From Bacteroidota bacterium (GTDB taxonomy: Bacteria > Bacteroidota > Rhodothermia > Rhodothermales > UBA10348), in assembly GCA_029262855.1 (NCBI GenBank), contig JAJCYP010000033.1:1-64000 (forward strand): a stretch of DNA of 64,000 nt. Reading direction: 5' to 3'. Numbering within the stretch: position 1 is the stretch's first letter; every line of letters starts with the position of its first letter. A program made the position numbers and the translations under genes. Below the pieces are notes generated by a model that was given only the letters and a program-made list of their open reading frames with translations, was not told the DNA's origin and made no database searches. This document shows, piece after piece, positions 1 through 64,000 of this stretch.

Positions 1-2
1 GC

Positions 3-518
3 GGAGCCGGGCATTTCGCCTCAACCGCCCGAGCCGTGAAGCAAAGGGATCCGGATTGTACGGTCGAGGTGCTGACGCCGGACTTTCAGGGCAAGACCGA
101 GGCCTTGTTCCAGGTCGTCGACGCGCCCATAGATATCTTCAACCACAACACCGAAACGGTCCCGAGGCTCTACAAAAAGGCCCGCCCGGGCGGGCGCTAC
201 GATCGATGTCTGAGCCTGTTGGAGCAGGCCAAAGCACGCCGGCCCCGGCTGCTGACCAAGACCGGGCTGATGCTGGGGCTGGGTGAGACTCGGGACGAGG
301 TCCTGGCAGTATTCGGGGATCTCGCACGGGTGGGCTGCGATATTCTGACCCTCGGCCAGTATTTGCAGCCGACGCGCGATCATTTGCCGGTGGAGCGATA
401 CCTGGACCCCAAGGAATTCACCGAAATCGGAGAGGCTGCCCGAGCGATCGGCTTCCGCCACGTCGAATCCGGTCCGCTCGTGCGCAGTTCCTACCACGCC
501 CGCGACCACCTCGGCTGA
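3..518 (+). CDS. lipA: lipoyl synthase, 3' part only
   Basis: This is the C-terminal 171 residues of lipoyl synthase, the radical-SAM enzyme that inserts two sulfurs into protein-bound octanoate. The gene is cut by the window start, so the iron-sulfur cysteine motifs are not visible. The reading frame is open from base 3. The motifs EVLTPDFQG, DIFNHNTETV, GLMLGLGET, DILTLGQYLQPT and the C-terminal VESGPLVRSSYHA are family hallmarks. A GTG at 36 is internal and should not be taken as the start. Confidence 0.93.
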   Translation, partial: GAGHFASTARAVKQRDPDCTVEVLTPDFQGKTEALFQVVDAPIDIFNHNTETVPRLYKKARPGGRYDRCLSLLEQAKARRPRLLTKTGLMLGLGETRDEVLAVFGDLARVGCDILTLGQYLQPTRDHLPVERYLDPKEFTEIGEAARAIGFRHVESGPLVRSSYHARDHLG

Positions 519-683
519 CGTTCCGGAAAAACGCTCCGGAGTCGAGAAAACCTTCGATTTCAGTATGAGACACCGGTTTACAGTGAGTGGCCTTTCTGCG
601 ATGTATTCGCGAGCGGTCGTCAGGTTGGGGAGCCGGCGGGCTGCGCTGAAGGTTGGCGGTTTGTTGAGGAAAGGCAAATACGA

Positions 684-1286
684 ATGCGACTTTACGACTA
701 TCCGGACTGTCCCTTTGCTCAGAAGGTGCGCATCGTCCTAGCGGAAAAAGAGCTCGAGTATGAGACGGTGTTTGTCGATCTCCGTCAGGGCGAGCAAAGA
801 ACGGCGGAGTTCCTCAAGTTGAACCCATATGGGCGAGTCCCGGTGCTGATTGACGAGGAGGTCGTGGTTTACGATTCGACCCTGATCAGTGAGTACATTG
901 AGGACGAGTACCCCCACCCCGCGTTGATGCCGGAGGATTCCGCTGGTCGCGCGCAAGTGCGAATCTTGGAAGACTTCTGTGACAACTCCTTCTTGCCGTC
1001 GGCCGGGTTCGTCCAGGCCGAGCTCGCGAAGCCCGAGGCGGAGCAGGACGTCGACCGATTGCAGCGCTACCGAAAGGGACTGACGGACGGTTTGGTTCGG
1101 CTGGAAGGGTTCCTGACCGGGCGCGAGTTCCTCGCTGGTGAGTTCTCGCTCGCCGACATCGCGTTTGTCCCCGCCGTGTTGAACTTATCCCGCCTCGGCG
1201 TGGAAGTTGACCCGCGGCTTCGCAATGTGGCCGGCTGGATTGGCCGGTTGCGCCAGCGTGCGAGCATTCAGTCCCTCGGCTTCTAG
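684..1286 (+). CDS. glutathione S-transferase family protein, SspA-like
   Basis: A 200-residue protein with the two-domain GST layout: an N-terminal thioredoxin-fold domain (residues 1 to about 80; DCPFAQKVRIVLAEK, NPYGRVPVL, DSTLISEYI) and an all-helical C-terminal domain. The N-terminal block resembles stringent starvation protein A as much as true GSTs, so enzymatic activity is uncertain. The ATG at 684 follows a GAGGAAAGG ribosome site about nine bases upstream. Leucine TTG codons are frequent here (about 8 of 25), more than in most genes to the right. Confidence 0.85.
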   Translation: MRLYDYPDCPFAQKVRIVLAEKELEYETVFVDLRQGEQRTAEFLKLNPYGRVPVLIDEEVVVYDSTLISEYIEDEYPHPALMPEDSAGRAQVRILEDFCDNSFLPSAGFVQAELAKPEAEQDVDRLQRYRKGLTDGLVRLEGFLTGREFLAGEFSLADIAFVPAVLNLSRLGVEVDPRLRNVAGWIGRLRQRASIQSLGF

Positions 1287-1415
1287 CCGTCGGGTCACCG
1301 AAGGGACGGGCGGTGAGGGAAGATCATCGCGTCGTCTGGCCTGGTGAGGGGGCACCCTCCAGGTCCGGCAGCGTGATCGATCGGTGACTCGGAATGCCCA
1401 GCCGTTTCCAGAGGA

Positions 1416-1739
1416 ATGAGGCCGAGTGGCGATGAATCGGCACGTGCCCGCGAAACCGCGACGGCTCCCGTGACTTCGGAAGAAGACGCGCTGCGAGCGA
1501 AGGTGCTCGACTCTTTCAAGGTCGTTTGCATCTGCAACAAGATCAAGAAAGGGACGATCTTGAAGGCGATCGCCGGGGGGGCGAAGAACCTGGGGGACGT
1601 CAAGCGCGCGACAAGGGCTGGGACGGGTGCTTGCGGAACCCAGCGCGGCGGCGTGACCCGGTGTACCGCGGCGATTCGAGAGATGCTCGAGGAAGCGAAG
1701 CGGGCACGCGACCTTGACACACCAGAGGCGGATCAGTAG
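1416..1739 (+). CDS. BFD-like [2Fe-2S] binding protein
   Basis: A 107-residue protein whose central part matches the bacterioferritin-associated-ferredoxin fold: VCICNKIKKGTILKAI, then GAKNLGDVKRATRAGTGAC. The first cysteine pair is the usual C-x-C. The second pair is spaced C-x8-C (ACGTQRGGVTRC) instead of the usual C-x2-C, so cluster ligation may differ. The first 30 residues are a low-complexity extension and the true start may be further in. It lies 50 bases before a rubrerythrin and could be its electron donor; that role is inferred from position. Confidence 0.7.
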   Translation: MRPSGDESARARETATAPVTSEEDALRAKVLDSFKVVCICNKIKKGTILKAIAGGAKNLGDVKRATRAGTGACGTQRGGVTRCTAAIREMLEEAKRARDLDTPEADQ

Positions 1740-1754
1740 TTAGAGCGCGTCTAA
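1740..1754. promoter_or_regulatory. inverted repeat before rubrerythrin
   Basis: TTAGA-GCGCG-TCTAA begins at the last base of the BFD-like gene's neighbourhood and lies 36 to 50 bases before the rubrerythrin start. The placement would suit a metal- or peroxide-sensing repressor such as the Fur-family product encoded at 2867. The arms are only five bases, so chance is not excluded. Confidence 0.3.
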
Positions 1755-1789
1755 GAATTATTCCGATTAAGGTAGAAGGGGTAACACCA

Positions 1790-2212
1790 ATGGCAGACCT
1801 CAACGGTTCCAAGACCCACGAGAATTTGAAGGCTGCGTTCGCCGGCGAATCACAGGCGAACCGTCGCTATTTGTACTTTGCACGTCGCGCCGACATCGAG
1901 GGATATCCGGATGTTGGCGGGTTGTTCCGGGATACGTCGGAGGCCGAGACCGGCCACGCGTTCGGGCATCTCGACTTTCTCGCGGTAGTCGGAGACCCGT
2001 GTACTGGTGTTGCCATCGGCGACACCGAAAAGAACCTCAAGTCGGCGGTCGAGGGTGAGACCTACGAGTACACACAGATGTACCCGGGCTTCGCGAAGAC
2101 TGCGCGGGATGAAGGTTTCGACGAGATCGCCGAGTGGTTCGAGACGTTGGCTCGGGCTGAGAAATCGCATGCGGGACGTTTCCAGAAGGGGCTCGACGGC
2201 CTGAGTCTTTGA
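1790..2212 (+). CDS. rubrerythrin, diiron domain only
   Basis: A 140-residue ferritin-like diiron protein. The helical motifs are visible: [16 protein letters not shown] near residues 20-35, [12 protein letters not shown] near 50-61, [12 protein letters not shown] near 88-99, and [11 protein letters not shown] near the C-terminus. Rubrerythrins reduce hydrogen peroxide in the cytoplasm. This copy ends right after the diiron domain and lacks the C-terminal rubredoxin domain, so it needs a separate electron carrier, plausibly the 2Fe-2S protein just upstream. A purine-rich GAAGGGG sits before the ATG. Confidence 0.93.
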
Positions 2213-2270
2213 TCCGCGAGTGGCGGACGGTGAAGGCGCCGTCCGCCACCTCGAATCCACTGCGAGATCC

Positions 2271-2867
2271 ATGAACGACTCCATCCGTCCAGTCGTCCTC
2301 GAAGACGTGATGGGACTCGAGCGCTACGAGACAGAGCGCGACGAGATCCGCCGCCGCATCATCGCGCTGAAGAAGCACCGGCGCATCGGGGTCGGCGATT
2401 GCGTGACCTTCGTTTTCGAGAATCACGACACGGTCTATTTCCAGGTCCAGGAGATGCTGCGTGCCGAGCGCACGACGGACCTCGATGCGATCCGTGACGA
2501 GTTGGAAGTGTACAACGCGATGTTACCGTCGCCGGGTGGTCTTAGTGCGACGATGCTGATCGAGATCACCGTCCAGGACGAGATCGAGCCGCGTCTCCTC
2601 GAGATGTTGGGTATCGACGAGTGCGTTTCGTTGGAGATCGCCGGCAAGCGTGTCCCTGGAGAGTTCGAGCCCGGACGCAGCCGTGAAGACCGCCTCTCTG
2701 CGGTTCAATACGTTCGCTTCGAGCTCCCGCCGAAGGCCGGCCAGGTGTTCCTCGACGAGTCGCAGCCGGTGGTGCTTCGCATCGATCACGAGAACTACCG
2801 CGCCTCCACGGCGATCGAGGGAGAGGCGCGGCGTTCACTCTGCAACGATCTGTCCGGGACGGCGTGA
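2271..2867 (+). CDS. DUF3501 family protein
   Basis: A 198-residue protein recognised as DUF3501 from the N-terminal block [28 protein letters not shown] followed by [15 protein letters not shown]. The biochemical function is unknown. Members are commonly found next to rubrerythrin and iron-sulfur oxidoreductases, and that is the context here. The ATG at 2271 is preferred over an in-frame GTG at 2220 because the family similarity begins just after it. The stop codon overlaps the start of the next gene (TGATG), which suggests coupled translation with the Fur-type regulator. Confidence 0.85.
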
Positions 2868-3268
2868 TGCCTCCTCGGGCGACGCCGCAACTCGAAGCTG
2901 TCTACACCGCGGTCGAGTCGGGTCGCGATCACCCGAACGCGCAGCAAGTGTGGGAGCGGGTTCGGCGACACTTGCCGGCGGTTAGCCTGAGTACGGTGTA
3001 CCGCAACCTCGACAAGCTGGCCCGGCTCGGGCGGTTGCGGGTTCTCCGCCTCGACTCGGGCGTCGGCCTATACGACGCCGTGGGGCGAACCCACGACCAC
3101 TTCGTTTGCGAACAGTGCTCGCTGGTGATCGATGTCGAGTTGCAAAGCGTACCCGTGGAGTCGGAAAATAGGCTTCGCGGGCACCGGGTGCTCCGCCAGA
3201 GCACGCTGATGTACGGCGTCTGTGGGGATTGCGGTGCCGACTCCGGCGCCGGCGCGATACGGTCTTAG
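2867..3268 (+). CDS. Fur/PerR family transcriptional regulator
   Basis: A 133-residue Fur-superfamily repressor. It has an N-terminal winged helix (HPNAQQVWERVRRHLPAVSLSTVYRNLDKLARLG), the metal-binding HDHFVCEQC segment, and a second CGDC pair that would hold a structural zinc. It is translationally coupled to DUF3501 and follows rubrerythrin, so it probably senses peroxide or iron and controls this operon. It could be PerR or Fur; sequence alone does not decide. A GTG three bases upstream is an alternative start. Confidence 0.9.
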   Translation: MPPRATPQLEAVYTAVESGRDHPNAQQVWERVRRHLPAVSLSTVYRNLDKLARLGRLRVLRLDSGVGLYDAVGRTHDHFVCEQCSLVIDVELQSVPVESENRLRGHRVLRQSTLMYGVCGDCGADSGAGAIRS

Positions 3269-3276
3269 CCCGGATA

Positions 3277-3436
3277 ATTCATGAATCTTCTGCTGCGAGC
3301 GCCAAATGCATGTGATCTCCGGCCGTGCTCGATCCAGTCTCCTCGACATACTGTACAGTATGCCTGCGTCGCCCAGACCTGCGCTTGGCCAGACCTGGCA
3401 CGCATTTGTCGCTCTCGCCTACGAACATTCATGAAT
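3277..3436. promoter_or_regulatory. intergenic region with three perfect palindromes
   Basis: The 180-base gap before the LON-domain gene holds ATTCATGAAT at 3277-3286 and again at 3427-3436, exactly 150 bases apart. Between them is a perfect 16-base palindrome, CATACTGTACAGTATG, at 3347-3362. The second ATTCATGAAT ends 12 bases before the gene start. Perfect palindromes of this kind are typical of dimeric repressor operators. The cognate regulator is not known. Confidence 0.45.
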
Positions 3437-3448
3437 AATCCTGGTTAG

Positions 3449-4087
3449 ATGGAGTTGCCCGAGTCGATTCCGTTGTTCCCGCTTCCCAACGTGGTCCTCT
3501 TCCCAGATGTGTTGCTGCCGCTGCACATCTTCGAGGAGCGCTACCGTGACATGGTGCGCGACGCCGAAGCCGGTGAGGCGAAGCTCATCGGCATGGTGCT
3601 TCTCCGCGGCGAGTGGCGGAACGAGTACCGTGGGTGCCCTGACGTTTTCCCGATCGGGTGTGCGGGGCGGATCATTCGCTGTGAGAAACTCGCTGACGGC
3701 AGGTCCAACATCCTGCTGCAGGGGGTACGGGAGTTCGAAGTCCGTCGAGAAGTCGGAGAGGACCTCTATCGCCGGGCGGAGGTAAGTTGGCGACGGGATT
3801 CGGGTGGAGACCTTCCGGAGGGCGTCGCCGGCCAGGTGCGCTCTTTGGCCGAGCGATTCCTCGAGGATCAGGATGCGGAGTTGGTACGGCGGCTCTTGGA
3901 CGACCCCTCGATGGCGGAAGGGGGGCGGCTGGTCAATTTTCTGAGCTTTGCGCTCGATTGGCCACCGATGGAGAAGCAGGCTTTGCTAGAGGCGGGGTCC
4001 ACTGGGGAGCGGGCGGCGCGCCTGTGCCAGGTGCTCGAATTCGGTATCGGTGGCGGCGGCTCGCAGGCCGGCGGCTCGGTCCATTGA
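3449..4087 (+). CDS. LON peptidase substrate-binding domain protein
   Basis: A 212-residue stand-alone LON N-terminal domain. The family start is clear: IPLFPLPNVVLFPDVLLPLHIFEERYRDMV, then GCAGRII and GVREFEV. There is no AAA+ or protease domain, so this is not Lon protease. Such proteins are common and poorly characterised, with a presumed role in substrate recognition. It is preceded by the palindrome-rich region at 3277-3436. TTG leucine codons are again frequent (about 8 of 26). Confidence 0.88.
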   Translation: MELPESIPLFPLPNVVLFPDVLLPLHIFEERYRDMVRDAEAGEAKLIGMVLLRGEWRNEYRGCPDVFPIGCAGRIIRCEKLADGRSNILLQGVREFEVRREVGEDLYRRAEVSWRRDSGGDLPEGVAGQVRSLAERFLEDQDAELVRRLLDDPSMAEGGRLVNFLSFALDWPPMEKQALLEAGSTGERAARLCQVLEFGIGGGGSQAGGSVH

Positions 4088-4193
4088 TCGGTGTGGTGTT
4101 TCTCCACGAATGTCGTCGGGCAGGTGGCCCTACCTTGATTCTTCGACTCTGGGTCGGGATAGTGACCGACTATCGCCTGTTGGGAATGATCGC

Positions 4194-4793
4194 ATGAAAC
4201 GCCGCCAAGAAATGACCTTTTCGGAGAGGCTGTACCTCGGTGAAATCTTCCGTGGGCTGGCCGTCACCATGTACCGTTTCTGGCGCAATCTGTCGTTGCG
4301 CGGTCTCCATACGGTGGGGCTGTTCAAACACCTGAAGTCGTCGGTGACGACGCAGTACCCCGACGAGTACAAGATTTATCCGGACAACTACCGGGGCAGT
4401 CATCGGCTGACTCTCAAGGACGATGGAGCGGTGCGTTGCACCGCTTGTTTTCTGTGCGCCACGGCGTGTCCAGCGAACTGTATCTTCATCGAGGCCGGCG
4501 AGCACCCCGATCCCGAGGTGGAGAAGTTCCCCCTGCGCTACGAGATCGATACGCTGCGCTGCATCTACTGTGGGATGTGTGTCGAAGCATGCCCTTGTGA
4601 TGCAATTCGGATGGATACCTCCGTTCACCCTAAGATCTGGGGCTTCAATCGGGCGGACTTCGTCGAGACGAAGTCCGTTTTCATCGAGCGTTCGAAGACC
4701 ATGGCGGAGCGCGGCCGAAACGCGCTGATGGACGACATGATCGCGGAGTACAAAGAGCAGGAGGCGGAAGTCTGGGATCGCTACAAGGACTGA
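4194..4793 (+). CDS. NuoI-type 2x[4Fe-4S] ferredoxin subunit, orphan
   Basis: A 199-residue protein with two complete [4Fe-4S] motifs, CTACFLCATACP and CIYCGMCVEACP, and the extended NuoI sequence EAGEHPDPEVEKFP between them. In complex I this subunit passes electrons between peripheral clusters toward quinone. No other nuo gene is visible, so it is either a satellite copy or serves another oxidoreductase. The start is taken at ATG 4194; an ATG at 4212 is an alternative. Seven bases separate it from the small membrane protein that follows. Confidence 0.85.
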   Translation: MKRRQEMTFSERLYLGEIFRGLAVTMYRFWRNLSLRGLHTVGLFKHLKSSVTTQYPDEYKIYPDNYRGSHRLTLKDDGAVRCTACFLCATACPANCIFIEAGEHPDPEVEKFPLRYEIDTLRCIYCGMCVEACPCDAIRMDTSVHPKIWGFNRADFVETKSVFIERSKTMAERGRNALMDDMIAEYKEQEAEVWDRYKD

Positions 4794-4799
4794 GGCCGT

Positions 4800-5045
4800 G
4801 TGAAGATGGGAAAAGTTACGATCTTGCTCATGGCGCTGTCGACGGCGGTTATGCTGGTCGCATTCGGCAAGGGGATGGGCATCCTGCGCGGCGCCGACCC
4901 GGGGTCGCATATCTACTGGGCCGTGGCGAGTTTGGTGACGGTTCTCGGTGCCAATGTGATGGCGATGTTTCACGCGGCGCAGAGCGATCGGATCATCCGT
5001 GACCTGCGTACGCAGATCGATGGTTCGAGCGGGGAGAACGACTGA
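4800..5045 (+). CDS. small two-helix membrane protein, unknown function
   Basis: An 81-residue protein with two predicted membrane segments: residues 4-22 (KVTILLMALSTAVMLVAFG) and about 36-56 (HIYWAVASLVTVLGANVMAM), then a short polar tail. I do not recognise the family. It starts seven bases after the NuoI-type ferredoxin and is probably cotranscribed with it, so it may anchor or partner that protein at the membrane. The start is GTG 4800 or ATG 4806. Confidence 0.6.
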   Translation: MKMGKVTILLMALSTAVMLVAFGKGMGILRGADPGSHIYWAVASLVTVLGANVMAMFHAAQSDRIIRDLRTQIDGSSGEND

Positions 5046-5109
5046 GTTCGAGACATCTCCCGTTGGGGTGACGTAGAGCTTGTCTGAGGAAGGAAGCGCG
5101 GGCACGACG

Positions 5110-6612
5110 ATGGCCAAAACTTTCAAACAACTCATGGACGAGGCCCGCAAGGATGTTCCCGAGTGGACCGCGGATCAGGTTGAGAAGGCTCTATCCAACG
5201 GAGACAGCCACAAGCTGATCGACGTCCGCGAGAAGGACGAATACCGCGAGGGGCACCTGCCGGGCGCGATCTCGGTCCCGCGAGGCTTTCTCGACATGCA
5301 GGTCGAAGAGGTCGTTCCCGACAAATCGACGCAGCTGATCCTCTATTGCGCGGGCGGTACCCGTTCGCTGCTGGCCGGACGAACGTTGCGAGAGATGGGC
5401 TACGGCGATGTCGTGTCGATGTCGGGTGGCTACGGCGGGTGGAAGGGCTCCGGCCACGAGTGGGTCAAAGACTTCCAGTTCACGCCGGAGCAACTCAAGC
5501 GCTACGACCGTCACTTCCTTTTGCCCGAGGTCGGAGAAGCGGGGCAGGCGAAGCTCCTGCAGTCGAAGGTGCTGCTGATCGGTGCCGGTGGGCTTGGCTC
5601 CCCGGCTGCGTATTACCTCGCCGCGGCGGGTGTGGGAACGATCGGCCTGGTCGACGACGACGTCGTCGACATGAGCAACTTGCAGCGCCAGATCATTCAC
5701 AACAACGACCGGGTCGGAATGTCGAAGGTCCAGTCTGCGCGTGAGACGATCAATACCCTGAACCCGGACATCAACGTCGTCGGTTACGAGACGCGGGTGA
5801 CGTCCGACAACATCATGGACATCATCAAAGACTACGATGTCGTGGTCGATGGATGCGACAACTTCCCGACCCGGTATCTGGTCAACGATGCGGCGGTGCT
5901 GTCCGGCATACCAAACGTCTACGCCAGCATCTTCCGGTTCGAAGGGCAGGTGTCGGTCTTTGGGGCTCCGGATGGGCCCTGCTATCGGTGCCTCTACCCG
6001 GAGCCGCCGCCTCCAGGCCTGGTCCCCTCGTGCGCCGAGGGAGGCGTCCTCGGCGTTCTCCCGGGGACGATTGGCACACTGCAGGCCACAGAGGTCGTCA
6101 AGCAACTGCTGGGCATCGGCGAGTCCCTGGTTGGACGCCTGCTGCTCTACGATGCGCTCGAGATGCGATTCCAGATGATCGACGTTCCAAAGAATCCGGA
6201 CTGCCCGGCGTGCGGGACGAATCCGACCCTGAATACGCTCATCGACTACGACCAGTTTTGCGGTACCGGTGCGGAAGCCCCGGCGGCTGAGGTACCCGAA
6301 ACGACGGTTACCGAGCTGAAGCGTAGGCTGGATGCGGGGCGCGCGCCCTTTCTGCTCGATGTCAGAGAACCGGCAGAAACGGAGATCGCGACCATCCACG
6401 CTCAGCTAATCCCGCTGGGACAGTTGGAGTCGCGCCTGGAAGAATTGTCCGGGCACCGCCATCAAGAAATCGTCGTCCATTGCCGAACGGGGGCTCGATC
6501 AGCAGACGCCGTCCGCATCCTCCAACGTCACGGATTCACCGGCGCCATCAATCTGGCCGGCGGAATCCGTGCGTGGAGCGAGGAGATAGACCCGGCTGTT
6601 CCGGTGTACTGA
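5110..6612 (+). CDS. MoeZ/MoeB-like adenylyltransferase with two rhodanese domains
   Basis: A 500-residue sulfur-carrier E1-like enzyme with three domains. An N-terminal rhodanese spans about 15-115, with candidate active cysteine 80 in LILYCAGGTRS. A ThiF/MoeB adenylation domain spans about 130-385, with GAGGLGS, NLQRQIIH, and zinc pairs CYRC near 291 and CPAC near 365. A C-terminal rhodanese spans about 405-500, with Cys 458 in VVHCRTGARS. Such enzymes adenylate MoaD/ThiS/CysO-type proteins and load sulfur on them. The usual MoeZ has only the C-terminal rhodanese; the extra N-terminal one is notable. A TTG at 5080 is an alternative start. Confidence 0.9.
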   Translation: MAKTFKQLMDEARKDVPEWTADQVEKALSNGDSHKLIDVREKDEYREGHLPGAISVPRGFLDMQVEEVVPDKSTQLILYCAGGTRSLLAGRTLREMGYGDVVSMSGGYGGWKGSGHEWVKDFQFTPEQLKRYDRHFLLPEVGEAGQAKLLQSKVLLIGAGGLGSPAAYYLAAAGVGTIGLVDDDVVDMSNLQRQIIHNNDRVGMSKVQSARETINTLNPDINVVGYETRVTSDNIMDIIKDYDVVVDGCDNFPTRYLVNDAAVLSGIPNVYASIFRFEGQVSVFGAPDGPCYRCLYPEPPPPGLVPSCAEGGVLGVLPGTIGTLQATEVVKQLLGIGESLVGRLLLYDALEMRFQMIDVPKNPDCPACGTNPTLNTLIDYDQFCGTGAEAPAAEVPETTVTELKRRLDAGRAPFLLDVREPAETEIATIHAQLIPLGQLESRLEELSGHRHQEIVVHCRTGARSADAVRILQRHGFTGAINLAGGIRAWSEEIDPAVPVY

Positions 6613-6715
6613 AGACCTTCTCGCGTTCGGTCTCGGGCATCTCCTGGCCCATGGTGCAAACAGTCGGGCGCCTCGCCACCTTTGCGACGCCGGGTACCGC
6701 GCTTATTATCAGCGC

Positions 6716-7492
6716 GTGAGAACTGTCACCGTCACCCGCTACGTTTCCCCTCTCCGTGAGGGCGGCTCGCTCCCGGCCATCGTCGAGGCCGATGACGACG
6801 GCATGTACGTACTGAAATTCAGGGGAGCAGGACAGGGGCCGAAGGCTCTCGTCGCCGAACTGGTGGCGGGGGAATTGGCCCGCGGGCTTGGCCTGCCCGT
6901 CCCGGAGATCGTCCTCGCCGAGCTGGATCCTATCCTGGCCCGCACCGAGCCCGACCCAGAGATTCAGGATCTCATCCGAGCCAGCGACGGCCTAAACCTC
7001 GGCATGGACTACCTCCCGGGTTCGCTGCCCTTCGATCCGGCGGTTTGCTCAGCTGACCAGGATCTGGCGAGCGCCATCGTCTGGTTCGACGCGCTGGTCT
7101 CCAACATCGACCGCACGGCCCGGAACACCAACCTGCTGATGTGGCACCGAGCCCTCTGGATGATCGACCACGGTGCCGCATTGTACGTGCATCATGGAAC
7201 GGACGACTTTGTCCCGCGAAGCGGCGAGCGCTTCCCGATGATCAAGACGCACGTACTACTGGAAGTCGCGGAATCGCTACCGGAAGCGGGCCGTCGACTG
7301 TCAGCTTTGGCAACACCCGAGCTGATCAGGGCCGTCACGACGAACATTCCTGATCTTTGGCTGGCCGCACCCAGCGCCTACGCCAACCCGGAGGCCCACC
7401 GGACGGCCTATTCCGAGTACCTTCTCAACCGTCTCAAAACCCCGCAGGGATTCCTGGAGGAAGCCATTCGTGCCCGAGCAGAGCACATATGA
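6716..7492 (+). CDS. HipA-like kinase family protein
   Basis: A 258-residue protein resembling the HipA-like kinase family often paired with DUF3037. Visible features are YVLKFRGAGQG near the nucleotide-binding lysine, a helix LVAELVAGELARGLGLPVPEIVLAELD, the catalytic-type segment FDALVSNIDRTARNTNLLM, and MIDHGAAL resembling the metal-binding aspartate motif. It is shorter than classical HipA toxins and no HipB-type DNA-binding antitoxin is present. The start is GTG. It overlaps the downstream DUF3037 gene by 23 bases. Confidence 0.8.
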   Translation: MRTVTVTRYVSPLREGGSLPAIVEADDDGMYVLKFRGAGQGPKALVAELVAGELARGLGLPVPEIVLAELDPILARTEPDPEIQDLIRASDGLNLGMDYLPGSLPFDPAVCSADQDLASAIVWFDALVSNIDRTARNTNLLMWHRALWMIDHGAALYVHHGTDDFVPRSGERFPMIKTHVLLEVAESLPEAGRRLSALATPELIRAVTTNIPDLWLAAPSAYANPEAHRTAYSEYLLNRLKTPQGFLEEAIRARAEHI

Positions 7493-7853
7493 TTACGCCG
7501 TAATCCGGCTGGTACCGCAGGTTCAACGAGACGAGTTTATCAACGTCGGCGTAATCCTGAGTTGCCTCGACCACGACTTCGCCGCGGCGCGCGTTTACCT
7601 CGACGAGTCCCGGCTGAAGGCGCTGTACCCGGCCGTGGATCTGGAGTCAGTACAATCGCATCTCGCCGCCATTCCAAGGATCTGTGCCGGCGAGCCGGAT
7701 GCCGGGCCGATTAGCCTCTTGCCCAAGCGAGAGCGATTCCTGATGCTGGTGGCTCCCAGGAGCACCATCATTCAGCCCTCGCCGGTCCACACGGGGTTGT
7801 GTACCGATCCGGAGGAGACACTGGAGCATCTAATGAAGACGATGGTCCGCTGA
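7470..7853 (+). CDS. DUF3037 family protein
   Basis: A 127-residue protein with the DUF3037 opening YDYAVIRLVPQVQRDEFINVGVIL and the later segment LDESRLKALYP. Its function is unknown, but the family usually sits directly behind a HipA-like kinase gene, as here. The GTG start lies inside the end of the kinase gene and is preceded by GGAGGAAG at good spacing, so the two are translationally coupled and their products likely act together. Confidence 0.82.
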   Translation: MPEQSTYDYAVIRLVPQVQRDEFINVGVILSCLDHDFAAARVYLDESRLKALYPAVDLESVQSHLAAIPRICAGEPDAGPISLLPKRERFLMLVAPRSTIIQPSPVHTGLCTDPEETLEHLMKTMVR

Positions 7854-7867
7854 GGAGGCGTTCGGAT

Positions 7868-8995
7868 CTATCCCGCCGCCTCAGCATCATCTCCCCCCAG
7901 ATCAGTCGAGGACGGCGTGCTGCCATCGGCCGCAGGAGGGAGCCACTCTGAAAACACGTCTCCATACAGCTCCCAGACAGACAGGAACAGTGCGACCACG
8001 ATCGGGCCAAGAATGAACCCGACCGCGCCGAACAGGAAGATGCCGCCGAGCGTCCCGACCAGCACCAGGAGGTCAGGCAGTTTGGTGTCTCTTCCAACCA
8101 GGGCAGGACGGAGGAAATTGTCCACTGAGCCGGCGACGATCCCGCACCAAAGACCCACTCCGAGTGCTGCGCTCCCGTGACCGGTGACCGCTAGATAGCC
8201 GACCGCCGGAATCCAGACCAGGGCTGACCCAATCGCAGGGACAAGCGACAACACCATCATCACCGCCGTCCAGAACGCCCAGCCCGGAACGCCGGCGACC
8301 CAGAAAGAGGCCCCGGCCAGCGCGCCCTGGATGAGCCCAATCACAAGACTGCCCTTCAGCACGGCGCGCGTCACGGTGACAAACTTCTTGACCAGTTCCT
8401 CCTCGACCTCGGCTTTGAGCGGGATGTAGTACAGGATGCGGTTCAGGACCGCCCGTCCGTTCGTGAGATAGAAGTACATGGCGTACATCATCACGAACAG
8501 CATCAGGAAGAAGTTGGCCGTACCCCGCGAGAAGTCCACCACGCTGTTCGCCAGAAAACTGCCAATGGTGGAGGCGAACTCTCCCAACTTCGAGGCAATG
8601 GCCGCTTCATCGGGCATCAAGCTCCCCAGGAAGGGGATAGCCTGCAGGTAATCCTGAAGCAGACCGGGCCTTTCAATCTGGGCCTCGATCCAGGGCCGTG
8701 CGGACTGACTGACATCCACGGCCTGGGTCACCACGATGCCCAGAAACACGGCCAGAGGGACACCGATGCCCACCAGGAGAATGAGGATCGTCGAGATGGC
8801 CGCAAGCGTCTCTCGGCCCTTGAACCGCACCTTCAGCCGCCGGAACAGCTTCGCGGACATGCCCGAGAAGATGGCCGCCAGCAGCAAGGCAATCAGGAAA
8901 CTGCGGATCATCCAGATGAACAGGATCGAAACCAGACCGACCAGGAGGAGGACCGCGGACCGTCTGAATTTCTCGCTTTGATCCAAGTGAGGCAT
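7868..8995 (-). CDS. AI-2E family transporter (PerM/YdiK-type permease)
   Basis: An integral inner-membrane permease of about 375 residues with the AI-2E family pattern. Paired N-terminal helices (AVLLLVGLVSILFIWMI, LIALLLAAIFSGM) are followed by a large soluble loop and a C-terminal bundle with WAFWTAVMMVLSLVPAIGSALVWIPA and VGFILGPIVVALFLSV. Family members export varied small molecules or sodium; the substrate cannot be read from sequence. The start is uncertain: ATGs at 8995, 9031, 9091 and 9112 are in frame, and none has a strong ribosome site. The shortest matches the usual family N-terminus best. Confidence 0.85.
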   Translation of the reverse strand: MPHLDQSEKFRRSAVLLLVGLVSILFIWMIRSFLIALLLAAIFSGMSAKLFRRLKVRFKGRETLAAISTILILLVGIGVPLAVFLGIVVTQAVDVSQSARPWIEAQIERPGLLQDYLQAIPFLGSLMPDEAAIASKLGEFASTIGSFLANSVVDFSRGTANFFLMLFVMMYAMYFYLTNGRAVLNRILYYIPLKAEVEEELVKKFVTVTRAVLKGSLVIGLIQGALAGASFWVAGVPGWAFWTAVMMVLSLVPAIGSALVWIPAVGYLAVTGHGSAALGVGLWCGIVAGSVDNFLRPALVGRDTKLPDLLVLVGTLGGIFLFGAVGFILGPIVVALFLSVWELYGDVFSEWLPPAADGSTPSSTDLGGDDAEAAG

Positions 8996-9413
8996 GGGCA
9001 ATTGGCGGAAGATGGATGAGATCAACTGCATCAAACCTACGCGCTGGAGCCCGAATCTGTAACCTCCACGGGACGAGACCCGTAATCCCATGAGAAGCCC
9101 GCCTCGACTCATCGTTGCAGGCCTCCAAGCAACCCACCGGAATCGTGAAACTCATCAAGATCCTCGCCTCTCTTCCAATGGTCTCGGCCCTGCTGGTCCG
9201 TCGCGCCAGCATCGGGTCCTGGCTCACCGCCTGACGGCTCCGTCATGCTGTGGAAAAGACTGAAGCGCGCCCTCAGGGCCCGTCTCCGAGGCATGTTCTC
9301 GTTCAGGTCTCCCTGGAAGTGAACCCGGTCAAGGTGAACCTCTGAATCTCCCCGGGACTCCGCGCAGAGGCGGATGTGTGTTGTAGATTCGGGCAGCCAA
9401 CCCCGAATCGTCT
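8996..9413. other. divergent intergenic region, no gene supported
   Basis: This region separates the AI-2E permease from terC and must hold both promoters. An in-frame upstream extension of the permease gene (to 9112) may occupy part of it. Two tiny plus-strand frames, 9145-9234 (hydrophobic, 29 codons) and 9245-9322 (25 codons, very basic), have no convincing ribosome site. I see no RNA gene or strong repeat. Confidence 0.5.
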
Positions 9414-10160
9414 GTGGACTGGATTACGACACCCGATGGCTGGATTGCCCTGGCCACGCTGACCTCGCTCGAAATTGTTCTGGGCGTGGACAACATCATC
9501 TTCATTTCGATCCTGGCGGGGAAGCTGCCCGAGGATCAACAGCCCAGGGCGCGTCTAATTGGCCTCGCGCTGGCCCTCTTCGGGCGGATAGCGCTCCTGC
9601 TCTCTCTGGCGTGGATTATGAAATTGACCACGCCTCTGTTCACACTGCTGGGCGAGGCCATCTCGGGCCGGGATATCATCCTGCTTGGTGGAGGGCTGTT
9701 CCTCCTTGCCAAGAGCACCCACGAGATTCATTCGAAGCTTGAGGGGGAGGCGGAAAGCCACGGGTCGTCGGGCAAAGCCACCTTCGGGAGTGTCATCGTC
9801 CAGATCCTGATTCTGGACCTCGTGTTCTCCCTGGACTCGGTGATCACGGCGGTGGGGATGGTCGACACGGTGTCCATCATGATCACGGCCATCGTCATTG
9901 CCATCCTGTTCATGATGGTGAGCGCAACGGCGGTCTCCGACTTCATCCACAAGCACCCGACCGTCAAGATGCTGGCGCTGGCATTCCTGCTGATGGTGGG
10001 CGTCGCCCTGATCGCCGAAGGCTTCGAGTTCCACATTCCGCGGGGCTATATCTACTCTGCGATGGCCTTCTCGGTGTTCGTGGAAATGCTGAACCTCAAG
10101 CTTCGAAAAAAGAAGGGAGGCCCGCCGGTCGAACTCAGGAAGACGCCCGCAGCGCCCTAG
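9414..10160 (+). CDS. TerC family integral membrane protein
   Basis: A 248-residue membrane protein with the two internally related TerC motifs: LEIVLGVDNIIFISI near residues 18-32 and LDLVFSLDSVITAVGM near 138-153, whose acidic residues are thought to bind metal in the membrane. About seven hydrophobic segments are visible. TerC proteins have been linked to manganese export and tellurite resistance. The start is GTG at 9414. Its TAG stop shares bases with the stop of dnaB on the opposite strand (CTAG at 10157-10160). Confidence 0.93.
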   Translation: MDWITTPDGWIALATLTSLEIVLGVDNIIFISILAGKLPEDQQPRARLIGLALALFGRIALLLSLAWIMKLTTPLFTLLGEAISGRDIILLGGGLFLLAKSTHEIHSKLEGEAESHGSSGKATFGSVIVQILILDLVFSLDSVITAVGMVDTVSIMITAIVIAILFMMVSATAVSDFIHKHPTVKMLALAFLLMVGVALIAEGFEFHIPRGYIYSAMAFSVFVEMLNLKLRKKKGGPPVELRKTPAAP

Positions 10161-11665
10161 AACGGCGGGGGTTCGTCGAATCCCTGGGCAGTTCCGTAGC
10201 CATCGCCGCCGGGACCGGGCTCATCGCCCGGCAACCCGCCTCCTGGAACGCCTTGGTAGTAGGAATTGAGGTTCTCGAACCGGGCGTATTGCTTCACGAA
10301 GGCGAGTCGCACATCGCCAATGGGACCGTTGCGCTGCTTGCCGATCAGAAGCTCGGCCATGCCCTCGGTGGAATTCCCGTTCTCATCCACGGTGAGTCCG
10401 TAGCGCTCAGCCCGGTAGATAAACCCGACCACATCGGCGTCCTGCTCGATGGAGCCTGACTCGCGAAGGTCCGACAGCTGCGGCCGCTTGTCTCCACCGC
10501 GGGTTTCCACGGCACGACTGAGCTGCGAAAGCGCGATCACCGGCACGTCCAGCTCCTTTGCCAGCGCCTTCAGGGACCGGGAGATGTGGGCGATTTCCTG
10601 CTCGCGATTGGAGTTCTTGTTGGTACTGGTACCGTGCATGAGTTGCAGGTAATCCACGATGATGAGGCCGATGTCGTGCTCGGCCTTGAGGCGGCGGCAC
10701 TTGGCTCTCAGCTCGAGAGCCGAGAGTCCGGGCGTGTCGTCAATGAAGATGGACGCCTCCGATAGTCGGCCGGCCGCCCGCGCCATGCGAGGCCAGTCTT
10801 CGTCCTGCAGACGACCGGTGCGGGCGGCCTGCGCGTCCACGCGCGCCTCGGAGGTCAGCATCCGCTGCGCCAACTGCTGGGCACTCATCTCGAGCGAGAA
10901 GATCGCGACACCAGTGGGCGTCTTGGGATGCAGCGCTGCGTTTCGGGCACAGGCCAGGGCGAAAGCCGTTTTTCCCATCGACGGCCGCGCGGCCAGAACC
11001 ACCAGATCCGAGTTTTGCCACCCTGCCGTCAACTGGTCCAGCTTGGTGAAACCCGACGGCACGCCGGTTACGCCGCCCTCGCGACCGTGAATGGACTCGA
11101 GACGCGTGAGGGTCTCTTTGAGCACATCCTTCATCGACGACGCGGACCGCTTCAGCTGGGACTCGGAGATCTGGAAGATGTCGCTCTCGGCATTATCCAG
11201 CAGTTCGAACGCATCGGAGCCGGGATCATAGGCCTTCCCGATCAGCGTCCCCATCGTGTCAATCATCTGTCGGAGAAGGCTCTTCTCCGCGATGATGCGC
11301 GCGTGGTACTCCACGTTGGCGGCGTTGGCCACCTTGGAGGTCAACTCGCTGATGTAGTAGGCGCCGCCGATGGACTCCAGCTGTTCTCGACGCTTCAGCT
11401 CGTCGGTTACCGTAATGATGTCGACCGGATTGGTGCGGTCAAACAGGCTCCGAACGGCCTCGTAGATCTTGTTGTGGCGGTCCGTATAGAACGATCCCGG
11501 CTGAAGAATTTCGATGGCCCGGGGAATGGCCTCGGGCTCGATGAGCATGGCACCCAGCACGGCCTGCTCCACCTCCACCGCCTGCGGGGGAATGCGCCCT
11601 TCGAGCCCCCGCCGTGGCACGGGAAGCATCGGGTCGTGAGACAGCGTGGGATCCTCTGGCATCAT
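10157..11665 (-). CDS. dnaB: replicative DNA helicase
   Basis: A 502-residue DnaB. The N-terminal helical domain starts at PPQAVEVEQAVLGAML and spans about 25-170. The RecA-like motor has Walker A RPSMGKT near 227-233, Walker B LIIVDYLQLM, and the AVETRGGDKRPQLSDLRESGSIEQDADVV block cut by no intein. The glycine/proline-rich C-terminal tail is unstructured. DnaB unwinds the fork during chromosome replication. It is the last gene of a minus-strand run and begins four bases after the uracil-DNA glycosylase gene, so the two are cotranscribed. Confidence 0.97.
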   Translation of the reverse strand: MMPEDPTLSHDPMLPVPRRGLEGRIPPQAVEVEQAVLGAMLIEPEAIPRAIEILQPGSFYTDRHNKIYEAVRSLFDRTNPVDIITVTDELKRREQLESIGGAYYISELTSKVANAANVEYHARIIAEKSLLRQMIDTMGTLIGKAYDPGSDAFELLDNAESDIFQISESQLKRSASSMKDVLKETLTRLESIHGREGGVTGVPSGFTKLDQLTAGWQNSDLVVLAARPSMGKTAFALACARNAALHPKTPTGVAIFSLEMSAQQLAQRMLTSEARVDAQAARTGRLQDEDWPRMARAAGRLSEASIFIDDTPGLSALELRAKCRRLKAEHDIGLIIVDYLQLMHGTSTNKNSNREQEIAHISRSLKALAKELDVPVIALSQLSRAVETRGGDKRPQLSDLRESGSIEQDADVVGFIYRAERYGLTVDENGNSTEGMAELLIGKQRNGPIGDVRLAFVKQYARFENLNSYYQGVPGGGLPGDEPGPGGDGYGTAQGFDEPPPF

Positions 11666-11669
11666 GGTC

Positions 11670-12404
11670 TCAGGCCCCGGTCAGTTGGTCATAGCGCGTG
11701 CGAAGCAGTTGGACATCTTCCCAGGTCGGGCGCTTCCAGTTGGGATTCCGCAGCAGCGCCGCCGGATGGTAGGTCACCAGCACCTCCAGCCCGTGGAAAT
11801 CCTGAAACTCGCCCCGCATGGACTTGAGCGACTGTTTCCGTCCCAGGAGGGAGTTGCCGGAGGTCCTGCCCACACACAGAATCAGTTTCGGCCGGAGGAG
11901 CACCATCTGCTTGTAGAGGATGGGCACATGAGCCGCGATTTCGTCGGGTCTGGGATCCCGGTTGTTGTCGGGACGACTCTTCAGGATGTTGGCGATGTAA
12001 ACGTCCTTGCGTTCAAAGCCAATCGCCTCCAGGATCTGGGTGAGAAGCTTGCCGGCCCGGCCGACAAAGGGCTCCCCCTCGCGATCCTCGTCCGCACCTG
12101 GAGCCTCCCCGATGACCAGAAGGTCTGCGTCGGGATTGCCCACCCCGAAGACCGGCTTCGTCCGCGTGCGGTCCAGCTCGATCAGTTCGGTGGCAGCCAC
12201 CCATTTTTCCACTTCCGCCAGCGTTGAAAACCCGTGGAGAGGGGAGTCAGCGGGAATGAGCGCCTCGATGCGGTCGTAGGGGGATGGGTCACTCTGCGCC
12301 GGCGGGGCCGGCGCGGCCTCGACGGGTCCCAGCAATTCCTCAGCGCCGTAGATGTCCACGTGAGCCTCCATGGCGTCTTTCAAAATGCGGGCCGGCTGAG
12401 TCAT
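11670..12404 (-). CDS. uracil-DNA glycosylase family 4-like, without cluster cysteines
   Basis: A 244-residue protein of the uracil-DNA glycosylase superfamily. The uracil-binding motif [17 protein letters not shown] and the C-terminal [11 protein letters not shown] are intact. In iron-sulfur family 4 enzymes two cysteines precede the FGVGN segment, one is in KCRPP and one follows. Here these positions read [19 protein letters not shown] and AAHVPIL, with no cysteine at any of them. The protein therefore probably folds without a [4Fe-4S] cluster. Residues 1-70 are a poorly conserved extension. It is upstream of and tightly spaced with dnaB, linking repair to replication. Confidence 0.88.
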
Positions 12405-12536
12405 ATGAGGAGTTGTGAGAGGAGAAAACTACGGGCGCAGACCGCTGACTTTTCCCACTGTTACACACAGGATATGCACCCGGGGTGACGGCATTTTGTC
12501 ATAGGCCACCGCACGAACTCCAAACAGAAATTGCGG

Positions 12537-13760
12537 TCAGGCCTCGCGACTGATATCCGGGAGCGCGACGCCTAGAATGGCGAGAGCCACATCGGCCTTG
12601 GACATGGTCGGCAAGGGTTCCACACTGCCATCTCGACCGAACAGCGTGACCTTGTTGGTGCCGGGACCGAAGCCTGCTCCCGCCTCGGTGGGATTGTTCA
12701 GAACAATCCAGTCCACATTCTTGCCGTGGAGCTTATTGAGGGCACCCTTCTCCGCATCCCGGGTCTCGAGGGCGAACCCGATCAGGACCTGATCCTCACG
12801 CCGCAGGGTACCCAGTTCCCTCAGGATATCGGGGGTTCGACGCAGCGTCAGCGTGAGATCACCATCGCCTTTCTTGATCTTGTCGCCCGCAACCTCGCCC
12901 GCTTCATAGTCAGCCACCGCGGCAGCCATGATGATGACGTCGGCGTTGCGGTTGTCCATCACTACCCGGTGCATCTCACGCGCGGTCTCGACATCGACCC
13001 GGGCCACGCCTTCGGGCGTTTCCAGCGCGGTCGGTCCGGCAACCAGAGTAACCTGATAGCCGAGGCGCTGGGCAGCCCGCGCCAGCTCAAACCCCATGGT
13101 ACCGGAGGAGCGATTCGTGATGTAGCGAACCGGATCGAGGGACTCGCGGGTCGGGCCCGCCGTCACCAGAACCTGAGGCCCGGAAGACCTGGGTGTTGAG
13201 TACGCCAAGATGACCGCCGCGGTCGAGACGATATCTACCGGCTCGGGAAGACGTCCCTTGCCCGTGAGGCCGGAAGCCAGGAGCCCCTCGGGGGCATCCA
13301 TCACCGTCGTACCCCTGGACCGCAGTGTCTCCAGATTATCCTGCGTCGACGGGTGCTCGTACATGTCGTGATCCATGGCCGGACAAACCAGCATGGGACA
13401 TCGAGCCGAGAGCGCCACGGCCGTCAGCATGGAGTCGCAGACACCCGAGACGAGCTTGCTCAGCGTGTTGGCGGTGGCCGGAGCGACAATCATCAGGTCA
13501 GCCCAGAGTCCGAGGTGGACGTGCTTGGTCCAGCTGCCATTCTCGTTGGCCGGAAATATTTCGGTCAGCACCTCCCGTTCTGACAGAGTGCCCAGGGTGA
13601 GCGGGGTCACGAAGCGATGTGCGTCCGGCGTCAGCAGGACCTGAACCTCGGCGCCCTCCCGGCGGAGCATCCGGACGAGTTCGACCGATTTGTAGGCCGC
13701 GATCCCGCCCGAGATGCCAACGACGAAGCGCTTTCCGTTCAGGCGTGATTTCGCGTTCAT
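12537..13760 (-). CDS. coaBC: bifunctional phosphopantothenoylcysteine decarboxylase/synthase
   Basis: A 407-residue bifunctional coenzyme A biosynthesis enzyme. The N-terminal flavoprotein (CoaC) half has GISGGIAAYKSVELVR, the active-site histidine in TKHVHLG and the PAMDHDMYEHPS substrate clamp. The C-terminal CoaB half begins VLVTAGPTRESLDPVRYITNRSSG. The two halves join cysteine to phosphopantothenate and decarboxylate the product. Its ATG overlaps the gmk stop by four bases (ATGA), so the two are translationally coupled. No rpoZ gene sits between them. Confidence 0.96.
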   Translation of the reverse strand: MNAKSRLNGKRFVVGISGGIAAYKSVELVRMLRREGAEVQVLLTPDAHRFVTPLTLGTLSEREVLTEIFPANENGSWTKHVHLGLWADLMIVAPATANTLSKLVSGVCDSMLTAVALSARCPMLVCPAMDHDMYEHPSTQDNLETLRSRGTTVMDAPEGLLASGLTGKGRLPEPVDIVSTAAVILAYSTPRSSGPQVLVTAGPTRESLDPVRYITNRSSGTMGFELARAAQRLGYQVTLVAGPTALETPEGVARVDVETAREMHRVVMDNRNADVIIMAAAVADYEAGEVAGDKIKKGDGDLTLTLRRTPDILRELGTLRREDQVLIGFALETRDAEKGALNKLHGKNVDWIVLNNPTEAGAGFGPGTNKVTLFGRDGSVEPLPTMSKADVALAILGVALPDISREA

Positions 13761-14383
13761 GCGGGGTCGGGTAGGGGAAGAGTGCCAGCCAGAAACGAGC
13801 GCACGGCCGTGATCGTTTCTTCGACAGCCTCATCAAGATCATCGTTGACCACTACCAGATCGAAGCGGTCCGCGGCCTGAAGCTCCATTTCGGCGCGCCC
13901 CAGTCTATCACGGAGCGACTCTTCAGTCTCGGTTTCCCGTTTGCGCAGTCGCTCTTCCAGTGCCTTCAGCGAAGGGGGCATGATGAACAAGGCCAGCGCT
14001 TCGGCGCCAAACATACGCTTGACGTTCGCGGCACCCACGACTTCGATGTCGAGGAGCGTTGGACGGTCATTCGTCGCGGCATCCACCGTTCTCTTCAGGG
14101 TTCCGTAGAAACGGTCAGGGTAGACTTCTTCGAACTCAATCAGCCCGCCACGCGCTACCTCGTCACGGAATTCCGACGGACTCAGGAAGTGGTAGTGGAC
14201 CCCGTCTACCTCGGACGCTCTCGGGGGTCGTGTGGTGGCCGACACCGAAAAGGAAAGCTGGGGCAGGGCCGCCAGCAGCCGGCGGGCTATGGATGTCTTG
14301 CCGGAGCCAGACGGAGCCGTCAGGACAACGATGCGTCCTTCGTAGCCTTCCCTGGCCGGCGCCGTCGGCACAGGCCTACTCAA
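13757..14383 (-). CDS. gmk: guanylate kinase
   Basis: A 208-residue guanylate kinase converting GMP to GDP. The P-loop is APSGSGKTSI, followed by SVSATTRPPRASEVDGVHYHF and YGTLKRTVDAA, which bind GMP. The start appears to be TTG at 14381-14383, overlapping the end of yicC; a GTG at 14371 is an alternative. The 3' end overlaps coaBC. The order yicC-gmk-coaBC with overlapping ends forms one operon. Confidence 0.96.
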   Translation of the reverse strand: MSRPVPTAPAREGYEGRIVVLTAPSGSGKTSIARRLLAALPQLSFSVSATTRPPRASEVDGVHYHFLSPSEFRDEVARGGLIEFEEVYPDRFYGTLKRTVDAATNDRPTLLDIEVVGAANVKRMFGAEALALFIMPPSLKALEERLRKRETETEESLRDRLGRAEMELQAADRFDLVVVNDDLDEAVEETITAVRSFLAGTLPLPDPA

Positions 14384-15260
14384 CGTTCTCTATCTGCTCG
14401 CGGATTTTCTCGAGGGCTTCCTTCATCCCGACTACCACCAGAGCGATCTCCGCATCGTTGGCCTTGGACCCGATGGTGTTGACTTCGCGATTGATCTCCT
14501 GGGCGAGAAAGTTCAGCTTGCGCCCGACCGCCTCGTTGGAGGTGAGGGCCTCGCGAAACGCGATGAGGTGTGCGTCGAGTCGAACGAATTCCTCCGTCAC
14601 ATCGAGACGATCGGCCAGAAAGGCGATCTCCTGCTCGATGCGCTCCTGATCAACCCGGCCCTCGTGTAGAATCTCATCCAGACGCTCCCGGACGCGAATC
14701 CGGGCCGCCGGGATACGCTCGGGCGCCAGCACACGGACCTCGGCCAGCCCGTCCGCGATGGAGTCGATGCGTTGAACCAATTCATCGTGAAGCGCCGCGC
14801 CCTCGACAAGACGCATGGCCTTCAGTGCCTCGAGAGCCTGCGTCAGCGCGCCCGACACGGGCGTCCAAACGGCCTCTGGATCCTCGGCTTCGCGAACGTC
14901 GACTTCGAAGATGTCCGGGAACCGAAGCAGTTGATCGAGCGAGATCCCCGTATCACGAATGCCGGCGATCCGTCCCACATCCTCGAGGAGGGTCCTGTAG
15001 CCCCGCACGGCGGCCTCGTTCACGCGCAATCCCGGACCCTCGCTATGGGACTTCTCCAGCTGCACGTTCAGCGTCACGCGGCCGCGTGCCAGGGTATCCT
15101 TGACTTGCCGCTGAATCTGAGCCTCCCGATCGTTCAGTTCGCGAGGACCACGGATGGTGACCTCGCAGAATCGGGAGTTGACGGTCCGAATTTCGACGGT
15201 CGCCTCGTAGCCCTGGCCGGCAGACTGGCCCCGGCCGAAGCCGGTCATGGAAGAGATCAT
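14376..15260 (-). CDS. YicC family endoribonuclease-like protein
   Basis: A 294-residue YicC family protein. It begins MISSMTGFGRGQ, the standard family N-terminus, and ends with VGRKLNFLAQEINREVNTIGSKAND, the conserved C-terminal block. YicC proteins have been linked to RNA turnover and stationary-phase survival. The reading frame is open further upstream, but that part is the translated tRNA-Ser gene, so the ATG at 15258-15260 is the start. It overlaps gmk by eight bases. Confidence 0.94.
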   Translation of the reverse strand: MISSMTGFGRGQSAGQGYEATVEIRTVNSRFCEVTIRGPRELNDREAQIQRQVKDTLARGRVTLNVQLEKSHSEGPGLRVNEAAVRGYRTLLEDVGRIAGIRDTGISLDQLLRFPDIFEVDVREAEDPEAVWTPVSGALTQALEALKAMRLVEGAALHDELVQRIDSIADGLAEVRVLAPERIPAARIRVRERLDEILHEGRVDQERIEQEIAFLADRLDVTEEFVRLDAHLIAFREALTSNEAVGRKLNFLAQEINREVNTIGSKANDAEIALVVVGMKEALEKIREQIENVE

Positions 15261-15293
15261 GGGCTTGGCTTTATGAGGGCACAGGGGTTCATT

Positions 15294-15382
<89 letters not shown>

Positions 15383-15440
15383 GGGGAGCGGCCTCGAATG
15401 CCGCCCTTCTGCAGGATGTTTCGCTCGTAGCGCCGGTGCG

Positions 15441-16010
15441 CTACACCTCCATGATCTCTTCCTCTTTACGTGAGAGCAGATCATCGATTCTCGCAATGAA
15501 GTCATCGGTCAGCTCTTGGAGCCTGGCCTCGGCCTCGTAGCCCATGTCTTCCGGGAGCGACTCCTCCTTGACGGCGGACTTGATGTTGTCCTTGGAATGT
15601 CGCCGCACATTCCGGATGGCCACCTTCCCGTCCTCGCCCCTGACTTTGGCAGTCTTCACGAGATCCCGCCTGCGCTCTTCGGAGAGCGGCGGCACGGGAA
15701 TGCGAATCACGGAGCCATCATTCCCGGGGTTCAACCCGAGATTGGCGGCAATGATGGCCCGCTCAATATCGCCCAGCGCCGAACGGTCCCAGGGCTGAAC
15801 CACGATGAGGTCAGGCTGGGGAGCGCTGACATTGGCCATCTGATTGAGCGGTGACTGTGACCCGTAGTATTCGACGCGCACGCCCTCCAGCATGGATGGT
15901 GTGGCACGGCCGGCGCGAATGGTCCGTAACTCCGAGACGACGTGCTCCATGGACTTGTCCATGTGCTCCTTGGCGTCCTCAAGGACCAGTAAGAGATTTT
16001 CGTCTAGCAT
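15441..16010 (-). CDS. frr: ribosome recycling factor
   Basis: A 189-residue ribosome recycling factor, which splits post-termination ribosomes together with EF-G. Typical blocks are visible: MEHVVSELRTIRAGRATPSMLEGV, QPWDRSALGDIERAI, RIPVPPLSEERRRDLVK and the lysine-rich EDGKVAIRNVRRHSKD. It lies 13 bases downstream of pyrH, the usual pairing, and probably shares its transcript. A seven-base hairpin overlaps its 3' end. Confidence 0.97.
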   Translation of the reverse strand: MLDENLLLVLEDAKEHMDKSMEHVVSELRTIRAGRATPSMLEGVRVEYYGSQSPLNQMANVSAPQPDLIVVQPWDRSALGDIERAIIAANLGLNPGNDGSVIRIPVPPLSEERRRDLVKTAKVRGEDGKVAIRNVRRHSKDNIKSAVKEESLPEDMGYEAEARLQELTDDFIARIDDLLSRKEEEIMEV

Positions 16011-16023
16011 GGTGTTTTAGTGA

Positions 16024-16782
16024 CTAAGCCTGGACAGGCGACTCCTCTTTCTGCCAGTGGACCAGCGTCCCCACGGGATCACCGGCCAGCACACGCATGA
16101 GGTTGCCTGGCTGGTTCATGTTGAACACGAGAATGGGCATCGAGGATTCGCGACACAGCGTGAAGGCGGTCATGTCCATGACCTTGAGGTCCTGGGCGAT
16201 GACCGTGCGGCCGTGAATCGAGTCGAAGCGAACCGCTGACGGGTCCTTTTCCGGATCTGCCGAGAACACTCCATTCACGCGGGTGCCCTTGAGGATGATG
16301 TCGGCATCGATCTCCAGGGCACGAAGTGCGGCAGCGGTATCGGTGGTGAAGTACGGGTTGCCGGTCCCGGCTCCGAAAATGACAACGCGCCCCTTCTCCA
16401 GGTGACGCATGGCGCGCCTTCGGATAAAGGGCTCTGCGATGGCTTCCATCTTGATGCTGGACTGAAGGCGCGTCTTCAGGTCGACCTGCTCAAAGGCATC
16501 CTGAAGGGCCATCGCATTGATCATGGTTGCCAGCATGCCCATGTAATCCGCATGGGATCGGGTCATGCCTTCGGTAGCGTTGCTGACACCCCTGAAGATG
16601 TTGCCGCCGCCAATGACCACGGCAACTTCCGCGCCTGCCCCGACCGCGTCCTTCACCTCCAGGGCATACCGGTTGACCACATTCTGGTCGATTCCGTACT
16701 CTCTCGCCCCGAGCAGGGCTTCGCCGCTCAACTTGAGCAGGATACGTTTGTATTTCAGGGAAGGAGTCACAGGCAGGCCCAT
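16024..16782 (-). CDS. pyrH: UMP kinase
   Basis: A 252-residue uridylate kinase of the amino-acid-kinase fold, converting UMP to UDP. The motifs are [15 protein letters not shown] at the N-terminus, [11 protein letters not shown] and [20 protein letters not shown]. The start at ATG 16782 ([13 protein letters not shown]) gives the usual family length; an in-frame ATG at 16824 would place the start inside the tsf terminator and is unlikely. It is followed by frr. Confidence 0.96.
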
Positions 16783-16820
16783 TGCAAAGTCCAGCAATCT
16801 AGGCAGATGGAAACTGCCAT

Positions 16821-16860
16821 TCAAAAAGAAGGGCGCTTCGGAAAACCCAAAGCGCCCTTC
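16821..16860 (-). terminator. Rho-independent terminator after tsf
   Basis: On the minus strand an 11-bp perfect stem (arms 16828-16838 and 16850-16860, core GGGCGCTT/AAGCGCCC) with an 11-base loop is followed by a run of five T residues (minus strand of 16823-16827). It ends the rpsB/tsf transcript and separates it from pyrH-frr. Confidence 0.88.
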
Positions 16861-16878
16861 CGAGAATCACAGCGACGC

Positions 16879-17709
16879 TCAGCCGCCCAGTGCGAAGCGC
16901 ACAAAACCGGAGACGGACGCCCCCGTGGTCTTGAGCATTTCGTTCACCGTCTGGGAGGAATCCTTGACGAAGGGCTGCTCGAGAAGCACGTTGTCCTTGT
17001 AGTAGCGTTCGAGTTTGCCGGTGGCAATCCGATCGATGATCTGCTCCGGCTTGCCGTCGAGTCGGGCCGCCTCGCGGGCGATCTCCATCTCTTTCTCCTT
17101 CAGCTCGTCCGATACGTCGTCGCGGCTGGTGGCGATGGGATTGAGAGCGGCCACCTGCATGGCTACGTCCCTGCCGGCCGTCTCGAGATCTCCGTCTCCC
17201 GAAACATGAACGAGTACGCCCAGCTTGGCACCGGGGTGGATGTACGAGACCACTTTGCCACCGTTGTTGGTTTCGACGGTGTGGCGGCGGACATCGATCT
17301 TCTCGCCAATCTTCCCCGTCATTCGGGTAATGGCCTGACCCAGCGTCTCACTTCCGTCGAAGGGGACGGAAAGGAGCGCACCGCTGTCTGCCGGCTGCTC
17401 ACTCAGGACCAGACCTGCGACCTTGTCCGCGAAGCCCTGGAATTCGGAGTTGCGAGCCACGAAATCAGTCTCGCAGTTCACTTCCACGAGAATGGACGTA
17501 GAGCCATCGGCGCTGGAGGCCGTGGCGATGATGCCTTCCTTGGCATCGCGGTCAGCGCGCTTGGCGGCCACCTTCTGACCCTGCTTGCGCAACAGGTCAA
17601 TGGCGGCATCGAAGTCACCATTGGTTTCCTGGAGCGCCTTCTTGCAGTCCATCATGCCTACACCGGTGATGTCCCGCAGTCTCTTGACGTCCTTGGCAGA
17701 AATTGACAT
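16879..17709 (-). CDS. tsf: translation elongation factor Ts
   Basis: A 276-residue EF-Ts, the nucleotide exchange factor for EF-Tu. The N-terminal TGVGMMDCKKALQETNGDFDAAI and the TDFVARN motif (EVNCETDFVARNSEF) are diagnostic. It lies 51 bases downstream of rpsB with only a GC-rich hairpin-capable spacer between them, and its transcript ends at the strong terminator at 16821-16860. Confidence 0.97.
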   Translation of the reverse strand: MSISAKDVKRLRDITGVGMMDCKKALQETNGDFDAAIDLLRKQGQKVAAKRADRDAKEGIIATASSADGSTSILVEVNCETDFVARNSEFQGFADKVAGLVLSEQPADSGALLSVPFDGSETLGQAITRMTGKIGEKIDVRRHTVETNNGGKVVSYIHPGAKLGVLVHVSGDGDLETAGRDVAMQVAALNPIATSRDDVSDELKEKEMEIAREAARLDGKPEQIIDRIATGKLERYYKDNVLLEQPFVKDSSQTVNEMLKTTGASVSGFVRFALGG

Positions 17710-17760
17710 GTCTGTCGGATCTATGGTTGCCCCGGGTGAGATCCCGGGAAATGTGCTTGA

Positions 17761-18765
17761 CTAGGCCGCGGGGGCGTCGGCCTTTGGGGCGTCGGACTTC
17801 GGAGCTGCGGCCTTTGCACCGTCAGCTTTCGGAGCGGCAGCCTTGGGGGAGGCAGCTTTTGGAGCGTCGGCCTTGGGGGCGGCAGCTTTTGGAGCGTCGG
17901 CCTTCGGAGCGGCAGCCTTGGGGGCGGCAGCCCTTGCGCCGTCAGCCCTGGGCGTTCTGGTCTTCTTTGGGGGCTTTGCGGCCTTGGCCGCGGCCTCCTT
18001 CTCAGCTTCCCTCTCGGCCTGGCGGGTCTCTTTCTCGGCCTTGGCCGCGGCGTCCTGCGATTCCTTGGCCTTCGAACCCTCGGCGATAGCCTCGGCGATG
18101 ACCGACGTGATCAGCTCAATGGAGCGCTGGGCGTCGTCATTGGAAGGGATGGGGAAGTCAACGAGGTCAGGATCGCAGTTGGTATCGACCATGGCAATGA
18201 TCGGGATGTTCAGGCGCTTCGCCTCCTTCACCGCGATGTGCTCCCGGTTGATATCCACGATGAACAGCGCGCCAGGGAGGCGAGCCATGTCCTGGATGCC
18301 ACTGAGGACCTTTTCCAGCTTATCCCGCTCGCGACGGAGCATGAGGCGCTCCTTCTTCTTGAGCTGGTCGAGCGTTCCGTCATCCTCCATCTTGGCCAAG
18401 TCTTCCATGCGACGAATGCTCTTGCGAATCGTCTGGAAGTTGGTCAGCGTGCCACCGAGCCAGCGCTCGACGACGTAGGGAGACCCACAGTCGGCCGCGT
18501 ACTTGCGGATGATGTCACGGGCCTGCTTCTTCGTGCCGGTGAAGAGAACGCGCTTTCCGCGCTTGGCGAATCGTCCTGCTGCCTCGGCGGCTGCATCCAC
18601 ATAACGCTGGGTCTGCGTCAGGTCAATGATGTGGATCCCGTTACGCTCCATGAAGATGTGGGAGCGCATCTTCGGGTTCCAGCGACTGGTCAGGTGGCCG
18701 AAATGTGTGCCGGCCTTGAGCAACGCGTCGATTTCGAGGCGATGCTGGGGAGTGGTTTCACTCAT
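17761..18765 (-). CDS. rpsB: 30S ribosomal protein S2 with long Ala/Lys/Pro tail
   Basis: A 334-residue S2. The globular part (about residues 1-235) has [39 protein letters not shown] and [12 protein letters not shown]. It is followed by about 100 extra residues: a charged [11 protein letters not shown] stretch, then repeated units of the [14 protein letters not shown] kind. Bacterial S2 usually ends near residue 230-250, so this tail is a lineage-specific disordered, basic extension. The start is ATG 18765, where family similarity begins; a longer frame reaches 18843. It heads the rpsB-tsf unit. Confidence 0.96.
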
Positions 18766-18913
18766 CGTATGTATCGGTTTTTCCGCTACGGCCCTCACGT
18801 GGTGCAGAGGAACCAGCAAGCGCTGGCCACCCCCCCTGCCCATCAGGCCGTATGTGTGATAGGATTGGATGGAATACCCGACATCCAGCGGGAGGGCGAA
18901 AGCCCCAAAAATG

Positions 18914-19309
18914 CTAGCGCTTGGAGAACTGGAATTTCTTACGGGCCTTGGGCTGTCCGTATTTTTTCCGCTCTACCATGCGAGGATCACGCGTCAGGAA
19001 TCCTGCGTCACGCAGGGCCTTGCGGTGCTCTTCGTCAACGTCTACCAGTGCGCGGGCGATGCCCATGCGAATGGCCTCGGCCTGACCGGTAAGTCCGCCG
19101 CCTTTCACGTTGACCACAAGGTCCCACTGGCCGGCGGTGCCGGTGACTTCGAACGGGGACGAGATGGCCATACGGCGCCACTCGAGCGGGAAGTACTCAG
19201 CGAGTTCTCGCTTGTTGATCTTGACCTTGCCCTTGCCGGGACGGAGGTAAACGCGAGCCACAGAGGTCTTGCGACGACCGACGGTCTGATGCTGGTTGAT
19301 AACTGCCAT
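18914..19309 (-). CDS. rpsI: 30S ribosomal protein S9
   Basis: A 131-residue S9. The N-terminal [15 protein letters not shown] and the basic C-terminus [19 protein letters not shown], which reaches the ribosomal P site, are typical. It starts five bases after the rplM stop and is cotranscribed with it from the promoter at 19850-19878. About 150 bases separate it from rpsB. Confidence 0.97.
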
Positions 19310-19314
19310 GGTAA

Positions 19315-19758
19315 TTAGAACGTCAGCGGTTCAGGCTTCTGGGCCTCGTGAGGGTGCTCGGTGCCAGCGTAGGCCTTAAGCTTCTTGAGCATTTGCCGAC
19401 CCAGGGGGCCCTTTGGCAACATGCCTTTGACTGCATTTTCGACAATGAAGGTCGGCTTGCGATCGCGCACATCGCGCGGGGTCCGCGTCCGTCCACCGCC
19501 CGGGTAACCGGTGTGGCGGAAGTACTCCTTGGCCGTTTCCTTATTGCCGGTGAACCGGACCTTGTCGGCGTTGATGACTACCACAAAATCTCCTGTATCC
19601 ACATGGGGTGTAAAGGAGGGCTTGTGCTTGCCACGAAGGATGGACGCCACCTGAGAGGCGAGCCGACCGACAACCTGGTTTTCGGCATCGACCACAAACC
19701 ATTTGCGGTCGACGTCCTGCGGCCGGGCGCTGAGGGTCTTGAAAGAATTAACTTGCAT
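19315..19758 (-). CDS. rplM: 50S ribosomal protein L13
   Basis: A 147-residue L13. Visible blocks are [48 protein letters not shown] and [22 protein letters not shown]. The start is ATG 19758, giving the normal length; the frame runs on upstream without family similarity. It is the first gene of the rplM-rpsI operon, with about 92 bases of leader between the -10 element and the start codon. Confidence 0.97.
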
Positions 19759-19849
19759 TCTGAGGGCCGGCACGGGGACCGGCAGTCTGCTTTTCCATTT
19801 TTGCCCGACGAGTCCGGGCTTGCGACGGTGGGATATGCCGCAGCCTCGC

Positions 19850-19878
19850 AAAGTACGTACTCTGCCAAGGACTGACAA
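19850..19878 (-). promoter_or_regulatory. promoter of rplM-rpsI
   Basis: On the minus strand TTGTCA (plus 19873-19878) is followed after exactly 17 bp by TACTTT (plus 19850-19855). The same two hexamers with the same spacing occur before the DUF177 gene at 29951-29979. Transcription would start near 19843 and leave a roughly 85-base leader on rplM. Confidence 0.65.
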
Positions 19879-19989
19879 CAGATTCCAGTCACGGAAGCAC
19901 GGTACACGCCTGTATAGCCCCTGAGTTTGCCGAATAGGGGTGTCCGCGCTGTTTCTTGATACATATTCCATGTCCGGGCGCTCTACAGG

Positions 19990-20691
19990 GTGTCCGATCG
20001 AAGGAAAAAACCCGTGTTTTCAAGGTTCTCACACAAATCAGATCTCTCCAGGCTTGATGGCCTGGTACGCCAGCTGCCATTCGATCTCGACGACGGCGCT
20101 GCGGTCGGCGCCCTGTATGCGGAGTGGAAGGCAGCGCCAGGCAAGCAGAATCAGTACCTCGTCGACTTGTGGACGTACTGCTACGTGAGGCGGTACTTCC
20201 TCGTCAAGTTCGTCCGGGGCGACGGCGGATACAGCTCGGGTGATCTGGAGATGGTGATCGAGAAAGCCTTTCAGAAGATCTCCGCCGGCCGCGAGACCAT
20301 TCGAGATGCCACCCGATATCCCAACTGGGTTGTGGTCACCTGCCGAAACACCTTCGTCAACTTTGTGACGCGTCAACCCGATCACATTCCCGTAGACCGG
20401 ATTGCCGAGCCGCGGGCCGACCCGGAGCCACTGGACGCACTGCATGACGAGGCGATTCGGGCATCGGCACTCGACGCCGCAATTCGAAGGCTCCCCGCGT
20501 ATCTGCGAGGGGTGGCGCGTCTGCGACTGGTAGAAGGCCTGGCGTACGAGGTCATTCAGGACCGGACCGGAATTCCCGTACCTTCGGTCCGAACCTACGC
20601 GCACAAGGCTGTGACGAGACTCCGGCAGGACAAGGCTTTCTTGAAAGGCATGGGTTACGAAGCCGAAAAAAATGTGTCAAGTAGGTCATGA
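19990..20691 (+). CDS. RNA polymerase sigma factor, ECF-like
   Basis: A 233-residue sigma-70 family protein with region 2-like helices ([37 protein letters not shown]) and a C-terminal region 4 helix-turn-helix ([37 protein letters not shown]). It lacks regions 1 and 3, so it is of the ECF type, although region 2 is divergent. Its stop overlaps the start of the next gene (ATGA), a membrane protein in the position typical of anti-sigma factors. The start is taken as GTG 19990; a GTG at 20014 is an alternative. Confidence 0.82.
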
Positions 20692-21494
20692 AGAGGCCCT
20701 CATCAGAGTTGGACATCCTCGCCGCATTCCTGGACGAGCCTGAGCGTCGGGCTCTGGAGGCGGACGCCGGGAATGACCTGGGTCGGGCGCAGACCATCGC
20801 GGAATCGTACAGGCTCAAGGATACCCTGGAGCGCGGGGGTGCCATCGAAGCCCGGGATCTGGATGACCTCGTGCTGGCTTTTGCCACCCTCGGAGACGAC
20901 CCTGTTTCCAACACCTGGCGCTCCCGAATCAGAGATCGACTGGGACAGGATCCGGTTGCGGCACAAAGAGCCGAGGATCTGCGGCAGCAGGTGCGGGGCC
21001 TGGAGGCGGGATCAGACGCCGCGGCCCACTTCGCCCGTCTGACCGGCCGCGCCGCCGCCCCGGGGCCTCGTCGCAGCGGGCTTTGGCTGGCCGCGGCCTC
21101 CGTGGTCGTTCTCGTGCTGGCCCATGGCATTTACGAGGGGGTTACAGAAGACCCTGTCCGACGGGCCGCCTGGTCACAGCTGGAGCGGCCCCGCCCGACC
21201 CGCGGTAGTGCCTTTGCCGCATCCGAGCTCCAGCGAGCCAATGAAATGGCCCTGGCATCAAGGAGGACTGTTCTCGGGCTGTGGCCCCGGTATGATCAGG
21301 CTCGCCTTCTGGCGGCGGACGCCTTGCTGACGGGACGGGATGATCCGCCCGCCGTACTTCTCCGCGCCCAGATACAGGCCGCGGCCGGGCAGTTCGAGCG
21401 ATCCCGCCGCACGCTGGAAGCCGCGGCCCAGAGTCCGGAGCCCGCAGGATGGCGAGCTCTGCGGCAGGTTTTGGCCCCGGACACGCTGCGTTGA
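20688..21494 (+). CDS. single-pass membrane protein, possible anti-sigma factor
   Basis: A 268-residue protein, translationally coupled to the sigma factor (ATGA overlap). It has a cytoplasmic part of about 125 residues rich in charged helices, one membrane segment near residues 127-145 (LWLAAASVVVLVLAHGIY), and a periplasmic part with TPR-like helices (RYDQARLLAADALL, AVLLRAQIQAAAGQFERSRRTLEAAA). No zinc-binding HxxxCxxC motif is present. Position and topology suggest an anti-sigma factor or sensor, but I do not recognise a named family. Confidence 0.6.
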   Translation: MKRPSSELDILAAFLDEPERRALEADAGNDLGRAQTIAESYRLKDTLERGGAIEARDLDDLVLAFATLGDDPVSNTWRSRIRDRLGQDPVAAQRAEDLRQQVRGLEAGSDAAAHFARLTGRAAAPGPRRSGLWLAAASVVVLVLAHGIYEGVTEDPVRRAAWSQLERPRPTRGSAFAASELQRANEMALASRRTVLGLWPRYDQARLLAADALLTGRDDPPAVLLRAQIQAAAGQFERSRRTLEAAAQSPEPAGWRALRQVLAPDTLR

Positions 21495-21666
21495 CGCGTT
21501 AAGGGAAGGGGTGGTCCGGTCTTTGCAGCCGGGCCGTCGTCGCCGTCTCGCGGAAACCGGGAAAACATGGGGAGCCCTCACGGCGTATCGTTGATGTCGG
21601 CCGCTGTTTCCGACTGGAAACCCTGTGCTGACGGCGGTAGATTTCCCCTCTTGACACACTGTCCTT

Positions 21667-22344
21667 ATGCCAGCCATGAAACGCACATTCACTCTCTTGG
21701 CCTTGGCCACTATCCTTGCCACGCCTGCATTCTCGCAGATTGGTGTGGCCATTCGGGCCGGCACACTGGGGCCGGGCATAAACGTCGCCTACGGCATTTC
21801 GGAGAAGCTGGCCGTTCGGGCAACCGGATCTTATCTGACCTACACGCGCACCGAGTCCATTGACGAAGAGGTTTCGGTCGAGATCAAGGGTGACGCCACC
21901 GTCGGTGCAATTGGAGTGCTCCTGGACTTCCATCCGTTCGGAAATTTTTTCAGACTGTCCGGCGGTGTCACCGCGAACCTCTTTGAGGTAAACGGAAACG
22001 GCCTGCCCACCGAATCTTACTGCTTTGGAGACGAAAACGCCGGCGTCTGTGATGGGAAGCTGTTTGCTCCGAATCGTCTTGGCAGCTTTGGCGCGACGCT
22101 CGCTTACAGTTCGGCCGTTGCGCCGTACGCCGGAATCGGCTTCGGGCGGGTTGCCGGCAGGAAACGGATCGGACTCCTGCTTGACATGGGTGCGCTGTAC
22201 ACGGGCTCGCCTGAGCTCGACCTGGAAGGCTCGGGCCTGCTTGCGCCGACCGCCTCACCAGAACAGGAAGACAGGCTGAATCAGGGAATCGAATCCTTCA
22301 AGTGGTATCCCGTCCTCTCGTTCGGCATCGCCATCCGCATTTGA
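21667..22344 (+). CDS. outer-membrane beta-barrel-like protein, copy 1
   Basis: A 225-residue exported protein with a signal peptide (MKRTFTLLALATILATPAFS) and then alternating hydrophobic strands ending in FGIAIRI, as in small outer-membrane barrels. It is a paralogue of the gene at 24281: both share the LGxG opening, a GALYTGSP/GALYTGGS segment and an L(L/S)PTAS segment. It is followed after 35 bases by a lipoprotein gene, and the same pair order recurs downstream. GGAAACC occurs twice upstream (21552 and 21616), which could be -35 elements of an ECF promoter. The start is ATG 21667 or 21676. Confidence 0.7.
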   Translation: MPAMKRTFTLLALATILATPAFSQIGVAIRAGTLGPGINVAYGISEKLAVRATGSYLTYTRTESIDEEVSVEIKGDATVGAIGVLLDFHPFGNFFRLSGGVTANLFEVNGNGLPTESYCFGDENAGVCDGKLFAPNRLGSFGATLAYSSAVAPYAGIGFGRVAGRKRIGLLLDMGALYTGSPELDLEGSGLLAPTASPEQEDRLNQGIESFKWYPVLSFGIAIRI

Positions 22345-22379
22345 ATTCCGCCAAGACAGGCGCATCAATTTTTAGCTCA

Positions 22380-24137
22380 ATGAGACCCATGAAATATTTC
22401 CCCCCAATCGCACTATCAGCCCTGATGGCGATGGCTCTCGTCGGCTGCGACTTCGATGCGGCAAAGGACGCATTCGAGGACTTCGATCTCGTCATCGAAC
22501 TGGAGCCCATCAACACAGTGGTCAACGGTATCGTCGTCGACAATTCCGACGGCAACTTGATCGCAGCCAGACTCGAATTCTCCGGTCCGGGGGCCAGTAT
22601 TCTGATTGATGCCTATTCCGATCCCATCACTTCGCTGGAAGCAGAGAGCGGCGTCGTCACGTTCGGCATCCAGAATGCCGTCGTACCCAGCGAATCTTCA
22701 CCGGTCGAGTTGACGGTAACAGCAAGCGCGGATGGTTACTACACCAACAGCCAGACTTTCGAGATTACCGAAACGGGCGACTCCCAGTTCACTGTCTCGC
22801 TTTCGAGTTCAAACATCTCCGCATCCGTGGGCGGAACCTCGTCCACGCGGGATACGAACACGACAACCGACTCTGGCGGAGCCGTCACCCAACAGGTGAC
22901 TGTGACCACGCAGCAGACGGCACAGACCAGTGCCACGGCCGCTGTCGCGGTCTCCCAGGGCGCTACGCCCGTAACGGCGACGGGCACGCCCTTGACCGGT
23001 CAGTTGACGATTGACCTGCGCAGCTACGACTCGGGTGCGGGCCTTCAGGCCCTGCCGGCTGCCGCCAGGCAACGCAGCGACGGCACCAACCAGGCCGTTG
23101 GCGGCGCAGCCTTCTTCAAGATGACTGATTCCAACGGAAACGTTGCCGTCGGTGCCGTTGCCGCCTCCTCCGGTATTTCCGCGGACAAGAGCGCGGGCAT
23201 CTGTACGGGTGGCATACTGATCAGCCTCAAGTCCTCAGACGCGGCGCTTCGCGCGTCGTATGACCAGGCTGCGGCGCTCAACCTGACGGTGGATGCCAAA
23301 GGGTATGCCTACACGCCGGCGGACGGCCAGAACATCCTCGTGGCCGACACCATCGTCGAAGAAGATGGATCGGGCGTGAAGGTGGATCTCTGCCTCGGCG
23401 GTGCCTCAACGGATCCGGGTTTCATCGACACATCCATCATCGGGGACGCCTCAGAAGGGATCATCTACACCTACGCTTTTGGTTCGAGCTCGGTCAACAC
23501 CGGCATGCTGAATCATCAGGTGACGATTGCGAACCTGTCCGGCTCCCAGAACATCCAGTTCACCATTTCAGGCCCGGGCCTGAACAGGACGGCAAACAAG
23601 TCAGTTGCCAACGGCGCTTACTCGCTCGCCACGCTCGTGGGTACCTCGGGAACGTTCGATGTGGTCGCCAACGCCAGCTACTCGCTCTCGGCCAAGTACG
23701 TTGGCTCCACGCAGGTGACCGCGGTCAGTATGTCCGACCCGCTCTCGGGAAGCAGCTCGCTCACCATGCCGGTCACCTCTGATCTGCAGTCATACAACAT
23801 CACCGCATCGCTCCAGTGTGATGATCCGAACACGCAGAAATTTGAGGTTCAGATCACCAGCCAGAGCCTCGACGCCGTGAGCGCCTTCTACCGGATTGCC
23901 AACAATGGCGAGTCCTGGACGGTGCTTGGCAAGAGTGCCATTACCTCGAAGGAGGCCACGGACGCACGCATTGAGATCAAGGGCAACCTGTCCCTGAAGC
24001 CTGCTACGCTCTATGAGCTCAAGGGCGTTCTGGGCAGTGACGCCTCCACCACGAGGGAGACCACGCCGGCCTCCGGCGGCAACTGGGTCATCGCACTGAA
24101 TACCGACGACGTCGGTATTTCCTGCACAGACCGCTAG
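22380..24137 (+). CDS. surface lipoprotein with Ig-like repeats, copy 1
   Basis: A 585-residue lipoprotein. The signal peptide ends in a lipobox (LMAMALVGC), so the cysteine near residue 23 is lipidated. The mature protein opens with a carboxypeptidase-regulatory-like/Ig-like beta domain (VNGIVVDNSDGN, PVELTVTASADGYYTNSQTF), followed by a Ser/Thr/Gln-rich linker and further beta-rich regions. It is paralogous to the lipoprotein at 24915. The partner is unknown; the adjacent barrel is the obvious candidate. A strong terminator follows. Confidence 0.75.
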   Translation: MRPMKYFPPIALSALMAMALVGCDFDAAKDAFEDFDLVIELEPINTVVNGIVVDNSDGNLIAARLEFSGPGASILIDAYSDPITSLEAESGVVTFGIQNAVVPSESSPVELTVTASADGYYTNSQTFEITETGDSQFTVSLSSSNISASVGGTSSTRDTNTTTDSGGAVTQQVTVTTQQTAQTSATAAVAVSQGATPVTATGTPLTGQLTIDLRSYDSGAGLQALPAAARQRSDGTNQAVGGAAFFKMTDSNGNVAVGAVAASSGISADKSAGICTGGILISLKSSDAALRASYDQAAALNLTVDAKGYAYTPADGQNILVADTIVEEDGSGVKVDLCLGGASTDPGFIDTSIIGDASEGIIYTYAFGSSSVNTGMLNHQVTIANLSGSQNIQFTISGPGLNRTANKSVANGAYSLATLVGTSGTFDVVANASYSLSAKYVGSTQVTAVSMSDPLSGSSSLTMPVTSDLQSYNITASLQCDDPNTQKFEVQITSQSLDAVSAFYRIANNGESWTVLGKSAITSKEATDARIEIKGNLSLKPATLYELKGVLGSDASTTRETTPASGGNWVIALNTDDVGISCTDR

Positions 24138-24200
24138 CCCCCGCTAGCCCGCCCCTTCGTGGGCCTGCGGCCCGCGCCCGTCGCGAGTTTCGCTCGACCA

Positions 24201-24234
24201 ATGCCCGCCCCTGAATGTCAGGGGCGGGCATTTT
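24201..24234 (+). terminator. Rho-independent terminator
   Basis: A perfect 12-bp stem (arms 24201-24212 and 24220-24231, ATGCCCGCCCCT and its complement) with a seven-base loop runs into TTTT. It separates the first barrel/lipoprotein pair from the second. Confidence 0.88.
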
Positions 24235-24280
24235 GCGGGTGTGCGGCATACGCATCCGGTTGTCTCGCTACCTTGAGGGC

Positions 24281-24931
24281 ATGTCTGCCCGATTCTTCGC
24301 CTGTCTGATGACCCTGATCCCCGCGGGACTGAGCCATGGCCAATCCTTGGAGTTGGGCGTGATCACGGGGAGCCTGGGCCAAGGTGTCAGCCTGTCCACC
24401 GCCGTTTCCGACAACTGGACCGTCCACATTCGGGGATTGTATCAGACGCGATCCGCCATTCGACCCTATTCCAGCGGCGGCCTGCGGTTTTCCTCCAGTG
24501 ACCGCACGATCTCCGGGGCCGCCAGTGTGTCGGTCGATCGGGATCTGCCCGGGCGATTTGGGATCACCGCAGGCATTTGGGCTCTGGTAGCCGAGAGAAG
24601 ACTGGCCCTGGAGCCGGTATCCGGAACGCTTTCGGGTACGGAGCTGACTCCGGAGGAGATTGGCACCGTCAGTGTGCAGGTATCGCTCCCACAACATCCG
24701 GTGCCGTACCTGGGGGCCTTCAGGACCGTGCATCTGTTCCGGAGGTGGGCAGCGAGAATTGACATCGGAGCCCTTTACACCGGCGGCTCCGTCACCGAGA
24801 GTCAGGCGACCGGCCGCCTGTCACCGACTGCATCGTGGCTTCGGGAGACCGAGAAAGCGGCCGCTCCGTCACGACTCCTTCCCGTTATCCAACTTGGGCT
24901 ATCCCTGGATCTCGATGCGCCGACTCGCTAG
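24281..24931 (+). CDS. outer-membrane beta-barrel-like protein, copy 2
   Basis: A 216-residue paralogue of the barrel-like protein at 21667. A signal peptide (MSARFFACLMTLIPAGLSHGQ) is followed by VITGSLGQGVSLSTAVSDNWTV, matching the LGPGINVAYGISEKLAV region of copy 1, and later DIGALYTGGS and LSPTAS segments at equivalent places. The protein ends in alternating strand-like residues. The ATG at 24281 is preferred over upstream in-frame starts because the signal peptide begins there. Its 3' end overlaps the downstream lipoprotein gene by 17 bases. Confidence 0.68.
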   Translation: MSARFFACLMTLIPAGLSHGQSLELGVITGSLGQGVSLSTAVSDNWTVHIRGLYQTRSAIRPYSSGGLRFSSSDRTISGAASVSVDRDLPGRFGITAGIWALVAERRLALEPVSGTLSGTELTPEEIGTVSVQVSLPQHPVPYLGAFRTVHLFRRWAARIDIGALYTGGSVTESQATGRLSPTASWLRETEKAAAPSRLLPVIQLGLSLDLDAPTR

Positions 24932-26486
24932 CGGACTGGCATTCGGCTGCGCGCTTGTCCTCGCGGCGTGCGAGTTCAGCGGTCCGCTCGAGGACGTGGG
25001 AATTGTGACGCCCCTGGTCGCGGTGGATTCATTTCGGACGGTAGTGTCAGGCGTCGTCCTTGACGCCGCCACCGGAGATCCGATTGGCGGCGCGGCGCAG
25101 CTTTCCTTCGCCGGCGAGGTGGGCCCCCTGATGAGGGATCTGTTCGGGGGTCCGGTGGAGGGTTGGATCGACAGCCAGGGTTTCGCCTCCTACGGCATCG
25201 CCAACAGCGTTCGCCCCAGCTCTGACCGCCCGGTCGAGCTACGCGTTATCGCGCGCGGCGCGGGATACCAGACCAACAGCGCACGCATCGAAATACGCCG
25301 CGATGGGCGACACGAGTTTCGGGTCGTGCTGGTGCGGGACGACCTCCTGGACGAAGCCGCGAGAGGAAACGCCGAGTTCGAGATCCGGAGCGACTCCACC
25401 GTGGCGTCAACGATTGTCACAGCCCTGTCGCTGGGCCGGGAAGTCTTGAGCGTTCGGGTCCCCGCGAACACGACCGTGACATCCGGCCACGACCACGGCG
25501 TCTCAGGCGAAAAAGTGCTGCAGGCAACCTGGCGGCCGCCCTCCAGCCGGAGCCTCAGCCAATTCCCGGGTGGCATGGACGCCGGCGTGAGACCCCCGGA
25601 CGGATCGGACATACTCGCAACACTTACCACCGGAGCCGTCATTTCGATCTCGGTACCCGGAACCGAGTCCCTCCTCTTCGGCGACTCGTTGGAAGTCACC
25701 TCCGTGATCAGTCCTGCGCTGAAGAGCTCTCGGACCAACGCCGCGATACTACCCGGCGACGTGGTGGACATCCATCGCTGGAAGCCCGAGGAGGGTATAT
25801 GGCTGGAGCACACCCAGGCCAGGGTTCGCCGCGTTGGCGGAGACCTGACTGCAACCTTCCGGAGTGCGCAGACCGGCACCTTCTCCATCGGCTTCCGAAA
25901 TGGGCACTGTAGCGACGCCCGGGTCACTCTGTCGGGCAACACCCTGGGCGGTTCGGTTGTGGCCTGGCATGGAACTCCCGGTCAGGCGGACGCCCTTCGC
26001 GTCTGGCGCTTCGGGCGGGCTCAACGGGAGGTGGTTCTGGAGGGCCCTCCGGGTTTTTGGCAGGGGACGCTGGAAGTGCGACACGGTCAGGACGTCGCCG
26101 GCGTGAGTTATGCCAGCCTCTGTGGCGCACAAATGGAGATCGCGCTCGAAAACTCACCCGCGCCGGACCTGATCGAAGTCACCGCCTCGCCCATGGGGTG
26201 CTCATCGTTCGGCGTGACCGATGTCCCCACCCTCTCCGTCCTGGCGATTCCCCGCCCGTCGCCTCTCAGCGGCGAAGGGGCCCTGCTCCGACCCCCATAC
26301 GTTGTGGATCGGCTTGCGCTGGCCCACGAATCGCCGGGGCGGACAACGGGATTCTCGTTCGGTCCCGTCCGGTCTGACGACACGCTGTACCTGATCCTTG
26401 GAGGCCGCCACTGGGTCTATCCACCCAGCGATAGCGGCGTGTTGGACGTCTCGAACATGGCCCGGGAGACCGGGCTCTGTACCTGA
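24915..26486 (+). CDS. surface lipoprotein, copy 2
   Basis: A 523-residue lipoprotein with lipobox VLAAC at residues 15-19. Its first 110 residues of mature protein match copy 1 at 22380 closely in order: VVSGVVLDAATGDPI, FASYGIANSVRPSSDRPVELRV, AGYQTNSARIEI, HEFRVVLV. The rest has diverged and includes many beta-rich segments and four scattered cysteines. It overlaps the upstream barrel gene, so the pair is cotranslated. The barrel and lipoprotein probably form a surface complex; this is inferred from the conserved pairing. Confidence 0.75.
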   Translation: MRRLASGLAFGCALVLAACEFSGPLEDVGIVTPLVAVDSFRTVVSGVVLDAATGDPIGGAAQLSFAGEVGPLMRDLFGGPVEGWIDSQGFASYGIANSVRPSSDRPVELRVIARGAGYQTNSARIEIRRDGRHEFRVVLVRDDLLDEAARGNAEFEIRSDSTVASTIVTALSLGREVLSVRVPANTTVTSGHDHGVSGEKVLQATWRPPSSRSLSQFPGGMDAGVRPPDGSDILATLTTGAVISISVPGTESLLFGDSLEVTSVISPALKSSRTNAAILPGDVVDIHRWKPEEGIWLEHTQARVRRVGGDLTATFRSAQTGTFSIGFRNGHCSDARVTLSGNTLGGSVVAWHGTPGQADALRVWRFGRAQREVVLEGPPGFWQGTLEVRHGQDVAGVSYASLCGAQMEIALENSPAPDLIEVTASPMGCSSFGVTDVPTLSVLAIPRPSPLSGEGALLRPPYVVDRLALAHESPGRTTGFSFGPVRSDDTLYLILGGRHWVYPPSDSGVLDVSNMARETGLCT

Positions 26487-26515
26487 GCCTACCAGCACTA
26501 GAGTACAAGCCAGTA

Positions 26516-27646
26516 CTAGGCGTACGTGTTCAACATCACCGGCATGATTAGCATCATCATGCTCTCTCCATCCCTCTGCTCGAGTGGGGTAACTACACCG
26601 GCACGATTGGGGGAGGAAAACTCGAACAGGACTTCTTCGGCGTCAAGGTTCGAGAGCACCTCGGTGAGGTAGACGGCATTGAAGCCGATCACCATCTCTT
26701 CGCCCTGGAATTCTCCGGGGACGGTTTCACGGGCCTCGCTGGCTCGCTCAATGTCCTCGGCGGAAATGCGGACATCGTCGGGCGAAATGGCCAGACGGAT
26801 CTGGTTGGTCATGCTGGAGGAGTACAGGGCGACACGGCGGACCGCTGCGAGCATGTCCTCGCGGTTGACGGTAAGCTGCTTCTCGTTGTCGACCGGAATG
26901 ACGGCCTGGTAGTTTGGGTAGGGCTCATCGATCAGACGGGCCAGAACACGGGACCTGTCGAAATCAAACGCGACGTATCCACCATCCACGCTGATGGTAC
27001 AGGGCGCATCGCTGGCGACCTTCGCCGCGAGCGACATGGCCTTTTCCGGGACCACGAACTGAATCTCGGCCTCGCTGGTCATGGTCTCCAGGGTGAGCTT
27101 GACCAGGCGGTGCCCATCGGTCGCGACCGCCTTCCCGCCCTCACTGCCAATCTGGAAGAAGATCCCCATCATCGCCGGGCGAAGGGCGTCCTTGCTGACC
27201 GCGAAACCCGTCTTCTGAATGGCTCGCTTCAGCAGCGAACCGGTGGTCTCGATGCGATCGGACTCCGTCAGTTCGGGGAGAGCTGGATAGTCGGCGCCGT
27301 CAAAGCCCACCATCTTGTATCGTCCGTGATCGGTGGTCAGCGTGACATTGTAGTCGCCGTCGGCCTCAAAGCTGACGGGGACTTCCGGCAACGCACGCAG
27401 CGTATCGATCAGGCGCTTGGCTGGAACGGCCACTCGCGTCGGGCCTCCGGCCGTGCCTACCTCGACCGGAAGGGACAGCTTTTGCCGAATTGAAATCTCC
27501 AGATCGGTCGCACTCAGCCGGAGAGCCGCTCCGTCCTGCTCAAAGAGGATGCACTCCAGAATCGGAAGGGTGCTCTTGGACGGGACGGCGCCGTTAACGG
27601 TTTGGAGGGCACGAAGCAGCTCTACGCTGGAAGCGGTGAATCTCAT
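26516..27646 (-). CDS. dnaN: DNA polymerase III beta subunit (sliding clamp)
   Basis: A 376-residue sliding clamp made of three related domains. Typical blocks are STLPILECILFE, VPAKRLIDTLRALP, YPALPELTESD, FAVSKDALRPAMMGI, ATDGHRLVKL and the C-terminal MPVMLNTYA. It forms the ring that tethers polymerase III to DNA. It lies 230 bases downstream of dnaA on the same strand, the classical dnaA-dnaN order near an origin. Confidence 0.98.
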   Translation of the reverse strand: MRFTASSVELLRALQTVNGAVPSKSTLPILECILFEQDGAALRLSATDLEISIRQKLSLPVEVGTAGGPTRVAVPAKRLIDTLRALPEVPVSFEADGDYNVTLTTDHGRYKMVGFDGADYPALPELTESDRIETTGSLLKRAIQKTGFAVSKDALRPAMMGIFFQIGSEGGKAVATDGHRLVKLTLETMTSEAEIQFVVPEKAMSLAAKVASDAPCTISVDGGYVAFDFDRSRVLARLIDEPYPNYQAVIPVDNEKQLTVNREDMLAAVRRVALYSSSMTNQIRLAISPDDVRISAEDIERASEARETVPGEFQGEEMVIGFNAVYLTEVLSNLDAEEVLFEFSSPNRAGVVTPLEQRDGESMMMLIMPVMLNTYA

Positions 27647-27876
27647 TGCTCGGGGGCCTTGGGCCTATGCAAGTCGATGGACAGAATGGGGCGGAGCGGA
27701 CGGAATGGTCGATTCCGAACGGACACACGACGGATGCCCGGAAGTTAACGCGCATATATATGGCGTGCCTTTCTCGGGATGCCCGCCGGGGACTCTTTCC
27801 TGTGAAAAGAGGCGGGTCACCTGGAAGGTGCAACGCGGACCTTTTCCAATCAGCCGTTACCGGGCCTTATTCCACC

Positions 27877-29376
27877 TCAGCGCGCGCGCAACTGAAGCCG
27901 ATTTCCGATTTCCTCGATCATGCTCTTGAACTTCGGGTCGGTCTCGATCTGGTTCTCCACGCTTTGGTTCGCATGAATCACGGTCGAGTGATCCCGGCCC
28001 CCGAAGTGAAGGCCGATTGTCTTCAGAGAGTGCTGGGTCAGCTGCTTGCTGAAGAACATGGCCACCTGTCGGGCCTGAACCACTTCGCGCTTCCGCGTCT
28101 TGGCGCGGACCAGATCCTCCGGGATGGAGAAGTAGTCGCAGACCAACTGCTGGATCTCCTCAATGGTCAGCGTGACCCGGGTCTCCTTGATGAGGTCGGC
28201 CAGGACCTCCCTCGCCATGGTGACATCAATCTCCCGCTTTCGGAGCGTGGAATGCGCCAGGAGTCGGATGAGCGCTCCCTCCAACTCGCGGATGTTGCTC
28301 TTGATGTTGTGCGCGACAAACTCCAGGACGTCATGGGAGACGTCGATTCCATCTTCTTCACTCTTGCGATTGAGGATGGCCGTACGGGTCTCCAGGTCCG
28401 GCACCTGAACATCGGCGGCCAATCCCCACTGGAAGCGTGACAGCAGGCGCTCCTCGATGCCGTGAATGTCCTTGGGTGGCCGATCCGCCGACAGAACGAT
28501 CTGCTTTCCGCTCTGGTGCAGTGCGTTGAAGATGTGGAAGAATTCCTCCTGGGTCTTCTCCTTGCCCCCGAAGAACTGGACGTCGTCAATGATCAGCAGG
28601 TCGATCTGCCGGTAGAAGAGCGAGAACTCGGCGACACGGTTGTGCTGGATGGCCTGCACAAACTCGGTCGTGAATCGCTCGCTCGATACGTACAGGACCG
28701 ACTGCCCCGAGTTGCCCGCGGCCACGTAGTTTCCGATGGCCTGGATCAGGTGGGTCTTGCCCAGCCCGACTCCTCCGTACATCAGGAAGGGGTTGAAGCT
28801 GGTCCCGCCCGGGCGTTGGGCGATGGCCAGGGCTGCCGACCGCGCAAGCCGATTGCAGTCGCCTTCGATGAAGCGGTCGAACGTGTAGTTCGGATTGAGG
28901 CGGCTGTCAACCTGAACTTTCTGGATGCCGGGGATCACGAAGGGGCTGGAGACCGGGGCAGCCATCTGGGCCGCGATCTCGTGCGTTCTTCCAGACGGAG
29001 ACGTCACCGCACGGCGGGTTACCGGCGCCTGGGTGGTGTGGGGTTCGTTGGCGGCGTGGCGCGCGGGCAGATGCAGCGAGGCGCCTTCGTACCCCTGCTC
29101 CACATCGTCCTTCTCAATGACGACGTCGTAGAACAGCCGACCACCCGGCCCAAGGACCTTGGTCACCGTTTTTCGAAGGAGCGAGTAATAATGCTCCTCC
29201 AGCCACTCGTAATAGAACTGGCTCGGTAGCTGAACCGTCAGCCGGTGCAGCTCTCCCTCAGTCTCCAGCTTAAGTGGCTTGAGGGGTGCAAACCAGGTCC
29301 GAAAGCTCTGCCGGCTAATGTTGTCTCGAATGATTTCGAGGCACTCGTTCCAGGCATTTTCCGGGCTCAGGGACAT
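27877..29376 (-). CDS. dnaA: chromosomal replication initiator protein
   Basis: A 499-residue DnaA. Domain I begins WNECLEIIRDNISRQSFRTWFAPLKPL. After a proline-rich linker, the AAA+ domain opens at NPNYTFDRFIEGDCNRLARSAA, with Walker A GGVGLGKTHL and Walker B LLIIDDVQFF. The DNA-binding domain IV has the signature GLHFGGRDHSTVIHA. It binds DnaA boxes and melts the origin. The start is ATG 29376, where domain I similarity begins; the frame is open to 29508. A good promoter lies at 29841-29869. Confidence 0.98.
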   Translation of the reverse strand: MSLSPENAWNECLEIIRDNISRQSFRTWFAPLKPLKLETEGELHRLTVQLPSQFYYEWLEEHYYSLLRKTVTKVLGPGGRLFYDVVIEKDDVEQGYEGASLHLPARHAANEPHTTQAPVTRRAVTSPSGRTHEIAAQMAAPVSSPFVIPGIQKVQVDSRLNPNYTFDRFIEGDCNRLARSAALAIAQRPGGTSFNPFLMYGGVGLGKTHLIQAIGNYVAAGNSGQSVLYVSSERFTTEFVQAIQHNRVAEFSLFYRQIDLLIIDDVQFFGGKEKTQEEFFHIFNALHQSGKQIVLSADRPPKDIHGIEERLLSRFQWGLAADVQVPDLETRTAILNRKSEEDGIDVSHDVLEFVAHNIKSNIRELEGALIRLLAHSTLRKREIDVTMAREVLADLIKETRVTLTIEEIQQLVCDYFSIPEDLVRAKTRKREVVQARQVAMFFSKQLTQHSLKTIGLHFGGRDHSTVIHANQSVENQIETDPKFKSMIEEIGNRLQLRAR

Positions 29377-29840
29377 GTATGCGTTCCAGTCGACTTCGGC
29401 GTCGACCGGGGGGACAGCGGGATCGTGGATTGCGCTTCGAGGATTCGGGACTCGCGGCTTGTTCACAACCACCCTGATCGGGGCGTAGGCGAACCGCCAA
29501 TGAGGCAAGACCCTCGAAACCGCTCCGGAAACCGATCCGCCGGCGGTATGAATCGTTGTTGTAGAACACGTTGCACCTCCAACTCGGAACCGATGCCTTA
29601 TGCAGGCCAGGCCCCGAACAGGAGATCCCGTTCACCCAGCCAGCGTTCCTCACAGTTTGTCCACACTCAAAAATCACGCACGGAGGCAGATTTCGAGCAC
29701 GGGCATCCCTGAATGAAGACCGGGGTCGACCGGGGGGAAATCGACCGGGAACGGGCCTTGGCGGGGCGGCGCGACTGAATGGTTGACAAAGGGGTTGCGC
29801 CAGAAGACTGGATCAATTCCCCGCGTCGGGTGGGACAAAG

Positions 29841-29869
29841 ATTGTAAAGACCCACCCTCGCAACGTCAA
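29841..29869 (-). promoter_or_regulatory. promoter toward dnaA
   Basis: On the minus strand TTGACG (plus 29864-29869) is followed after 17 bp by TACAAT (plus 29841-29846), a near-consensus housekeeping promoter. Transcription would run toward dnaA with a leader of about 460 bases to the start at 29376. Confidence 0.6.
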
Positions 29870-29950
29870 GGAGTGAATAGCCTAATTCGGGTTCGGGAAT
29901 AGGGAATTATCAATCGCGTGGCTTGATCGTGCCGTTTAGGGAGATTGCCC

Positions 29951-29979
29951 TTGTCAACCAGGTCCTCTTTGCGTACTTT
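29951..29979 (+). promoter_or_regulatory. promoter of the DUF177-rpmF-fatty acid operon
   Basis: TTGTCA at 29951-29956 and TACTTT at 29974-29979 are separated by 17 bp, exactly as at the rplM promoter. The predicted transcript would begin about eight bases before the ATG at 29994, giving a nearly leaderless message, or 26 bases before the in-frame ATG at 30012. Confidence 0.65.
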
Positions 29980-29993
29980 TTCTGGTCTGTGCA

Positions 29994-30530
29994 ATGCTGA
30001 CGGACTCCACCATGGTGCGTTTTGACATCGGCGGATTCAAGACCGGGGGAAGAAGCCTCTCCAAAGACCTTGAGGCTGCTGAACTCGAACTTGATTCTGA
30101 AGACATCAGAGACATCCATGTGGATATCGAACTGGACCGCGAGGGTGATCGCATCCTTGTCCAGTACGATGTATCCGGCACTGCGCACTTGATCTGTGAC
30201 AGAACAACCGAACCGTTTGCTCAGGAAGTTCAAGGAACCCACTCCTTGCTCTTCGTTCCACATGACCGTGTGGAGAGCGTTACTGACGGCTCAGACGACA
30301 TCCTTGGTTTTGACCCGACGGATACCGTGCTGGACCTGACCGTACCGGTTCGAGACACACTACTGCTCGCAGTACCGATTCGTAGAATCGCGCCGGGAGC
30401 AGAAGACCTGGATATTCCCACCAGCTTCGGTGATACCGGTCAAGACATAGACCCACGTTGGGAGGTCCTCAGGAAACTGAAGGAAGCGTCCACCGAGCCA
30501 ACCACCGAATCCGAAAGTAGCAATGGCTAA
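29994..30530 (+). CDS. DUF177 (YceD-like) protein
   Basis: A 178-residue protein in the position and with the features of the DUF177/YceD family, which precedes rpmF in most bacteria and has been linked to 23S rRNA accumulation. Visible blocks are a strand-rich core (DRILVQYDVSGTAHLICDRTTEPFAQEV), an acidic DDILGF region and the C-terminal DPRWEVLRKLKE. It overlaps rpmF by eight bases. The start may be 29994 or 30012. Confidence 0.88.
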   Translation: MLTDSTMVRFDIGGFKTGGRSLSKDLEAAELELDSEDIRDIHVDIELDREGDRILVQYDVSGTAHLICDRTTEPFAQEVQGTHSLLFVPHDRVESVTDGSDDILGFDPTDTVLDLTVPVRDTLLLAVPIRRIAPGAEDLDIPTSFGDTGQDIDPRWEVLRKLKEASTEPTTESESSNG

Positions 30531-30714
30531 TCCCCGTAGAAAAAATTCGAAGGCACGGTCCCGCAGCCGCCGCGCCCACTACTACAACCGCCTTGAGGCT
30601 CCCACCACCATGGAGTGCCCCAATTGCGGTGAGACCAAGTTGATGCACCACGCGTGCCCCGCTTGCGGCCAGTACCGCGGTCGGCAGATCGTCGATCGCA
30701 AGGAAACCGCTTAG
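30523..30714 (+). CDS. rpmF: 50S ribosomal protein L32
   Basis: A 63-residue L32. It begins ANPRRKNSKARSRSRRAH and retains two zinc-binding cysteine pairs, CPNC and CPAC, so it is the zinc-containing form. It overlaps the DUF177 gene and is followed 15 bases later by plsX, the widely conserved order linking ribosome and lipid synthesis. Confidence 0.97.
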   Translation: MANPRRKNSKARSRSRRAHYYNRLEAPTTMECPNCGETKLMHHACPACGQYRGRQIVDRKETA

Positions 30715-30729
30715 GCGGCCTCCGGGCGA

Positions 30730-31725
30730 ATGAAGGCAATCCGAGTCGCGGTTGATGCGATGGGCGGCGACCATGCTCCGGGCGTGGTCGTGGATGGTTG
30801 TGTCGCCGCGGCACGACGGTCGGAGGATGTTCAGGTCATGCTTTTTGGGCCTGAAAACGTCCTGGCCCCATTCGTCGGCCAGGCCGATACTCCGGCAAAT
30901 CTGTCGGTCCATCACGCCCCGCAGGTCATCGAGATGGCCGAGTCGCCTGCGGCAGCCGTCAAGGGGAAGCCCGATTCATCGCTGTGCCGGGGTCTCGGCG
31001 CGGTCGCTCACGGACACGCCGACGCCTTCATCAGTGCGGGCAATACGGGAGCCTGCATGGCGGGTTCGTTGTTCATTCTGGGGCGTCTGGCCGGCATTTC
31101 CCGCCCGGCCATTCTGGGCGTGTACCCGACCATCAAGGGTCGCTGCATGCTCCTGGATGCCGGCAGCAACATGGACTGCAAGCCCGAGCACCTGCTTCAG
31201 TTCGCTCACATGGGCTCGGTCTACTCGGAGCGGGTGCTCAAGGTGGAACGCCCTACCGTGGCCTTGATGAATGTAGGCGAGGAGCCCGGCAAGGGAAACG
31301 AGCAGGCAAAGGCGGCTTTTGAGTTGCTCAAGGGCTCGAACCTGAATTTCGTTGGCAACATTGAGGGCCGCGACGTGATGGAGCATGCCGCAGACGTTGT
31401 CGTGTGCGACGGGTTCGTGGGCAACGTCATGCTCAAGCTCGGCGAGAGCATCGCGACCGTCCTGCCGCGCATGCTGGCCGAGGAAATGACCCGGCATGGC
31501 ATGTCCCGGGAAGAACAGCAAACGGCCGCCCGAGCCCTTTCACTGCTCGCGCGCCGGTTTGACTACGAGGAGTACGGCGGCGTCCCGCTTCTCGGTGTAA
31601 AGGGCTCCGTCATTCTCGGTCATGGAGGATCGAAAGCGAGGGCCTTCGAGAATATGGTTCTGGTGGCGGTGGAAGCCGCCAGGCAGGACGTACCCGGCTC
31701 CATATCTGCGTCCCTCGCCTCCTGA
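30730..31725 (+). CDS. plsX: phosphate acyltransferase PlsX
   Basis: A 331-residue PlsX, which makes acyl-phosphate from acyl-ACP for phospholipid synthesis. The N-terminal RVAVDAMGGDHAPGVVVDG and the SAGNTGA segment are diagnostic, as is VVCDGFVGNVMLKLGE. It lies between rpmF and fabH in a single plus-strand operon. Confidence 0.97.
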   Translation: MKAIRVAVDAMGGDHAPGVVVDGCVAAARRSEDVQVMLFGPENVLAPFVGQADTPANLSVHHAPQVIEMAESPAAAVKGKPDSSLCRGLGAVAHGHADAFISAGNTGACMAGSLFILGRLAGISRPAILGVYPTIKGRCMLLDAGSNMDCKPEHLLQFAHMGSVYSERVLKVERPTVALMNVGEEPGKGNEQAKAAFELLKGSNLNFVGNIEGRDVMEHAADVVVCDGFVGNVMLKLGESIATVLPRMLAEEMTRHGMSREEQQTAARALSLLARRFDYEEYGGVPLLGVKGSVILGHGGSKARAFENMVLVAVEAARQDVPGSISASLAS

Positions 31726-31758
31726 GCGAGCCCGCCGTGCGACCCTGATGGCGCCGGT

Positions 31759-31767
31759 CGTACTTTG
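31759..31767 (+). promoter_or_regulatory. CGTACTTTG element before fabH
   Basis: This copy of the CGTACTTT octamer lies 45 bases before the fabH start and in the same direction, in the 86-base plsX-fabH gap. No good TTG-type -35 element sits 17 bp upstream, so it may be a weak internal promoter. Confidence 0.4.
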
Positions 31768-31811
31768 AGCCTCCGAGTTTCACGTTCGTTCATAAATCCC
31801 CGCCCAAGTTC

Positions 31812-32846
31812 ATGGTGCAAGCGGCTATCTCCGCCATCGGTCACTACCTCCCAGAGGACCGGATGACGAATGCAGATCTCGAGAAGCTCGTCGACACATC
31901 GGACGAATGGATTCAGAGCAGGACCGGAATCAGAGAGCGGCGGATTCTCAAGGATCCAACCAAGTCCACGGCCTTCATGGCCAGCCGGGCCGCCGAGGAG
32001 GTCTTGCGCAAGCGCGGGATCGGAGCAGACGAAATCGAGGCGATCATCGTCGGAACGGTGACGCCCGATATGTTTTTCCCGGCCACCGCGGCGCTGGTGC
32101 AGGCGAATATCGGAGCGACCAACGCATGGGGCTTCGACCTTTCAGCCGCGTGTAGCGGATTCCTGTTCGCCCTTTCGACCGGAGCGAAGTTCATCGAGTC
32201 GGGGCGGCACAAGAAGGTCCTCGTGATTGGCGCCGACAAGATGAGTTCGATCCTGGACTACTCGGACCGAACAACGTGCGTGTTGTTCGGGGACGGTGCA
32301 GGTGCAGTGTTGCTGGAGCCCGCCGAGGACGGCATCGGAATCATCGACTCCATCGAACGAACGGACGGTTCCCAGTGGGACGTGCTGTGCATGCGCGGCG
32401 GCGGTAGCCTCATCCCGGCAACCCATGAGTCTATTGACCAGGGTCTGCACTACATCACCCAGGAAGGTCGCTCGGTGTTCAAATACGCGGTGACCGGTAT
32501 GGCGGACGTCGCGGTCGAGATCATGGAGAAGAACAACCTGACCGCAGACGACATCCGGTACCTAGTCCCGCATCAGGCGAATCTCCGGATCATCGATGCC
32601 ACGGCCCGCCGCATGGGAATCGACTCCGAGAAGGTGATGCTCAACATCGAGCGATACGGCAACACGACGGCCGCAACAATTCCACTCTGCCTGGCCGACT
32701 GGGAGTCCGAGCTACGGCGGGGTGACGGGTTGGTCCTCGCGGCCTTTGGCGGCGGCTTTACCTGGGGCGCCGTCTATCTGAAATGGGCGTACGACGGCTG
32801 TGATGTCGCGATCCACCCGGAATTGGTAAACGTTCTGGCAAACTGA
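31812..32846 (+). CDS. fabH: beta-ketoacyl-ACP synthase III
   Basis: A 344-residue KAS III that starts fatty acid synthesis by condensing acetyl-CoA with malonyl-ACP. The catalytic triad is visible: cysteine in [12 protein letters not shown], histidine in VPHQANLRI and asparagine in [12 protein letters not shown]. It is three bases upstream of fabD. Confidence 0.97.
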
Positions 32847-32849
32847 TCC

Positions 32850-33797
32850 ATGGCTCACGTCTCCTTTCTGTTTCCCGGACAAGGCTCGCAGTATGTAGGA
32901 ATGGCGCAGGACCTCTACGCCACGAGCGCAGAAGCCCGCACGGTGGTCGATGCGGCCGACGACCTGCTTGCAGTCTCGCTTTCGTCCCTGATGTTCGGCT
33001 CCGGTGATGCCGATCAGGATGCGGAAGCACTCCGGCAAACGGAGGTCACGCAGCCGGCTCTCTACGTGCACAGCATGGCGACCGTCGCGGTCCTGAAGAA
33101 GTTTCAGGTGTCCTTCGACATGGCCGCAGGACACAGCCTGGGCGAGTACTCCGCCCTTGCCGCGGCCGGCGCCCTCTCGTTCGAGGATGGGCTGCTCCTG
33201 GTGCGCGAGCGCGGACGGCTCATGGCTGAGGCCGGCACGCAATCGCCGGGCGCGATGGCTGCCATCATCGGCATGGATGACGCTGATGTTGAGGCAGTTT
33301 GCCGCGATATCGCAGACGGTGTCGTCGAGCCAGCGAATTTCAATTCCCCCGGACAGGTGGTGATATCCGGCGAGGAATCAGCTGTGGAGCGGGCCATGGC
33401 GTTGGCCACAGAGCGCGGCGCCCGGCGCGCGATCGCACTTCCAGTCAGCGGCGCGTTTCACTCGCCTTTGATGGGCCACGCCCGTGACGGTCTGGCCGAG
33501 GCACTGGAAGGGGTTGCCATCAAGGCTCCCCGTTGCCCGGTGTACCTGAACGTCACCGCGGCACCCTCCAGCGACCCCGAAGAGATTCGAGCTCGGCTGC
33601 TCGAACAGTTGATGGCCCCGGTGCGATGGTCGCAGACCCTGGTGGCCATGCAGGAGGCGGGAGCCGGTTCGTTCGTGGAGGTCGGCGCAGGCAAAGTCCT
33701 GAGCGGACTGGTGAAACGGACGCTGGGCCGCACGGTATCCACATCCGCGATTGGGACTTCAGAAGACATCAGCGCGTATATCAACTCGATAGCATGA
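32850..33797 (+). CDS. fabD: malonyl-CoA:ACP transacylase
   Basis: A 315-residue malonyl transferase that loads malonate on acyl carrier protein. It has FPGQGSQYVGMAQDL at the N-terminus, the nucleophilic serine in GHSLGEYSAL, and the catalytic histidine in SGAFHSPLM. It starts three bases after fabH and overlaps fabG by four bases (ATGA). TTG leucine codons are rare (about 3 of 30). Confidence 0.97.
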   Translation: MAHVSFLFPGQGSQYVGMAQDLYATSAEARTVVDAADDLLAVSLSSLMFGSGDADQDAEALRQTEVTQPALYVHSMATVAVLKKFQVSFDMAAGHSLGEYSALAAAGALSFEDGLLLVRERGRLMAEAGTQSPGAMAAIIGMDDADVEAVCRDIADGVVEPANFNSPGQVVISGEESAVERAMALATERGARRAIALPVSGAFHSPLMGHARDGLAEALEGVAIKAPRCPVYLNVTAAPSSDPEEIRARLLEQLMAPVRWSQTLVAMQEAGAGSFVEVGAGKVLSGLVKRTLGRTVSTSAIGTSEDISAYINSIA

Positions 33798-34543
33798 ATC
33801 TGGACCTGACAGGAAAGACCGCACTCGTGACCGGTGGCACCCGTGGCATCGGCCGGGCCATAGTTGAGGCGCTGGCCAATGCCGGTGCCAAGGTGGCCTT
33901 CACGTATCGATCCTCGACAGAGGAGGCCGAGACCCTCCTGGCCGACTTGACCAAACGCGGCGTCGAGGCCCTCGCCCATCAGGGAGATGCCGCCGACACA
34001 GATGCCGCCAACGAGGCCGTCAAGTTGGTGATGGACACGTGGGGACGCGTGGACATTCTGGTCAACAATGCCGGGATTACGCGAGACGGACTCATGCTCC
34101 GCATGGGCGACGACGATTGGAATGCGGTGATCAACACGAACCTCAAGAGTGTCTTCAACTTCTGCAAGGCTGTCTACCGCCCCATGATGAAGCAGCGCGG
34201 TGGAGCCATCGTCAATCTGAGTTCCGTGGTTGGCGTCACGGGAAATCCCGGACAGACCAACTACGCGGCCTCCAAGGCGGGCATAATCGGGTTTTCGAAA
34301 AGCCTGGCCAAGGAGCTGGGTGGGCGCGGGGTAACCGTAAATGTGGTCGCTCCCGGCTACGTGGCCACGGACATGACCGCATCGCTCTCGGAAGCCGCCC
34401 AGAATGCCATGCTGGGCGCCGTTCCCCTGGGGCGCCCAGCCACACCTGCTGACGTCGCAGGAGCAGTTATTTTTCTGGCTTCGGGTGCAGCCACCTATAT
34501 CACAGGTCACGTGTTGCACGTGGATGGCGGACTCGCCATGTAG
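33794..34543 (+). CDS. fabG: 3-oxoacyl-ACP reductase
   Basis: A 249-residue short-chain dehydrogenase that reduces beta-ketoacyl-ACP with NADPH. The cofactor motif is TGGTRGIGRA, NNAGITRDGLMLRM follows, and the catalytic Ser-Tyr-Lys are in LSSVVGVTGNPGQTNYAASKAG. The C-terminal GHVLHVDGGLAM is typical. The ATG at 33794 overlaps fabD. No acpP or fabF follows; a hairpin comes next instead. Confidence 0.96.
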   Translation: MNLDLTGKTALVTGGTRGIGRAIVEALANAGAKVAFTYRSSTEEAETLLADLTKRGVEALAHQGDAADTDAANEAVKLVMDTWGRVDILVNNAGITRDGLMLRMGDDDWNAVINTNLKSVFNFCKAVYRPMMKQRGGAIVNLSSVVGVTGNPGQTNYAASKAGIIGFSKSLAKELGGRGVTVNVVAPGYVATDMTASLSEAAQNAMLGAVPLGRPATPADVAGAVIFLASGAATYITGHVLHVDGGLAM

Positions 34544-34560
34544 GCCCGGCTCTGCCGGGC
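34544..34560 (+). terminator. short GC hairpin after fabG
   Basis: GCCCGG-CTCTG-CCGGGC begins at the base after the fabG stop and is followed by ATTAAATG, which includes the helicase start codon. There is no true T-run, so it may attenuate rather than fully stop transcription into the helicase gene. Confidence 0.45.
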
Positions 34561-34565
34561 ATTAA

Positions 34566-36104
34566 ATGAGATCAGCGTTGAGTAACGGAAGTCGTTATAC
34601 CAAGTCAATTGACCTAACCTCCCGGGCACGCCTGGAAGAGAAAGTCGAGCGGAACAAGTCCGCCTTTCTGGAGCCCGATGTGGCCCTCGATCCGGCGACA
34701 GTCGAAAGTTTGCCGGAGGCTCTCCAGCGCGGCGTGGCCAATGCAGGCTGGAAGACGCTGATGCCGGTACAGGCGAAGGCCATCCCCTACCTGCTGGAAG
34801 GAAGGGACATGATTGTCCAGTCCAAGACCGGCTCGGGAAAGACAGGCGGCTTCCTTCTGCCCCTGTTCGACAAGCTGGATCCAAGCCTCAAGCAGCCGCA
34901 GGCGCTGATTCTGAGCCCGACCCGTGAGTTGGCCCGTCAGATCTACGAGGCTTTCGAAGAAATGAGCGGCCCCGGGGGCCTGACTTCTACCGTGATCTAC
35001 GGGGGTGTCAAGTATCAGTCGCAGCTGGATGCCCTGGAGCGAGGAACGCAGGTAATCGTCGGAACGCCGGGCCGGGTTCTTGATCACATTCAGCGGAGAA
35101 CGCTGAATCTGGATCACATGCGGGTATTTATTCTGGATGAAGCCGACGAAATGCTGTCGATGGGCTTTCTGCCGGATATGAGGGAGTTGCGCCGCGTTCT
35201 CCCGGTTGACCGGCAGTCCAGCATGTTCAGCGCGACGATGCCGATGCGCGTCCGCAGCCTGGCAACCGACTTCCTGAAAGACCCGGGATTCCTGTCGCTC
35301 TCCACCAAGAGTGTGGCGGTGGCCGAGATTCAGCACAGGTACTACCGGGTAGATCCCATGCAAAAGGACCGAACCCTGCAGCGCCTGATCGAGCTGGAGA
35401 ATCCGGAGAGCGCGATCATTTTCGCCAATACGAAACGGGAGGTCGAGTACCTCGGCACCTTCCTTACCAACTACGGCTACGATGCGGCCAGCATCTCGGG
35501 TGACCTCTCGCAGGCCGCCAGGGAGCGGATCATCAAGCGTATCCGGGCGGGAAACCTGCGCTTTCTGGTGGCCACGGATGTCGCGGCCCGGGGGATCGAC
35601 ATCTCGGACCTGAGTCATGTCTTCATGTATGACGTGCCTCAGGATCAGGAGTATTACATTCACCGTGCTGGTAGAACCGCGCGTGCCGGGAAGACGGGGA
35701 CGGCGATCGTGCTTGCCACGATTGACACCGAGACCAGTCTGAAGCGCACCACACACAAATACGGTATCGATTTGGAACGAGGAGAAGTACCCACGGATGA
35801 TGATGTCAGCGCCCGCGTAAGCGAACGCATGACCGTCACACTGGAAAGTCTGTTCCGCGGGAAAACCAACATGAACAGGGAGCGGCTTGCGCGCTTCATC
35901 CCGATAGTCGAGGAACTGGCCCGCGAGGAGCCCGAACTGCTGGCCATGCTGGTGGACGACCTGTACCACGAGAAGCTGCACGAGAATCCAAACGCTCCGG
36001 CCTCCCGCGAAGCCGAGACCGAGAAGGCCGAGACTCCGGGGCGCTCCGGCGGTGATCGCGATGGTGGCAGGGATGGCGGCCGCGGCCGCGGACGGCGCCG
36101 CTGA
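34566..36104 (+). CDS. DEAD-box RNA helicase
   Basis: A 512-residue DEAD-box helicase. The Q motif region is GWKTLMPVQAKAIPYLL, Walker A SKTGSGKT, PTRELARQ, the DEAD box ILDEADEM, SATMP, and HRAGRTARAGKTG. After the two RecA domains there is a helical region (about 400-480) and a C-terminal tail rich in Arg-Gly and Asp-Gly (about the last 25 residues) likely to bind RNA. Its stop overlaps the start of the next gene (TGATG). Confidence 0.95.
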   Translation: MRSALSNGSRYTKSIDLTSRARLEEKVERNKSAFLEPDVALDPATVESLPEALQRGVANAGWKTLMPVQAKAIPYLLEGRDMIVQSKTGSGKTGGFLLPLFDKLDPSLKQPQALILSPTRELARQIYEAFEEMSGPGGLTSTVIYGGVKYQSQLDALERGTQVIVGTPGRVLDHIQRRTLNLDHMRVFILDEADEMLSMGFLPDMRELRRVLPVDRQSSMFSATMPMRVRSLATDFLKDPGFLSLSTKSVAVAEIQHRYYRVDPMQKDRTLQRLIELENPESAIIFANTKREVEYLGTFLTNYGYDAASISGDLSQAARERIIKRIRAGNLRFLVATDVAARGIDISDLSHVFMYDVPQDQEYYIHRAGRTARAGKTGTAIVLATIDTETSLKRTTHKYGIDLERGEVPTDDDVSARVSERMTVTLESLFRGKTNMNRERLARFIPIVEELAREEPELLAMLVDDLYHEKLHENPNAPASREAETEKAETPGRSGGDRDGGRDGGRGRGRRR

Positions 36105-37066
36105 TGAGGCGTTTCGCAGGATTTCTGGTTCTCACCTTGATGCCCGCTGTCGTGGTGGCGCAAACAACGACCACGGCGGTCCGGCCGGATGAGGAGGCCG
36201 CCGATTCCGTCACGGTTTCGGCAGACGATTTCCGGCTGTATACCGGCGACGGGCACTCCCTGAGCTGGGACGATCTCGCAAGCCGGGTGGCAGATGCCGA
36301 CGTGATCTTTGTGGGCGAGAACCACAATGATCCTGTCGCTCACCACATCGAGTTGGCGGTTCTGGAGGCGGCGCTTGCGCTGGAGCGCCCCGCTACGGCG
36401 TCTCTGGAGATGTTTACCCGGGATGTTCAGGGTGTGATTGAGGAGTATCTGGCCGATCTGATTTCCGAGAAACTGTTTCTGGCCGAGAGTCGTCCCTGGA
36501 AGAACTACGACACGGACTACCGACCGTTTGTCGAGGCTGCGCGTGAGGCCGGCAGTCCCGTGATCGCGGCCAATGCGCCGCGCCGGTACGTCAATATGGT
36601 AAGCCGGATGGGTCCGGGATCTCTTTCCGAGTTGCCGGCAGACGCCATGAAGTGGCTCGCTCCGCTGCCCTACAAGGGTGCCTCGGTGGCCTACAAGGCC
36701 GAATGGGATGCGCTGATGTCTGAGGCCATGTATGGCATGCCGCAGGACACGAGTTCGTCGTCCGGACAGCACGGAGCCATGGATAACGCGCTGGCGGCCC
36801 AGTCGCTCTGGGATGCCACCATGGCGTTTTCCATCGCCGAACACCTCCTCACGAGTCCGGCCAGCCGAGTGGTGCACATTGTGGGCTCGTTTCACGTGCG
36901 CAACGCTACCGGAATCCCGGAGCATCTGGAGCGATATCGTCCCGGGACAAAAACGCTGATCGTGGTCGTGGAGCCGTCGGAAGATCCGGAAGCGTTCCTG
37001 GAAGAGCACCGGGGCCTGGGTGACATCGTCATCCTTGGGGATGCAGGCCTGCCCCGCTCCTACTAG
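36104..37066 (+). CDS. ChaN-like (DUF399) exported protein
   Basis: A 320-residue protein of the ChaN/haem-binding-uptake family, some members of which bind haem at the outer membrane. It has a signal peptide (RFAGFLVLTLMPAVVVAQ), the core motif DVIFVGENHNDPVAHHIEL, SLEMFTRDVQ and the C-terminal VVHIVGSFHVRN. No lipobox cysteine is seen, so it is probably periplasmic rather than lipidated. It is translationally coupled to the helicase gene. Confidence 0.88.
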   Translation: MRRFAGFLVLTLMPAVVVAQTTTTAVRPDEEAADSVTVSADDFRLYTGDGHSLSWDDLASRVADADVIFVGENHNDPVAHHIELAVLEAALALERPATASLEMFTRDVQGVIEEYLADLISEKLFLAESRPWKNYDTDYRPFVEAAREAGSPVIAANAPRRYVNMVSRMGPGSLSELPADAMKWLAPLPYKGASVAYKAEWDALMSEAMYGMPQDTSSSSGQHGAMDNALAAQSLWDATMAFSIAEHLLTSPASRVVHIVGSFHVRNATGIPEHLERYRPGTKTLIVVVEPSEDPEAFLEEHRGLGDIVILGDAGLPRSY

Positions 37067-37168
37067 AGCTCGCGCCCAGGCAGGTGCCGCCGCCTCCCGG
37101 TTGAATTTTCCTCGCGGGATCTCCGGAATCGCCCATTCCGACCGATACCAAAGACGGTATGCGAATTG

Positions 37169-37939
37169 ATGCGTCGTCTTGGTATGCGAGTATTCCCCAT
37201 TCTTCTGATCCTCCTCCTGACCCATGAGGCTCAGGCGCAGTCCACCGTTTCGGTGGTCGCCTATCCTGAGCACATGGCCGGTCGACGAACGGCAAGCGGT
37301 CAGGTATACAATCCGCATGGACTGACGGTGGCTCACCCCAGTCTGCCCTTCGGCACGATGCTGGAAATCACCGCCGGGGACAGCTCAGTGATGGTGGAGG
37401 TGAATGACCGCGGCCTGATGCTTGGCGATGGGGAGTTGATTCTCTCGGCCGCCGCCATGAACCGCCTGGGTCTGGACCTCGAGGAATCGGGCCGTGTCTC
37501 CGTCCGGCGATGGCGCGATGGAAACCGACCGAGCATAGCCGCAGCTGGGAAGTCGGGTTCGACATCCAGAGCCGTCCTGGCGAAGGAAACCAGGACTGCC
37601 GCTTCTCTCGAAGTCATCGGACCCGAGCCGAGGGGCCGGCCGGTGCAAGCCAACTCCACCACCGCAGGTACTCCACCCGCGCCCACGCCGCCGGCGGTAT
37701 CGACGTCGGCATCAAGCGGCCTGTTCGCCGTACAAATGGGGTCGTTTTCCGACAAGGCCGGAGCCTTCAGGCTGGCGGGGACGCTGGACGGCGCGTGGAT
37801 CCAGTCGGCCACGGTCGACGGGAAGCCCATCCACCGGGTATTCTTCGGACACTTTCGTCAGCGGAACGAAGCCGAGGGTTGGCAGGCCAGGCTGAGCGGC
37901 CTCGGGGTCACCGGCTACGTGCGGTCCGTTCCTGACTGA
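37169..37939 (+). CDS. RlpA-like protein with SPOR domain
   Basis: A 256-residue exported protein with a signal peptide ending near AQAQ. The RlpA double-psi barrel spans about 25-115 (RTASGQVYNPHGLTVAHPSLPFGTMLEI, VEVNDRG, LSAAAMNRLG). A Pro/Thr/Ser-rich linker leads to a C-terminal SPOR domain (GLFAVQMGSFSDKAGAFRLA, to the end), which binds denuded septal peptidoglycan. It probably acts in cell-wall remodelling at division. The start is ATG 37169 or 37184. Confidence 0.9.
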   Translation: MRRLGMRVFPILLILLLTHEAQAQSTVSVVAYPEHMAGRRTASGQVYNPHGLTVAHPSLPFGTMLEITAGDSSVMVEVNDRGLMLGDGELILSAAAMNRLGLDLEESGRVSVRRWRDGNRPSIAAAGKSGSTSRAVLAKETRTAASLEVIGPEPRGRPVQANSTTAGTPPAPTPPAVSTSASSGLFAVQMGSFSDKAGAFRLAGTLDGAWIQSATVDGKPIHRVFFGHFRQRNEAEGWQARLSGLGVTGYVRSVPD

Positions 37940-38023
37940 TCTGGCAGCTCCAGTTCTCGAACCGGCCAGGCGGATCAGACGAGCGGCGAGGGGGTAAAGA
38001 CAGACCCACTGAATCACTCGACG

Positions 38024-39724
38024 ATGCGAATTCTTACCGCCACGGCCGTAGCGCTGCTGTTTGCCGCCTGCTCCACCCCTGAAGACGACACCTCGCTCTC
38101 GTGCGGGCAGATCCTTCAGGATGCCGTATCCGATGCTGCCATGACCGAATGGAATCTGGACGAGGGCTCCGACGAGGCTAAAGCCCTGCTCTCGCAATAC
38201 ACGCCCTTCCGCCTCACCACGGACCTGAGCGTCCTGTCCGAGAACGAATGCCGGATGCTGCCGCTTCTGATGGAGGCAGCGGACGCGATGGACGAAATCT
38301 TCTGGATGCAGGCCTACGGCGACAAGGAAGCCCTGATGGCGTCCATTAACGACCCCGGACTCCGCACTTACGCCGAGATCAACTACGGTCCCTGGGACCG
38401 CATCGATGCGGATCGCCCCTTCGTGGACGGCGTGGGCGCCAAGCCCGCCGGCTCAAACCTGTATCCCCACAACATGAGTCGGGCGGAGTTCGAAGACGCG
38501 GCTGCCCGTGACGAAAGCCTTCGCTCGCTGTACACCATGGTTCGGCGGGATGCGGGCGAAGGCCTTGATGCCATCCCGTACCACGTGGCCTTTGCCGAGC
38601 AGTTGGAGCTGGCCTCGGCGCGGCTCTCCGAGGCCGCGGAGTTGGCCGACGATCCCGGTCTGAAGCGCTATCTGACTACTCGCGCCGCCGCCCTCACCAG
38701 CGGCGACTATCTGGAGAGCGACCTGGCGTGGATGGACATGAAGGACAACACCATCGACGTGGTAATCGGTCCGATCGAGACCTATGAGGACGGCCTGTAC
38801 GGCGGCAAGGCGGCCGCTGAGGCGTACGTGCTGGTCAAGGACCAGGCGTGGAGTGCACGGCTTGCCCGGTACTCGGCGCTGCTTCCAGGACTGCAGCGGG
38901 CGTTGCCCGTGGCCGACGCATACAAGGCGGAGGTGCCTGGTTCGGACTCGGATCTGAATGCGTATGACGTCCTGTACTACACCGGAGACTCGAACGCGGG
39001 CTCGAAGACCATCGCGATCAACCTGCCGAATGACGAGCGCGTGCAGCTGGAGAAAGGCACCCGGCGCCTTCAGCTCAAGAACGCCATGCAGGCGAAGTTC
39101 GACAAGATCCTGGTCCCCATCGCCGGCATGTTGATCGCCGAGGACCAGCGGCAGCACGTCACGTTCGACGCGTTCTTTGGCAACACCATGTTCCACGAAG
39201 TGGCGCACGGCCTGGGCATCAAGAACACCATCAACGGGAACGGGACCGTGCGCGAAGCCCTGCGCGAGCATGCTTCCGCGCTCGAAGAGGGGAAGGCCGA
39301 TATCCTGGGGCTGTTCATGGTGTCAGAACTCATCAAGGATGGCGAGTGGGAGGCTGACATCAAGGACCACTACGTCACATTCCTGGCGGGCATCTTCCGG
39401 TCGGTCCGATTCGGCGCGTCCAGCGCCCACGGGCGGGCCAACATGATCCGGTTCAACTACTTCCGCGAGCAGGGCGCCTTCGCCCGGGATGAAGCGACCG
39501 GGACCTACAGAGCCGACTACGACCGGATGGCGGAGGCGGCCAATTCGCTGTCCGAGATGATCCTGACGCTTCAGGGTAACGGCGACCACGCCGGCGTCGC
39601 GGCCCTGGTTGAGGAATATGGTGTCGTTGGCCCGGAGCTGCAGCGGGATCTGGACCGTCTTGGCGCGGCCGGAATTCCGGTTGACATCGTGTTTGAGCAG
39701 GGAATCGGGGCGCTCACCGAGTAG
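38024..39724 (+). CDS. M49-like zinc metallopeptidase lipoprotein
   Basis: A 566-residue lipoprotein (lipobox LLFAAC) related to the dipeptidyl-peptidase III (M49) superfamily. The zinc site is HEVAHGLG near residue 391, with the third ligand in EEGKAD near 421. Classical DPP III has HEXXGH with one inserted residue; this protein has HEXXH, as in the bacterial and plant DPP III-like branch. The protein is predicted to sit in the periplasm or at the outer membrane and cleave short peptides; the substrate is unknown. Confidence 0.85.
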   Translation: MRILTATAVALLFAACSTPEDDTSLSCGQILQDAVSDAAMTEWNLDEGSDEAKALLSQYTPFRLTTDLSVLSENECRMLPLLMEAADAMDEIFWMQAYGDKEALMASINDPGLRTYAEINYGPWDRIDADRPFVDGVGAKPAGSNLYPHNMSRAEFEDAAARDESLRSLYTMVRRDAGEGLDAIPYHVAFAEQLELASARLSEAAELADDPGLKRYLTTRAAALTSGDYLESDLAWMDMKDNTIDVVIGPIETYEDGLYGGKAAAEAYVLVKDQAWSARLARYSALLPGLQRALPVADAYKAEVPGSDSDLNAYDVLYYTGDSNAGSKTIAINLPNDERVQLEKGTRRLQLKNAMQAKFDKILVPIAGMLIAEDQRQHVTFDAFFGNTMFHEVAHGLGIKNTINGNGTVREALREHASALEEGKADILGLFMVSELIKDGEWEADIKDHYVTFLAGIFRSVRFGASSAHGRANMIRFNYFREQGAFARDEATGTYRADYDRMAEAANSLSEMILTLQGNGDHAGVAALVEEYGVVGPELQRDLDRLGAAGIPVDIVFEQGIGALTE

Positions 39725-39818
39725 CGTCCGGCCGGACCGCAGTACATTTCGGACATCGCTTTAGCGGGCTGTCGGCGAGGTCGATAAGGGAGTTAACGCT
39801 CCCAATCGACCCACCGAC

Positions 39819-40079
39819 ATGAAGCTCGACGAATACACGCTCGCCGCCTACCTGGCCGGGGAAACCCCCGACGACGAACGCGCCACCGTGGCGGCGGCAC
39901 TGGTTCAGGATCAGGAGGCACGCGAAGTGCTGCATATGGCCTGCGAGGCGCTGGCGGCAGCCCTCCAGTTCGGACCTGTACGACGACACCTTGAGGACCA
40001 CGCGGCCAGGCCGCCGGCAAGACCCGGCCGTAGTGCGCTGGATCGCGAGGCTTTTCGCCCTACCCGCGGTCAGGCTTAA
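39819..40079 (+). CDS. small hypothetical protein, possibly frameshifted
   Basis: An 86-residue protein. The first 50 residues (KLDEYTLAAYLAGETPDDER, EVLHMACEALAAALQ) look like a real helical N-terminus of the type found in small anti-sigma-like proteins, but there is no zinc motif. The last 35 residues are Arg/Pro-rich and unconvincing. The adjacent frame, open across 39961-40254, encodes a membrane-like AVVRWIARLFALPA, so a frameshift near 39960 is possible. It precedes the Gld-type ABC operon. Confidence 0.5.
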   Translation: MKLDEYTLAAYLAGETPDDERATVAAALVQDQEAREVLHMACEALAAALQFGPVRRHLEDHAARPPARPGRSALDREAFRPTRGQA

Positions 40080-40254
40080 TCCGCAATACTTCGAATTCAG
40101 TTTAAAGACCGGAACAAACGGGTCTATTTTGCCGAAAAGGGTCGCGCGAGTCTCTTTGAGCGCTGCCCCCGGCCATACGATCGCGGCCATTCACGCGTTC
40201 AGGAGACGGAAGCATAACCCGTACTCATTAGAACAAAGGCCAACTCGATCGCAC

Positions 40255-41181
40255 ATGATTGAAGTTCAGGGATTGACCAAGCGGTACGGCTCCGAAAGGG
40301 CCGTTGACGGCATTTCCTTCGAGGTCAAGTCAGGCGAGGTTCTCGGTTTCCTCGGTCCAAACGGCGCCGGGAAGACCACGACCATGAAGGTCATCACCTG
40401 CTTTCTCCCTCCCAGCGAGGGGACCGTTCGGGTCAACGGCTACGATGTTCGGACCGATGCCCTCGAGGTCAAGAGGCAGATCGGGTACCTACCCGAGAAC
40501 ACCCCGCTGTATCTGGACATGCGGGTGTACGACTATCTGGGCTTCATAGCCGCCATGCGAGGCGTCGCGTCGGACCGGCGCGACGGCCGCATCGCAGACA
40601 TGGCTGAGGTCTGCGGACTGGGCTCCGTCCTGCAGAAGCCGATTGAGGCGCTCTCGAAAGGGTATCGCCAGCGAGTCGGCCTCGCCCAGGCCATGATTCA
40701 TGATCCAGAGATCCTGATTCTCGATGAGCCGACCACTGGTCTGGATCCGAATCAGATCGTCGAAATCCGGGAGCTCATCAAGGCCGTCGGACGCGAGAAG
40801 ACGGTCATCCTTTCGACTCACATTCTTCCCGAGGTTCAGGCCTCCTGTGACCGCGTGCTGATCATTCACCGAGGCCGACTGGTGGCGGACGGCACCCCGC
40901 AGGACCTGAAGGACAGCTTCTCCGGCGGACAGCGGGTCCGCTTCGGGGTGACCGCGGGCGACGCCGTGCTCTCCACGCTCTCCGGTCGCCCTGATCTTCA
41001 GGTCATCGAGCACGTGACAGATCCCGTCGGCGAAACCGTGTTCACGCTCTCCAGCGATCGTCACGACGACATTCGTCCAGACCTCTTCCGCCTGGCCGTC
41101 GAGCACGGATGGACGCTGACCGAACTCCATCGCGATCAGGCCAACCTCGAAGACGTGTTTCGCCAGCTCACGGCGGCCTGA
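40255..41181 (+). CDS. gldA: ABC transporter ATPase, GldA-like
   Basis: A 308-residue ABC ATPase. Walker A is GPNGAGKTT, the signature LSKGYRQRVGLAQAM, and Walker B ILILDEPTTGLDP, followed by STHILPEVQ. A C-terminal extension of about 75 residues is typical for GldA and drug/export-type ATPases. It powers the permease and GldG-like proteins encoded next. The frame is open upstream to 39991, but the family N-terminus MIEVQGLTKRYGS fixes the start at 40255. Whether this organism glides is not shown. Confidence 0.9.
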   Translation: MIEVQGLTKRYGSERAVDGISFEVKSGEVLGFLGPNGAGKTTTMKVITCFLPPSEGTVRVNGYDVRTDALEVKRQIGYLPENTPLYLDMRVYDYLGFIAAMRGVASDRRDGRIADMAEVCGLGSVLQKPIEALSKGYRQRVGLAQAMIHDPEILILDEPTTGLDPNQIVEIRELIKAVGREKTVILSTHILPEVQASCDRVLIIHRGRLVADGTPQDLKDSFSGGQRVRFGVTAGDAVLSTLSGRPDLQVIEHVTDPVGETVFTLSSDRHDDIRPDLFRLAVEHGWTLTELHRDQANLEDVFRQLTAA

Positions 41182-41231
41182 CCCTCAGTCTCCCTGCCCC
41201 CAACGGCGCCAAACCCACACTCAGACAACCC

Positions 41232-41939
41232 ATGCAAGAAGCCTGGACGCTGACCAAGAAGGAGCTGCAGTCGTATTTCGACAGCCCGGTAGCCTACGTG
41301 GTGCTCAGCATATTTCTGCTCCTGACCGGGTGGTTCTTCTCGAACGGTCTGTTCCTGGAGAACACGGCCTCGCTCCGCTCGGTGTTCGACATCGTGCCGT
41401 TCATTTTCCTCTTCTTCATTCCGGCCATCACCATGTCCACCTTTGCCGAGGAGCGGCGGGCAGGCACGCTGGAGCTGCTGCTCACGATGCCTGTCCGCGA
41501 CTGGCAGGTGATTCTCGGCAAGCTGATGGCGGTGACGCTGTTCCTGCTGGTCGCGATCGGGATGACCCTGATCTACACGTTCGCTGTGGCCTCGCTCGGA
41601 GACGTGGATTTCGGCGCCACGTTCGGCGGGTACCTGGGGCTGTTCCTTCTGGGGATGACCTGCGGCTCGATCGGCATCATGGCCTCCAGCATGACGCGAA
41701 ATCAAATTGTGGCGTTCATTCTGGGCTTCGGCATCATCTTCGTCCTCTACCTGATGGACAAGGTGACGGCCTTCGTGCCCGGATCGATGTCCGGAGCGAT
41801 TCAGTACCTGGGGACGGACTTCCACTACCAGAACCTGCTCCGCGGAGTCGTGGACACCCGTGACGTCCTTTATTACTTCTCGATGACGGCCTTCGCCGGA
41901 CTCGTGACCATGTACTCGCTGGCCCGTCGGCCCGAGTAA
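41232..41939 (+). CDS. gldF: ABC-2 permease, GldF-like
   Basis: A 235-residue ABC-2 type permease with six hydrophobic segments. It begins WTLTKKELQSYFDSPVAYVVLSIFLLLTGW and has the FAEERRAGTLELLLTMPV motif that follows the second helix in this family. It lies 50 bases after the ATPase and 40 before the GldG-like gene, so the three form one exporter operon. Confidence 0.9.
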   Translation: MQEAWTLTKKELQSYFDSPVAYVVLSIFLLLTGWFFSNGLFLENTASLRSVFDIVPFIFLFFIPAITMSTFAEERRAGTLELLLTMPVRDWQVILGKLMAVTLFLLVAIGMTLIYTFAVASLGDVDFGATFGGYLGLFLLGMTCGSIGIMASSMTRNQIVAFILGFGIIFVLYLMDKVTAFVPGSMSGAIQYLGTDFHYQNLLRGVVDTRDVLYYFSMTAFAGLVTMYSLARRPE

Positions 41940-41979
41940 CCACCTGCCCTCAACTACCCGCAAGCGGACGACGCTGACT

Positions 41980-43500
41980 ATGAAACGGGACTGGACTTCA
42001 AGATCGACCATTCTGGTGATTGGACTCATCCTCGTGGTGATCAATCTGATTGGCCTGAATCTGTTCGGGCGATTGGACCTCACCGACGACGAGGTGTACT
42101 CACTCTCCGACGCCTCCATCAATATTGTGGAGGACCTCGATGATCCGGTGACGATCACGGCTTTCTTCACGGCCGACCTGCCGGCACCGTACGGCACAAA
42201 TCGACGCTTCCTCAAGGACAAGCTGGACGACTACCGGGCCTACGGTGGGCAGAATGTCCAGTACCGGTTCGTTGACCCGGCCGAGGACGAAGACCTGCGG
42301 GCGGACGCCCAGAGGCTTGGCATCCCCTCCGTGCAGATTCAGGTGATCGAGAGCGACAACGTTCAGTTCAAGAACGCGTACATGGGCGTGGCCATCGAAT
42401 ACGGAGGAGAGCGTGAGACGGTGCCTGTCGTGCAGGACCTCTCGACGCTCGAGTACGACATCACGGGTGCCATCCGCCGGTTGACCCGGGACGGGCAGCC
42501 CAAGGTTGGCTTCCTGACCGGGCACGGTGAGCCATCCCCGACCACGGACATGCAGAACCTGAGCCAGGGCCTGCAGCGGAACTACGAAGTGGCCACGGTT
42601 ACCGAGCAGAACGGGAGCCTGAGCGCTTCGCCCGATGCCCTGGTGGTGGCCGCCCCGGCCGACAGCCTGTCACCCAGCGTGCAGCAGGCCCTGGACAGCT
42701 ACCTCATGGGCGGGGGGCGATTGGCGTTTCTTCTGAACCGGGTGGACGCGGATCTCCAGTCGGGTCAGGCCACGGCAAAGTCGGTCGGCCTCGAGCAAAT
42801 GCTGGCAGCCTACGGCGCGGGTCTCCAGGAAAACCTGATCATGGACAAGCAAAGCTCACCGGTCACGGTGCAGCGTCAGCAGGGCTTCTTCAACTTCAAC
42901 CAGCAGATCGAGTACCCCTTCTTTCCCATCGCGACCACCTTCAATCAGGACAACATGATGGTGAGTCGCCTCCGGGACATGATGTTCTACTACGTCTCGG
43001 AAGTGGATACGTCGGTTGCGCTCCCGGAAGGTGTCCAGCGTGAGGATCTCATCTTCTCCTCGCCGCAGTCCGCGCGTCAACAGGGCTTCTTCATGATCCA
43101 GCCGATGGCGCAGCAGTTTCCGATGGAAGACGGTCCGTTCGTGCTGGGTTCAGCCTACACAGGAACGTTTCCGAGCGCATTTGAGCCGGGCCGGCAGAGC
43201 CTGCCGACGCGCATCGTTCTGGTCGGAGACGGAGACTTCATCAATGAACGCGTCGTGGGAGGCAATCAGGGCAACATCAGCTTCGGTCTCAATCTTGTCG
43301 ACTGGTTGGTACAGGATGATGCGCTGCTTTCCATTCGCTCCAAGTCCATCGCGCCGCGCAGTCTCGAGCCCGTCTCGGACAGCCTGAGGCCCTGGGTCAA
43401 GTACGGGACCATGCTCGGCCCGGTCCTGCTGGTCATCCTGTTCGGTCTGCTGCGCTGGCGTCGCCGGAATTCGCGGCAGATCGTGCTCGTTCGATCATAG
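41980..43500 (+). CDS. gldG: GldG-like ABC transporter auxiliary protein
   Basis: A 506-residue protein with an N-terminal membrane helix (ILVIGLILVVINLIGLNLF), a large extracytoplasmic part and a C-terminal helix (GTMLGPVLLVILFGLL) followed by a basic tail. LTDDEVYSLSDAS, the PVTITAFFTADLP segment and KVGFLTGHGEPS are typical of GldG/ABC-type uncharacterised transporter proteins. It forms the third component of the exporter with the two preceding genes. Confidence 0.9.
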   Translation: MKRDWTSRSTILVIGLILVVINLIGLNLFGRLDLTDDEVYSLSDASINIVEDLDDPVTITAFFTADLPAPYGTNRRFLKDKLDDYRAYGGQNVQYRFVDPAEDEDLRADAQRLGIPSVQIQVIESDNVQFKNAYMGVAIEYGGERETVPVVQDLSTLEYDITGAIRRLTRDGQPKVGFLTGHGEPSPTTDMQNLSQGLQRNYEVATVTEQNGSLSASPDALVVAAPADSLSPSVQQALDSYLMGGGRLAFLLNRVDADLQSGQATAKSVGLEQMLAAYGAGLQENLIMDKQSSPVTVQRQQGFFNFNQQIEYPFFPIATTFNQDNMMVSRLRDMMFYYVSEVDTSVALPEGVQREDLIFSSPQSARQQGFFMIQPMAQQFPMEDGPFVLGSAYTGTFPSAFEPGRQSLPTRIVLVGDGDFINERVVGGNQGNISFGLNLVDWLVQDDALLSIRSKSIAPRSLEPVSDSLRPWVKYGTMLGPVLLVILFGLLRWRRRNSRQIVLVRS

Positions 43501-43534
43501 TTCGGATCCACAAACCACTCTCTGACTGAATCGC

Positions 43535-44431
43535 ATGCAATCGAACAGACTCGTTCCCCTGGTTGGCGTGCTGGTGGTGCTTCTGGGCATTGCCTACTTC
43601 GCCGGCGTCTTCAATTCCGAACCTTCCACCATTTCCGTCCCCACGGTTGACGTGCCTGTGGAGGACGTCTCGGGCATCAGGATCCAGACCGATTCCTGGG
43701 CGGCCGATCTGACGAGGGAAGGAGGCATCTGGCAGGTCACCGAGCCGGGCGGCTCGCGGGCCGATTCCAACTCGGTCTCGCGCCTGCTCGATTCGATTGC
43801 GGAGTTGGAATTGAACAGCATCGTGTCCACCAACACGGAACGTCACGAACACTTTGGGGTGGATCAAGCCTCGGGTCGCTACCTGACGCTGACGTGGGAC
43901 GATGAGGACTATGCGCTGGTGGTGGCGTCGCAAGGCCCGGACTTCAGCTCCAGCTATGTCCGGCTCGGCGAGTCGCCTGAGGTCTACTCGTCTTCCCGAG
44001 TGGCCCTCCCTGCATCCCGAGATCAACTCAGGGACAAGACGCTGGTGAATGTCCCCACGGACCAGGTGCGCTCTGCCTCGATAAGTACGGCGGAGTACGC
44101 CTATCAGTTGGACTATCAGGACGGCTGGACGATTACCGAGGAAGGGGCTGCGCCCGCGCCGGCAGACTCCGTCAAGGTGACGAGTTGGCTTCGGCGCTAC
44201 GCACCCCTCCGTTTTGACGGTTTTGAAGACGGTCTGACGCCCGATTCGGTTTCGGTCACCATGACGGTCGAACTGACCATGGCTTCAGGGCAGACCCGGA
44301 GAGTCCTGATGGGAACGCGGGACACCAACCTACTGGCCTTCACCAGCTCGAGCCCTGCCATCATGCGGGCGGCCGCAACCCGGCTGGGGACCTTGATCGA
44401 GGATCCTGCCGCGCTCAAGGCCGGCGGCTAG
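43535..44431 (+). CDS. DUF4340 membrane-anchored protein
   Basis: A 298-residue protein with one N-terminal membrane segment (LVPLVGVLVVLLGIAYFAGVF) and a beta-rich extracytoplasmic part built of repeats (GIWQVTEP, LDSIAELELNSIVSTN, DGWTITEEG). This is the DUF4340 pattern, and the family nearly always follows GldG-like genes in ABC exporter operons. Function unknown; it probably interacts with the GldG-like protein. It converges with the MFS gene, with eight bases between stops. Confidence 0.85.
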   Translation: MQSNRLVPLVGVLVVLLGIAYFAGVFNSEPSTISVPTVDVPVEDVSGIRIQTDSWAADLTREGGIWQVTEPGGSRADSNSVSRLLDSIAELELNSIVSTNTERHEHFGVDQASGRYLTLTWDDEDYALVVASQGPDFSSSYVRLGESPEVYSSSRVALPASRDQLRDKTLVNVPTDQVRSASISTAEYAYQLDYQDGWTITEEGAAPAPADSVKVTSWLRRYAPLRFDGFEDGLTPDSVSVTMTVELTMASGQTRRVLMGTRDTNLLAFTSSSPAIMRAAATRLGTLIEDPAALKAGG

Positions 44432-44439
44432 CGCCTGAA

Positions 44440-45687
44440 TCAGGAAGCGGCCTCAGCGGATGCTGGAGCGACGGCGGGTACTGGAGTGACCCGGCCTTCC
44501 GGCTCTGGGAGGAAGAAGATCACCATGATGGCCATGAGCGCGATGGAGACTGCGCCGATCACCGTGTTCGCTCCGAAGCCGTACCGCGTAAACGCAAGCC
44601 CGGCTATTCCGCCTCCGATTCCAATACCCACCTGACCCAGCGAAACGGCCAGGCTCATCAGCACCCCGCGCCGATCGGCCTCGACCAGCTCGGTCATCAG
44701 CGACTGGAGCGGACTGATGCGCATCGATATGGTGACCATGACGAGTCCGAACATCAGGTAGGCTACCAGCATGGAGTGCACCACTACGGTGGTGAGGAGC
44801 ATGACCAGAGCCAGCCCCACGCAGGAAACAATGATGAGCGGTTTCCTGCCGACGGTATCCGAAATGCGGCCCGCAAGCGGTCCCGTGATGACATTGACGA
44901 TGCCGCCCACCAGGAACAGGGATGCGATGGCATTGCCGGTGACCGAGAGTTCGCGCTCCAGCCACGTCGGCAGGTAGATCACGTAGATCCCGATCCCGAA
45001 GAACATCAGGAAATACACGATCGTGGCCGAAACGATGGTGTTGTCCCGCAAGAGTTCGCGGTAGCTGCGCACGGCACCCATGAAGGAGAGCGGGTGCGCG
45101 CTTCGCTTCACGTCAGGCTGTGGAACGAAGAAGAACATCAAGACGGTTGCGGCACCCATGGTGGCCGCGAACATCAGGAAGGCAGAGCGAAAACCGAAGT
45201 GCTCGGCCAGAATGGTCCCGATGGGAATGCCCACAATCTGACCTGCGGCGATACCGCTCATGACCCAGCCGTTGGCCCACCCCCGCCTCTCGTAAGGGAA
45301 GTAGTCGCCGACGTAGGAAACGGCGCCGCCGGAGAGCATGCCACCTGCCGCACCGGCTGCTGCCCGCACCACCAGAAGGCTGGTGAAGGAGTCGGCTACG
45401 GCGTGGAGCATCAAGGCAACCGCCATGGAGCCGCAGCCAACGAGAAGGACCAGTCGCCGGCCTACCCTGTCAGAGATGGGTCCGATAATCAGGGCAAAGA
45501 TGCTCAGAAAGACGGCGTACGAAGTGATCAGCCATCCCAAGCGCGCCTCGGAGACCATCAAGGCCTCGCCGATGCGTGGAAGAATCGGCGAGATGATGAT
45601 CACCTGGCTGCTGGATGAGAACACCATCAGCCAGAGGCCGAACAAAACCAGGTAGGGGTGGGAATTTTGGCCGCGCTGCATGGGCAA
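44440..45687 (-). CDS. MFS transporter, drug/sugar-efflux type
   Basis: A 415-residue major facilitator protein with about twelve hydrophobic segments. The MFS signatures are visible after helix 2 (GPISDRVGRRLVLLVG) and its counterpart in the second half (GRISDTVGRKPLIIVS). The substrate cannot be deduced. It is a single gene facing the ABC operon and is divergent from the TonB receptor. Confidence 0.9.
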   Translation of the reverse strand: MPMQRGQNSHPYLVLFGLWLMVFSSSSQVIIISPILPRIGEALMVSEARLGWLITSYAVFLSIFALIIGPISDRVGRRLVLLVGCGSMAVALMLHAVADSFTSLLVVRAAAGAAGGMLSGGAVSYVGDYFPYERRGWANGWVMSGIAAGQIVGIPIGTILAEHFGFRSAFLMFAATMGAATVLMFFFVPQPDVKRSAHPLSFMGAVRSYRELLRDNTIVSATIVYFLMFFGIGIYVIYLPTWLERELSVTGNAIASLFLVGGIVNVITGPLAGRISDTVGRKPLIIVSCVGLALVMLLTTVVVHSMLVAYLMFGLVMVTISMRISPLQSLMTELVEADRRGVLMSLAVSLGQVGIGIGGGIAGLAFTRYGFGANTVIGAVSIALMAIMVIFFLPEPEGRVTPVPAVAPASAEAAS

Positions 45688-45880
45688 AGGTCGTCACAAC
45701 AGCAATCGGAAGCGAGTGCACGGCTCCCGTTGCCTCAACCGTGTCGACCCTGCCGAGAGCGCTTCGATAATCCAGGGGAAACATCTGCGTAACAACGGCT
45801 GGCTAGTCTTGTGGACCGGGAGGAAAAGAATCCTCAAGGATCAAGAACGACACGCTGGCCGAGTCGCCAGGACGCAATAG

Positions 45881-48862
45881 ATGAAACAATGGCTTTTCCG
45901 CACCATCCTGGGACTGCTCCTTGCGGTGGTTCTGCAAGGCACGCTGGTGGCACCGTCTCCTGTCCAGGCCCAGGTGCCGACCAACCGGAGTGCTGCAAAT
46001 ACCCCGACAAAGACCACGAAGGCAGTTAGAGGAGCCATCTTCGGATTCATAGTGGATGATCAGGACGGCTGGCCTTTGATTGGCGTTAACGTGGTGATCC
46101 AGGGTACGCTTATCGGTGCATCGACGGACCTCGATGGCAGGTTCGAGATTCCTGAACTGGAGCCCGGCCTCTACACGCTTGAGGCAACATATATCGGGTA
46201 CAGTACCCTTGTAATCGAAGCTGTAGAGGTAGATGACGGGTTGTCTACCCGGTTGGATCTGACGATGTCCTCGTCGACCGTACTGCTTGGCGATGTCGTT
46301 GTCGAGGCGCGTGCCCTGCAAAACACGGAGGCAAACCTGCTCAGAATGCGGGCAAAATCGGCGGCCGTCTCCGACGCGATATCGAGCGAAGAGATCAGCC
46401 GGTCTGGAAGTTCCAATGCGGCCGATGCGATGACAAAGGTCACCGGCGCCTCCGTAGTGGCTGGCAAGTATGTGTACATCCGTGGCTTGGGAGACCGGTA
46501 CTCGTCCACCACGCTGAATGGGTCCGCACTGCCAAGCGCGGACCCGGACAGGAAGTCCTTCCAGCTTGATCTCTTTCCGTCGAGCCTGCTCGACAACATC
46601 GTGACGACGAAGACCTTTACACCAGACAAGGCCGGATCCTTCAGCGGAGGACTGGTGGATGTCGGCACCAAAGACTTTCCAGATCGGCTGACGATGCAGT
46701 ACTCAGTTTCCTCCTCGGTCAACTCGCAGACAACGCTGGGTGAAATGATCGCCTACGAGGGATCCTCCACGGATTGGGTGGGCCGCGACGATGGCTCCCG
46801 GGCGCTGCCGGACATCGTTTCGGATCCTGCCGTGCAGCTCCCGACGGAATTCGAAGCGCGGCGGGACCCCGAGAAGGCTGCCATATTGGACGCTGCCTCC
46901 AGAGCGTTCAACGGTGTGATGACGCCGGGAGTCAGGACGGCACCGGTAAACCGATCCATTTCAGCATCCGTCGGCAACAACGTTGACCTCTTCGGCAAAC
47001 CCTTCGGGTTCACGATGTCCGGCACCTATGGCAACACTTTCAGTGCCTACTCGGGTGGAACGGTCGGGCGTTGGGAATTGATTGGGGGGCAGGTCAGCGA
47101 TATCAACAAGCTGACATCCACACGATACTTCGGCTTGGAGGAGGACCGACCGGTGTCTACACCCGGCTTCGACCAAAAGGGCTCACAGGAGGTGAATTGG
47201 GGCGTTCTTGGGACGTTCGCCTACAAGCCGCATCCAAGGCACTCGGCGAGTGTGACATTCATGCGAACGCAAAGCGGCATCACAGAGTCACGCCAACTCG
47301 AGGGGTACTGGGTTGACCTTTCGGGCAACTCAACGTTCCAGACCCGGGTCCTTGGCTACAAGGAACGCGCACTTCGCTCGATCCAGGGGCGGGGAGAACA
47401 CGCCTTCAATTTCGGGACGTTGAACTGGCGTGCCTCAACGTCCGACAACAGTCAGGACGAGCCTGACCTACGGTACTTCTCAAACCACTACACCGCCCGC
47501 GATCGGGATTCGGATGGCGTCTATGAGGACACGCTGTACCAGAGCCCAGCGTCGCTCTATCCGGCACCGACCCGGTTCTACCGGAACCTGAAGGAGCGCA
47601 CCACCGATCTCGGTGCCGACTTCACGGTCCGATTCCGCCAGTGGGCTGGTGAGCAGTCTCTGATCAAGATTGGCGCGGCTTGGACAGATACAGAGCGCGA
47701 TTTTCGCGAGCGACGGTTTGAGTACAAGACGGGTCGGGGCGTCCGTTACGGCGAATTCGGCGGGGATAACAATGCCTTCTTCCAGTCGGTGGGGATCAAT
47801 GGCACCACGTCGAGTGGCCAGCCGATCTTCGCCAACTACATCCAGGAGGCGTCATCCGATCGTTCCAACTACGACGGAAGCCAAACCGTCACGGCCTTCT
47901 ACGGAATGCTGGAGATGCCTCTAGCCAAGGGGATCCGATTGATCACGGGGGCACGCCTCGAATCAACGGGAATGCTAACCGTATCGGGCGACTCCACGCT
48001 CGCAACCGGGAATCTGGACAACCGGGATTGGCTTCCTTCGGCCAATCTGGTCTGGGCAGTCGGTCGGAAAATGAACCTGCGCGTGGCGGCGACGAAGACG
48101 CTGGCACGGCCGACGTTTCGGGAGCTGGCACCGTACTCGACGTTCGATTTCGTCGGGGACCTGGTGTTTCGAGGCAACGCCGACCTCAGGCGAACGCTGA
48201 TCACGAATTATGATCTGAGGTGGGAGTGGTTCACACGTCCCGGAGAGATTACGGCCATCAGCGTGTTCTACAAGGACTTTGTAAATCCCATCGAACGAGT
48301 CATTCAGACCAGCGTCGGAAACAACTCGCTTGGCATTCAGAACGTTGCGAGGGGGAGCCTGATCGGTCTCGAGTTCGAGATGCGCCAGCGCCTCGATAGA
48401 CTCAGCCCACGGCTTAAGAACTTCCAATTCGGCGGCAATCTCTCCGTGGTCGATTCTCGAGTCAGGATTCCGGAGGAAGAATTGGCTGTCATACGAGCCG
48501 CAGACCCCGAGGCTGGAGAAAGCCGACAGCTTGAAGGGCAGTCGCCCTATCTGATCAACGTGGATGTTGGTTATGCCAACCCCACTACGGGATTGTCAGC
48601 AAGCGTGTTCTTCAATGTATTCGGGTCTCGCCTGATGGCTGTCTCGGAAGGAGCAGCTCCAGACATCTTCGAGCGGTCACGGGGCACGCTGGACTTCCTG
48701 ATCTCGAAGCGGTTGATCACCGGGATCGTGGTCAAACTGAACGTAAAGAACATCACGAATTCCGCTTACCTGACGAGTCAGGAGTTCAAAGACACGGAGT
48801 ACGTCTATGGGCGATACACGCTTGGCAGATCGTATTCGATCGGAGTCAGCTACTCCCTCTGA
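45881..48862 (+). CDS. TonB-dependent outer-membrane receptor
   Basis: A 993-residue receptor. A signal peptide (residues 1 to about 30) is followed by a carboxypeptidase-regulatory-like domain at about 52-135 (IFGFIVDDQDGWPLIGVNVVIQGT), a plug domain at about 150-270 (YVYIRGLGDRYSSTTLNG, DLFPSSLLDNIVTTKTFTPD), and a beta-barrel to the end (GRSYSIGVSYSL). It imports a substrate with TonB energy; the substrate is unknown. It is followed by a hairpin and the T9SS-exported gene, so the two may serve one uptake function. A reversed CGTAACA lies 90 bases upstream. Confidence 0.95.
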   Translation: MKQWLFRTILGLLLAVVLQGTLVAPSPVQAQVPTNRSAANTPTKTTKAVRGAIFGFIVDDQDGWPLIGVNVVIQGTLIGASTDLDGRFEIPELEPGLYTLEATYIGYSTLVIEAVEVDDGLSTRLDLTMSSSTVLLGDVVVEARALQNTEANLLRMRAKSAAVSDAISSEEISRSGSSNAADAMTKVTGASVVAGKYVYIRGLGDRYSSTTLNGSALPSADPDRKSFQLDLFPSSLLDNIVTTKTFTPDKAGSFSGGLVDVGTKDFPDRLTMQYSVSSSVNSQTTLGEMIAYEGSSTDWVGRDDGSRALPDIVSDPAVQLPTEFEARRDPEKAAILDAASRAFNGVMTPGVRTAPVNRSISASVGNNVDLFGKPFGFTMSGTYGNTFSAYSGGTVGRWELIGGQVSDINKLTSTRYFGLEEDRPVSTPGFDQKGSQEVNWGVLGTFAYKPHPRHSASVTFMRTQSGITESRQLEGYWVDLSGNSTFQTRVLGYKERALRSIQGRGEHAFNFGTLNWRASTSDNSQDEPDLRYFSNHYTARDRDSDGVYEDTLYQSPASLYPAPTRFYRNLKERTTDLGADFTVRFRQWAGEQSLIKIGAAWTDTERDFRERRFEYKTGRGVRYGEFGGDNNAFFQSVGINGTTSSGQPIFANYIQEASSDRSNYDGSQTVTAFYGMLEMPLAKGIRLITGARLESTGMLTVSGDSTLATGNLDNRDWLPSANLVWAVGRKMNLRVAATKTLARPTFRELAPYSTFDFVGDLVFRGNADLRRTLITNYDLRWEWFTRPGEITAISVFYKDFVNPIERVIQTSVGNNSLGIQNVARGSLIGLEFEMRQRLDRLSPRLKNFQFGGNLSVVDSRVRIPEEELAVIRAADPEAGESRQLEGQSPYLINVDVGYANPTTGLSASVFFNVFGSRLMAVSEGAAPDIFERSRGTLDFLISKRLITGIVVKLNVKNITNSAYLTSQEFKDTEYVYGRYTLGRSYSIGVSYSL

Positions 48863-48884
48863 CGAGACCGAACATACAGAATTA

Positions 48885-48913
48885 GACGAAGGCGGCCGCG
48901 GGTCGCCTTCGTC
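48885..48913 (+). terminator. hairpin after the TonB receptor gene
   Basis: A perfect 10-bp stem (GACGAAGGCG at 48885-48894 and its complement at 48904-48913) with a nine-base loop is followed by ATTT. It is a plausible but T-poor terminator between the receptor and the downstream gene. Confidence 0.6.
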
Positions 48914-48921
48914 ATTTCCGG

Positions 48922-48955
48922 CCACTGTTACGAAATCTATATCCCACTGTTACGA
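48922..48955. promoter_or_regulatory. 12-bp direct repeats with 22-bp period
   Basis: CCACTGTTACGA occurs at 48922-48933 and again at 48944-48955, exactly 22 bp (two helical turns) apart, 52 bases before the T9SS-exported gene. Tandem direct repeats with this spacing are typical of OmpR/PhoB-class response regulators, and CTGTTAC is close to the E. coli Pho-box half CTGTCAT. The regulator is inferred only. Confidence 0.5.
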
Positions 48956-49006
48956 TACGGTAAACCGCTTTCCGAGCGAATGGCGAACCCACAACACGCA
49001 AGCAAG

Positions 49007-52000
49007 ATGAACCGAACACTCACCACTTTCCTCCTTCTCCTTCTGCCGGGATTCGCGCTGGCCCAGCAAGCCGACCCTTACTTCCAGCCGGTCGACTACC
49101 GTGGCGCCTTTGGTGGCGGAAATTGGCTGGAAGGCTGGACCGCTCTGGCAGAAAAAGGCTATCTCCCGACCTCCACGGGCGGGACCACGATTGTAGAGGT
49201 CACGGACGCTGATATCCAGTCCGGACAGGACGTGGTCTGGACCGCAGACAACGTCTATCGCCTCAATGGAGTCGTTTTCGTCGAGGCTGGCGCCTCGCTG
49301 ACTATCGAACCCGGAACCACCATTTGGGGCAAGGCTGGCCAGGGCAATCAAGCCTCCGCGTTGGTTATCACTCGCGGTGCCAAGTTGTATGCCGACGGGA
49401 CCGCTCTGCACCCGATCACATTCACCGCCGAGGGCGACGACGGCTCACTCACCTATCAGGACCGTGGCCTCTGGGGAGGCGTTGTCATGCTCGGACGGGC
49501 CACGACCAACAACCAACCGGACGGTACCAAGCAGGTCGAAGGCATCAACGAGATCGCCGGCGCGGGTGATGATCGTGCCACCTATGGAGGCACTGACGAC
49601 AACGACTCCTCGGGCATTCTCCGCTACGTTTCCATTCGCCATAGTGGAATTAACGTTGGAGATCAGGCTGGAAACGAGATCCAGGGACTCACACTCGGAG
49701 GCGTCGGCCGCGGGACGGTGATCGAGTATATTGAGTCATTTGCATCTTCCGACGACGGATTCGAGTGGTTCGGAGGCACCGTGGATACGCGGTATCTGGT
49801 GTCGGCATTCAACGAGGATGATTCCTACGATTGGGACGAAGGATTCCGTGGTCGGGGGCAGTTCTGGTTCGCGATCCAGGCGACCGATGTCGGAGGACGT
49901 GTGGCCGAGATGGATGGCGCCACCGGCAACGAATTCTTCGAGCCCTTCGCCAGACCGATTCTATCCAACGTCACCTATCTCGGGACTACGGACGGACTCA
50001 CCGCCGGCGATGGAGCCGAGATGCTGATGTTTCGTGATAACACCGGCGGTGAGTATCACAACTCCATCTTTCAGGATTACGACGCCGCTTCGGGCGGCCT
50101 GGCGATTACGGTCGAGGACATTGACAACACGGGCTCCAAGCCGGCTGACAGCCGCCAGCGGTTGGAAGACGGTGATCTGATTCTTGCGAACAACCTGTGG
50201 TTCGGTTTCGCAGCCGGGACCACGGTCGCGGATGTGGCCCCACAGGACTTCGTTCAGACGATGCTCGGTGCCAACAATAATACCCTGGCGGACCCTCAGC
50301 TCAGGGGCGTCGATCGCGACGACCCGAATGGTGCCCTGGATCCTCGCCCGGCGGCCGGAAGCCCAGCGTGGAGCGGTGCCGTGCCCCTGGCCGACGGTTT
50401 CTTCTCTCCCGTGCCCTATCGGGGGGCCTTTGGCACCTCGAACTGGCTCGAGGGCTGGACTGCCCTTCATCAGAAGGGCTACCTGGCACCGACCACCACC
50501 GGCAGCACCGTAGTGGACGTTTCCGACGCGGACATAGGCGCCGGTCAGACCGTGATCTGGACTCCGGACAACATCTACCGTCTCAGTGGTGTGGTCTTCG
50601 TCGAGGATGGCGCGACTCTGATAATTGAGGCCGGGACCAAGGTCTGGGGCGTGGCTGGCCAGGGCAATGAGGCCTCCGCCCTGGTGGTCTCCCGCGGCGG
50701 AAAGATCTACGCCGAAGGCACACCGGTGAACCCAATCGTCTTCACAGCAGATGATGATGACGGCAGTCTTACCTATCAGGACCGTGGTTTCTGGGGGGGT
50801 GTCGTTCTCCTGGGTCGCGCGACCACGAACAATCAGCCTGACGGGACTAAGCAGGTCGAAGGGATCAACGAGATCGCTGGAGCCGGCGACGACCGTGCGA
50901 CCTACGGAGGCACGGACGATACCGATTCCTCCGGATTCCTGCGGTACGTATCCATCCGCCACACCGGTATCAATGTCGGAGACCAGGCCGGAAACGAGAT
51001 CCAGGGACTCACACTTGGGGGCGTTGGCTCTGGCACGGTCATCGAGTTTGTGGAGTCCTTCGCCTCGGCAGATGACGGGTTCGAGTGGTTTGGCGGTACC
51101 GTGAACACACGAAACCTGGTGTCTGCCTTCAACGAGGACGATTCCTACGATTGGGATGAGGGCTTCCGAGGGAAAGGGCAGTATTGGTTTGCCATCCAAT
51201 CCACAGATGTCGGAGGCCGGGTGGCCGAGATGGACGGCGCCACCGGGAACGAATTCTTCGAGCCCTATGCACGTCCGATCCTGTCCAATGCGACGTACCT
51301 GGGAACGGTCGGTGGCCTGACCGCCGGCGATGGTGCCGAGATGCTGATGTTCCGCGACAACTCGGCCGGGGAGTACCACAACTCCATTTTCCAGGACTAC
51401 GACGCGGCCTCCGGAGGGCTGGCCATAACGGTCGAGGACATTGACAACACCGGATCCAAGCCTGCCGACAGCCGCCAGCGGCTCGAGAACGGTGAGTTGG
51501 TCCTTGCGAACAACATCTGGAGCGGCTTCGCTGCTGGAGGATCCCTCGCCGACTTCGCCCCCCAATCATTCGTGCAGGCCATGCTGCAGGCCAATGGAAA
51601 CGAAGTGGCCGACCCGATGCTGCGCGGCGTGAACCGGGATGAGCCTGCCGCAGGATTGGATCCCCGGCCAACTGTTGGAAGTGTCGCGCTTCGCGGCTCT
51701 GTCGCCATCACGACGGGGGTCGTTCTGAGGAATACCGAGGTGCCGGCTGGATTTACCCTCGATCAGAACTACCCGAACCCATTCAATCCGGTCACGACCA
51801 TCGCATTCACGCTGGACCGGACGCAGTCAGTTGACCTGACCGTGTTCGACCTGCTGGGTCGTCGGGTGTTGACACTGCTGACGGGTGCGCAGGCACCCGG
51901 TGCATATCACCTCCAGTTCGATGCCTCGACCCTTACGTCCGGTCTGTACGTCTACCGACTCCAGACGGAAGCGGGCGCCGTCGCTCGGACGATGATGCTC

Positions 52001-52009
52001 CTCAAGTAG
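49007..52009 (+). CDS. T9SS-exported protein with internal tandem duplication
   Basis: A 1000-residue secreted protein. The signal peptide (LTTFLLLLLPGFALAQ) is followed by two copies of a 440-residue unit (residues 23-462 and 463-902). Each copy opens with PYRGAF-type residues, NWLEGWTAL and TIEPGTTIWG-like segments, and continues with LGRATTNNQPDGTKQVEGIN and NEDDSYDWDEGFRG. The protein ends in a T9SS type A sorting domain (NYPNPFNPVTTI, LLGRRVLTL, SGLYVYRLQT). The units look like right-handed beta-helix modules. It probably sits on the cell surface with the TonB receptor upstream. The ATG at 49007 is chosen over 48980 because the signal peptide begins there. Confidence 0.92.
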   Translation: MNRTLTTFLLLLLPGFALAQQADPYFQPVDYRGAFGGGNWLEGWTALAEKGYLPTSTGGTTIVEVTDADIQSGQDVVWTADNVYRLNGVVFVEAGASLTIEPGTTIWGKAGQGNQASALVITRGAKLYADGTALHPITFTAEGDDGSLTYQDRGLWGGVVMLGRATTNNQPDGTKQVEGINEIAGAGDDRATYGGTDDNDSSGILRYVSIRHSGINVGDQAGNEIQGLTLGGVGRGTVIEYIESFASSDDGFEWFGGTVDTRYLVSAFNEDDSYDWDEGFRGRGQFWFAIQATDVGGRVAEMDGATGNEFFEPFARPILSNVTYLGTTDGLTAGDGAEMLMFRDNTGGEYHNSIFQDYDAASGGLAITVEDIDNTGSKPADSRQRLEDGDLILANNLWFGFAAGTTVADVAPQDFVQTMLGANNNTLADPQLRGVDRDDPNGALDPRPAAGSPAWSGAVPLADGFFSPVPYRGAFGTSNWLEGWTALHQKGYLAPTTTGSTVVDVSDADIGAGQTVIWTPDNIYRLSGVVFVEDGATLIIEAGTKVWGVAGQGNEASALVVSRGGKIYAEGTPVNPIVFTADDDDGSLTYQDRGFWGGVVLLGRATTNNQPDGTKQVEGINEIAGAGDDRATYGGTDDTDSSGFLRYVSIRHTGINVGDQAGNEIQGLTLGGVGSGTVIEFVESFASADDGFEWFGGTVNTRNLVSAFNEDDSYDWDEGFRGKGQYWFAIQSTDVGGRVAEMDGATGNEFFEPYARPILSNATYLGTVGGLTAGDGAEMLMFRDNSAGEYHNSIFQDYDAASGGLAITVEDIDNTGSKPADSRQRLENGELVLANNIWSGFAAGGSLADFAPQSFVQAMLQANGNEVADPMLRGVNRDEPAAGLDPRPTVGSVALRGSVAITTGVVLRNTEVPAGFTLDQNYPNPFNPVTTIAFTLDRTQSVDLTVFDLLGRRVLTLLTGAQAPGAYHLQFDASTLTSGLYVYRLQTEAGAVARTMMLLK
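49073..51712 (+). repeat. 1320-bp in-frame tandem duplication
   Basis: Unit 1 is 49073-50392 and unit 2 is 50393-51712, a period of exactly 1320 bp (440 codons). Most positions match, with long identical stretches, for example the bases starting at 49674 and 50994. The copies differ mainly at third codon positions, which indicates selection on both after duplication. Confidence 0.9.
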
Positions 52010-52034
52010 GGTCGCGCAGACTTCCGGCTCAACC

Positions 52035-54308
52035 CTACGAGTTCATCACGACCATGAACTCGTCATTGTTGCGGGTCCCGCGCATCTTGTCCAGGAGCCA
52101 GGTCATTGCCTCGACGGGTTCCTTCTCGGCAAGCAGCCTGCGGAGAATCCAGATTCTGGACAGCTTCTTGTCCGGAATCAGCAGCTCCTCGCGACGCGTT
52201 CCCGACTTAACCACGTTGATGGCCGGCCAGACACGGCGATTCGCCATGTCCCGATCGAGCTGCATCTCGGAGTTACCCGTTCCCTTGAACTCCTCGAAGA
52301 TCACCTCATCCATTCGGCTCCCCGTGTCGATCAGCGCGGTACCAATAATGGTCAGCGAACCGCCTTCCTCCACGTTCCGGGCCGCGCCAAAGAAGCGCTT
52401 CGGTCCGCGAAGCGCGCCCGCCTCCATACCACCGGACATGGTCCGGCCGGTGCTGGGGGACACGGTATTGTGCGCTCTCGCCAGTCGGGTAATCGAGTCG
52501 AGCAGGATCACGACGTCCTGTCCCGCTTCCACGAGCCGCTTGGCCTTGTGCAGCACGATGTCGGCCACTTCCACGTGACGATGCGGATCCTGGTCAAACG
52601 TCGAAGCAATCACCTCGGCATCGACGCTCCGCTGCATGTCTGTGACCTCTTCCGGACGCTCATCCACCAGTAGAATCAGCAGGATACACTCCGGGTGATT
52701 CGTGACGATGGCGTTCGCAATCTTCTGGAGGAGGATGGTCTTACCGGTCTTCGGCTGCGCAACGATGAGGCCGCGCTGTCCTTTACCGATGGGGCTGAAC
52801 AGATCGATGACCCGGGTGGAGACCTCGCCGGCCACCGTCTCCATCGTCAGCATCTCCTCGGGGTAGAGGGGCGTTAGATGATCGAACTCGGAGCGGTGCT
52901 CCATCTCGATGGTAGTCCGGCCGTTGATCGTGTTGACGTGAATCAGCGCAAAGAACCGCTCGCCCTCCTTGGGCGGCCGGACCTGGCCGTCAACGGTGTC
53001 GCCAATCTTCAGGTTGAACCGCTTGATCTGGGAGGGCGACACATAGATGTCGTCCGGGCTCGGCAGGTAGTGAAACTCGGTTGATCGGAGGAAGCCGTAG
53101 CCGTCCGGCAGTAGCTCCAGAACACCGACCTTCTGGATCATCCCATCCAGTTCAACAGCCTCCGGATCGTAGTTGCGCATGTACTCCGGCTTGTCGGCAT
53201 ACGCACGCTGCTTGAGTTCCTCCAGGTTTTCGCGGGACCGCGACCTGTTCCGTCCGCGCCTGCGATCCTGATCCGGCGGATCGCGGTATTCCTTGTCGCT
53301 GAACCGGCTCGTCTGCTGGCTCTGGGGCTCCTGATTGGAGCGATCGCGCCGGCTGCGGTCGTTCCGGTCGTTACGGTCACTCCGATCGTTGCGATCGCGC
53401 TTGTTGCGGCCGCGTGAGTCCTTGTCAGCCCGGTCGCGACGATTGCGGCTGCGTCCGCCATCCCGACCGCCGCGTCCGCCGTCACTATCACGGTTGCTGT
53501 CACGACCGCGTCCGCGTCCACGACCGCGTCCTTCAGAACCGCTCTCGCGATCCGCGTCACGGCCACCGTCGTTCTGGCTGTCCCGGCCGCCATCGCGGTT
53601 GCTGTCGCGGCCACCGTCGCTCTTGCTGTCCCGGCCGCCATCGCGGTTGCTGTCGCGGCCACCGTCGCTCTTGCTGTCCCGGCCGCCATCGCGGCTACCG
53701 TCCCGGCCACGTCTGCCCCGGCTACGACCGCGACTGTTGTCCCGGCCGCCATCGTCTCCGTCGTCAGACCCTTCGCGCGACCTTCCGCGGCCACCGTCGT
53801 CACCCTCCTTGCCGCCGGAATCGTCACGGGAGCGGTCGCGTCCTCGTCCCCGACGGTCTCTGGCGTCGTCTTTCCCGCGCGCATCGGCCTCGGGTGCCTC
53901 CGACGCATCGTCCGCGGCAGCCTGGGCTCTTAGATCAACCCGCACAATGCGGGATGCAGCCGGGGTTCGCGATCGGCGACGACCATCGTCATCGCCTCCC
54001 GACTTCGGCGCGTCGCCCTTCTTTTCGCCATCGTCCGTCTTGGCGGCACGATCGTCTGAGCGTCCACCTCTGCGGTCGCCTCGGCCTCTGCCGGAACGGC
54101 CGTTGGATCGGTCGCCGCTGCCCTCTTCCATTTGGACAGGCGGGTCCACGTTCGGTTTTCCGCTGCCTGACTGAACCTCAGCCTGGGCTTCGAGCAGAAG
54201 GTAGATGAGATCTTGTTTTCGGAGGTTGGAGAAGCCTGAGAGCTTCAGGCCTTTGGCGAGCTCTTTGAGCTCGGGGAGCTTCTTCTCCTGCAGGTCTGCG
54301 ATTCGCAT
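52035..54308 (-). CDS. rho: transcription termination factor Rho with long disordered insert
   Basis: A 757-residue Rho. A Rho-N helical domain (about 1-48) is followed by about 310 residues of low-complexity sequence rich in Arg, Asp, Gly, Ser and Asn (units like [16 protein letters not shown], then RNDRSDRN), then the RNA-binding cold-shock domain ([15 protein letters not shown]) and the ATPase motor (Walker [36 protein letters not shown]). E. coli Rho has 419 residues. Similar inserts occur in Bacteroidota Rho, where they promote condensate formation in Bacteroides thetaiotaomicron. The start is ATG 54308. Confidence 0.96.
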
Positions 54309-54487
54309 CAAGGAGTGTGAGGAGTTTTGGTCCTTGGACCTTCACTGGATTGTGCGGGGCCCGAGACTTCGGGAAACCGCTCGGACCGGACGGTCCTGGG
54401 GATGTGTAGTTGGGCGAGTCAGGTGGAAAATTGGCCACTAGCACCCGCCGCTGGGTGCACAAAAACTGGGACGTGTCGGGAGCCCGA

Positions 54488-54530
54488 ATTGTCCAATCGT
54501 GATCGGAGGACACCGATCAGATTGGACAAT
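54488..54530. repeat. long perfect hairpin between folC and rho
   Basis: Arms ATTGTCCAATC (54488-54498) and GATTGGACAAT (54520-54530) are exact complements. Inside them TGATCGG (54500-54506) and CCGATCA (54513-54519) also pair, around a six-base loop, with one bulged G at 54499. The 18-bp stem lies 45 bases after the folC stop and about 180 bases before rho. No T-run follows on the minus strand, so it is not a standard terminator. It could be a regulator site, an RNA-stabilising structure or part of the rho leader. Confidence 0.75.
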
Positions 54531-54575
54531 ATAGACCCACCGAACCCGCATCGCCAAATACGGCCTCGAACGGGC

Positions 54576-55859
54576 CTATTCCAGGCAACCCAGAACGCTG
54601 CCTACCACCTGATGAGAGCCGGTCACCAGAAGTGCTCGGCCACCCCCGAAATCGCGCAAAAACGCCCCAAGCTGACTCGATTCAACGACGGGACCGACCG
54701 GTACGTCAGCGTCCTTGAGAAGACTCTGAAGCTCCGCAGCGGGCAGGGCTCTTGGTGACCCCAGATCCAGGGGATGCACCGTGAACCCAGGCTGCGCCAG
54801 CAGAGCGACCACCGACGGAATGTCTTTATCGGCCATCAGCGCAAGCAGAATCTCAGGGGAACGGCCCGTGGCCGCGCGGCCGAATCGTTCGAACAAGGGC
54901 CCCAATGCGTCCGGATTGTGAGCCACATCCAGAACGATGAGAGGGTCTGTCGACACCGTTTCGAACCGCGCGCGAAGCCCGGCCAGCAGCCTGACATGGC
55001 GCAGTCCCCGTCGAATTGAGGTGGCGAACGCGGCGCGCCCGGTCTGCTCCAGAAACGCCTCGACCGCCAGCACGGCCGTCGTAGCGTTGTCCCGCTGATG
55101 GCCTCCCTGCGGTTCCGGGTAGAGGTGGGTGTACCGGCCCGACGCCGTCCGTAGCGTGCGACCCTCCCAGTCCGCGTCCCGTTCAACACTGAACACGGCT
55201 CCGCCATGGCTCGCGGCCCGTGCTTCCAGGGCAGAGGCCGCCTCCGGCGCCTGCCGGCCAAGCACGACGGGTGCCCTGTTCTTGATGATGCCCGCCTTTT
55301 CTCCGGCAATCGCCGCGAGGGTATCACCCAGGACGTGGGTGTGGTCCAGACTCACCGTTGTGACGACGCTGACGGTCGGGACGAGCACGTTAGTCGCGTC
55401 CAGACGACCCCCGAGTCCCACCTCAACAACGGCAAGATCCACGTTGGCCTCCGCGAAGCGGAGCAGGCTCATGGCCACGGTCACCTCGAAGTAACTGGCC
55501 TGACATTCCTCTATGTGCGCGCGATGCTCCTCCAGCCGGCGGCCCAGCCAGTCAACCGAGGCTGGCGTACCATCAACCCGCATGCGCTCGCCGGCGTGTC
55601 GCAGGTGAGGCGAGGTGTGGAGACCAACCCGCAGGCCATGCGAGGTAAGCATGGCGGCGATCCACGAGGCCGTCGATCCCTTGCCGTTCGTCCCCGCGAC
55701 GTGAATCACCGGGACGCCGCGTTCCGGGTTGCCCAAGCCGGCCAGCAGGCGCGTGATTCTGGAAAGTCCGGGCCTCAGAGCCACGTCTCCCGCCCGGCCG
55801 TACTGAGGCATGGCCATGAGGTAGTCCAATCCCCGCAACGCCTTCAAGTCGTTACTCAT
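54576..55859 (-). CDS. folC: folylpolyglutamate synthase / dihydrofolate synthase
   Basis: A 427-residue Mur-ligase-family enzyme that adds glutamate to folates. The P-loop is VAGTNGKGSTASW, followed by TSPHLRHAGERMRVDG and the VVEVGLGGRLDATNV motif that carries a catalytic metal-binding residue. VLDVAHNPDALGPL marks the C-terminal domain. It overlaps tsaE by eight bases. Confidence 0.95.
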   Translation of the reverse strand: MSNDLKALRGLDYLMAMPQYGRAGDVALRPGLSRITRLLAGLGNPERGVPVIHVAGTNGKGSTASWIAAMLTSHGLRVGLHTSPHLRHAGERMRVDGTPASVDWLGRRLEEHRAHIEECQASYFEVTVAMSLLRFAEANVDLAVVEVGLGGRLDATNVLVPTVSVVTTVSLDHTHVLGDTLAAIAGEKAGIIKNRAPVVLGRQAPEAASALEARAASHGGAVFSVERDADWEGRTLRTASGRYTHLYPEPQGGHQRDNATTAVLAVEAFLEQTGRAAFATSIRRGLRHVRLLAGLRARFETVSTDPLIVLDVAHNPDALGPLFERFGRAATGRSPEILLALMADKDIPSVVALLAQPGFTVHPLDLGSPRALPAAELQSLLKDADVPVGPVVESSQLGAFLRDFGGGRALLVTGSHQVVGSVLGCLE

Positions 55860-56298
55860 CAGCTATCAGCGAAATCCGCCGCCGATCTCCGCCCTGGTGA
55901 CGGATCGAAATCCGTTTGGTCTCGGTGGGGAGGAGATGGCCCATCCGCATTGGCCATTCGACCGCGACCAGCACGGCGTCGTCCATGCTGTCCTCCAGTC
56001 CCATCTCGATGAATTCGCGCTGATGTTGAACCCGGTAGGCATCGACGTGGAGGACGACCCCTTGGGCCGTTTCGTACTGCTGGGCAATCGCGAAGGTGGG
56101 ACTCGATACCGCGTCGCCATCGCCACCGAGTCCATCAACCAGCCCCTTTACCAGCTGGGTTTTTCCGGCCCCGAGGTCACCCTCCAGAGCCAGCACGGCT
56201 CCATCACTCAGCGCGCCGGCAAGTCGCCTTCCAGCGGCGCGGGTCTCCACCGCCGAGGTCGTTTCGATGGGAAACAGACTATCGAAGCCCGCGCCCAC
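55852..56298 (-). CDS. tsaE: tRNA threonylcarbamoyladenosine biosynthesis ATPase TsaE
   Basis: A 148-residue TsaE, the ATPase that supports TsaB-TsaD in making the t6A37 tRNA modification. Walker A is GDLGAGKTQLVKGL, followed by VSSPTFAIAQQY, LHVDAYRV and VEWPMRMGHLLP. The start is GTG at 56296-56298. It lies three bases after porX and overlaps folC, so porX-tsaE-folC is one operon. Confidence 0.94.
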   Translation of the reverse strand: MGAGFDSLFPIETTSAVETRAAGRRLAGALSDGAVLALEGDLGAGKTQLVKGLVDGLGGDGDAVSSPTFAIAQQYETAQGVVLHVDAYRVQHQREFIEMGLEDSMDDAVLVAVEWPMRMGHLLPTETKRISIRHQGGDRRRISLIADE

Positions 56299-56301
56299 GC
56301 C

Positions 56302-57861
56302 TCAGCGCTTCGGGGTCAGCCGGGCCACCGGCAGGATCATCTCTTCCATGGACGCGCCGCCATGCTGCATGGTGTCCTTGTACTTGTTGACGAACCGGTG
56401 GTAGTTCGTGGGATACACGAAATAATAGTCTTCCTTCGCGATGATGAAGTTGGAGCTCCGTCCCTTGGAGGGCAGGCCGAACTCCTCCGGATTGCGAACG
56501 AAAATGGCGTGTCGGTCATCGCTCTTCAGATTCCGGCCGTACTTGTAGCGCAGGGCCGTGGACGTGTCCCGATCACCGATCACCTTGGTCTCGTGCAGAC
56601 TGCGAACCGCGCCGTGATCGGTTGTGACAATCACGGTGCAGTCGGCGGCAGCCAGCGTCTGGAACGCCTGATACAGCCAGGAATGCTCGAACCACGTCCG
56701 GGTGAGTGCCCGGTAGGCGCGCTCGTCCGGCGCGATCTCCTTCAGCACGGCGGAGTCTGACCGGCTGTGGGCCAGGATGTCAACGAAGTTGACGACAATA
56801 GCCGAGAGATCATTCTGCAGGTACTCGTGGACAGACGCCGCAAAATCGCGACCCTCCCGTGTGCCGATGATCTTCGTGTAGCGGGTCTTGGGCTTCTTGT
56901 GTCGGCGCTCCAGTTGATCCTTGAGGAGTTGAGCCTCGTTTCGATTCCTGCTGTGCTCGTCGTCCTCGCCGTCGGCCCACATTTCCGGGTATTGACGGGC
57001 GAGGTCGATGGGAAGGAGGCCCGAAAAGATGGCGTTCCGGGAATACGGCGTGGAAGTCGGGAGAATCGAATAGTGAAACTCCCGCTCGATTCCGAACAGT
57101 GGGTAGAGCAGGCGCTCGAACTCCAGCCACTGATCGTATCGCATGCAGTCAATGACGAAGAAGATCACCGGCTTGCCGCCACCGAGTTCGGGGACCACGT
57201 GCTTCCCAACCACCTCATGCGACAACAGCGGTCGCTCTTCGTCGGGTGGCGAATCGATGGACGCGATCCAACCTCTGTACTCCTTTTCGATGTATCGGCA
57301 GAAGGCCCGGTTCGCATCCCGAAACTGGTCATCCAGAATCTGACGTGCCCCGACGTCTGTTTCCAAGGCCATGTCGAAGGACACGAGCTTCAGATAGACA
57401 TCGACCCAGTCGCTGTGATTGAGTCGATCCTGGAGCCGGGAGGAAATGGCCGCAAAGGACTGCATGTAGTCCTGCGACACCTTCTCGCTCTCCAGGCGTC
57501 CTCCGTCCAGAAGGCGCTTGCACGTCAGCAACACCTGACTGGGATTGACCGGTTTGGTCAGGTAGTCACTGATCTGTCCACCCAGCGCCTCTTCCATGAG
57601 GCGCTCCTCTTCGGACTTGGTGATCATCACCACCGGAACCTCGGGAGAGAGCTTCCTGATTTCGTCCAGCGTCCCCAGTCCGTCCAGTCCGGGCATCTGC
57701 TCATCGAGCAGGACCAGATCGAAGGCCTTATGCCGGAACTGGTCTACGGCGTCGGAGCCGTTGGTGACGCTCGTGACGTCATACCCCTTGGACTCGAGAA
57801 AGAGAATGTGGGGGCGAAGAAAGTCTATTTCGTCGTCCGCCCACAGAATGCGACTGGCCAT
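56302..57861 (-). CDS. porX: PorX-type response regulator with PglZ phosphatase domain
   Basis: A 519-residue protein with an N-terminal CheY-like receiver (about 1-125; acidic pair in LWADDEID, phospho-acceptor aspartate in LVLLDEQMPG, lysine in YLTKPVNP) and a PglZ/alkaline-phosphatase-like domain (about 220-519; FFVIDCMRYDQW, SILPTSTPYSRNAIFSG, DILAHSRSD, VTTDHGAVRS). This is the architecture of PorX, which controls T9SS genes in Bacteroidota. No histidine kinase lies beside it. It heads the operon with tsaE and folC. Confidence 0.93.
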   Translation of the reverse strand: MASRILWADDEIDFLRPHILFLESKGYDVTSVTNGSDAVDQFRHKAFDLVLLDEQMPGLDGLGTLDEIRKLSPEVPVVMITKSEEERLMEEALGGQISDYLTKPVNPSQVLLTCKRLLDGGRLESEKVSQDYMQSFAAISSRLQDRLNHSDWVDVYLKLVSFDMALETDVGARQILDDQFRDANRAFCRYIEKEYRGWIASIDSPPDEERPLLSHEVVGKHVVPELGGGKPVIFFVIDCMRYDQWLEFERLLYPLFGIEREFHYSILPTSTPYSRNAIFSGLLPIDLARQYPEMWADGEDDEHSRNRNEAQLLKDQLERRHKKPKTRYTKIIGTREGRDFAASVHEYLQNDLSAIVVNFVDILAHSRSDSAVLKEIAPDERAYRALTRTWFEHSWLYQAFQTLAAADCTVIVTTDHGAVRSLHETKVIGDRDTSTALRYKYGRNLKSDDRHAIFVRNPEEFGLPSKGRSSNFIIAKEDYYFVYPTNYHRFVNKYKDTMQHGGASMEEMILPVARLTPKR

Positions 57862-57984
57862 TGGTCAAGAATTGAGTTCGTAATTCTGAATCAGTAGCCA
57901 GAGAGCATCGCGTCGGGTTTTGCAGGCGCTTCATACCTGCGGGATAAGGAATGGTTGCGGCTCAGGAACCGCCCGGATGTCCAG

Positions 57985-57992
57985 CGTACTTT
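57985..57992 (+). promoter_or_regulatory. CGTACTTT element before ferritin
   Basis: A copy of the CGTACTTT octamer ends 24 bases before the ferritin start codon and points toward it, fitting a -10 element with a leader of about 18 bases. The sequence 17 bp upstream (AGGAAC) is not a good -35, so another factor may assist. Confidence 0.5.
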
Positions 57993-58016
57993 ACGCCGCT
58001 ACAGAAAAACGTCGCC

Positions 58017-58523
58017 ATGAAGCAGAAAATTATAGACGCCGTAAATCGGCAAATTCGCGAGGAGCTCCAGTCTTCTTACACCTACCTGGCCATGTCCGCC
58101 CGGTTTGAGGCGCGCAAGTTGCCCGGAGCCGCGAACTGGATGCGGAATCAGGCCCGCGAGGAGGTCTTGCATGCCATGAAGTTCTTCGACTTCCTGATCC
58201 GACGGGGAGCAACGCCGGAGCTGCAGACCATCGAGGCGCCGGATACGCAGTTCAACAGCATCCTGGAGGCCTTCGAGCAGGCTCTGGAGGCCGAGCAGCA
58301 TATCACCAAGTGCATCCACGAACTCTACGATCTCGCTCAGACGGAGCGCGACTATCCGCTCCAGACGCTCCTGCACTGGTTCATTGATGAGCAGGTGGAA
58401 GAGGAGGAGGCCGCCGAAGGCATCATTGACAGCATTCGTCTGGCCGGCGAATCGGGCGAAGCCATGTTCATGATCGACCGGGAGTTGGGACTTCGGCAGC
58501 CGGAGACGGAGGGCGCCGAATGA
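58017..58523 (+). CDS. ferritin, FtnA-like
   Basis: A 168-residue non-haem ferritin that stores iron in a 24-subunit shell. Ferroxidase-centre residues are visible in REELQSSYTYLAMS, the AREEVLHAMKFFDFL helix (Glu and His ligands), and the later DEQVEEEE helix. The ATG at 58017 gives the normal length; a longer frame to 57951 lacks similarity. It is divergent from porX and lies 15 bases before trmB. Confidence 0.94.
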   Translation: MKQKIIDAVNRQIREELQSSYTYLAMSARFEARKLPGAANWMRNQAREEVLHAMKFFDFLIRRGATPELQTIEAPDTQFNSILEAFEQALEAEQHITKCIHELYDLAQTERDYPLQTLLHWFIDEQVEEEEAAEGIIDSIRLAGESGEAMFMIDRELGLRQPETEGAE

Positions 58524-58538
58524 CCGCCCGTCGCCTGA

Positions 58539-59537
58539 ATGGAAGCCGATAGCGCGGTGGTTGAAGACGGCCCGAGTCTCGTCCCCCTCCCGTACAGCGG
58601 AAGAAGGATTCTGCGAAAGCGGGATATGCGGGGCGGACCGCGGAGCCTGTTTGACCGCGAGGGACCGCTGGCTCTGGAGATCGGGTTCGGAGACGGGCGC
58701 TTTCTGGTGGAGTTGGCCCGGCTTCACCCGGACTGGAATCTCGTCGGGGTCGAGATCTCACTGGCCTCCGTGTCCCGGGCCTTTCGGCGCATGCACAGAG
58801 AGGGGGTCGACCACGTCCGATTGTACCGCGGTCACGGCCGGATGGTGGTGCGCGATTTCCTCGATGCGGGCTCCCTGCGCCGAATCTATGTCAACTTTCC
58901 GGACCCCTGGCCTCGTCGTAATCAACTCTCGTACCGCCTCTTGCAACCGGGCTTCTTCCGGATGGCGGCGAACAGGTTGGCACCGGGTGGTGACCTCATG
59001 CTTACCACGGACCACGCCGAGTATTTCGAGTTTGCCAGAGGCTCTGCCGAGGCATCAGGCATCTTCGAGGAATCCGTGCTGCCGTCCCCCCCGGAGACAC
59101 TCCGGACCAAGTACGCGCTCAAGTGGCAGGACCAGCAGCGCCCCATTTACCACGCGGTTTTTACGCCGACCGAGCGTCCATCGCCGCCTGCCCGCGAAAC
59201 GCACATTGAAGACATGCAGCACGCACTTCTTGATGGAGATCTGAGCGCCGTTCGCCAGGTTGCCAAGTACGTTCGACGATTTGAGGGCGGAACAGTCATC
59301 GTTATGGAGGCCTACCGAAGCCTGACCGACGACGGGTTGATGTTTGAGGTGGTCGTGGAGGAGGCTGACCTCCGCCAGGAGCTGCTCATCAAGGCGTGGG
59401 CGAAGCAGGACGGCGTATTCGTCGGACTCCAACCCTTCGGCGATCCGATGGGAACGCGCGGTTGTCGCGAGGCGGTTCACGCCGTCACGGACGTGCTGAA
59501 GACACACGGTCTCACGGTCCGGCAGGCCTGGATCTAG
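58539..59537 (+). CDS. trmB: tRNA (guanine-N7)-methyltransferase, extended
   Basis: A 332-residue methyltransferase that makes m7G46 in tRNA. The SAM motif is LALEIGFGDGRFLVEL, followed by VGVEISLASVSRA and the diagnostic YVNFPDPWPRR. The catalytic domain ends near residue 215. About 115 further residues form an uncharacterised C-terminal domain (GGTVIVMEAYRSLTDDGLMFEVVVEE); most TrmB proteins end near 210-250 residues. Confidence 0.93.
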   Translation: MEADSAVVEDGPSLVPLPYSGRRILRKRDMRGGPRSLFDREGPLALEIGFGDGRFLVELARLHPDWNLVGVEISLASVSRAFRRMHREGVDHVRLYRGHGRMVVRDFLDAGSLRRIYVNFPDPWPRRNQLSYRLLQPGFFRMAANRLAPGGDLMLTTDHAEYFEFARGSAEASGIFEESVLPSPPETLRTKYALKWQDQQRPIYHAVFTPTERPSPPARETHIEDMQHALLDGDLSAVRQVAKYVRRFEGGTVIVMEAYRSLTDDGLMFEVVVEEADLRQELLIKAWAKQDGVFVGLQPFGDPMGTRGCREAVHAVTDVLKTHGLTVRQAWI

Positions 59538-59595
59538 ATGACCGCGGGGCGGATCTCGCGATCGGTCCGCAGGGCCCTGGGTAAGCCCCTGCGCT

Positions 59596-61092
59596 CTAGT
59601 TGGTCTCTCGGCGCGTGACCCATTTCGAGGACCCGCTCCTTGCCTGCGGCACCGAGTCGACTCCCCGGCTGGCGCCCTTCGCCGCCTGAAGTGCCCCAAA
59701 CGCCACGAGCAGATCCTCATCGCCGTGCACATCGAGGTCCTCGGGCGTGAAGTGGCGTTCGACGAACCGCGTCGAAAAGGTCCCCGACCTGAAGGCCTCG
59801 TGCTCCATGACCAGCCGGCAGAAGGGCAGGGTGGTTTCGACGCCCGCCACCTCATACTCGTCTATGGCCCGGATCATTCGGCGAATTGCGGCCTCGCGGG
59901 TGGGTGCCCAGACGGTCAGCTTGGAAATCATCGGATCGTAGTGGATCTGGACGTCGTCACCTTCCTCCACGCCGGCATCCACCCGAATTCCGGGTCCGGA
60001 CGCCGGGCGATGGACCATCAGATGACCGGGCACGGGCAAAAACTTGTTGGCCGGGTCCTCGGCGTACACTCGGCACTCGATGGCGTGGCCGGTCATGACA
60101 ACGTCTTCCTGGCTGATGGCGAGCGCCTTGCCCTCGGCGACACGAATCTGCTCGGCCACCAGGTCGAGTCCCGTGATCCACTCCGTGACCGGGTGCTCCA
60201 CCTGCAGCCGCGTGTTCATTTCCATGAAATAGAAGGAGCCGTCGTGATCCAGGAGAAACTCCACGGTACCCGCCCCGACATACCCGCAGCTCTGGGCAGC
60301 CGAAACCGCGGCTGCAGCCATGGCCTGACGAAGGGCTGGTGTCATGGTCGCTCCAGGAGCCTCCTCGACCACCTTCTGGTGGCGTCGCTGGATAGTGCAT
60401 TCCCGCTCGAAAAGGTGCACGCAGTTGCCGTGGGTGTCGGCCAGGACCTGGAATTCGATGTGCTTGGGCTCCTGAATGAACTTCTCTATGAACACCCGGC
60501 CGTCCCCGAACGCGGAGGCTGCCTCCCGTGAGGCCGATTCCATGGAGCGCTCAAACTCACCGTCTTCGGAGACCACACGCATGCCCTTGCCGCCACCTCC
60601 AGCGGCCGCCTTGATCAGGACGGGATAGCCGATTTCCCGTGCGATGTCGCGCGCCTCCGCCACGTCGCCAACCGCATCGACCGTACCTGGAGCCATCGGC
60701 ACGCCCGCCTCCTCCATCAGCTTCCGTGCGGCCGTCTTGTCGCCCATGGTGCGGATGGCGTCTGGAGTCGGGCCAATAAAGATCACACCCGCTTCGGCAC
60801 AGGACTCGGCGAAGCCCGCATTCTCGCTCAGGAAGCCGTACCCGGGATGAATGGCATCGCACCCGTGGGTCACCGCGACATCCAAAATGCGGTCCGCCCG
60901 CAGATAGCTGTCCGCGGATGCGGCCGGCCCCACGCGGTAGGCCTCGTCTGCATACCGGACATGATACGCCGCCTGATCGGGGTCGCTGTAGACCGCTACG
61001 GTCCCGATGCCCAGTTCGCGACAGGTCCGCATGACCCGCACCGCAATCTCACCACGGTTCGCTACAAGGACCTTTCTGATCCGTTTTTCCAT
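59596..61092 (-). CDS. biotin carboxylase subunit (acetyl/propionyl-CoA carboxylase type)
   Basis: A 498-residue biotin carboxylase, which carboxylates biotin with ATP and bicarbonate. It begins IRKVLVANRGEIAVRVMRT and has GDKTAARKLMEEAGVP, the ATP-grasp loop AAAGGGGKGMR and the catalytic MEMNTRLQVEHPVTE. No biotin carrier or carboxyltransferase gene is adjacent, so whether it serves acetyl-CoA or propionyl-CoA carboxylase is open. The start ATG 61092 is where similarity begins; the frame extends to 61203. Confidence 0.93.
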   Translation of the reverse strand: MEKRIRKVLVANRGEIAVRVMRTCRELGIGTVAVYSDPDQAAYHVRYADEAYRVGPAASADSYLRADRILDVAVTHGCDAIHPGYGFLSENAGFAESCAEAGVIFIGPTPDAIRTMGDKTAARKLMEEAGVPMAPGTVDAVGDVAEARDIAREIGYPVLIKAAAGGGGKGMRVVSEDGEFERSMESASREAASAFGDGRVFIEKFIQEPKHIEFQVLADTHGNCVHLFERECTIQRRHQKVVEEAPGATMTPALRQAMAAAAVSAAQSCGYVGAGTVEFLLDHDGSFYFMEMNTRLQVEHPVTEWITGLDLVAEQIRVAEGKALAISQEDVVMTGHAIECRVYAEDPANKFLPVPGHLMVHRPASGPGIRVDAGVEEGDDVQIHYDPMISKLTVWAPTREAAIRRMIRAIDEYEVAGVETTLPFCRLVMEHEAFRSGTFSTRFVERHFTPEDLDVHGDEDLLVAFGALQAAKGASRGVDSVPQARSGSSKWVTRRETN

Positions 61093-61212
61093 TCCCGATG
61101 CTGGCACGCTTTTCGCCCCTGTTTGAGTGGACCCCGTATCGTGCCGATTGCCTGACAGGAATGCAGCCTGCCAGGCTCTGAGGCACGCGGCGTGGGAAAA
61201 CAATCAGCCGAT

Positions 61213-61232
61213 TTGGCAGATATTGGCAGATA
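61213..61232. repeat. tandem TTGGCAGATA repeat before dnaJ-like gene
   Basis: TTGGCAGATA occurs twice head to tail (61213-61222 and 61223-61232), ending 25 bases before the dnaJ-like start. It is a possible regulator or promoter element; no CIRCE or other known heat-shock operator is present. Confidence 0.5.
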
Positions 61233-61257
61233 ATACTGTAGTTGACACTTCAACCGA

Positions 61258-62160
61258 ATGCCGACTCTCAAAGACTACTATAAGATTCTCGGTGTTGGGG
61301 AGTCCGCGTCGGCCGACGAGATCAAGAAGGCGTTTCGGGTTCTGGCGCGCAAGCACCACCCAGACAGCAATCCGTCGGACGCCGGGTCCGAGGACCGGTT
61401 CAAGGAAATCCAGGAGGCCTACGAGACGCTCTCGGACAAGACCAAGCGGACCGAGTATGATCGTGCTCGAAGGAATCCTTTTGGGGATATGGGCGATCCG
61501 TTCGCCACGAATCGCGGCTCACGCTATTACAGGTCGGGCGACGGGACCTATGTAAGAATGGACCGGGGACACCAAGGTCCTTTTTCGCAAGAGCCGCTTG
61601 GCGGGATTGGTGACCTGTTCGGCCGCTTCTTTGGTGGAGACGGCGAGCCCGGTGGGCCGGCCAGGCGCGTAGAGCCTGAAACAGACGTGATCCTGACGTT
61701 TGAAGAGGCACTCGAAGGGGGCAAGGTCGAGCTCAGCCTGCCGGACGGCGCCAAGATTCGTGTGCCCTTTCCGAAGGGAATCGCCGATGGCTACAAGGTT
61801 CGCCTGAAGCGAAAGGCAAATGGACAGAACAGAGAGTTGTATGTCCGCTTCCGCGTCACTCCGCACGCCGACTTCCGGCGCGAGGGCAATGATCTGCTTA
61901 CGCGCGTCGAGGTAACGGCCTTTGAGGCCATGCTCGGCGCCAGCAGGTCCGTCTCGACGCCACATGGCCGCAAGCTGAAGTTGACCATCCCCAAAGGGAC
62001 CCAGCCCGGGGAGAAACTGCGTCTTCGGAATCAGGGCGTGGAGACCGACTCCGACATGGGTGACCTGTTGGTCGAGATCATTGTGACGATCCCGAAGGAT
62101 CTGACGCGATTTGAGGAGGAGGAGCTGCGCAAGGCTGCAGAGAAGGCCAATCTGGTCTAG
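61258..62160 (+). CDS. DnaJ-class cochaperone, CbpA-like (no zinc finger)
   Basis: A 300-residue J-domain protein. The J domain (1-70) has [21 protein letters not shown] and HPDSNP with the essential HPD. A Gly/Phe-rich region (about 75-135; [13 protein letters not shown]) is followed by two beta-sandwich client-binding domains ([39 protein letters not shown]). The zinc-finger domain of DnaJ is absent, as in CbpA. It stimulates DnaK in protein folding. It is divergent from the biotin carboxylase gene. Confidence 0.94.
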
Positions 62161-62238
62161 CGTATAAGCAGCGTTTAAGATTAGCCTTCCGAGGTTCGAT
62201 ACAGAGAGCGGGTACTTGTGCCCGTATACCATCGAACC

Positions 62239-64000
62239 ATGCGATTCCAGCCAACAGTCCTGCTTTTGTCCCTTCTGGCCTTCCCGGCGCAGGCGCAGGA
62301 CTTCTGGCGCCCGGCCAACGGTCCGTATGGCGGGACCATCGTGTCCGAAATGACCGTGACGCCCGAGGGCTTCTTCGCCTCGACCGTTGGCGGGCTGTTC
62401 CACTCGGGAGACGCGGGACGGACCTGGACCCTGGATACCGATGGGGTCACCGCATCAGGCGTGGATGTCCGGGACATGCTCAGGAGTTCAGATGGGTCGA
62501 GTTTTCTGGCTACCTACGGCGGCGGCATATATAGACGCTGGCCCGGCTCGTCAACCTGGCAGCAGGCCACCTCCGCCAGTCCGTGGGTACGTGCCTTGAC
62601 GCAGTCGGACGATGGTACCCTGTTTGCGGCTACCATCACCGGGATTCTGCGCTCCGACAACGGCGGCGGCTCCTGGGATGCCTATTCGGTGGACGAACGC
62701 AGCCTCAACATCAGAGACGTCATCGCGCAGGGCTCGATGGTCTACGCCGCCACATCTGAAGGCGTCTACAAATCAGACGACAGAGGCCGAACCTGGGACT
62801 GGGCGTCGAGCGGAATGACCACGTTCGATACAGACATGCTGTTCATCAGCTCCACGGGGGACGTCTACGCGGGTACGAGTCCCATTACCGGCGGCTGTAC
62901 TCTCTTTCGGACCCGAAGCGCCGGACGTATCTGGACCTGTGTTCAGCCGCAACGTGATCCCGTCCGCGCCGGCGGCATGGCCGAAGATGGTCAGGGCCGC
63001 CTCTATTTCGGCGGGTACCGCTACGTGTACCGATCGGACGACGAAGGATCGACCTGGCAACCGGCGGCCACGACGACGACGACGGTTCACGGAATAGCAG
63101 CACTGGGATCGACGGTAGTTGCCGGGACCTACGGGCGAGGCGTGATTCGGTCGGGCGACAGAGGGACCCGGTGGGACACTTCGAACGAGGGGCTGCACAG
63201 CGCCATTCGCGATATCGAAATCGGCCCGGATCAAGGCCTGTATGCGGCAACTCTGGGCGGCGTATATGCTTCCCACGACCGTGGTATATCGTGGGAACTA
63301 CTGGATGACCTCGATTCTCCCGTGCGGCCGGCTCAAAGCCTGGCGTTCGACGAACAGGGGAGGCTGCTTGACGGCACGTTGAACGGGCTCTTTCGCCTGG
63401 ATCAAAACCTGGACATCTGGGATGCACTTGGCCCTCCCGGCGCGCCCCCAATCCGCGATGTGCTTTCCGGCCCCGACGGCGAGATCTTCGTCGGTTACCA
63501 CGAGGGCGTCTACCACCTCCGGGGCAGCAATTGGAGCTCCTATCCCCTGATCGGTCCTGATCAGGCGCCTCGGGATGTGATAGCCATCGGTATAGACGAG
63601 GCGGGAACGCTGTTTGCCGGCGGCGCTTACGATTCCTTCATGCGCCGGAGCGGGACGACAGGGTGGATTCGGCTCACCAGCTTGGCGACGCCTTACTTCG
63701 AAGCGCAGGTCTTCGCCATGGACATGGAGGGAACGCACTACGCGGGCACACGATATTTCGGCGTCATGAGGTCGACCGACGGCGGCCAGACCTGGACGCC
63801 GATGACCAATGGTCTGTCCGGCAGTGAGGACATTCGGACGATCGCCTTCGACGCCAACGGCACGATGCACATCGGCTCCTTCGGGAACGGCGTCTATCGG
63901 ATGAAGAACAACCGCTGGGAGGTGCTGGACTCCGGAATGGAGGAGGCCCGGCGCGTCACTTCATTGTCGTTTGACCAGGAAGGCAATGCTTACGCCGGTA
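62239..64000 (+). CDS. exported beta-propeller (BNR/sialidase-like repeat) protein, partial
   Basis: The frame is open from ATG 62239 to the window end (587 codons); the C-terminus is missing. A signal peptide (FQPTVLLLSLLAFPAQAQ) is followed by many repeats of the SDDxGxTW type, for example HSGDAGRTW, KSDDRGRTW, RSDDEGSTW and RSTDGGQTW, with GGVYAS-like and GTYGRGV-like strands between. These are BNR/two-component-regulator-propeller type blades. Large Bacteroidota proteins of this kind often end in a T9SS sorting domain, which would lie beyond the window. Confidence 0.85.
   Translation, partial: MRFQPTVLLLSLLAFPAQAQDFWRPANGPYGGTIVSEMTVTPEGFFASTVGGLFHSGDAGRTWTLDTDGVTASGVDVRDMLRSSDGSSFLATYGGGIYRRWPGSSTWQQATSASPWVRALTQSDDGTLFAATITGILRSDNGGGSWDAYSVDERSLNIRDVIAQGSMVYAATSEGVYKSDDRGRTWDWASSGMTTFDTDMLFISSTGDVYAGTSPITGGCTLFRTRSAGRIWTCVQPQRDPVRAGGMAEDGQGRLYFGGYRYVYRSDDEGSTWQPAATTTTTVHGIAALGSTVVAGTYGRGVIRSGDRGTRWDTSNEGLHSAIRDIEIGPDQGLYAATLGGVYASHDRGISWELLDDLDSPVRPAQSLAFDEQGRLLDGTLNGLFRLDQNLDIWDALGPPGAPPIRDVLSGPDGEIFVGYHEGVYHLRGSNWSSYPLIGPDQAPRDVIAIGIDEAGTLFAGGAYDSFMRRSGTTGWIRLTSLATPYFEAQVFAMDMEGTHYAGTRYFGVMRSTDGGQTWTPMTNGLSGSEDIRTIAFDANGTMHIGSFGNGVYRMKNNRWEVLDSGMEEARRVTSLSFDQEGNAYAG

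Follow-up and report, generated by a model that had tools for sequence, protein, structure and literature searches.

Genes for a small CarO-like barrel and, directly behind it, a large lipoprotein recur, as judged from profile searches and from the loci themselves, as an inherited unit in several families of Bacteroidota, and we propose, with a probability of about 0.6, that their products would assemble and function as a two-protein surface complex of the outer membrane, which is the best reading of the available evidence. The window, meaning the whole stretch of 64,000 nucleotides that was analysed, contains two such pairs at a locus flanked by rplM-rpsI-rpsB-tsf and dnaN-dnaA, both on the minus strand, between which six plus-strand genes encode, from 5' to 3', a sigma factor, a protein with a single transmembrane stretch (TM protein), barrel 1, lipoprotein 1, barrel 2 and lipoprotein 2 (Table 1). 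The arrangement originally predicted for positions 19990–26486, an ECF-type sigma gene overlapping a gene for a one-TM protein and followed by two tandem barrel-lipoprotein pairs, was confirmed together with all of its coordinates. The overlap of the sigma and TM genes amounts to four bases. For barrel 1 the start at 21676 is likelier than that of the longest reading, because relatives begin three codons later; the start codon of the sigma gene is uncertain, most relatives beginning about 12 residues further on. A strong hairpin separates pair 1 from pair 2, which suggests that the pairs are probably two transcription units, and a GC-rich hairpin, read by eye, also lies between the pairs in genomes G001 and G002. 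The two genes of pair 2 overlap by 17 bases (24915–24931), a feature in which pair 1 differs, and rpsB (window positions 17761–18768) carries a long low-complexity repeat tail.

Table 1. Features of the rplM-dnaN gap, in window coordinates
Feature	Position	Strand	Basis or remark
Conserved motif GTTTCTTGATACATATTCCA before the sigma gene	19951..19970	+	Common to the genomes of the genus
ECF-type sigma factor	19990..20691	+	Pfam Sigma70_r4_2, E 2.4e-6; NCBIfam ECF models match
Single-TM protein	20688..21494	+	Hydrophobic stretch at about residues 130–148; C-terminus weakly TPR-like
Barrel 1, CarO-like, cysteine-bearing type A	21676..22344	+	Longest reading from 21667
Lipoprotein 1, type A, extra cysteine pair C275/C338	22380..24137	+	Lipobox LVGC, acidic N-terminus
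Terminator-like hairpin between the pairs	24200..24234 (approx.)	+	15-bp stem, -39.2 kcal/mol, z -5.4
Barrel 2, fast-evolving, cysteine-free, B-like type	24281..24931	+	Homology and trees
Lipoprotein 2, type B-like	24915..26486	+	Lipobox LAAC; 523 residues

The two barrels of the window are 25% identical over 202 aligned columns (BLASTP E 3e-12), and pairwise alignment bore out that the segments GALYTG and PTAS are common to both; the lipoproteins are 35% identical over 135 residues (BLASTP E 3e-19). The original prediction of a duplicated module is correct insofar as barrels and lipoproteins are each homologous, but the trees and topology tests point to two old types and not to a recent copy. 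The second pair, which every one of the three genomes of the genus carries (G002 only partially, at a contig end), falls in the trees nearer to a cysteine-free type B than to the genus's own first pair, and residues 10–450 of lipoprotein 2 match second-type relatives with an E-value of 4.9e-31. The window thus probably holds one type A pair and one fast-evolving type B-like pair. A recent tandem duplication was rejected by AU tests against a clade of copy 1 and copy 2 (p 0.035 for the barrels and 4e-8 for the lipoproteins); the branches of copy 2 are very long, and its exact place in the trees is therefore unsure. Other families contain independent tandem pairs, or extra lipoprotein copies (loci L193, L181, L184 and L200).

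Within family f1, the lipoprotein accompanies its barrel in 22 genomes; elsewhere in the order the pair was detected in two genomes only, both of family f13, for an order total of about 24. In a phylum-wide sample of 395 genomes, the barrel is present in at least 69 and the lipoprotein in at least 39. Among the close barrels outside family f27 (at least 45 in this sample), a lipoprotein lies directly behind in 44 of 45 cases, 41 recognized by profile and three from reading the DNA, and behind the remaining barrel lies a shorter gene, lipoprotein-like but not matched by the profile; by profile alone, 41 of 50 barrels outside f27 have an adjacent lipoprotein. Independent occurrence of the two genes, named in the original prediction as the outcome that would speak against their pairing, was found only in part, for the barrel and chiefly in f27 and among remote barrels. 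The loci of five remoter barrels, when read, had no lipoprotein behind the barrel. In f27, represented by 32 sampled genomes of small size, the barrel is present without a lipoprotein match, as confirmed at five loci read, and the barrel can therefore work alone. Where the pair lies elsewhere on the chromosome, its neighbouring genes vary and offered no hint of function. In family f26 (L187–L189 and L191) the pair adjoins a recN-like gene of opposite orientation, and in G005 an opposite-strand barrel fragment (L087:5270–5461), truncated where the contig stops, follows the sigma and TM genes and has no lipoprotein after it.

By the distance and tree comparisons, the barrel and lipoprotein genes also have a common history. 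In 21 family genomes, the distances among barrels and those among lipoproteins show a partial rank correlation of 0.81 given ribosomal protein distance, a value reached in none of 2000 permutations; the ribosomal distances are, as expected, smaller within genera than between them. The same 12-member type A clade is recovered with full support in both trees. In all 12 type A pairs, two cysteines of the barrel, matching positions 119 and 128, fall in predicted loop 3 and are accompanied by two in the lipoprotein that match 275 and 338, whereas neither cysteine pair occurs in any of the type B pairs aligned; the lipoprotein belonging to the second barrel of G001 likewise lacks the pair in the alignment. 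In the tree, this match comes down essentially to a single split and hence does not represent many independent events. In G018 and G026 (genus g10) the barrels are unlike those of the rest of the genus, and the complete lipoprotein of G018 departs too. We tentatively entertain the broader notion of a Bacteroidota surface system not yet described, in which each small CarO-like barrel would have its matched lipoprotein, at least two types would be marked by co-varying cysteine pairs, and some genomes would run two insulated complexes side by side. A search of the open-access literature, a scope outside which most subscription journals fall, returned no description of this barrel-lipoprotein pair.

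Searched alone, neither the barrels nor the lipoproteins of the window matched any Pfam or PHROGs family above cut-off, and a single-protein scan of genome contigs with barrel 1 gave no match. A barrel profile is significantly homologous in sequence to CarO of Acinetobacter baumannii (PDB 4rl9, E 4.8e-12; a second structure is 4fuv). The NCBIfam CarO model (NF038067) matches the barrel with an E-value of 4e-8 and 32.9 bits against a curated equivalog cut-off of 300, so that the protein is a distant relative of CarO and not CarO itself. The AlphaFold model of barrel 1 (pLDDT 85.8) is barrel-shaped, and its top structural match in the PDB is CarO (Z 18.3, rmsd 4.9 over 182 residues, about 18% identity), which Foldseek also ranks first (E 1.1e-10). 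From the secondary structure of the model and the usual topology, the protein, of about 200 amino acids, is predicted to have eight strands, and its loops 3 and 4 were assigned in the same way. The eight-stranded fold and large extracellular loops are features shared with CarO, from which the window barrel differs in its score below the curated cut-off, its fixed lipoprotein partner gene and its phylum.

The lipoproteins are, as modelled, multi-domain β-sandwich proteins whose first domain is carboxypeptidase-regulatory-like. In the model of lipoprotein 1 (pLDDT 80.8), residues 44–144 align with the regulatory domain of carboxypeptidase D across 79 residues (27% identity; Z 8.5, rmsd 2.2), and PDB structural matches outside residues 44–145 were too weak to use. 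FAM171 and CarboxypepD_reg profile matches are weak, the FAM171 resemblance lying in the middle part. Parts of the chain therefore resemble these extracellular domains, weakly in both sequence and fold, but here they belong to a bacterial lipoprotein that has no catalytic domain and most of which is without a clear match. The N-termini, of which CDFQAAEDAFDDF is typical, contain three to six acidic and zero to two basic residues. The surface export signal of Bacteroidetes lipoproteins has been defined as Q-A-(D/E)2 (PMC5080379), and the lipobox and acidic N-terminus of the present proteins resemble it without matching the published consensus letter for letter, a resemblance on which their putative surface exposure is based.

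In the two-protein complex that we favour, the first gene would supply the CarO-like eight-stranded barrel and the gene directly behind it the large β-sandwich lipoprotein, which would be flipped onto the cell surface, aided by its acidic N-terminus, and would dock on extracellular loops 3 and 4 of the barrel; the barrel would serve as an anchor and possibly also as a narrow conduit for a small solute captured by the lipoprotein. The two-part unit originally proposed is upheld by a barrel-lipoprotein order that persists in further families and elsewhere on the chromosome and by the common history of the genes; the surface complex that the two proteins would form is probable. The closest parallels are SusC/SusD and BtuB/BtuG of Bacteroidota, in which the barrels are large TonB-dependent transporters with a surface lipoprotein. 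As in those systems, the barrel and lipoprotein genes are neighbours and the lipoprotein probably sits on the barrel; here, however, the barrel is small and eight-stranded and the lipoprotein unrelated. With a barrel of about 200 amino acids and some eight strands, and no TonB-receptor or SusD match in Pfam, the pair does not belong among the SusCD-like systems.

Anchoring and small-solute passage may be alternatives for such a surface complex. One possibility, which we would not put above a minority chance, is a role of the lipoprotein as surface adhesin or structural protein of the envelope, with the barrel only as its outer-membrane anchor and without solute transport. The resemblance of its first domain extends to pilin and adhesin domains besides that of carboxypeptidase, but middling Z-scores of this kind are common among β sandwiches. 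Uptake of small amino acids in the manner of CarO, with the lipoprotein capturing the solute, draws on the homology of the barrel to CarO and appears somewhat unlikely: that homology is distant, and we know of no lipoprotein partner of CarO. Passage of glycine and ornithine through CarO has been reported (PMC7573547), but CarO transport is itself disputed. CarO lacks a continuous channel (PMC7573547), which favours the anchor. Since the function of eight-stranded barrels such as CarO is disputed because they have no open channel, a conserved partner lipoprotein in several Bacteroidota families provides a concrete handle on that question.

The original prediction further placed the pairs under their own signalling circuit, formed by the sigma factor and its TM partner, and this was not borne out. 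The TM protein is probably an anti-sigma factor or sensor, given the gene overlap and its single TM stretch, and its gene also follows sigma in G001, G002, G005 and G010. In favour of a circuit controlling the pairs, pair and sigma gap coincide in 17 of the 22 family genomes with a pair, in both gene orders (sigma is on the same contig in 14, and three contigs end before sigma). A scan of the order genomes with a sigma alignment as query nevertheless found sigma in single copy in 92 of 114 genomes at E 1e-30, mostly without the pair. Conversely, the pair lies on a contig other than that of sigma in five family genomes (G003, G004, G012, G016 and G019) and is found outside the order, so that recurrence of the pair together with sigma is not obligate. 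Within f1, sigma precedes the pair (genera g1 and g8), follows it (g6 and g10) or is on another contig (g2 and g3). Genes of rplM and/or dnaN were present in the flanking DNA examined at 39 of 40 named sigma loci, and those of Salinibacter and Salinivenus are likewise next to rplM/dnaN, with no pair in the flanking DNA examined.

Promoter motifs argue in the same direction. CGTTTCT occurs upstream of 10 of 21 sigma genes and of none of 24 barrels, while nine of the 24 barrels are preceded instead by TA[CAT]CTT (2.0 expected), and no promoter motif is shared; as the sigma upstream motif is only putatively sigma's own target, its absence before the barrels is evidence against direct control and not proof. 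With up to three mismatches allowed, the 20-mer GTTTCTTGATACATATTCCA has a single occurrence in the whole genome. We consider control of the pairs by this circuit improbable: sigma has long occupied the rplM-dnaN gap in its own right, being fixed there with or without the pair, and is not the pair's demonstrated regulator; together with the TM gene it would constitute a sigma/anti-sigma unit distinct from the pairs in the same gap. The case illustrates how adjacency to a sigma gene can mislead when that gene is simply fixed at a chromosomal site. In genus g12, the sigma homologue has an in-frame TAG in three genomes (G028, G052 and G077).
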